The position numbers were made by a program, and so were the translations under genes. This document shows positions 1-26,350 of a stretch of 26,350 nt of DNA, piece after piece (within the stretch, counting starts at the first letter, position 1; each line of letters starts with the position of its first letter). The stretch covers positions 1 to 26,350 of IMG/VR virus record IMGVR_UViG_3300022926_000100; one strand, given 5' to 3'. The stretch is from a virus. Under the pieces are notes generated by a model. It did no database searches, was not told the DNA's origin, and saw only the letters and a list, made by a program, of their open reading frames with translations.

Positions 1-672
1 AACCCAATTAAAAAGAAAGCGGTCAAATGGATCGATGATCTAACCGGCGCATGGGATGACGTGCCTGAAGGTTATGTACGCCTAGAGAACGGTGATCTAT
101 TCAAGCTTTCTAACTCTGGCGATACTCAGGTGGCCACAACTGTTGGCACATACCGTAAAGCCGCTGAGATGCTAGATCGTCTAGGCTCAGGTGATAAGCG
201 TATCGACTACGGCGCTGGCAAAGGCCTGGGTACTGACATCATCAAGGCTAAGTCTTACGAGCCATTCCCTGAAGAAGGCTTTACTCCAGACTACACAAAA
301 CCACCTAACGAACTATTTGACGCTGTTGTTAACCTCAACGTACTAAACGTGCTGCCGCCACAGATTCGTGATCAGGTGGCCAAAGAGCTGCTAGATCGTG
401 TTCGCATGAGTGGTGACGCCCTGGTAGGCGCTCGTAGCTACTCTGACGTAATGAACGCTAAGAACCCTAAGATGGTTGGCGATGGTGGCATCGTTACCAG
501 TAAAGGCACATATCAATATGGCTTTGGCGGTAAGAACGAAGGCCTGATCGACTACATGAACCGCATGGCTGAAGACATGGGTGAAGGTAAGCGCTTCGAG
601 ATGGAAAAGGCTCCACTGGCGGCAACAGGCGCTAAGATCAAGCGCGTCCCTAAGAAGAAGAAAAAGAAATGA
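1..672 (+). CDS. C-terminal part of a large phage protein with a methyltransferase-like domain (5' truncated)
   Basis: The frame is open to the first base of the window, so this is the end of a longer gene; the GTG at 61 is internal in-frame sequence and not a convincing start. The visible 223 residues resemble a class I SAM-dependent methyltransferase: a glycine-rich DYGAGKG loop (residues 69-75), an acidic residue in SYEP shortly after, and a hydrophobic strand with NLNVLNVL (111-118) where motif IV is expected. The protein ends in a run of six lysines. Methyltransferase domains of this kind occur inside phage 'large polyvalent proteins' that may be injected with the genome; membership of that group is inference, because the N-terminal part is missing. 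It overlaps the next gene by four bases. Target unknown (DNA, RNA or protein). Confidence 0.6.
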   Translation, partial: NPIKKKAVKWIDDLTGAWDDVPEGYVRLENGDLFKLSNSGDTQVATTVGTYRKAAEMLDRLGSGDKRIDYGAGKGLGTDIIKAKSYEPFPEEGFTPDYTKPPNELFDAVVNLNVLNVLPPQIRDQVAKELLDRVRMSGDALVGARSYSDVMNAKNPKMVGDGGIVTSKGTYQYGFGGKNEGLIDYMNRMAEDMGEGKRFEMEKAPLAATGAKIKRVPKKKKKK

Positions 673-2459
673 GCGCAGTCGTCGATGAAGTCGTCAAACT
701 TATCAAGTTAGGCTTACTAAAGCCTGATGCAGCTGCAAAGCCCAGGGCTATCAAGAACGCTCAAGAAGAGTACAAAAACCTGATAAAGAAGAAGCACTAT
801 CGTGAGATGGTTGCTAAAGCTGCAGAGGATGACTTCGGTAGTCTCTATGTACCAGAAAACGTACAGCACCAGATCGTAAAGCCAGAAGACTTCGCTGGCC
901 ACGCATTGGTTAACTACAAGACCGATCGCAGTGACTTGGGTGTTGTTGATCGATTCCTTGGTACTCAGATGGGCACTAAGGTTCAATCAGGCACTAAGTT
1001 CACGCCAAAGCACGCTGATGAGCTGTTTGGTTGGGCGTCTATGGGATCCGATACCGGAATGTCTGGTATCGCCAACAAGGCGCATCGCAAAGCCATAGCT
1101 ACTGAGAACCTGACTGATATGCCATCGGCTGCAAGCAGTGTTCTTATGGGTGAAGAGTCATCACGATTCAGTGTACCAGTAGCTGAGATGATGCTTAAGC
1201 TCGTTAAAGACAACATGCCATCTAAGCAGGCCGTTAAAGCATTTGATGATGAGATGCGTAAAACTGATAAGAAATGGGTTGGCCTGGAATCAGATGAAGC
1301 GCTAGAGCAGCTGAAAGGCTTGGGCGATCACACCATGAAAGGCGCAGGCGCTCACCGTAAGCGATTCCTTCAGGTGCTAGAGAAGCCTGAGTTCCGCAAG
1401 ATGGGCTTCCCGCAGCCAAACACCGCATTGCCAGTTATTGATAACCCTGAGTACGCAGGATTACCTATTGGCACTCAAGGCTTGAATATGTGGCTGCCTG
1501 ACACAGCTCGTCGGGTAGAGAATAAAACCGGACTGCACGAGTCATACTCTCACATTCTGCCAAGGCTTGAAGGCACAATGGGCCGCTACGAGGTTCCTGT
1601 TAGCTTTGCAGCACAGAACCCTGCAGTTATGCGTGCATTAGGCGACGCTTACACGACTCCAAAGTGGAGCGAAAAGACACTCAAGCTGACTAAGCCACGA
1701 CCATTCACTTATGGTGAGTTAATGACCGCCAACATGGATAGATCAGCCGGCGCTACTGGCACTATCCAAAAGATTGATCAAGAGTCTATCGACTCAGTAA
1801 ATAAGGCTATCGAGTACAACAAAGCATTGATCGCTAAGTACGGCTCTCTGCCTGCAGCTTTGGCGGCCGGCGAGGTTATGGCTGACGAGAAGCCTGACGA
1901 GGCTAAGTACAACCCATTTGCCAGCCTGGTCCGCAAGTACGGCTTTACTCAAGCTCAGGAGATGATCAATGACATCAAGTCTCAGATCGATCGTAAACAG
2001 CAGATCAAAGACGACGCAGCCAAGATGGCTAGCTGGGAGCGCGAATCTCATCGTGCGCCACGCAGCGACACACTGATCGACATTGGTAACTTCATTAAGG
2101 CAGACGAAGGCAACATTGGCTTGCTAGATGCTATGGGCACAACGCTAGAGAAGATTGGCCAAGGTATGGAGCTAGATTGGCAAGATTACGTCGTTCCAGC
2201 GCTTGAAGTCGCTGCAATCCCGCTAATGAAGCCAAGTATCAGCTCTCTACGCTCTATAGGTACTAAGGCTCAGCCATTCAGACACGTTGTTGACGACGCT
2301 GTTATGTACGATCGCTATGGCAATCGCTTAGGTGCTAAAGGCTTCCAAAAAGGCGTTAGTGGATGGGAGTTAGGTAGCTCTGCTGCTGACGTTGGATTAA
2401 ATACAGCTATGGCAGGCGCTACGCTTGAAGAAATATTGCGGAAGTTGGCAGAACAATGA
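669..2459 (+). CDS. Large phage protein of unknown function, probably virion-associated
   Basis: 596 residues starting at an ATG that overlaps the previous stop (ATGA), so translation is probably coupled. No catalytic motif is recognised. The N-terminal 60 residues are helical and basic. Residues about 100-215 contain a G/S-rich stretch followed by helices, and about 270-310 hold Pro/Gly-rich segments. The C-terminal third is helical with a moderately hydrophobic stretch near 510-520 (VVPALEVAAIPL). Size, composition and position, between a methyltransferase-bearing protein and the adaptor gene, suggest an internal virion or polyvalent accessory protein. This is inference; a non-structural role is equally possible. 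The coding region is certain from its length and tight packing. Confidence 0.6.
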   Translation: MSAVVDEVVKLIKLGLLKPDAAAKPRAIKNAQEEYKNLIKKKHYREMVAKAAEDDFGSLYVPENVQHQIVKPEDFAGHALVNYKTDRSDLGVVDRFLGTQMGTKVQSGTKFTPKHADELFGWASMGSDTGMSGIANKAHRKAIATENLTDMPSAASSVLMGEESSRFSVPVAEMMLKLVKDNMPSKQAVKAFDDEMRKTDKKWVGLESDEALEQLKGLGDHTMKGAGAHRKRFLQVLEKPEFRKMGFPQPNTALPVIDNPEYAGLPIGTQGLNMWLPDTARRVENKTGLHESYSHILPRLEGTMGRYEVPVSFAAQNPAVMRALGDAYTTPKWSEKTLKLTKPRPFTYGELMTANMDRSAGATGTIQKIDQESIDSVNKAIEYNKALIAKYGSLPAALAAGEVMADEKPDEAKYNPFASLVRKYGFTQAQEMINDIKSQIDRKQQIKDDAAKMASWERESHRAPRSDTLIDIGNFIKADEGNIGLLDAMGTTLEKIGQGMELDWQDYVVPALEVAAIPLMKPSISSLRSIGTKAQPFRHVVDDAVMYDRYGNRLGAKGFQKGVSGWELGSSAADVGLNTAMAGATLEEILRKLAEQ

Positions 2460-2803
2460 CACCAATAGAAATGCAAGGTATCCTAGATGCCATCCGAGCC
2501 ATGAACGAAGGTCAGTACGCTGCCCGTGGTGAATACGTCACTGAGACACCACGCATGAGTAAGGTAAACCCAACACGACAGGCTTATGACTACGAGGTTG
2601 AAGGTTTGCCTGAGAGTAAGTTCATGCTCTACGACTATTCCGAGCCTAAGCCATACGAGCATAAGTTCGACGAAAATGAGATGATGCAGATACTTGAGGC
2701 TTTCAGCAAAGGTAAAGTATATCGACCAATGCAAGCAGAACCCGGTACTGAAGAGTATAATTCCGAGGTAAAGCGCAAGTACCCAGTATTCTTTAGAGAC
2801 TGA
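2456..2803 (+). CDS. Hypothetical phage protein, 115 aa
   Basis: The start overlaps the stop of the upstream gene by four bases (ATGA), indicating coupled translation, and the adaptor gene follows after two bases. The protein is acidic and tyrosine-rich (for example YDYEVEG, MLYDYSEPKPYEHKFDE), with a predicted helical N-terminus (MTPIEMQGILDAIRAMNEG) and a second helix near residues 72-85. No signal peptide, membrane segment or known motif is visible. It may work with the large protein before it, but nothing in the sequence shows this. A long antisense reading frame over the same bases is treated as a shadow. Confidence 0.6.
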   Translation: MTPIEMQGILDAIRAMNEGQYAARGEYVTETPRMSKVNPTRQAYDYEVEGLPESKFMLYDYSEPKPYEHKFDENEMMQILEAFSKGKVYRPMQAEPGTEEYNSEVKRKYPVFFRD

Positions 2804-2805
2804 TT

Positions 2806-3438
2806 ATGGCCATTACTAACTATACAAACCTGCAGACAACGATCGCGGACTTCTTGAACCGAGATGACTTGACGTCTGTTATTCCTACGTTCATCCAGTT
2901 AGCTGAAGGACAGATGAACCGCGAGGTTCGTCATTACAAAATGGAAGCTCGATCTAACGGCCAGCAAACAGGCGGCGATCAGTATATGCAAGTGCCGGCT
3001 GATTGGCTTGAGACTATCCGATTGCACCTGACAAGCTCAGGTACTTCAGCGCTTACATTGATGAGTCGGGCTGCTATAGCAGACATACGAGCCAAGAATG
3101 AGAACGTCTCAACAGTATTGCCGTATTACTACTGCCACTCTGATGGCCAGTTCGAGCTGTATCCTACGCCAGTAGAAGACACTGACTTCGAGCTGCTGTA
3201 TTATCAAAAGATTCCAAATCTGAGTTCATCAGTAACAACCAACTGGTTGCTGACTGACGCACCAGATGTTTACCTATATGGAGCTTTGCTCCACAGTGCG
3301 CCATACTTGGCTGAAGATGCTAGAGTCGCAGTCTGGGCGCAAATGTATTCTGCCGCTGTGCAGAATGTAAACAACGCGTCTGAAAAGGCACGTTATTCCG
3401 GCTCTGGCATGACACTTAAAGTACGAGGATTAGGCTAA
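2806..3438 (+). CDS. Head-to-tail adaptor protein (SU10 adaptor-like)
   Basis: 210 residues. The N-terminus (NYTNLQTTIADFLNRDDL, then IPTFIQLAEGQMNREVR) matches the start I know from the SU10-type phage adaptor family, which forms a ring under the portal and connects the capsid to the short tail. The family pattern continues with a helix carrying a conserved R at 39-45, a VPADWLE turn near 63-69 and a C-terminal helix rich in Ala and Asn. The assignment is by remembered family pattern, not by a search. The next gene starts inside its TAATG stop, a one-base overlap. Unlike in many podoviruses, the portal gene is about 13 kb downstream rather than next door. Confidence 0.7.
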   Translation: MAITNYTNLQTTIADFLNRDDLTSVIPTFIQLAEGQMNREVRHYKMEARSNGQQTGGDQYMQVPADWLETIRLHLTSSGTSALTLMSRAAIADIRAKNENVSTVLPYYYCHSDGQFELYPTPVEDTDFELLYYQKIPNLSSSVTTNWLLTDAPDVYLYGALLHSAPYLAEDARVAVWAQMYSAAVQNVNNASEKARYSGSGMTLKVRGLG

Positions 3439-3824
3439 TGTCTTTTTCAAATTATTTAGAAACCGAACTGCTTGACCACGTTTTCGCGGGCAATGCATAC
3501 ACTGCGCCATCTACCTTGTATTTGTCGCTTCACACCGCAAACCCTGACGAAGATGCATCAGGCGCTGAAGTTTCAACTTCTGGCACTGCATACGCTCGTC
3601 AAACAGCAACTTTTTCAGTATCAGGTAACACTGCGACAACTACTGCTGCAATTGAGTTTGCAACAGCTACCGCTAACTTCGGAACAGTGACTCACGTTGC
3701 TGTGTGGGATGCTGCGACATCCGGCAATATGCTGATTTATGCAGCGTTAGCTTCATCTAAAACAATCGAAACTGGTGACGTATTCCGCGTACCGGCAGGC
3801 GATTTAGATATTACCCTGGACTGA
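3438..3824 (+). CDS. Small tail protein, Gp80-like
   Basis: 128 residues. The sequence follows the pattern of the small phage tail/fibre family often annotated as Gp80-like: an N-terminal helix (SNYLETELLDHVFAG), then LYLSLHTANPDED, a SYARQ-like strand (AYARQTATFSVS), FGTVTHVAVWDA and a C-terminal LDITLD strand. Such proteins are mostly beta-structured and are found beside tail fibre genes. Its start overlaps the adaptor stop by one base and a Ser/Ala-rich tail protein follows after three bases. The exact position in the particle is not known for this family. A 72-codon overlapping + strand frame (3472-3690) is considered a shadow. Confidence 0.65.
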   Translation: MSFSNYLETELLDHVFAGNAYTAPSTLYLSLHTANPDEDASGAEVSTSGTAYARQTATFSVSGNTATTTAAIEFATATANFGTVTHVAVWDAATSGNMLIYAALASSKTIETGDVFRVPAGDLDITLD

Positions 3825-3827
3825 TAA

Positions 3828-4529
3828 ATGCCTATTGAACGCGGCGGTTACAGTCTTTACCTTTACGGTTCAGGCGACTTCGGTACAAGCGGCGTTATCC
3901 ATGAGGGTAGCGCTTCTGTATCGGCTTCCGCGTCAATGTCGGCTTCTGGTGGTCGTTCGCTAAAAAGTTCAGCAGCGGCATCTGTTTCTTCTGCGACAGC
4001 AGCAAGCGCAATGCGTGAACGTGAATCTGGCGCATTAGCTTCAGTCACTTCAACGATTATTGCAGCCGGTGAAGGCGTTGTAATCAAACGCACTGATAAA
4101 CTCGCTTATGGCGGTGGTGTTTACGGATACAACGTATTTGATAATGCTGACTTGCAGACAATATCGTCAGCAACTTCAGCAGGGTCAACGGCGAGCGGTG
4201 AAAAAATCCATCTTGGCTCTGCTTCTGCATCGGCGTCAGCATCTTCAGCAAGCTCATCTGAGCGCGTTAGAGAGGCGAATGTCCCAACAAACTTAGCCGA
4301 TGGCACCTTCAATAGTTACGCGTACACAACAGCTTCTGCGCAAGGTGCATTTACAGTAAATTCTCAGCCTAGAACCGTGACTGCGAGAGCAACTCCTGCT
4401 TTGGTAGTCGAAAGGGTCAGGTTTACGACACAGCTTTCCGTAGTTGAATCGGCTACGATTGCTATCGGTCGTGAAAAATGGGAAATTATCACCAACGATT
4501 CAAATATTTGGACTACAATCGCCGCATAA
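3828..4529 (+). CDS. Repetitive Ser/Ala-rich, Tyr-Gly motif tail protein
   Basis: 233 residues with two copies of a composite module. Copy one has a Tyr-Gly motif (YLYGSGDFGTSG, 11-22), IHEGSAS, a Ser/Ala tract of alternating S and A, and RERE (63-66). Copy two has YGGGVYGYNVF (94-104), IHLGSAS, another Ser/Ala tract and RVRE (146-149). The C-terminal 80 residues are non-repetitive and beta-rich, with alternating hydrophobic residues. YGxGxYG motifs are common in phage tail proteins. I recognise no enzyme signature. Its place between a Gp80-like protein and the tail fibre suggests an exposed or linking tail component. The Ser-rich tracts could be sites for modification, which is speculation. 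Confidence 0.65.
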   Translation: MPIERGGYSLYLYGSGDFGTSGVIHEGSASVSASASMSASGGRSLKSSAAASVSSATAASAMRERESGALASVTSTIIAAGEGVVIKRTDKLAYGGGVYGYNVFDNADLQTISSATSAGSTASGEKIHLGSASASASASSASSSERVREANVPTNLADGTFNSYAYTTASAQGAFTVNSQPRTVTARATPALVVERVRFTTQLSVVESATIAIGREKWEIITNDSNIWTTIAA

Positions 4530-4551
4530 CGGCACATAGAGGAAATATCTC

Positions 4552-5949
4552 ATGGCAGATACTACGACAACCAATTATAGCTTGACCAAGCCGGAAGTCG
4601 GCGCGTCTGAGGATACTTGGGGTACTAAACTAAATGATAACCTTGACACTATCGATGGTCAGCTAAAGACTAACGCTGATGCTATTACAGCAAAGCAAGC
4701 GACCCTTACGTCAGGTGATATCACGACAGATCTTTTGGCTGCTGATGCTGTAGATGGCACTAAGATCGCTGACAATAGCATTGATTCTGAACACTACGTT
4801 GATGGCTCAATCGATACTGTACACATTGCTGACGACGCAGTAGACGGCACTAAGATTGCTGATAACTCAGTTGGCACTGCGGCGATGGATGTTGCTAGCA
4901 CAGGCACAGCCGGTCAATTCCTGAGTTCAGATGGCGACGGCTCTATGTCATGGGCTGACGCTCCAAGCTCTGGTTTGTTTTCAGACACTATTGACGTAAA
5001 TGACGGTGGTGCAACTGCGATCACGTTGACTGCTAACGACAACGGTAAGTCGCTTTTAATTACTTCAGACAGAACAACCATTACTTTGCCAAGTTACCAA
5101 GATGGTTTGGCTTTTGCTATTTCTCAAAAGCTTGAAGATAGCGAAGAAGTAATCATTCAGGCTACCGATGAACTTGACGAGTTAGGGCTGGGTGGCGGCA
5201 TCATGGCAGGTAAGAAAGATTACCTGGTTGGCGCTGTTGGTGGTGTGTGGCGTGTGTTTAAAGAAACTCTCGGCTTCCCTGTTAACTATCAGAATATTAC
5301 GGCTTCAGGCACATATACCCCACATCCATCAGCAATCAGTGTTTTGGTTTGTTGTTGTGGCGGCGGAAACGGTGGCGGTGGCGGTTACGCTGAAAAATAT
5401 TATGCTGACGCACAAGCGTTAGCTGGCACTACAATTAGTATTGGTTCGGCAGCTCAGTTTGACGGCATGACTGCAAACGCAGCGAGTGGTCAGACTGGCG
5501 GTAACGGTAGTGGCGGCACAGTTTCTTATTCTGGCGGTAACGGCGGTAGTGGCGCATATGCTAACCATTACGGTCAGTACGCTAATGGCGGTCAAGGCGG
5601 CGGCGGCGGTCGTGGCGGCAACGGCGGTCAAGGCGGTAGCGGTATTATTAGTAACATGACTGCACAAAGAAAAGATGGCGGACAAGGCGGCTCAAGTGGC
5701 GGCAATAATGGCGCAAATGCAAGTCACAACGTTAATTCCACGCCTAACGGAAGCAACGGCACTGGTTCAGTTGCAGCTGCTGAAGACATGAGTGATACAG
5801 GCAACACAAACGAAGGTGTGGGTCGTTATTCTCACAACTTCTCTTATCAGGTGCTTGGTCGAAATCGAGGTGGCGCATCGATTCCTAACGGACTTGCTGG
5901 CTCTGGGGCAACTAAAGTCACATTTATTGAAATCTTGTTCAACCGTTAA
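4552..5949 (+). CDS. Tail fibre protein with repeat shaft and glycine-rich C-terminal domain
   Basis: 465 residues, preceded by an AGAGGAAA ribosome site. The N-terminus ([28 protein letters not shown], residues 8-35) is the attachment segment seen in many phage tail fibres. Residues 62-108 contain two copies of [12 protein letters not shown] set 30 residues apart, typical of a trimeric shaft. A beta-rich part spans about 140-240. From about 245 to the end is a glycine-rich domain (Gly_rich_2-like: strand [12 protein letters not shown], then GGGNGGGGG) with many GGQGG/GGNGG repeats to residue 384, closing with a hydrophobic strand ([10 protein letters not shown]). Glycine-rich tips of other phage fibres fold as polyglycine helices that bind the host receptor. 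The tail assembly chaperone gene follows after 12 bases. Confidence 0.85.
4744..4869 (+). repeat. Two imperfect direct repeats inside the tail fibre shaft
   Basis: 36-base imperfect copies at 4744-4779 and 4834-4869, a 90-base period, both encoding [12 protein letters not shown]. The intervening residues ([14 protein letters not shown]) are a more diverged version of the same pattern. The copies differ mostly at third codon positions, so they are maintained at the protein level. Confidence 0.8.
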
Positions 5950-5961
5950 TTGGGGTAAGAT

Positions 5962-6321
5962 ATGAAATACTATGCAATTATTGAAGGCGGTTTAGTAACA
6001 AACGTTCTTATCTGTGAGGATGACTACGTTCCCGCGAATGGCACAGAAGTTACAGAAGATGTGTTTACATACGCCGGAACACAAGACGGAACTAAGTCTT
6101 TAGATCAAGTTCAAGCAGACGCGGCGACCGCCAAAGATGCAGCGGATTTAGAGCAGCGTAAGAAAGAAGCCCGTGAGTGGCGCGACCAGATGCTTAAGGA
6201 CACCGATTGGTGGGCTGTATCGGATCGCACGATGACGCAAGAGCAGATTGACACACGTCAAGCATTGCGTGATTACCCTTCCAAAGAAGGCTTCCCTGAC
6301 GTACCATTCATGGATGAATGA
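5962..6321 (+). CDS. Phage tail assembly chaperone-like protein
   Basis: 119 residues. The C-terminal half has the signature of the Phage_tail_APC family: a charged helix (EQRKKEAREWRDQMLKDTDWW, residues 65-84), a variable linker, QALRDYPSKEGFPDVPF (100-116). The N-terminal part (MKYYAIIEGGLVTNVLICED) is a short beta segment common to proteins encoded after tail fibres. Members are thought to help fibres fold or assemble. The fibre gene directly upstream supports the call. Its stop codon lies inside the start region of the first oxygenase gene, an eight-base overlap. Confidence 0.75.
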   Translation: MKYYAIIEGGLVTNVLICEDDYVPANGTEVTEDVFTYAGTQDGTKSLDQVQADAATAKDAADLEQRKKEAREWRDQMLKDTDWWAVSDRTMTQEQIDTRQALRDYPSKEGFPDVPFMDE

Positions 6322-6922
6322 GGTCATACAGCACGAAAAACCATTTCCATACGTTGAAATCCGTAACGCTTACACCGAAAGCGAAGTAAGCGACATAATG
6401 AAAGAGCTTGATTCGTTCCATGAGTCAGGCTCTTTTTTACCACCAGAGCAAACAGGCTCTGCGGCTGACGACAATGAATTACTAAAGAAAAACTCAGCTG
6501 TATGGGTTGATGATGTTTATCAAAATAGAAGTGAATCACCGATCCTTTGCCACAACAGAAAGTTATTTTCTATAGGCAGTCAACTTGACTTACGCAAGCT
6601 TGGTGCAGTGTTTAGAACTGTTGAAAAATGCACGTTAGATTGGACGTTGGTTAGTTACTACGAAAACGAAGATCTGTATAAACCTCATCACGACGCAAGC
6701 AACCTGACGGCTTTAACGTACTTTTTCAAACAGCCTAAAAAGTTTACCGGCGGAGACTTGTACTTTCCTGAATATGATTTTGTTCTTGAATCAAAATTCA
6801 ATACAACGTATATTTTTTGTAGCCTAGAGATGCATGGTGTTACTAATGTAGTCATGGATGGCAAAGATGAAGGTAAGTGTAATGGTCGATATTGCATGAG
6901 CCAGTTTTTAAGTTTCAGATAG
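6314..6922 (+). CDS. 2OG-Fe(II) oxygenase (prolyl-4-hydroxylase-like), copy 1
   Basis: 202 residues from the ATG at 6314; the open frame extends back to 6248, but that would lie wholly inside the chaperone gene, so the short overlap is preferred. The iron and 2-oxoglutarate ligands of the double-stranded beta-helix fold are in place: HxD at His125-Asp127 (YKPHHDAS), TGGDLYFP (145-152), distal His174 (EMHGV) and Arg192 (GRYCMSQF) for 2-oxoglutarate. The enzyme should couple 2-oxoglutarate decarboxylation to oxidation of a substrate; the substrate (protein, nucleic acid or sugar) cannot be told. Several 60-base lines here hold only 33-40% G+C by hand count, against about 52% in sampled portal and nozzle-gene lines, which suggests separate acquisition. 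Confidence 0.8.
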   Translation: MNEVIQHEKPFPYVEIRNAYTESEVSDIMKELDSFHESGSFLPPEQTGSAADDNELLKKNSAVWVDDVYQNRSESPILCHNRKLFSIGSQLDLRKLGAVFRTVEKCTLDWTLVSYYENEDLYKPHHDASNLTALTYFFKQPKKFTGGDLYFPEYDFVLESKFNTTYIFCSLEMHGVTNVVMDGKDEGKCNGRYCMSQFLSFR

Positions 6923-6936
6923 CAATAGAGGTCAAT

Positions 6937-7533
6937 ATGCAATCTAAAATAACCGACTTTGTCGGAGTCTATGATGGCTTTTTCACGCCTGAATGGTGCG
7001 ATGAGGTAATAAAAGCTTTTGAAATCCACCATGAAGATGGACTAACAAAGACGCGCCAAGAATTACATGATGGCGATGAAGTACACAAGAAAGATATATC
7101 GACTTGGACTGCCGAGTACTGCCATGCTGAGGCAAAGTTCTCAGGTTTAAGGACAGTATTAAACAGGACGTTTAATGACGTTTTTTGGCAGAAAATATAC
7201 CCAAATTATGCTGAAACATACTCGGCATTAAAACACTGCGATAACTTCACTATTTACGAAAACAAGGTGCAAAAGACTAACCCTGGCGGCGGTTATCATA
7301 TTTGGCACTTTGAGTCGGCTGCTCGCGCACAATCTAATAGAATTTTAACGCATATCTTATATCTCAATGATGTTGAGGAAGGCGGTGAAACCGAGCTTCT
7401 TTATTTAGGTAAAAGAATAAAACCCGTGAAAGGCAGGCTGGTGTTGTTCCCTGCTGCATTCACGCATACCCATAGAGGTAACCCGCCGCTATCTGGATCG
7501 AAGTATATCGTTACAGGTTGGGCTGAATTCTGA
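6937..7533 (+). CDS. 2OG-Fe(II) oxygenase-like protein, copy 2 (HxE variant)
   Basis: 198 residues from the ATG at 6937, chosen because a GAGG ribosome site lies just upstream; the open frame back to 6892 would overlap the preceding gene. Core motifs: YHIWHFES (120-127) giving His124 and Glu126 in place of the usual HxD, LYLNDVEEGGETELLY (141-156), FPAAFTHTHRGNPP (171-184) supplying the distal His (177 or 179), and KYIVTGW at the end. I recall the same YHxWHxE and FTHTHRGNPP pattern from marine phage oxygenases, so the Glu is probably a family trait, not decay. It shares little obvious sequence with copy 1. Sampled lines are 33-35% G+C. Confidence 0.75.
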   Translation: MQSKITDFVGVYDGFFTPEWCDEVIKAFEIHHEDGLTKTRQELHDGDEVHKKDISTWTAEYCHAEAKFSGLRTVLNRTFNDVFWQKIYPNYAETYSALKHCDNFTIYENKVQKTNPGGGYHIWHFESAARAQSNRILTHILYLNDVEEGGETELLYLGKRIKPVKGRLVLFPAAFTHTHRGNPPLSGSKYIVTGWAEF

Positions 7534-8273
7534 TGTTTAAGAAAGAGAAAGATATCGAGCTTACTTTTGTATGTCACGACGCAAACGCGTATCACCAGCA
7601 TAGTGTTCACCTTGCTCGCAATAATATGCCTGATTGGTATAAAAACCTGCCTAAGCCTGAAGGTTACAACTTCGATAAGGATCATTCTTTGCCAAACATG
7701 AAGTTATGTAGCGGCTTGACCGATATGTACGACAAGATGATCGAAATTCCGATGTGGTCAGATGTCGCGTTTAAGATCGGCAAAAAAGGCACTAATTTTT
7801 GGGCTTACGCATTTGCGAGCATGGATGGCGGATTTACGCAGCACAATGAATATCAGCGTGGGACATTTCGCCCTGATGAAAGTAACTGCCACATGAAGTT
7901 GGATATGGTTTGGATGGTTGAGTCTAGCGAGCCAGTCGATCTGCTAATGCTAATGCCGTCATGGTCTAACAATTACAGTGAACACATAACGTGGCTTGAG
8001 GGCGTTCTTGATACCGAATTTATATCAACGCTTAACGTCAATATGATGTTTGCTAGAAAGGATGAAGATTACGAACTAACCCTCAAGGAAAACGATCCGG
8101 CGGCTTTCTTACTCCCCTTGACACAGAAAAATGTGAAAATTAAAACGGAGCTAGTCTCTAAGGATGAGTGGGAAGCAAGAAGGGCAGCAACCTTTAGACC
8201 AACGTCTTTTGTGGGCGGCTTGCAAAAGGCACGAAAAAGCAAAGCGAAGTGCCCGTTCAGGTTCAATCGATAG
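7533..8273 (+). CDS. Unknown protein between oxygenase and tail genes, 246 aa
   Basis: The start overlaps the oxygenase stop by one or two bases, so the two are translationally coupled. Visible features: an N-terminal strand (IELTFVCHDANAYHQH), MPDWYKNLP (32-40), a short Cys-containing segment (MKLCSGLTDMYDKMIEIPMW), then alternating strands rich in Trp, Met and His. The C-terminal 40 residues are basic and end in KCPFRFNR. I recall similarly shaped proteins next to 2OG-Fe(II) oxygenases in marine phages but cannot name a family with confidence. No HxD...H set typical of the oxygenases is convincing here. It may be a partner or substrate-binding protein for the neighbouring enzyme; this is inference from position only. 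Confidence 0.6.
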   Translation: MFKKEKDIELTFVCHDANAYHQHSVHLARNNMPDWYKNLPKPEGYNFDKDHSLPNMKLCSGLTDMYDKMIEIPMWSDVAFKIGKKGTNFWAYAFASMDGGFTQHNEYQRGTFRPDESNCHMKLDMVWMVESSEPVDLLMLMPSWSNNYSEHITWLEGVLDTEFISTLNVNMMFARKDEDYELTLKENDPAAFLLPLTQKNVKIKTELVSKDEWEARRAATFRPTSFVGGLQKARKSKAKCPFRFNR

Positions 8274-8303
8274 TACTATTGGAATGTTCCGGATAATCTG
8301 CCA

Positions 8304-8321
8304 AAATCACAGCAATGATTT
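8304..8321 (+). other. Small hairpin in the leader of the nozzle-like gene
   Basis: The 61-base gap before 8335 holds AAATCA-CAGCAA-TGATTT, a six-base-pair stem with a six-base loop, ending two bases before the AGGAGAG ribosome site. No U-run follows, so it is not a terminator. It could be an RNA processing or start-control element, or chance in AT-rich sequence. Confidence 0.3.
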
Positions 8322-8334
8322 ATAGGAGAGCGAT

Positions 8335-9837
8335 ATGGCTCTGATCCCGCTGAAAATTCCGGCAGGTATTTACCGTATAGGCACAGATTATGAAGGCGCA
8401 GGCCGGTGGCGTGACTCAAACCTAATCCGTTGGCATGGCGGCTCTATGCGCCCTGTTGGCGGCTGGTCGCAAAAGACGGATGCATCATCTAGCGTTACTG
8501 CTCCGCCGCGTGGAATGCATACATGGATTGACATTAATCGTGACTCACACATTGCTATGGGCACGGCTAATGAGCTTTTGTATGTTTCAAGCGGCGGCAA
8601 CGTCACTGACATTACTCCAGCTGGATTCACAGCAGGTCGTGCTAGTGCTGCGGTAAACACTGCGTTTGGCGGCACATATTTTGGCACAGGCAATTACGGT
8701 GTTAAGCGCCCGTATTCCGGTGTTTTCCAAGAAGCCGATACATGGTCGCTAGATAACTGGGGCGAGTACCTTGTTGGCTGCTGTACTTCTGACGGGAAAC
8801 TTTATGAGTGGACGCTAAACACATCTGCGGCTGCGGCTCAGATTGCAAACAGCCCGACTGATTGCAAAGGAATGCTTGTTACCGAAGAAAGATTTATTTT
8901 TGCGCTACATGCCGGTGGTAATCCACGCAAAATCTCATGGTGTGATCGCGAAGACAACACCGTCTGGACGCCATTGGCGACTAACGAAGCCGGCGACATT
9001 GAGCTACAAACTAACGGCGAGATTATGCAAGCAGCGCGTATGCGTGGACGCACAATCATTGTTACATCTACTGACGCCCATGTTGCTACCTATCAGGGCG
9101 CGCCATTCGTTTACGGCTTTGAGCGTGTTGGCACAGCCTGCGGTGCTGTTTCAAGAAGGGCAATGGTCGCATTGGAAGCAGGTGCATTTTGGATGGGCAA
9201 AGAGGCTTTTTACGTTTTTGACGGGTCTGTCGCCAAGCAAATGCCATGTGACGTGCAGGATTTTGTGTTTGAAAACATGAACCACAACCAACGCACTAAG
9301 GCGTGGGCTGTTCATAACTCTGAATACAGTGAAGTATGGTGGTATTACCCTTCATCTAGTGCAACCGAGTGTGATTCTTACGTTTGTTACGACTACGCTG
9401 AGAACCATTGGGAAATAGGCACTCTTGACCGCACAGCAGGTGCAGATCAAGGCGTATTTGATGAGCCTATGTGGGTTGATGCTACTGGTCACATATATGA
9501 GCATGAATTGCATGGCGTATCGCACGGCTCATACACGCCTTTTGCTGAGTCTTCGCCTATTTCAATTGGCAGCGGCGATACTGTGATGAAGGTCAATCAG
9601 TTGATTGGCGATGAAGAAACAGCAGGAGAAGTCAGGGTTCAGTTTAAGACCAGGTTCCATCCTAACGACACAGAGCGTACTTATCCGTCATCTAGTACCT
9701 ACTATGACCTGACATCAATGCCAACGTCTGTGCGCTTTACAGGGCGTCAGGTAAGACTTCGCGTAGAAGCTACTGGCAACTCAGATTTTCGAGTCGGCAC
9801 ATTCCGTATCAATGCTGAAGCAGGTGGTCGCCGATAA
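8335..9837 (+). CDS. Tail nozzle / DNA-stabilisation-like structural protein
   Basis: 500 residues, strong AGGAG ribosome site upstream. The N-terminus (LIPLKIPAGIYRIGTDYE, then GRWRDSNLIRWHGGSMRPVGGW) is a recurrent phage structural-protein start. The body is made of repeated short strands with Gly-Asp/Asn turns, many Trp and Tyr, and phrases such as TEERFIFALHAGGNPRKISWCDRED, as in a beta-propeller. This is compatible with the short-tail nozzle or P22 gp10-like packaged-DNA-stabilisation proteins. The family link is from memory and fold impression; a receptor-binding propeller is an alternative. It directly precedes a third oxygenase gene, whose start overlaps its stop (TAATG). Confidence 0.6.
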   Translation: MALIPLKIPAGIYRIGTDYEGAGRWRDSNLIRWHGGSMRPVGGWSQKTDASSSVTAPPRGMHTWIDINRDSHIAMGTANELLYVSSGGNVTDITPAGFTAGRASAAVNTAFGGTYFGTGNYGVKRPYSGVFQEADTWSLDNWGEYLVGCCTSDGKLYEWTLNTSAAAAQIANSPTDCKGMLVTEERFIFALHAGGNPRKISWCDREDNTVWTPLATNEAGDIELQTNGEIMQAARMRGRTIIVTSTDAHVATYQGAPFVYGFERVGTACGAVSRRAMVALEAGAFWMGKEAFYVFDGSVAKQMPCDVQDFVFENMNHNQRTKAWAVHNSEYSEVWWYYPSSSATECDSYVCYDYAENHWEIGTLDRTAGADQGVFDEPMWVDATGHIYEHELHGVSHGSYTPFAESSPISIGSGDTVMKVNQLIGDEETAGEVRVQFKTRFHPNDTERTYPSSSTYYDLTSMPTSVRFTGRQVRLRVEATGNSDFRVGTFRINAEAGGRR

Positions 9838-10310
9838 TGTTAATTATCGACAACTTTTTGCCACCAGATGATTTTGATCACTTCAAATCAGTGGTCTATG
9901 GTGATTTTTTCCCTTGGAGTATGGATCAAGGTATAGCTAGCGAGGATGATGGCGCAGTATATTTTACTCATCATTTTTACGATAACGATCAAGCTTACTC
10001 ACATGAGTTTCAGTTGCTTAATCCGTTCTTGAGCTATGCAGGTGTTAAAAAGCTGCTAAGAGCCAAAATGAATTGTTACGTCAAAACGCCTGCGGTAGAA
10101 AAGCATGGCATGCACGTTGATCAAGATTTTGAACATAAAGGGATGATCTTTTATGTCAACACAAACAACGGCGTAACAACACTTGATAACGGCGAAGAAG
10201 TTGAATCTGTAGCCAATAGATTAATGCTTTTTGATTCGTCAAAACCACATTGCAGTAGTTCTTGCAGTGATGAAAGTGTACGCATAACTTTAAACTTTAA
10301 TTATTTGTAA
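9837..10310 (+). CDS. 2OG-Fe(II) oxygenase, compact, copy 3
   Basis: 157 residues. The short N-terminal region (MLIIDNFLPPDDFDHFKSVV) is the usual entry of phage P4H-like proteins. Ligands: HxD at His93-Asp95 (GMHVDQDF), distal His138 (SSKPHCSS) and Arg149 (SVRITLNFN) for 2-oxoglutarate. All key residues are present, so activity is plausible. It sits alone between two structural genes, overlapping both by one base (TAATG), about 2.3 kb from the other two oxygenases. Sampled lines are 32-45% G+C, lower than its neighbours. Substrate unknown. Confidence 0.75.
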   Translation: MLIIDNFLPPDDFDHFKSVVYGDFFPWSMDQGIASEDDGAVYFTHHFYDNDQAYSHEFQLLNPFLSYAGVKKLLRAKMNCYVKTPAVEKHGMHVDQDFEHKGMIFYVNTNNGVTTLDNGEEVESVANRLMLFDSSKPHCSSSCSDESVRITLNFNYL

Positions 10311-10981
10311 TGAGTCAAGTACCGCCACCGTTGGGTTCTTCTTGGAATGTTTGGGGAGAACGTCTTGTCGAATACCTTTTGCGCGTCAGAGACAAGCTGA
10401 GCTTTAAAGGTAATGACGCTCGGGCTACCCAGGACGGCGTCTTGTTGTGGGATCCAGCTATTGATCACCCTGTCGTGTCCATTGATGGTGAATGGGTTCC
10501 GCTAGGTTATGGCTTAAACGAACCTGATCAAGGTTACGGTTATGGCGCTTTTGTTGATTACAACGACAAAACAGTGGCAGCTACTGAAACCGCATATGCG
10601 TTGACCTGGGGTACTGAAGTGTACTCAAACGGCGTTTCTATTGATGACACAGTGACTAGCCGCATCAACTTTACCAACAGCGGCAAATACTACATCCACT
10701 TCACGGCGCAGCTAAATTCACAGTCTGCTAACGCTAAAACCTTTTGGTTCTGGCCAAGGATCAACGGCACTGATATTCCGGGTTCTACCATGCGTATTAC
10801 CATGCACGACAACGATGAGGCTAAAACCATCGCCCGCGCCGCTATATTTGAGGTGAATGCAGGTGATTACCTTGAGGCGTATTGGGCTGCAGATGATACT
10901 GATACAGCGTTAAAAACATATACGGCTGAGACATTTTGTCCGGCCGTCCCATCAATCACACTCATGGTCAAGAGTGTATAG
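10310..10981 (+). CDS. Tail-associated protein with C1q/TNF-like jelly-roll domain
   Basis: 223 residues. The N-terminal 70 residues are a linker-like region starting with a Pro-rich segment and containing SWNVWGERLVEYLLRVRD. From about 80 to the end there is a pattern typical of C1q/TNF-like jelly rolls in phage: SRINFTNSGKYYIHFTAQL (117-135), FWFWPRINGTDIPGS (145-159), a FEVNAGDYLEAYWA strand-turn-strand (180-193), and a final SITLMVKSV strand. Such domains form trimers and are often used for host binding at the tail. The call rests on pattern recognition. Confidence 0.65.
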   Translation: MSQVPPPLGSSWNVWGERLVEYLLRVRDKLSFKGNDARATQDGVLLWDPAIDHPVVSIDGEWVPLGYGLNEPDQGYGYGAFVDYNDKTVAATETAYALTWGTEVYSNGVSIDDTVTSRINFTNSGKYYIHFTAQLNSQSANAKTFWFWPRINGTDIPGSTMRITMHDNDEAKTIARAAIFEVNAGDYLEAYWAADDTDTALKTYTAETFCPAVPSITLMVKSV

Positions 10982-10989
10982 AGGTCAGG

Positions 10990-11382
10990 ATGAGCGCAGC
11001 AGAAGAAATTAATGTAATTTTTGATGAGCTAGAACGCTGCAAGCCCTGGATTGAGGCCGCTCTTGAGTATTCAGGCGGCACGCACGATTTTAAAGATATT
11101 GTAGATGCGGTCTTGACAAATCAGATGCAGTTTTGGGCGGCAGATAATGCGTGTATAATCACGCAAATAATCCAGTACCCGAAGAAGCGTCATTTGCACA
11201 TTTTTCTGGTTGGTGGCAATCTTGAGCGTATACTTGATTACAATGAATCGTTCAAGGAATTTGCTAAGATAAACAAATGCGATGCGGTAACTAATTGCGG
11301 CAGACGCGGATGGGTAAAAGTTTTGAAAGATTTGGGCTACAAAGAAACCGGTATAGCCCTCGGTATGGAGATTGAACAATGA
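10990..11382 (+). CDS. GNAT-fold protein, probably degenerate acetyltransferase
   Basis: 130 residues from the ATG at 10990, preceded by TAGAGGTCAGG. The open frame back to 10936 is rejected because it lies in the previous gene. The layout suits the small GNAT-like proteins found among podovirus structural genes: N-terminal helices, strands QFWAADNACIITQI and HLHIFLVGG (68-76), a helix (SFKEFAKINKC), then TNCGRRGWVKVLKDLGYKET (101-120). The usual acetyl-CoA loop (R/QxxGxG/A) is not obvious, so catalytic activity is doubtful. It overlaps the next gene by four bases (ATGA). Confidence 0.6.
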   Translation: MSAAEEINVIFDELERCKPWIEAALEYSGGTHDFKDIVDAVLTNQMQFWAADNACIITQIIQYPKKRHLHIFLVGGNLERILDYNESFKEFAKINKCDAVTNCGRRGWVKVLKDLGYKETGIALGMEIEQ

Positions 11383-11849
11383 GTCGTTTTGGTGAAATGG
11401 ATGGCGTAGCTGATTTGCCAATCCACGCGTTCAACGAGAACAAATACATTCGCACCTACGAAGGCAGTAAAGGCGGCGGTCAGACTACGAATCAAACAGT
11501 TGTAGAGCAGCAAGAGATTCCAAAGTGGATTGAAGATCCTGCTACTCGAAATCTTCAACGTGCAGAAGCGGCACAGCGTATCGGCTACATGCCATTTCGA
11601 GGCCTAGACGTAGCAGGTTACAACCCAACTCAACAGGCTGCTATGCAGATGAATATCGATGCGGCTAACGCATTCGGTATGATGCCTCAGGGATATCAAA
11701 ACCTGACGGCACTATCTGGCATGCCACAACCCATTAACGTAGGCGGATTTACCGGCTATTCATCAGCTCCAATGTACGACCTAGCTATTCAGCAGGCTAC
11801 AGCGGCTGACCCAACATACATGGCGCGTTACAAAGCGCTATTCTCATAA
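11379..11849 (+). CDS. Putative structural protein, 156 aa, upstream half of a Gln-rich protein pair
   Basis: Starts in an ATGA overlap with the GNAT gene. The N-terminal part holds a Gly-rich segment then QTTNQTVVEQQEIPKWIEDPATRNLQRAEAAQRIGYMPFRG. The rest is rich in Ala, Gln, Met and Gly (YNPTQQAAMQMNIDAANAFG) with low-complexity character like the following gene. Related phages, as I recall, often have one longer protein with such an N-terminus continuing into a region like the start of the downstream gene, so the pair may be a split gene. The downstream frame has a stop at 11852-11854, so one simple frameshift does not join them. Function inferred as internal virion or tail component. Confidence 0.55.
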   Translation: MSRFGEMDGVADLPIHAFNENKYIRTYEGSKGGGQTTNQTVVEQQEIPKWIEDPATRNLQRAEAAQRIGYMPFRGLDVAGYNPTQQAAMQMNIDAANAFGMMPQGYQNLTALSGMPQPINVGGFTGYSSAPMYDLAIQQATAADPTYMARYKALFS

Positions 11850-11860
11850 GGTAAATAATC

Positions 11861-12763
11861 ATGGGCATGGCAGGCGTACCAGTAAATCCGATGCAACAAG
11901 CATCGATGGCTCAACAAGGTGCATTAGCAGGAACAGCAGGCGCTGGAACGATAGCAGGCACTAACTTATCTCCGTACACCAACCCGTACAACCAGCAAGT
12001 TATTCAAGCCACTCAAGGCGACATTCTGCGTAACGCACAAATTGCTGAAAATGCTCTTAACTACCAAGCAGGACAGGCAGGTGCATTTGGTGGCTCACGT
12101 CACGGCGTAGCTCTTGGCGAGTTTGGCAAAGGCGTGATGCAGAACCTTGGCACTCAGACAGCAGCTATGCGCCAACAGGGTTATCAGAACGCTCAGTCAA
12201 TGGCTCAGCAAGATATCCAGAACCGCATGGCTCAGGCTCAACAATTAGCAGGTCTTGGTCAGCAATCATTTGGTTATGGCCAACAGATTCAATCTGGTCT
12301 TGCTCAGCAGGGCCAGGCACAACAAGCGTTGCAACAGGCAATGATTGATGCATCTAAGGCACAGTACGCAGGCTACCAGAACGCTCCAGTTTCTAGCTTG
12401 GGTTATGTATCAGCTGCATTGGGCGCTACCCCAGTTCCAATGTCATCGACTCAACAGACCACTGGCGGCACACAGCGTCAGCCGGGCTTGTTCGACTACC
12501 TAACTCTAGGTGCTACCGCATTCGGCTCATCAGACGTTCGCTTGAAAGAGTCAATCAAGAAGGTTGGAGAGTTGGCTAACGGTCTCGGTATCTACACTTG
12601 GAAGTGGACCAAGCAAGCGATTGAGTCTGGTAAAGCAGGCAATATGTTTAAAGGAGTTCTTGCTCAAGAAGTTCGCAAGGTTCTACCTGAAGCGGTTATC
12701 GTTGATAACGATGGCTACATGAAGGTCAACTACGCTCATCCTGAGTTGAAAGGTGCTTTCTGA
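11861..12763 (+). CDS. Gln/Ala-rich virion protein with C-terminal S74-type (intramolecular chaperone) domain
   Basis: 300 residues, AAGG ribosome site upstream. Residues 1-210 are rich in Gln, Ala, Gly and Met, with NPYNQQVIQATQGDILRNAQI (41-61), SRHGVALGEFG (79-89) and long Gln-rich helices (111-165). The last 77 residues match the Peptidase_S74 pattern: SSDVRLKESIKKVG (223-236), a Trp-rich strand, GVLAQEVRKVLPEAV (265-279) and YMKVNYAHPEL. In tail fibres and endosialidases this domain trimerises the protein and then cuts itself off at a Ser near the SDxRxK motif. The Ser/Asp/Lys set is intact here (Ser224, Asp225, Lys229). Here it is attached to a Gln-rich, internal-protein-like body rather than a beta-helical fibre. 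Confidence 0.7.
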   Translation: MGMAGVPVNPMQQASMAQQGALAGTAGAGTIAGTNLSPYTNPYNQQVIQATQGDILRNAQIAENALNYQAGQAGAFGGSRHGVALGEFGKGVMQNLGTQTAAMRQQGYQNAQSMAQQDIQNRMAQAQQLAGLGQQSFGYGQQIQSGLAQQGQAQQALQQAMIDASKAQYAGYQNAPVSSLGYVSAALGATPVPMSSTQQTTGGTQRQPGLFDYLTLGATAFGSSDVRLKESIKKVGELANGLGIYTWKWTKQAIESGKAGNMFKGVLAQEVRKVLPEAVIVDNDGYMKVNYAHPELKGAF

Positions 12764-13347
12764 TGAGCAGTATTTTTGGCTCCTTCAAGTATCCTTGGGA
12801 GAAAGATAAAGATAAATTTGACTGGTCATCAGTTGGAAATGCTTTTGGTGGCGAGAAAGCTGCCGCTCTTGAGAATGCAGACTTCTTGGCTGCTGATGCA
12901 GCAGGCTTAGCAGAATCAGGTATCGGCACTGATCAGATGGCTGGAATCCTTGAGGGTTCTGGTTTTGACGCTTTTGAAGCAGCAGATGCAGCTCAACTAG
13001 CGGGTCAAGGCATTGGCGCAGATCAAATGAAAGATGTGCTAGGCCAGTCAGCAACTGCCGGAATGGGTTCTGGTTTTGATGTTGCAGGAATGGCAGGCGC
13101 AATAGCTAAAGGTTTAGGTGCATTAGGTGGCGATAGTGGCCCTAAAGCTCCGCCACCACCACAAGGATCTATCTTGAAGCCTATTGAGCGTGCAGGTACA
13201 GCTCAGCCTATTCAGCAGGCACAAGCTCAACCGCAAACGATCGGTCAGCCATCATCTGCAATGCAAACAATTCAGCAGCAGAATCTAGGCGCAGCACCAA
13301 GCATCCAAGACATGATTAAAATGCGACAAATGCGAGGCATGGTCTAA
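12763..13347 (+). CDS. Putative internal virion protein with tandem repeats
   Basis: 194 residues. Start overlaps the previous stop (TGATG). Residues 43-69 and 73-106 are two copies of AADAAxLAxxGIGxDQMxxxL...GSGFD, a helix-turn-helix-like repeat. A Pro-rich stretch follows (KAPPPPQG, 128-135), then a Gln/Pro/Ala-rich region to 175 and a short Met-rich helix (IQDMIKMRQMRGMV). No enzymatic motif, signal or clear membrane helix is seen, although AGMAGAIAKGLGALGG (108-123) is small-residue-rich and could be membrane-active. Context (portal-proximal, among large Ala/Gly-rich proteins) suggests a virion component. Function not known. Confidence 0.55.
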   Translation: MSSIFGSFKYPWEKDKDKFDWSSVGNAFGGEKAAALENADFLAADAAGLAESGIGTDQMAGILEGSGFDAFEAADAAQLAGQGIGADQMKDVLGQSATAGMGSGFDVAGMAGAIAKGLGALGGDSGPKAPPPPQGSILKPIERAGTAQPIQQAQAQPQTIGQPSSAMQTIQQQNLGAAPSIQDMIKMRQMRGMV

Positions 13348-14945
13348 TGGCAGTAGAAAAAACACTACTTGAGTTCTTGCGTAACATGGTTATGGGCGCA
13401 GGCGCTGACAAGGCACGCGAATATGTTGAGCCATCGATCCGCGATGCGATTACAGAATTTAATCGTCCTGAGCAACCAATGACTCCGGGTGCCACTATGA
13501 TCGATGGTTACCCATCTATGTCTAGTGGTAACGCAGCTGTAACTACTCCATATTCGCCATCAGGTATGCGTAATGTCGAGGGTGACACGCTGAATGACGA
13601 TCAAATGAATGCATTGCTTGAAAGCATATCTATGCAGGACATGAATCCTGCAGGCCAAAAAGCATTTGACGACACGAATACAGCCAACATCGTTAACAAT
13701 AAAGAGCAAACTCTCGATTTTGTACGTCAGTACGGCTCACCAGTGATGAGCAATGCTCAGAAGATGTTGGTAAAAGATGTACCGCCTGAGGTTGCACAAG
13801 ATCCTGAGATGCAGAAAGGCGCAGTAGCGCTATCTAGTACACAGGCTATAGCTGCAAGCGCCGATCAAGAACCTGGCTTCTTTGAATCAGCAGGTAACTT
13901 CTTTAAAGATCTATTTGGCGATGAAGAGCGTATGACTCGCTTGGCGCTAGCGTTTAACTCTATGCGCTATCAGCCAGATGCACAGCTAGCTAATGTATTG
14001 GGCGATCGCTTAAAGACCCTATCAGCGCAGCGTGGCCATAACGCTACATTGCTATCATGGCAGAAGTCAGATAATCCAAAAGCTAAAAAAGCTTTAGATT
14101 ACTATCAAGCCACTAAAGATATGAAAGGCGCAGCTAAGATTGCGTTTGGAACTGATACAACTTACGGCACAACTCCACGCTTAGTAATTAATCCTAAGAC
14201 GGGCGAGCGTGAGTGGATGGTTCTTGGCACTGATGGCACGCCTAAGAAGGTTGAATTGCCTGAAGGTATGGAAGTGCCACCTAACGTAGAAAAAGTTGAG
14301 ACTGCTACAGATATCTTCTTTTACGACATGGCTAGCGGCCAGCTTCTTGGTAGCCGCTCTAAAGATATCGGCAAAGGTGTTATCGAGAAGGGCATGGCTG
14401 AGAGCTGGCTTGAATCAATTTCAGGTGGCCAGAAAACTATCGACAACTTGTCAGAGGGTATTTCAGCGATCGACTGGGTGCTTAATCCAGAGCGCAAAGA
14501 CACCCTTGATCGTGCCTTTGGTATTACTGGTAAATACTTACCAACAGTCATCCCTGAGACTGAAGACCTTTACTCTAAGCTTAACCAGATCGGTGCTAAG
14601 CAGTTCTTGGCAGGCTTTGAGTCGCTTAAAGGTGGCGGTCAAATCTCTAACATTGAGGGTGGCCAGGCTAAGCAAGCTGGTCTCGCATTGTTTGATGAAG
14701 AAGGTAAGATTAAGACTGGTCTAAGTCCAGACTATGTTCGTGAGCAGTTGAAGTTGCTTCGTGAGATCTACCAGCGTGGTGTTGATCGTGCTGAGCGTGG
14801 CTATCGTGTTAAACCAGGTTATAATCCTGCTATCCACAGCGAGTTAGATTATCTTGAGCAAATTAAAGGCTCAAAATCATCCGCTCCAGCAGCAGCCCCT
14901 GCAGCACCTACAAACCCATATGCCGGCTTCTCAATCGCGAGGTAA
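13347..14945 (+). CDS. Large internal virion (DNA injection-like) protein
   Basis: 532 residues, start overlapping the previous stop (TAATG). N-terminal helix, then a disordered Pro/Ser-rich part (40-75), a hydrophobic patch with GFFESAGNFFKDLFGDEERMTRLALAFNSMRYQPD (about 177-211), helices, a beta segment with NPKTGEREWMVLGTDG, and a helical C-terminal third containing AGFESLKGGGQISNIEGGQAKQAGLAL and YQRGVDRAERGYRVKPGYNP. The last part is a pattern I have seen in many phage proteins annotated as internal virion or DNA-ejection proteins. The C-terminus is Ala/Pro-rich. It probably resides in the capsid core or is injected; this is inference from pattern and context. Confidence 0.6.
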   Translation: MAVEKTLLEFLRNMVMGAGADKAREYVEPSIRDAITEFNRPEQPMTPGATMIDGYPSMSSGNAAVTTPYSPSGMRNVEGDTLNDDQMNALLESISMQDMNPAGQKAFDDTNTANIVNNKEQTLDFVRQYGSPVMSNAQKMLVKDVPPEVAQDPEMQKGAVALSSTQAIAASADQEPGFFESAGNFFKDLFGDEERMTRLALAFNSMRYQPDAQLANVLGDRLKTLSAQRGHNATLLSWQKSDNPKAKKALDYYQATKDMKGAAKIAFGTDTTYGTTPRLVINPKTGEREWMVLGTDGTPKKVELPEGMEVPPNVEKVETATDIFFYDMASGQLLGSRSKDIGKGVIEKGMAESWLESISGGQKTIDNLSEGISAIDWVLNPERKDTLDRAFGITGKYLPTVIPETEDLYSKLNQIGAKQFLAGFESLKGGGQISNIEGGQAKQAGLALFDEEGKIKTGLSPDYVREQLKLLREIYQRGVDRAERGYRVKPGYNPAIHSELDYLEQIKGSKSSAPAAAPAAPTNPYAGFSIAR

Positions 14946-14947
14946 TA

Positions 14948-16633
14948 ATGGCTAGAACGCTAGTAAATCTGCCTGATGGCCGAAAAGAGTATATCGACCA
15001 TCCAGAAGGTGCATCAGAAGCTGACATCTTAGGCTTTGCTAAACAGCAGTATGAAGCAGGCGCATTCGGTGAAGCGCCTAAAGACTACTCTGGCATGTCT
15101 ACTGGCGAAAAGGTTATGGAAGGCCTTAGTAACGTAGGAGAGTCAGGCGCTAAGCTTGCAGGTGCATTATACGAAGCTGTTACCAATCCTATCGACACGG
15201 CCACTGCGATTTACAACGTAGGTAAGGGTGCTATTCAGCTAGGCTTGCCTGAGCTTGGTATTAATATCGATGGTGACCCAGAAGCACAAGCAATGGCTAA
15301 GCGTGTTGGCCAATTCTATACAGATCGTTACGGCTCACCAGAAGCTGCTCAACGCGCAATGATTGAAGATCCTGTTGGTGTACTTGCTGACATAAGCCTG
15401 GCATTCACTGGCGCAGGCGCAGGCCTTCGTGCAGGAGCTGCCACAGCTAAAGCTGCTACAGGCGCTAAAGCAGGTACGATTGCCGGAGAAACACTGACTG
15501 GTATCGGTGGCGCAGGTCAGAAGTTGATGGGCGCAGGTTCAGCCATTGAGCCAATAACCGCTACAACAAAAGGCGCTCTTGCTCTAGGTAGAGGCGCTAC
15601 TACTCTTGCAGGTTCAACTGCAGGCCGTTTAGCAGGTCAATATTCAGGCACTGGTTACGCTCCAATTCAGGCTGCATATCAAGCTGGTCGCCAAGGCGGT
15701 GAAGCTGGCGAATCATTCCGATCTGCAATGCGTGGTCAAGATGATATGAGTGCAGTAGTTGCTAGCGCTGAAGATGCTGTCAGGGCTATGAAGGACCGTG
15801 CATTTGCCGCATACAGCACGAATAAACAAGCACTAGCTCAAGATAAAAATATCTTGTCATTTAACTCTATTTTAGGCGCAATTCAGCGTGGCAAGCAGAT
15901 GGCTATGTCAGGCAAGATCGTTAAGCGTCCAAGCGTATTAAAGTACGTTGATGAGGCTGACAAGGCTGTAAAAGAATGGATAGCCGGTGATCCTAGAGTC
16001 AATCATACCGCATCAGGATTTGATGATTTAAAGCAGCGTTTAGATGACATCTACGAAAGCATTCCAATGAACGAGCGTACAGCGCAGTCTGCTGTATTGC
16101 AGATTAAGAAGGCAGTGCAAAGTAGTATCGGTAAACAAGCGCCTGCTTATGCCAAGTACATGAAAGAATACTCAAACGCGATGGAAACTATCAAAGAGAT
16201 CCAGAAGTCGCTATCCATGGGTAAGAACGCTGGCGCAGAGACTAAGCTGCGTAAGTTGCAGTCAGTTATGCGTGATAACGTAAATACTGGCTACGGTTCT
16301 CGTGCTGAGAAAGTTAAGATGCTAGACGAAGAAGGCGCAAACATCATGCCTCGCGTCGCAGGTCAATCTATGCAGTCATGGATGCCACGAGGTATTCAGG
16401 GTGCAACAACCCCGCTTGCAGCTGGTGGTTTGGCTCTTTATGGAGCTAACTGGCCTGCTGGTTTAGCTGCCATGGCGGCAGGATCACCACGCGTTGTTGG
16501 TGAAATGTCTCACGCATTAGGCCGCGCTGGCCAGGTGGCAGATCCTGTTGCGTCAGTCTTGCGTAAGATGGACCAGCCCACGATAATGAACGCTTTATAT
16601 CAAATGCAGCGCGCTGAAGAGGAAAAGCGATGA
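14948..16633 (+). CDS. Large Ala/Gly-rich internal virion or ejection protein
   Basis: 561 residues, two bases after the previous stop. The first 40 residues (RTLVNLPDGRKEYIDHPEGASEADILGFAKQQYE) resemble a short domain common at the N-terminus of phage internal proteins. Residues about 140-225 are a small-residue stretch (Ala, Gly, Thr) that could form membrane-interacting helices, and 477-505 is another. The middle (250-440) is helical and charged, coiled-coil-like. It ends with a charged helix (IMNALYQMQRAEEEKR) overlapping the portal start by four bases. An ejection role, forming a channel for DNA across the host envelope, is plausible but unproved. Confidence 0.6.
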   Translation: MARTLVNLPDGRKEYIDHPEGASEADILGFAKQQYEAGAFGEAPKDYSGMSTGEKVMEGLSNVGESGAKLAGALYEAVTNPIDTATAIYNVGKGAIQLGLPELGINIDGDPEAQAMAKRVGQFYTDRYGSPEAAQRAMIEDPVGVLADISLAFTGAGAGLRAGAATAKAATGAKAGTIAGETLTGIGGAGQKLMGAGSAIEPITATTKGALALGRGATTLAGSTAGRLAGQYSGTGYAPIQAAYQAGRQGGEAGESFRSAMRGQDDMSAVVASAEDAVRAMKDRAFAAYSTNKQALAQDKNILSFNSILGAIQRGKQMAMSGKIVKRPSVLKYVDEADKAVKEWIAGDPRVNHTASGFDDLKQRLDDIYESIPMNERTAQSAVLQIKKAVQSSIGKQAPAYAKYMKEYSNAMETIKEIQKSLSMGKNAGAETKLRKLQSVMRDNVNTGYGSRAEKVKMLDEEGANIMPRVAGQSMQSWMPRGIQGATTPLAAGGLALYGANWPAGLAAMAAGSPRVVGEMSHALGRAGQVADPVASVLRKMDQPTIMNALYQMQRAEEEKR

Positions 16634-18738
16634 AACTAGAGCCAATGTCAGATGATCAAATCGAAGGTATTGCACAAGAAGCAATCACCGACGCTTTAAG
16701 TTTCATAGAGTCAGAAGTTGCAGACGATCGTATCAAGGCGCAAAAGTACTATAACGGCGAAGTTGATATCGGCGAAGAAGAAGGTCGTTCTAAGGTAGTT
16801 GCTACTAAGGTTCGCGACACCATCCGCCAGATCAAGCCTAGCCTGATGCGCATCTTCTTATCTAACGAAAACTTTGTTGAATATATCCCTAAGCGACCAG
16901 ACCAGGTTCTAGCTGCAGAGACTGCGACCAAGTATATCCACGGCAAGTTTCAAGAGAACAATGGCTACCGTGTTTTATCTGACGCATTCCACGACGCACT
17001 GCTGAAGAAAGTCGGTGTCGTTAAGTGTTACTGGGATGAGGTTGAAGACTCAGAGACTTATGAGTTCACTAACCTTACTGAAGAAGAATTAACCATCCTG
17101 GCTCAAGAAGATGACGTAGAGATCATCGAACAAGAAGTCGAGATGGAGATCGAAATTGACGAGATGGGTATGCAGGTAGAAACGCCTCGCCATAGCGTCA
17201 AGATCATGAAGCGCAACCTATCAGGTAGTTTGCGTATTGAGTCAGTTCCGCCAGAAGAGTTCTTTGTAAACCGTGAAGCTGTATCGATTGATGATTGTTA
17301 TGTCTGCGGCCACCGCACTGAGTTACGCGTTGGTGAGCTTGTAGAAATGGGCTACGACTTTGACCAGGTGTCAGAGTTGTCAGGAATTGCTTACAACGAC
17401 ACCATGTCAGAGGCTGAGCAGTTCGAGCGTCGTGGTTGGGACCAGATGGAGACTGACGAGTCTAAGCAAGACCCATCAATGAAGCTGGTTGCGATCACTG
17501 AAGCGTACATGAAGATCGACGTAGACGGCACTGGCATGCCACAGCTACACAAGTTAATTCTTGGTGGCGGTGAGATGGAGTTGCTTGATTACGAGCCATG
17601 CTCAGTCATTCCTTTCGCTATCTTTGAGTCAGACCCAGAGCCACACACATTCTTCGGTAACTCGATCGCAGATCTAATCGTTAACGACCAGGATGCGGCC
17701 ACCGCAATGCTTCGTGGTGTACTCGATAACATCGCGATGACTAACTCACCACGCCTGGCGATGGTTGAGGGTCAGGTCAATATCGACGACCTACTGAATA
17801 ACGAGATTGGCGGCATTGTTCGCATGCGTCAGCAAGGCGCAGTTCAAGAGATGTCAGTGCCATTTGTGGCAGGACAAACTCTAGGCGCTCTTGAGTACTA
17901 CGATCAGACTATCGAACAGAAGACTGGCGTAGCACGCGCATCTAACGGATTAGATCCTAACGCTCTACAGAACACTACCGCGACAGCGGTACAGCTTACT
18001 CAGGCCGCTGGTCAGGGCCAGGTTGAAGTTATTGCACGCAACTTAGCTGAAGGTGGCATGCGTCGCCTGTTTAAGTTGATGTTGAAAGCAGTATCTCAGA
18101 ACAGCCCAGAAGAAGAGATGATGCGTGTTTCTGGCGAGATGTTTATGCCAATAGATCCACGTTCATGGGGTATCGATATGAATATCTCAATCAACGTAGG
18201 CTTAGGCACTGGCAAAGAAGACGAGAAGGCTATGGCGCTTCAGTCTACCTTACAAACCCAGATGGCGATCTATCAGACTTACGGAGCGCAGAATGGCGTC
18301 GTGTCTCTTACTAACATTCGTAACACTCTTGCTGATATCTTGGCTCTCGGTGGTATGCGTAACGCTGATCGCTACTACGCGCCAATGAACCAACAGATCG
18401 AACAGCAGTTGATGATGCAGATGCAACAGCAGGCAGCTCAACAACAGCCACCTGATCCAAATGCAGCGCTAGCCCAGGCTCAGATTGCTGCAGAGCAGAT
18501 TAAGGCTCAGGCTAAGATGCAAGAAGTTCAGGCTAAGATTCAACTTGAAGCTCAAAAAGCGTTGGCCGAAGACGATCGTCAGCGCGACAAGATGGACGCT
18601 GATCTATTGGTTGAGGCAGCCAAGATCCTTGGCCAGTGGGGCGTAGCGGTTGATGTGGAAGAGATTAAAGCAATGCAGAACTCGCCACGTTATGCAGACG
18701 TAGCGCCAGCACAAGCGGTACCTGAAGCGAGATATTAA
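16630..18738 (+). CDS. Portal protein (P22-type)
   Basis: 702 residues, close to the size of the P22 portal. The N-terminus is helical and acidic; IRQIKPSLMRIFLSNENFVEYIPK (63-86) and the segment around SVPPEEFFVNREA (about 201-214) fit the clip/stem/wing layout of the P22-like portal family. The core PFAIFESDPEPHTFFGNSIADLIVNDQDAATAMLRGVLDN is typical of portals. Residues 575-675 are Gln/Ala-rich coiled coil, as in the P22 barrel extension. Twelve subunits form the entry ring at one capsid vertex. The next gene starts in its TAATG stop. GATC sites are dense here (about 20 by hand count). Confidence 0.85.
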   Translation: MKLEPMSDDQIEGIAQEAITDALSFIESEVADDRIKAQKYYNGEVDIGEEEGRSKVVATKVRDTIRQIKPSLMRIFLSNENFVEYIPKRPDQVLAAETATKYIHGKFQENNGYRVLSDAFHDALLKKVGVVKCYWDEVEDSETYEFTNLTEEELTILAQEDDVEIIEQEVEMEIEIDEMGMQVETPRHSVKIMKRNLSGSLRIESVPPEEFFVNREAVSIDDCYVCGHRTELRVGELVEMGYDFDQVSELSGIAYNDTMSEAEQFERRGWDQMETDESKQDPSMKLVAITEAYMKIDVDGTGMPQLHKLILGGGEMELLDYEPCSVIPFAIFESDPEPHTFFGNSIADLIVNDQDAATAMLRGVLDNIAMTNSPRLAMVEGQVNIDDLLNNEIGGIVRMRQQGAVQEMSVPFVAGQTLGALEYYDQTIEQKTGVARASNGLDPNALQNTTATAVQLTQAAGQGQVEVIARNLAEGGMRRLFKLMLKAVSQNSPEEEMMRVSGEMFMPIDPRSWGIDMNISINVGLGTGKEDEKAMALQSTLQTQMAIYQTYGAQNGVVSLTNIRNTLADILALGGMRNADRYYAPMNQQIEQQLMMQMQQQAAQQQPPDPNAALAQAQIAAEQIKAQAKMQEVQAKIQLEAQKALAEDDRQRDKMDADLLVEAAKILGQWGVAVDVEEIKAMQNSPRYADVAPAQAVPEARY

Positions 18739-18971
18739 TGGAAAGCATTAAAGACAAGGCACTCCGATACAGGAACCTTGCTAAGGACGAAACTTTTAAA
18801 GAACTAATAGAGAACGTCGCAAACGAACAAGTTGCGGTATTTTTGGACCCGTCATCATCGGTTGACGCTATTGATGACGCTAGGGCGATAGTGGTAGCAT
18901 TAAAGAACATAGATAGAACAATTCAGCGAATCCTCGATGAAGAGTCTATTTATGACAAACACAATTCGTAA
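18738..18971 (+). CDS. Small helical protein between portal and scaffold, 77 aa
   Basis: Starts on the last base of the portal stop. The protein is almost wholly helical and charged (MESIKDKALRYRNLAKDETFKELIENVANEQ, then VDAIDDARAIVVALKNIDRTIQRILDE). No cysteine, signal or membrane segment. Small helical proteins at this position are common in phages with this head module; their role is unknown to me. It might assist portal or scaffold assembly. Confidence 0.6.
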   Translation: MESIKDKALRYRNLAKDETFKELIENVANEQVAVFLDPSSSVDAIDDARAIVVALKNIDRTIQRILDEESIYDKHNS

Positions 18972-18995
18972 ACTAGCAGAGGGGGACTCAGTACC

Positions 18996-20015
18996 GTGGA
19001 AACGACTGAACCTATGAGCATTGACCAGGCTGTAGAAGCCATGGTCGCACCAGAGCAACCAGTAGAAGAGGTTGTTGAAGAAGAATCTCAGTCGGCGTCA
19101 GAGCCAGAGGCAGAGTTTGAGGAAGAGCAACCCGAAGCGGACTCTTTCGATGAAGACGAAGTCGAAGATGATGACGACGATGAACCGGAATCGGACGACG
19201 CGGACGATGAAGGGGATGAGGACTACGAAGACGACGTAGACGAAGCTGAGGACGAACAAGAGCCTGAAACAGAACTCATCACCGTAAAGGTGGACGGAGT
19301 CGAACAACAGGTAACCCTTGAAGACCTCAAGCGAGGATACAGCGGTCAGCAGTATGTCCAGCAAGGCATGCAGAAAGCAGCCGAAGCTCGTAAAGAAGCT
19401 GAGGAAACTTTCAATGCTTTGATGCAAGAGCGGCAGCAGCTAGCGAACATTGTTAATCAAGTTCAGCAAGGTGCTTTAGTTCCGCCACAAGAACCGAGCC
19501 GCGAGCTGTTCGATAGTGATCCTATTGGCTACATGGAAGCCAAGATGAATTACGACGAGCAGGTCAAGGTGTACAACCAGAACGTACAAGTTGTTCAACA
19601 ACAGATGCATCAGCAGTCTGCAGCAGAACAGCAAGCGCGCGGTAAGTACATCACTGAAGAAGCGTATCGGTTAGTAGAGGCTATGCCTGAATTGTCTGAT
19701 CCCAAGAAATTGGAAAGCTTTCAAGGCAGAGTTAGAAAAGTAGGTGAAAAGTTCGGTTACTCTAAGGAAGAGTTGTCAGCTATCACATCGCATCGTGACA
19801 TGCTTGTCTTAGATGCAGCTGCTAAGTATATGGCCCTACAAGATGGCAAAGAGATCGTTCGCCAGAAGGCAAAGAAAGCCCGTAAACCTGTAAAGGCCGG
19901 TGCTAAGAAAACTGTCAAGAAAGGCGAAGCTGCTCGCAAACAACGCGACAAACTAAGACAGAGCGGTTCTATTGAGGACGCAATGTCACTGATACTTGAT
20001 CCAAACTTGAAGTAA
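18996..20015 (+). CDS. Scaffolding protein (acidic N-terminus, basic C-terminus)
   Basis: 339 residues from GTG at 18996, chosen because AGAGGGGG lies ten bases upstream; the ATG at 19014 is a less supported alternative. Residues 17-94 are extremely acidic (long D/E runs). TVKVDGVEQQVTLEDLKRGYSGQQYVQQGMQKAAEARKEAEE (96-137) is a pattern I recognise from putative scaffolding proteins just before SU10-type capsid genes. A coiled coil (140-215) follows, then helices. Residues 285-322 are strongly basic (KAKKARKPVKAGAKK), as expected for a coat-binding tail. It should guide capsid assembly and then leave the shell. Confidence 0.75.
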   Translation: METTEPMSIDQAVEAMVAPEQPVEEVVEEESQSASEPEAEFEEEQPEADSFDEDEVEDDDDDEPESDDADDEGDEDYEDDVDEAEDEQEPETELITVKVDGVEQQVTLEDLKRGYSGQQYVQQGMQKAAEARKEAEETFNALMQERQQLANIVNQVQQGALVPPQEPSRELFDSDPIGYMEAKMNYDEQVKVYNQNVQVVQQQMHQQSAAEQQARGKYITEEAYRLVEAMPELSDPKKLESFQGRVRKVGEKFGYSKEELSAITSHRDMLVLDAAAKYMALQDGKEIVRQKAKKARKPVKAGAKKTVKKGEAARKQRDKLRQSGSIEDAMSLILDPNLK

Positions 20016-20032
20016 TTTAAGGAGACTTAATC

Positions 20033-21004
20033 ATGCAACCTACTAATACTTTTGACAGCTACGATGCTGTCGGCATTCGCGAAGATTTACGCGACGTAAT
20101 CTACAACATCTCACCTGAAGAGACCCCATTCCTTTCTGCTTGTAAGAAGTCAAAAGCGACTAACACTTACCACGAGTGGCAGACTGACTCTCTTCGTTCA
20201 TCAGCAGCTAACGCGCACATCGAAGGTGACGCAACTACTGCTGAATCTCGCGGTAGTACAGTAAGATTAGGAAACTACACCCAGATCTTTAAGAACGCAG
20301 TTGTTGTTCCTGATACTGACGAAGGCATCAACAAAGCTGGCCGTGCGAAAGAAATCGCATACCAGACAATGAAGATGGCTAAAGAGCAGAAGCTCGATAT
20401 CGAAAAGGCATTGTTCGACAACAACGCTCGTGCAGCAGGTGCTTCTAACGCAGCTCGTGAGTTGGCTGGCGTTCCTGCTTGGTTGACTACCAACACTGAC
20501 TTTGTTACTGGTGGTGCAACTGACGGTGCTGATCCTACAGGTGACGGTACTGATGCGCGTACTGACGCAGTAGGTAGTTTGACTGCATTCGACCAAGACA
20601 AGTTTGACGGCGTTATGCAATCAATCTGGGAGAATGGCGGTAAAGCATCTTCTGTTTACTTGTCAGCGTTCCAGATGAACAAAGCTCTGGGCTTCACTGG
20701 TATGAATAACCAGCGTTCAACCATCGGCGCAGCTGTTGGTGGTAACAACGCAGTTATTAACGCAATGGACGTTTACGTTACTCCTTGGGGTACTGTTAAC
20801 TTCATTCCATCTCGCGAGAATCGTTCACGCGACGTATTCATCCTTCAGGATGATATGTTCGAGATCGCTGAATTGCGCTCAATGAAGAACACTCAGTTGG
20901 CTAAGAATGGTGATAACACCACTCGCCAAATCGTTACTGAGTTGACTTTGGTGTCTAAGAACGAGGCTGCTTCTGGCGGTATCTTCGACAACACTACTGC
21001 TTAA
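20033..21004 (+). CDS. Major capsid protein (SU10 / DUF5309 type)
   Basis: 323 residues, preceded by AAGGAG, the strongest ribosome site in the window, fitting high expression. The sequence follows the DUF5309/SU10 major capsid pattern: DAVGIREDLRDVIYNISPEETPFLSACKKSKA (10-41), then YHEWQTDSL, the VRLGNYTQIFKNAVVVPDTDEGI segment, an EQKLDIEKALFDNNARAAG helix and the C-terminal NTTRQIVTELTLVSKNEAASGGIFD strand. This is an HK97-type fold family. Codon use is notably biased and the gene is followed by a GC-rich terminator, both consistent with an abundant transcript. Confidence 0.9.
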   Translation: MQPTNTFDSYDAVGIREDLRDVIYNISPEETPFLSACKKSKATNTYHEWQTDSLRSSAANAHIEGDATTAESRGSTVRLGNYTQIFKNAVVVPDTDEGINKAGRAKEIAYQTMKMAKEQKLDIEKALFDNNARAAGASNAARELAGVPAWLTTNTDFVTGGATDGADPTGDGTDARTDAVGSLTAFDQDKFDGVMQSIWENGGKASSVYLSAFQMNKALGFTGMNNQRSTIGAAVGGNNAVINAMDVYVTPWGTVNFIPSRENRSRDVFILQDDMFEIAELRSMKNTQLAKNGDNTTRQIVTELTLVSKNEAASGGIFDNTTA

Positions 21005-21020
21005 TTTTAAGTAGACTGAG

Positions 21021-21044
21021 AGGGGGCCTTGCGCCCCCTTTTTT
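21021..21044 (+). terminator. Rho-independent terminator after the capsid gene
   Basis: AGGGGGC and GCCCCCT pair in a seven-base stem around a CTTGC loop, followed directly by a T run to 21044. It lies 16 bases after the capsid stop and 12 bases before the next start, so it probably reduces, rather than abolishes, transcription into the downstream genes. Confidence 0.85.
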
Positions 21045-21056
21045 ATAGGATTTGAG

Positions 21057-21236
21057 ATGAAAGCAAAGGTTACGGTTTCAAATATGTTTATAGACGGGAA
21101 GAAGTACCGTCGTGGCGATATTGTCGATGTTGACGACATCAATACTCATGGCGCTAAGTTAGAGCCATATATTGAGCCACCAAAGCCGAAGAGAAAGGTT
21201 TCTAAAAAGAAGGTTACAAAAAATGCCGAAGATTGA
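21057..21236 (+). CDS. Small basic protein, 59 aa
   Basis: Short gene after the capsid terminator. Sequence begins MKAKVTVSNMFIDGKKYRRG and continues as a beta-type segment (DIVDVDDINTHGAKLEPYIE), ending in a Lys/Arg-rich tail (PPKPKRKVSKKK). A small SH3-like strand pattern (FIDGKKYRRGDIVDV) is reminiscent of head decoration or connector-type proteins found after capsid genes, but this is weak. It overlaps the next start by 14 bases, and the coding pattern continues to its stop. Confidence 0.55.
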   Translation: MKAKVTVSNMFIDGKKYRRGDIVDVDDINTHGAKLEPYIEPPKPKRKVSKKKVTKNAED

Positions 21237-21522
21237 TGAAAAAATCCTGTACGACAACGCCGAAGATAAGTTGATCGTAAAGCGTACCTACGACGACCAG
21301 GCTGAGCTTGACCGTGTAGCTCAAATACGCAAAGATTCGGGTATCAATAGCTTCGGTTCTGATTATAAGTTCGTGGGCAGTGTGCCTACGCATTTGATCG
21401 CTGAATGGCTTAAAGAGGCCGGTGTATCGTGGGATGACAATCACGCTGCCGGAGAGGTCATTAAACGTAAAATGATGTCAGGCGAGTTTGACCGCCTGCG
21501 AGCTTGGAAAGGCAAGTACTGA
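21223..21522 (+). CDS. Conserved phage hypothetical, 99 aa
   Basis: Start at the ATG at 21223, with AGAAGG nine bases upstream; the frame is open back to 21172 but that is covered by the previous gene. The protein runs MPKIDEKILYDNAEDKLIVKRTYD..., then a Gly/Phe turn (INSFGSDYKFVGSVPTHLIAEWLKEAGVSWDD) and a C-terminal helix ending MMSGEFDRLRAWKGKY. I recall this protein as widespread, after the capsid gene, in marine podoviruses, without a known role. It could be a head completion or head-tail joining component. The downstream gene begins inside its stop (TGATG). Confidence 0.65.
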   Translation: MPKIDEKILYDNAEDKLIVKRTYDDQAELDRVAQIRKDSGINSFGSDYKFVGSVPTHLIAEWLKEAGVSWDDNHAAGEVIKRKMMSGEFDRLRAWKGKY

Positions 21523-21725
21523 TGGATATTGAAACTGCAGAACGACTAGCAAAGCTAGAGACTCAGATGGACCAGCTGATTAGCATGGTCGAAGAGAATC
21601 ATAAAGACTTGCACGAGGTCAAAGATCAACTGACCAAGTGGAAAGGTATTGCCGGCGGTATTGCTATTGCAGTTTCAGTTCTATGGGCCGGCGTCTTATT
21701 TATATTAGAGATGTTTAAACGTTAG
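21522..21725 (+). CDS. XhlA-like small membrane protein with coiled coil, candidate holin
   Basis: 67 residues; start at 21522 on the last base of the previous stop. Residues 1-38 form an amphipathic helix (AERLAKLETQMDQLISMVEENHKDLHEV), followed by a transmembrane segment about 42-63 (GIAGGIAIAVSVLWAGVLFILE) and a basic end (MFKR). This arrangement resembles the XhlA family, which acts with holins at host lysis. No endolysin lies next to it, so a lysis role is only likely. It could also be a membrane anchor for an accessory protein. Confidence 0.55.
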   Translation: MDIETAERLAKLETQMDQLISMVEENHKDLHEVKDQLTKWKGIAGGIAIAVSVLWAGVLFILEMFKR

Positions 21726-21734
21726 GCCATATGC

Positions 21735-22229
21735 ATGTTAGATCCGGTCTCAATCATTGGTATAGCATCAACAGCATTCAAGGGGTTGAAGGCTGCGGTC
21801 GAGATGGGCAGGGAGCTAGAGGATTGCATGGGTCAGCTCAGCCAATGGGCGGGTGCGATAGCGGATCTGGACAAGTCAGAAGAGTTAATCAAAAAGAAGA
21901 AATCGAGCCTGTTTCGTTCCTTGCTACCCACGAGTGGTATGAGCATCGAGCAGCAAGCCATACAAATATTTACAGCGAAACAGACAGCTCGCAAGCAGAG
22001 AGAAGAACTTCGCCAGATTATCCAGTTCACAACAGGGAAGCATGGTTGGGACGAGTTCTTGCGTATGGAAGCACAAATACGAAAGGACAGGCAATCAGCG
22101 TTATATGCTGAGATTGAGCGTCGTGAGAAGCTCAAAGATTTAGGTGTTGCAATCGCAGTATCGTTATTTGTGACTGCTGTAACGGCTGGCGTTATAGCCC
22201 TGGCGGTAGCCATCTATGGGACTAAATGA
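21735..22229 (+). CDS. Membrane-anchored helical protein, 164 aa
   Basis: N-terminal hydrophobic helix (DPVSIIGIASTAFKGLKA), a long charged helical middle (KTEQ-type from 45 to 130), and a C-terminal transmembrane segment about 137-160 (VAIAVSLFVTAVTAGVIALAVAI). The start at 21735 follows a weak ribosome site (TAGG); another ATG overlaps in a different frame at 21731 but its 126-codon frame lacks natural composition. The layout, long coiled coil plus one membrane helix, could suit an i-spanin-like or tail-length-related role, but neither is shown. Unrecognised by name. Confidence 0.55.
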   Translation: MLDPVSIIGIASTAFKGLKAAVEMGRELEDCMGQLSQWAGAIADLDKSEELIKKKKSSLFRSLLPTSGMSIEQQAIQIFTAKQTARKQREELRQIIQFTTGKHGWDEFLRMEAQIRKDRQSALYAEIERREKLKDLGVAIAVSLFVTAVTAGVIALAVAIYGTK

Positions 22230-22413
22230 ACTCATACTGATATATGCAATGAACCATGGTGTCTGGTCCATGGGTACTGACGGTTTGCCACAAATCTGTC
22301 TTAAAGTTCCAATAGAATCTACCGAAGAGAAGACCGAGTTCTTTCAAGGCTGTACTTCAGTTCCCGACGAGATCCTAAACAAGTGGCTACAAGATAGCTA
22401 CATGAAGGTTTAA
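22216..22413 (+). CDS. Small hypothetical protein, 65 aa
   Basis: Start ATG at 22216, 14 bases inside the previous gene; the Met at 22249 is an alternative. Sequence contains VWSMGTDGLPQICLKVPIEST, FFQGCTSVPDEILNKWLQDSYM. The protein looks compact with two Cys and a C-terminal helix. No motif recognised. The 35-base gap after it holds AT-rich sequence without a convincing promoter. Confidence 0.45.
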   Translation: MGLNELILIYAMNHGVWSMGTDGLPQICLKVPIESTEEKTEFFQGCTSVPDEILNKWLQDSYMKV

Positions 22414-22448
22414 GTTCTTGTTATTTATAGTAATCTAGGTTTATAGTC

Positions 22449-22721
22449 ATGCAGCCAGTCATCATCAAGTGGGTCGATATCACAACCGAACTGATTTGGA
22501 ATGACAATACACCAAAGGTAAAACCGTTAGAGTTTACTTCTATCGGTTTTTTAGTTGAAGACCACGATGAGTATGTTGTTGTTAGTGATACTGATGGCGA
22601 GTGGGGTCAACATACTGCGTACCCGAGAGGGTGCATCATTGAGATGAGAGGATTGAAAGATGGAAAACCTAACCGAGCTGTTAAAGTATGTCGAAACGGA
22701 AAGCCAAAAAGAAAAACTTGA
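22449..22721 (+). CDS. Conserved small phage protein, 90 aa
   Basis: Beta-rich sequence: IIKWVDITTELIWNDNTPKV, PLEFTSIGFLVEDHDEYVVVSDTDG, and AYPRGCIIEMRGLKDGKP, with a basic C-terminus (RNGKPKRKT). The WVDI...YPRGCI pattern is familiar from small proteins of marine podoviruses but has no known function. It ends 62 bases into the metallophosphoesterase gene, a long overlap for this genome; coding evidence for the C-terminal part rests on the frame staying open. Confidence 0.55.
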   Translation: MQPVIIKWVDITTELIWNDNTPKVKPLEFTSIGFLVEDHDEYVVVSDTDGEWGQHTAYPRGCIIEMRGLKDGKPNRAVKVCRNGKPKRKT

Positions 22722-23835
22722 GGCTTATATAGAACACGGCTCTAGCCGCAAAGCAGCCGCTGCACTCGGCGTCAACAAATCGAACGTCAGTCGTGCCATT
22801 CAAACCATCAAAAAGAACGCTGTAAAGCGGGGATACGACCCAGAACACGACATGACCCACCCTGTGGCCCAGGGCTTCGCTGTAAAGGGTGTATCCACCT
22901 ATTATGACGAAGACGGCAAGATTCGCGGTCAGTGGGTTAAATCACACGAAGATAAGAAAGCTCGCATAGACGCACTTGTAGAGCGATTAGAGAGCTTTGA
23001 GTGGAAACCCGCACCAATCATACCACTGAAGGAAGAAAGCCACGACAGCGACCTGTGTACGCTTCTGACGCTGACAGACTTCCACCTGGGCATGTACGCC
23101 TACGGCAAAGAGACCGGTGATGATTGGAATACCGACATGGCTGCTGGAGAGTACCTGCAAGCCATTCAAGAGATGTGTGAAGGATCACCTAGCTCTGAGA
23201 CTGGCATCCTGAACCTGCAGGGTGATTTTCTGCACTGGGATGGCCTGGATGCGGTAACGCCGACCGGCAAACATCAACTCGACGCTGATACCCGATTCTC
23301 GCGTCTGATAGACACGTCTCTGGATGTGATCATGGCGTCAGTAGAGATCATGCTACGCAAGTTTAGCCAGGTCAAAGTGATCGTCTGTGAGGGTAATCAT
23401 GATCTAGTTGGCTCTATGTGGATTCGCAAAGCCATAAAGAAGATCTATGAGAACAACGATCGAGTCGAGATTGACGACACAGACTTCCCGTTCTACGCAC
23501 ATTTACACGGCGACATCATGCTTGGCTTCCATCACGGCCACAAGGTCAAGAATGGCAGCCTGCCGGCACTATTCTCATCAGAGCCACGCTACCGCTCTAT
23601 GTGGGGTTCGGCAGCGTACACATACATCCATACGGGCCACTACCACCACACCGAGCAGATGATGGGCGAGGGTGGCGGAGCGATCGTCGAGAGGCATCCG
23701 ACTCTGTCAGGAAAGGATGCATATGCAGCCCGTGGCGGTTATCATTCATGGAGAGCGGCGCATGCCATAACGTACCATAAAGCGTATGGCGAACATCGAA
23801 GGGTCACTGTTACACCAAAATTTAAGGCGGAATAA
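22660..23835 (+). CDS. HTH-metallophosphoesterase fusion protein
   Basis: 391 residues. N-terminus (about 18-52, EKLEAYIEHGSSRKAAAALGVNKSNVSRAIQTI) is a helix-turn-helix with recognition helix near NKSNVSRAIQ. Residues 130-385 are a calcineurin-type metallophosphoesterase: DFH (140-142), QGD (187-189), GNHD (245-248), FHHGH (290-294) and GHYHH (326-330), the full metal-binding set, so activity is likely. Enzymes of this fold hydrolyse phosphomono- or diesters, including nucleic acids and cyclic nucleotides. Fusions of this type recur in marine phages near head genes; role unknown. One could imagine DNA end processing or sequence-specific nuclease action. It overlaps the next gene by one base. 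Confidence 0.8.
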   Translation: MENLTELLKYVETESQKEKLEAYIEHGSSRKAAAALGVNKSNVSRAIQTIKKNAVKRGYDPEHDMTHPVAQGFAVKGVSTYYDEDGKIRGQWVKSHEDKKARIDALVERLESFEWKPAPIIPLKEESHDSDLCTLLTLTDFHLGMYAYGKETGDDWNTDMAAGEYLQAIQEMCEGSPSSETGILNLQGDFLHWDGLDAVTPTGKHQLDADTRFSRLIDTSLDVIMASVEIMLRKFSQVKVIVCEGNHDLVGSMWIRKAIKKIYENNDRVEIDDTDFPFYAHLHGDIMLGFHHGHKVKNGSLPALFSSEPRYRSMWGSAAYTYIHTGHYHHTEQMMGEGGGAIVERHPTLSGKDAYAARGGYHSWRAAHAITYHKAYGEHRRVTVTPKFKAE

Positions 23836-24200
23836 TGACCGAAAACGAAGACGTTAAGACTGATCCTCAATCAGCTAAAGAACAAGCATCAAAGTTTATT
23901 GGCAAGTACGGCCTCGGCGTCGTGCTTGTCCTGGTACTAGCTGGCATCTATGCGGCAGGTTCACTAGAGGCAGGCACCCTGGCGGTAGTCATGTCGATGA
24001 TATCTACTGTAGTGATGGCTGTAATAGGTATTCTAATGGGTATTACAGGTACTAAAGATAAAGAAGAGAAGCCAGAGATCACCATAATTCGTGACCTTAT
24101 TGATAAGGCCTCTAAAGAGGAATCACCTATGCAGGTTGATGTTTCTGACGGCAAGGTGACTGTTCGCAAGGGCGACTCAACTACTACGATGGAGCGTTAA
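23835..24200 (+). CDS. Two-helix membrane protein, candidate class II-like holin
   Basis: 121 residues. A hydrophilic N-terminus is followed by two membrane segments, about 26-42 (LGVVLVLVLAGIYAAG) and 48-71 (TLAVVMSMISTVVMAVIGILMGIT), and a charged cytoplasmic-type tail (KDKEEKPEITIIRDLIDKASKEESP). Starts on the last base of the preceding stop (TAATG). Topology fits small holin-like proteins, but no partner endolysin is visible. The next gene, another membrane protein, starts two bases after its stop. Confidence 0.55.
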   Translation: MTENEDVKTDPQSAKEQASKFIGKYGLGVVLVLVLAGIYAAGSLEAGTLAVVMSMISTVVMAVIGILMGITGTKDKEEKPEITIIRDLIDKASKEESPMQVDVSDGKVTVRKGDSTTTMER

Positions 24201-24201
24201 G

Positions 24202-24639
24202 ATGTTTGGATTACCTATTGAAGCTGTCAGCATGATCGGATCGACCGCTCTTGGTGGCTTGATGAAGATGTGGGGACAGGCACAGCAAGACAAGGCTGAG
24301 CAGTTCAAGCAGATGATGGCCCGTAACAGTCAGATCGAAGAAGGTGTCAATAATGCGCGAGCTATGCAGAATCCTAACGCAGCTTGGGTTCGTCGTTTTA
24401 TTGTTGTCACTGCTATGCTTGGCGGGTTGGGTATTGTTTTCCTTGCTCCACTGCTTGGACAATCGACTAATGTGCCAATAGAAGTCACTTCAGGCTTCAA
24501 GTTCCTGTTCTTGGACTTCACCAACACTGCGACTGAATATCTTCAGCTAGATGGCTTTGTGACCCCAGAATGGTTACCTGTGGCCATAATGAATATTATC
24601 GGTTTCTACTTCGGTTCAGCCGCGATGCAGCGTAAATAA
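24202..24639 (+). CDS. GTA-holin-like membrane protein
   Basis: 145 residues. The N-terminus has a small-residue amphipathic stretch, then a Gln-rich helix (24-52), and two transmembrane segments, 66-84 (IVVTAMLGGLGIVFLAPLL) and 125-141 (LPVAIMNIIGFYFGSAA). NPNAAWVRRF (57-66) before the first and GFYFGSAAMQRK at the end match the pattern I know from 3TM holins of gene transfer agents and marine phages. This makes it the best holin candidate of the window. Stop and next start share one base. Confidence 0.65.
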   Translation: MFGLPIEAVSMIGSTALGGLMKMWGQAQQDKAEQFKQMMARNSQIEEGVNNARAMQNPNAAWVRRFIVVTAMLGGLGIVFLAPLLGQSTNVPIEVTSGFKFLFLDFTNTATEYLQLDGFVTPEWLPVAIMNIIGFYFGSAAMQRK

Positions 24640-24791
24640 TGAAGTTAGCCACATTATTAATAAGCACAGCACTATTAACCGGCTGCTCATCTCTGGGTTG
24701 GCTAGGAACTGGCGCAAGCGCACTAAGCGATTGTTCATTTGAATCGACCCCATTATGCATCCGCATCAATGGAGCTACGAATGCCCGTTAA
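24639..24791 (+). CDS. Tiny lipoprotein, candidate outer-membrane spanin or superinfection factor
   Basis: 50 residues. An N-terminal signal (MKLATLLISTALLTGC) ends in a lipobox LTGC, making Cys16 the lipidated residue. The mature 35 residues hold two more Cys (32 and 40) and no Pro-rich tract, so it is not a classic Rz1. It starts on the last base of the holin-like gene (TAATG) and the following gene starts 11 bases before its stop. A role as o-spanin is suggested by its place behind a holin-like gene; lipoproteins of similar size also serve in superinfection exclusion. Confidence 0.6.
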   Translation: MKLATLLISTALLTGCSSLGWLGTGASALSDCSFESTPLCIRINGATNAR

Positions 24792-24912
24792 AAAAGTGAA
24801 AGGTGGCTACCGCTGGGGTAGCTCTGGTAAAGTATACAAAACAAAAGCGGCGGCTGAGAAGCAGGGTCGCGCAATCTATGCATCGGGCTACAAGCCCAAA
24901 GGAAAAAAGTAA
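24781..24912 (+). CDS. Small basic conserved phage protein, 43 aa
   Basis: Very basic protein with MPVKKVKGGYRWGSSGKVY at the start and KAAAEKQGRAIYASGYKPKGKK at the end. I recall the same KKVKGGYRWGxSGKVYxT...AEKQGRAIYASGYK pattern as a frequent small gene in marine phages. The lysine/arginine content suggests nucleic acid contact. Start and stop overlap neighbours by 11 and 1 bases respectively, supporting co-translation. Confidence 0.65.
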   Translation: MPVKKVKGGYRWGSSGKVYKTKAAAEKQGRAIYASGYKPKGKK

Positions 24913-25097
24913 TGGCTAAGAAACTAACTCCTGCAGAACGTCAGGCATACGGTAATGAGTTGGCAGGCGGCTTCTCACGCGAAGAGAATCTTAAAGCTGA
25001 ACAGCAACGCACTGGTATTCCATGTCCAGCATGTCCTAATCCATCATCGTGTAAAGCTGCCGGCAAATGCCAGCTTCGCTACTTTAGCGATAAGTAA
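24912..25097 (+). CDS. Small Cys-rich protein, 61 aa
   Basis: Start overlaps the previous stop (TAATG). A charged helix (TPAERQAYGNELAGGFSREENLKAEQQ) is followed by CPACPNPSSCKAAGKC (38-53), a C-x2-C-x5-C-x5-C arrangement that could bind zinc or a metal cluster, or form disulfides. No known family recognised. A second + frame of 61 codons (24955-25140) over the same bases lacks this order and is regarded as a shadow. Confidence 0.55.
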   Translation: MAKKLTPAERQAYGNELAGGFSREENLKAEQQRTGIPCPACPNPSSCKAAGKCQLRYFSDK

Positions 25098-25228
25098 TGG
25101 CAAAGCGTGGGGTTGTAAAGGCAAGAAGTCTGTCAGATAATCCCTTCGTCGGTTCCCGTGACCTCTTATCCGACACTAAGCCCGTTCAGGTTCTTCTCAT
25201 CTGCCTGTTCGGGCTTTTTTATGCCTGA
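25097..25228 (+). CDS. Possible small protein running through the late terminator, 43 aa
   Basis: ATG at 25097 overlaps the previous stop (TAATG), as in the three genes before it. The first 32 residues (MAKRGVVKARSLSDNPFVGS...) are hydrophilic and basic; the last dozen (VLLICLFGLFYA) are hydrophobic but are encoded by the terminator hairpin and T run, so this could be coincidental. The coding case is weak. Confidence 0.25.
   Translation: MAKRGVVKARSLSDNPFVGSRDLLSDTKPVQVLLICLFGLFYA
25178..25220 (+). terminator. Terminator closing the late gene block
   Basis: AAGCCCG (25178-25184) pairs with CGGGCTT (25210-25216); after a 2x2 internal mismatch the stem continues with CAGG/CCTG around a 13-base loop. 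Six T follow to 25220. A smaller GTCGG...CCGAC pairing lies just upstream (25148-25174). Confidence 0.75.
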
Positions 25229-25239
25229 TATAAATAATC

Positions 25240-25276
25240 ATCTATAGATAAATAAATTATTGCGAATAATATCTAT
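25240..25276. repeat. Repeated ATCTAT elements upstream of the first early promoter
   Basis: A perfect ten-base palindrome ATCTATAGAT at 25240-25249 and a second ATCTAT at 25271-25276, 31 bases apart (about three helix turns), flank an AT-rich arm with ATTATT-GCG-AATAAT. They lie 10 or more bases before the -35 box. They may be activator sites or an AT-rich UP-like region; the arrangement could also be chance in AT-rich DNA. Confidence 0.35.
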
Positions 25277-25285
25277 GTAAAAGTG

Positions 25286-25313
25286 TTGACGCTGTCATCA
25301 CACTCTGTATAAT
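25286..25313 (+). promoter_or_regulatory. Sigma70-like promoter P1 with operator-like dyad
   Basis: -35 TTGACG (25286-25291), 16-base spacer, -10 TATAAT (25308-25313, a perfect match). TGAC-GCT-GTCA (25287-25297) is an inverted repeat over the -35. It would start transcription near 25320, upstream of the gene at 25376. The terminator before it and the ribosome site behind it agree. Confidence 0.75.
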
Positions 25314-25318
25314 TGGCC

Positions 25319-25342
25319 TTGGAAATTGAGAAAAATTTCCAA
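25319..25342 (+). promoter_or_regulatory. Hairpin at the predicted 5' end of the P1 transcript
   Basis: TTGGAAATT (25319-25327) and AATTTCCAA (25334-25342) form a perfect nine-base inverted repeat with a GAGAAA loop, starting at the predicted +1 position. It could be an mRNA-protecting 5' stem or an operator overlapping the start site. Confidence 0.55.
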
Positions 25343-25375
25343 ACTGCTATTTAACAATTAGATGAGGTATTAGAT

Positions 25376-25735
25376 ATGGCTATTCGTATCGAATTGGCGC
25401 CTGGCTTTGCAGGCATGCTCCCAGAAGAACATGACACTGTGTGGATTTACACAATCGCTCCACCACATTTAACAAACCATAGGACTGTTCCAGGTGAGTT
25501 AAATAAGATTGCAGAAAACTGGAAGCGAGCAGTAGCCGACCTTAGCGGTCATGATCGTTACTGGGTAAAGCACGGTGGATGGGCGAGAAAGGCAGACTGC
25601 CAGAAGTTCATCAACGGCCTTAAAAAAGAATACGGTTTTCAAGTATTCAAGTTGATCAAGCCAAGCCGTTACGGCGTATGGGATCAACGTATCGAGGCTA
25701 AGAACGCCATCAAGTCAAAGTCTATGGACTGGTAA
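25376..25735 (+). CDS. Unknown early protein, 119 aa
   Basis: First gene after promoter P1, with GATGAGG eight bases before its ATG. The sequence has an N-terminal strand (IRIELAPGFAGMLPEEHD), TVWIYTIAPPHLTNHR, a helix (ELNKIAENWKRAVADL), a Trp/His segment (RYWVKHGGWARKADCQKFINGLKKEYGFQVFKLI) and a basic end. No known family is recognised; the mixed alpha/beta, Trp- and Lys-rich character is compatible with a nucleic acid or partner-protein binding role. It is a single-gene unit: a terminator follows at once. This isolation suggests it is expressed separately, perhaps early as a host-takeover factor. Confidence 0.6.
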   Translation: MAIRIELAPGFAGMLPEEHDTVWIYTIAPPHLTNHRTVPGELNKIAENWKRAVADLSGHDRYWVKHGGWARKADCQKFINGLKKEYGFQVFKLIKPSRYGVWDQRIEAKNAIKSKSMDW

Positions 25736-25741
25736 TTAATC

Positions 25742-25764
25742 GGGGGTGGCAACACCCCCTTTTA
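25742..25764 (+). terminator. Rho-independent terminator after the 119-aa gene
   Basis: GGGGGTG and CACCCCC form a perfect seven-base stem closed by a GCAA (GNRA-type) tetraloop, followed by TTTTATT. It starts six bases after the stop at 25735. Confidence 0.9.
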
Positions 25765-25793
25765 TTGACATGTCAATTTACATCATCTATTGT
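25765..25793 (+). promoter_or_regulatory. Sigma70-like promoter P2 with palindromic operator over the -35
   Basis: TTGACA (25765-25770, perfect -35), 17-base spacer, -10 TATTGT (25788-25793, four of six). The -35 is the left half of the perfect twelve-base palindrome TTGACATGTCAA (25765-25776). It drives the annealing-protein gene at 25825. Confidence 0.65.
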
Positions 25794-25824
25794 TAGTACT
25801 CCAATTAAAGATGAGGTCACACTT

Positions 25825-26350
25825 ATGTCACTGCACAAGCAGATATGGGATACGTTTTCTAAGATTGACGTATCAGGTCACGTTGAGAAGAAGAACGGCT
25901 TAGATTACCTGTCATGGGCGTTCGCAATCCAAAAGCTCAACGAAAATTACCCCAACAACAGCTACGCTTTCACTGAAACCCCAATAGAAGGTGGTACGGT
26001 TATGACGGAATGCGTTATGACCATTCAGGACGGTAAAGAGATAGCTGTCCGCACTATGTGGTTACCAGTCATGGATTACCGCAACAAAGCTATCGCTAAC
26101 CCTGATGCATTCGCTATCAACACTACACGCATGCGTTGCCTGGTTAAGTGCCTGGCCATGTGGGGTCTAGGTCTGTCGCTCTACTCTAAGACTGAGTTAA
26201 CCGACGAGCCGCAGCCACCTAAGAAGCGTATCAACAAAGAGCAGAAGCAGATGTACGTCAATGCATTCCTAGATGCACTTGATGCTGAAGACTCTTTAGC
26301 TCTAAAAGAATTAGGCGATGAACTCAAAGAAGACGAGGCAATGATGTCTG
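25825..26350 (+). CDS. Single-strand annealing protein, Sak3/DUF1071-like (3' truncated)
   Basis: 175 residues visible, no stop before the window edge. GATGAGG lies eight bases before the ATG. Family marks: GLDYLSWAFAIQKLNENYP (25-43), a long segment MWLPVMDYRNKAI (78-90) and DAFAINTTRMRCLVKCLAMWGLGLSLY (94-120), which match the DUF1071 single-strand annealing family as I know it. These proteins bind and pair complementary single strands during phage recombination and replication. The C-terminal part (125-175) is charged and helical; the missing end is outside the window. It marks the beginning of the replication/recombination region. Confidence 0.85.
   Translation, partial: MSLHKQIWDTFSKIDVSGHVEKKNGLDYLSWAFAIQKLNENYPNNSYAFTETPIEGGTVMTECVMTIQDGKEIAVRTMWLPVMDYRNKAIANPDAFAINTTRMRCLVKCLAMWGLGLSLYSKTELTDEPQPPKKRINKEQKQMYVNAFLDALDAEDSLALKELGDELKEDEAMMS

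Follow-up and report, generated by a model that had tools for sequence, protein, structure and literature searches.

Promoters and dyads between the late region and the Sak operon

The stretch of DNA analyzed here (the window, 26,350 bp) comprises positions 1 to 26,350 of IMG/VR record IMGVR_UViG_3300022926_000100, comes from an uncultured phage, and ends inside a gene for a Sak-type single-strand annealing protein. IMG/VR contig 3300022927_000347 (G003, locus L116), in the opposite orientation, overlaps both ends of the window (369 bp at 97.8% and 527 bp at 99.8%), such that the two give a closed map of about 37.9 kb at the strain level. L116 supplies the missing early region, with ssb, a 117-amino-acid Cro/XRE-like protein (XRE117), ninB, ninG, a helicase, a primase-like zinc-ribbon protein, and the terminase genes. 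The closest relative of this phage is G001/G002, and a distant blastn search against annotated phages gave no match. The features of the window that bear on the analysis are as follows.

22660 to 23835, + strand: HTH-phosphoesterase (phrog_704, "DNA repair exonuclease")
25180 to 25221, + strand: terminator at the end of the late region, GCCCGTTCAGG...CCTGTTCGGGC TTTTTTA, kept in G001/G002 with a paired change (pairing judged by eye)
25229 to 25764, + strand: accessory early cassette of 536 bp (P1, ORF, and terminator), in place of which G001/G002 have 3 bp (alignment blocks)
25286 to 25313, + strand: predicted promoter P1, -35 TTGACG (25286 to 25291), 16-bp spacer, -10 TATAAT (25308 to 25313), 11/12 consensus
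25287 to 25297, no strand: dyad of P1 on the -35, TGAC-GCT-GTCA, extending in its longer form to GTTGACGCTGTCATC (25285 to 25299)
25376 to 25735, + strand: 119-amino-acid orphan ORF behind P1, without a Pfam, PHROG, or PADLOC match
25742 to 25759, + strand: hairpin GGGGGTGGCAACACCCCC followed by TTTT, resembling an intrinsic terminator, at the end of the P1 unit
25764 to 25777, no strand: P2 dyad, 14-bp perfect palindrome ATTGACATGTCAAT containing TTGAC-AT-GTCAA (25765 to 25776), 2-bp spacing
25765 to 25793, + strand: predicted promoter P2 ahead of the Sak operon, -35 TTGACA (25765 to 25770), 17-bp spacer, -10 TATTGT (25788 to 25793), 10/12 consensus
25825 to 26349, + strand: start of the P2 operon with the gene for a Sak-type single-strand annealing protein (PF06378), which runs off the window

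In a consensus scan of both strands from 20000 to 26350, P1 and P2 ranked at the top of the promoter-like sites. The original prediction had reported the two dyads from the letters alone, and both are present where it placed them, that of P1 over TTGACG and that of P2 extending even further than described. The prediction had also held that both sit identically on the -35 element. They do overlap it, but P2 does not carry the P1 site with equal spacing, since the arms are separated by 2 bp in P2 versus 3 bp in P1 and the dyad centers lie 5.5 and 6 bases, respectively, from the start of the -35 element.

Because the alignment blocks of G001 stop at 25228 and resume at 25765, P1, the ORF at 25376 to 25735, and the terminator behind it constitute one gained or lost segment. 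P1 is thus part of a cassette that was gained or lost recently, not of a conserved late-to-early junction. A palindrome-bearing promoter of G005 (TTGCCAAAATTGTTTTGGCA) was considered as an orthologous junction and rejected because it is located elsewhere. No relative of the ORF was found in a viral scan. Upstream of the late terminator, a reading frame at 25097 to 25140 of the window ending in GKAWGCKGKKSVR resembles the tail of a G005 gene (..RKAWGCKGKKSVK) and is perhaps a gene remnant. Rfam gave only sub-threshold matches on the junction and none at the gathering threshold over the window, L116, and L119, and no tRNAs were found in L116, L119, or L001.

Recurrence of the dyad in the genome and in relatives

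A motif search over the complete genome and its relatives found the dyad again at two further predicted early promoters on L116, P3 and P4, and at syntenic promoters of relatives. P3, which follows the primase-like gene, reads AAGTGTTGACGCTGTCAGTATGTGGTGTATAGTT, and its 17-bp box AAGTGTTGACGCTGTCA is identical to that of P1. P4, which follows ninG, is a 12/12 promoter (GTTGACAGTGTAAACGGAATATCTATAAT) with GTTGAC-N3-GTAAAC over its -35, its right arm being GTAA, not GTCA; a second site lies 43 bp downstream (GTTTACGAGGTCAAC, of the form GTTTAC-N3-GTCAAC). Three promoters of one genome (P1, P3, and P4) therefore have a 3-bp-spaced dyad over the same core element. The likeness between P1 and P3 ends where the dyad ends, and P4 matches them in arms and spacing while differing in the middle and flank.

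The bare pattern is not rare (four occurrences of TGAC-N1-4-GTCA in the window versus 1.84 expected), and what stands out is its position alone; with that restriction, the view that the dyads are not there by chance held up. Given the genome's own dinucleotides, the probability of GTCA 1 to 4 bases after TTGAC is 0.016, and GTCA followed TTGAC in 2 of 115 TTGAC promoters (≥10/12) from fetched, mostly unrelated phage loci outside the lineage. By comparison, three of the four strong TTGAC promoters of this genome have the GTCA dyad (binomial P = 1.5e-5, or 7e-4 with P1 and P3 taken as one event, since they may be copies of one promoter and hence nonindependent). The full form GTTKAC-N3-GTMAAC occurs perfectly twice, both times at P4, whereas 60 simulated genomes gave an expectation of 0. 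P1 is the only other site that matches with a single mismatch, and eight places, including P3, match within two mismatches (4.7 expected). These counts are partly circular because the form was derived from P4; the identity of P1 and P3 and the conservation in relatives are free of this circularity. Two wider searches were excluded as evidence: phages with tandem GTTGAC-N3-GTMAAC were mostly unrelated, with some sites in arrays or coding repeats, and the 33 contigs with the pattern GTTGACNNNGTCAG..TATARTTA were, outside the lineage, for the most part copies of just a few sequences found in other phages.

Syntenic promoter slots in relatives were defined by means of helicase homologues. The P3 slot reads TTGAC-ACT-GTCA in L143, TTGAC-ATG-GTCA in L147, and TTGAC-ACG-GTCA in L148, and the P4 slot reads TTGAC-AGT-GTCA in L148 and TTGAC-CAGTA-GTCAA (N5) in L146. 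Thus, in L143, L147, and L148, the arms TTGAC and GTCA are constant and the three middle bases vary, which is conservation beyond background, whereas the dyad is lost or rearranged in G002 and L152. It is absent from more distant Sak-bearing phages. Since the dyad recurs at P3, P4, and promoters of relatives with changed middles, a dedicated DNA-binding protein is likely. As separate observations, positions 2502 to 2541 of L147 form a palindromic promoter of 40 bp, in which each strand carries promoter-like hexamers and two operator-like copies stand in inverted orientation, and the more distant G007 (L123/L124) and G008 (L125) have four and two promoters, respectively, that share spacer dyads of the TATATC-N6-GATATA/ATATC-N6-GATAT type, a different operator class.

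In G002, whose helicase is 89% identical to that of this phage, neither P3 nor P4 has the TTGAC-N3-GTCA dyad; both instead carry GTTGAC-N6-GTTTAC, which occurs nowhere else in that contig, and P2, P3, and P4 of G002 have GTTGAC-N6-RTTTAC in common. When the first 12 spacer bases were compared, promoters within a genome agreed at a mean of 5.75/12 positions, versus 3.67/12 for the same slots across genomes (P = 0.0003, permutation by shuffling within slots). In L146 and L148, the likeness between P3 and P4 within a genome continues to the -10 element, so whole-promoter gene conversion can explain part of the within-genome likeness. The within-genome likeness, the arms kept in L143, L147, and L148, and the joint rewiring of the P3 and P4 slots in other relatives together indicate that one trans-acting factor, most likely a repressor, acts on these promoters.

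P2 behaves differently. Its spacer shares 10/12 bases with P2 of G002, while the P3 and P4 spacers of this phage share only 2 to 3/12 with those of G002. The P2 dyad of G001/G002 is broken by one base (TTGACATGTGAA), and the P2 slot of L161 reads TTGAC-TT-GTCA, also with 2-bp spacing. Given the differing spacing, the likeness of P2 to its counterparts in G001/G002 and L161, and the broken dyad in the closest relative, the pairing of P1 with P2 is the weakest link of the original prediction. Its proposal of a single regulator for both is thus sustained with respect to a dedicated DNA-binding protein, which P3, P4, and the relatives support, but not with respect to the P1-P2 pair.

A candidate operator, its probable regulator, and competing explanations

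We consider the best explanation of the whole to be that the dyad at P1 belongs to a set of copies of a shared early-gene operator through which a phage HTH protein exerts repression, and we give this reading a probability of about 0.62. The operator, TTGAC-N3-GTNA (GTTKAC-N3-GTMAAC in full form), would lie over the -35 of the strong sigma-70-type promoters P1, P3, and P4. In the course of infection, the phage would make a dimeric HTH protein that binds the operator and blocks RNA polymerase from the -35 element. P1, P3, and P4 would presumably be closed together at the early-to-late transition. The P1 cassette would have acquired or copied the promoter-operator, such that its orphan ORF is read early and silenced with the other early genes. 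The dyad of P2 is related but has 2-bp spacing, and P2 may be controlled either by this protein or by a different one. Since the promoters are strong and the dyad lies on the -35 element, repression fits better than activation.

The regulator itself had been said not to be visible in the window, in keeping with which the best candidate is encoded outside it, where its gene is flanked by ssb and ninB in the P2 operon.

L116 10659 to 11012, - strand: XRE117, 117-amino-acid Cro/XRE-like protein, HTH_26 at its cutoff, Cro/C1-type HTH (Pfam)

The counterparts of XRE117 in G002 and L161 match Pfam above the cutoff. The order ssb-XRE-ninB is common to this phage, G002, L161, and L150, and Cro-type proteins of 70 to 71 amino acids occupy the ssb-ninB slot in L161, L149, and L150; the XRE genes of L143, L146, L147, and L148 lie beyond their contigs, so comparisons of regulator and operator do not include those four. 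XRE117 is 55% identical overall to its G002 counterpart, and the two share the predicted recognition helix (VSRQH[VA]HNMQN). In its structural model (mean pLDDT, 82.9), residues 1 to 73 match regulators of the XRE fold; C.BclI is the best structural neighbor (Z, 11.2; rmsd, 2.4 over 73 aligned residues), followed by ClgR (Z, 11.1; rmsd, 2.3 over 71 aligned residues), and C.AhdI and C.Esp1396I are also among the nearest. Relatives of XRE117 were found only in this phage and G001/G002 among viral contigs, and none was confirmed in genome contigs. Based on gene content and the predicted fold, the genome thus encodes a Cro/XRE-type HTH protein that would most likely be the one binding the operator.

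The original prediction had instead offered the HTH of the phosphoesterase as a candidate; on this reading, the protein would be made late and close the early promoters. This candidacy retains some force, as the HTH (residues about 12 to 54; window positions 22660 to 22830) has diverged abruptly from G002, G006, and G005 in a gene whose remainder is conserved (about 91 to 95% identical between this phage and G002), as expected if its target had changed, and the gene lies in the late region. Nevertheless, we regard it as improbable and a poorer fit than XRE117, given that the family is annotated as a DNA repair exonuclease, that the Pfam HTH match falls under the cutoff, and that an HTH fused to an enzyme may merely direct the enzyme to its own site. 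A closer contender, although we favor it somewhat less than even odds would, invokes two regulators, one for the 3-bp dyads of P1, P3, and P4 and another for the 2-bp dyad of P2, e.g., for the Sak operon alone. The differing spacing, the P2 spacer that stayed the same in G002 while P3 and P4 were rewired, and the 2-bp spacing in L161 all speak for a division of this kind; on the other hand, the half-site TTGAC/GTCAA is identical, and the element common to P2, P3, and P4 of G002 suggests one regulator in that phage. This possibility also overlaps our preferred reading, in which P2 may respond to either protein.

If P1 were simply a recent copy of the P3 promoter that arrived with the cassette, the dyad would be a by-product without operator function, and the other matches would reflect coincidence or gene conversion. 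P1 and P3 do share the middle GCT, which is variable among P3 orthologues; P3 and P4 of L146 and L148 are alike to the -10, and G001 is without the P1 segment. This account is nevertheless unlikely, since the P1-P3 likeness halts at the end of the dyad, P4 is alike in arms and spacing only and carries a further site that does not lie on its -35, and the P3 orthologues retain GTCA despite variable intervening bases. Class II activators can also bind dyads at the -35, but an activator or host regulator is quite improbable here: promoters as near to consensus as P1 (11/12) and P4 (12/12) should need no activator, and the operators differ between close phages, unlike the sites of a conserved host protein. 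Least credible of all is a bidirectional promoter with a -35 on both strands. The reverse strand of the dyad does read TGACA or TTGACA, and P3 of L147 has promoter-like sites on both strands; however, when both strands were scanned, none of P1, P2, and P3 had a promoter match on the reverse strand, and the idea was rejected for P1 to P3.

Likeness to known systems and possible early cargo genes

Short dyads over promoter elements are familiar from the Cro-CI operators of lambda and P22 and from the C proteins of restriction-modification systems. The present sites resemble these in lying on promoter elements, and the candidate XRE117 has a predicted Cro/XRE fold. They differ in that no divergent cI/cro pair and no restriction-modification genes were noted and the site sequence is another.

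Another parallel is provided by the acr promoters regulated by Aca1, Aca2, and other Aca proteins, in which a small HTH protein represses a near-consensus early-type promoter through an inverted repeat inside the core, with a second repeat up- or downstream in some cases (PMC9410906). P1 and the ORF behind it match this layout (an inverted repeat within the core promoter and an accessory gene behind). In Aca-acr loci, however, the HTH gene lies directly downstream in the same operon, whereas the ORF here precedes a terminator and P2, and the candidate regulator would serve several promoters and is not adjacent to the P1 gene, an orphan without a family match. In SIRV2, which has Aca8, a number of accessory early genes have in common one regulatory sequence, specific to the virus, that surrounds the core of the promoter; such sequences vary from virus to virus, inverted repeats lie on the core in some of them, and the sequence has been tied to anti-defense genes by experiment (PMC11065993). 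The sharing of a regulatory sequence ahead of accessory early genes is similar here, although the promoters and regulator of SIRV2 are archaeal and its anti-defense link is experimental. Our literature search yielded these analogues and no report of this motif. Since acr promoters have the same layout and SIRV2 has a shared sequence, the arrangement is already known; the instance, the phage group, and the joint rewiring are the additions made here.

Across this group, P1, P3, and P4 are each followed by a small first gene, and these genes are mutually unrelated as far as detectable, except for the pair behind P3 of this phage and P3 of L146, and P3 leads into different genes in near-identical phages. 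Because nearly all are unrelated small orphans, the operator seems to mark exchangeable early cargo. We tentatively suggest, while holding it to be rather less probable than its converse, that P1, P3, and P4 form a regulon in which unrelated small, plausibly anti-defense genes are exchanged downstream of a promoter-operator. Within each genome, the copies of this promoter-operator would evolve together under a regulator that changes rapidly, and searching for the operator could then reveal genes of this kind in the group. If the operator reading is right, a 12-bp operator marks the coregulated early genes of an uncultured phage group, offers a simple reporter test for a switch protein, and allows searches for small early orphan genes that possibly counter host defenses; it would also be a compact case of joint operator rewiring at several promoters of close phages.

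Several other elements were observed. The long intergenic stretch upstream of the helicase contains a conserved noncoding element, GAACGTGTTCCGGATGGAGCTTGGCAGGCTCCTAAAGTGACCGGAACG, with a predicted hairpin (L116, about 7979 to 8103, - strand; L119, 12907 to 13010) that was found only in this phage and G001/G002 and has no Rfam match. The same stretch has a conserved promoter-like site opposite to the genes (L116, near 7961, + strand; L119, 13066, - strand), whose spacer dyad is GCAA-N4-TTGC in this phage and GCAT-N4-ATGC in G002, possibly for an antisense or small RNA. Finally, a candidate late promoter upstream of the terminase genes (L116, about 4430 to 4445, - strand; L119, about 16600 to 16680; L132, about 16400 to 16450) has a conserved dyad, TTAG-N3-TTCTAATATACT, that is distinct from the early operator.
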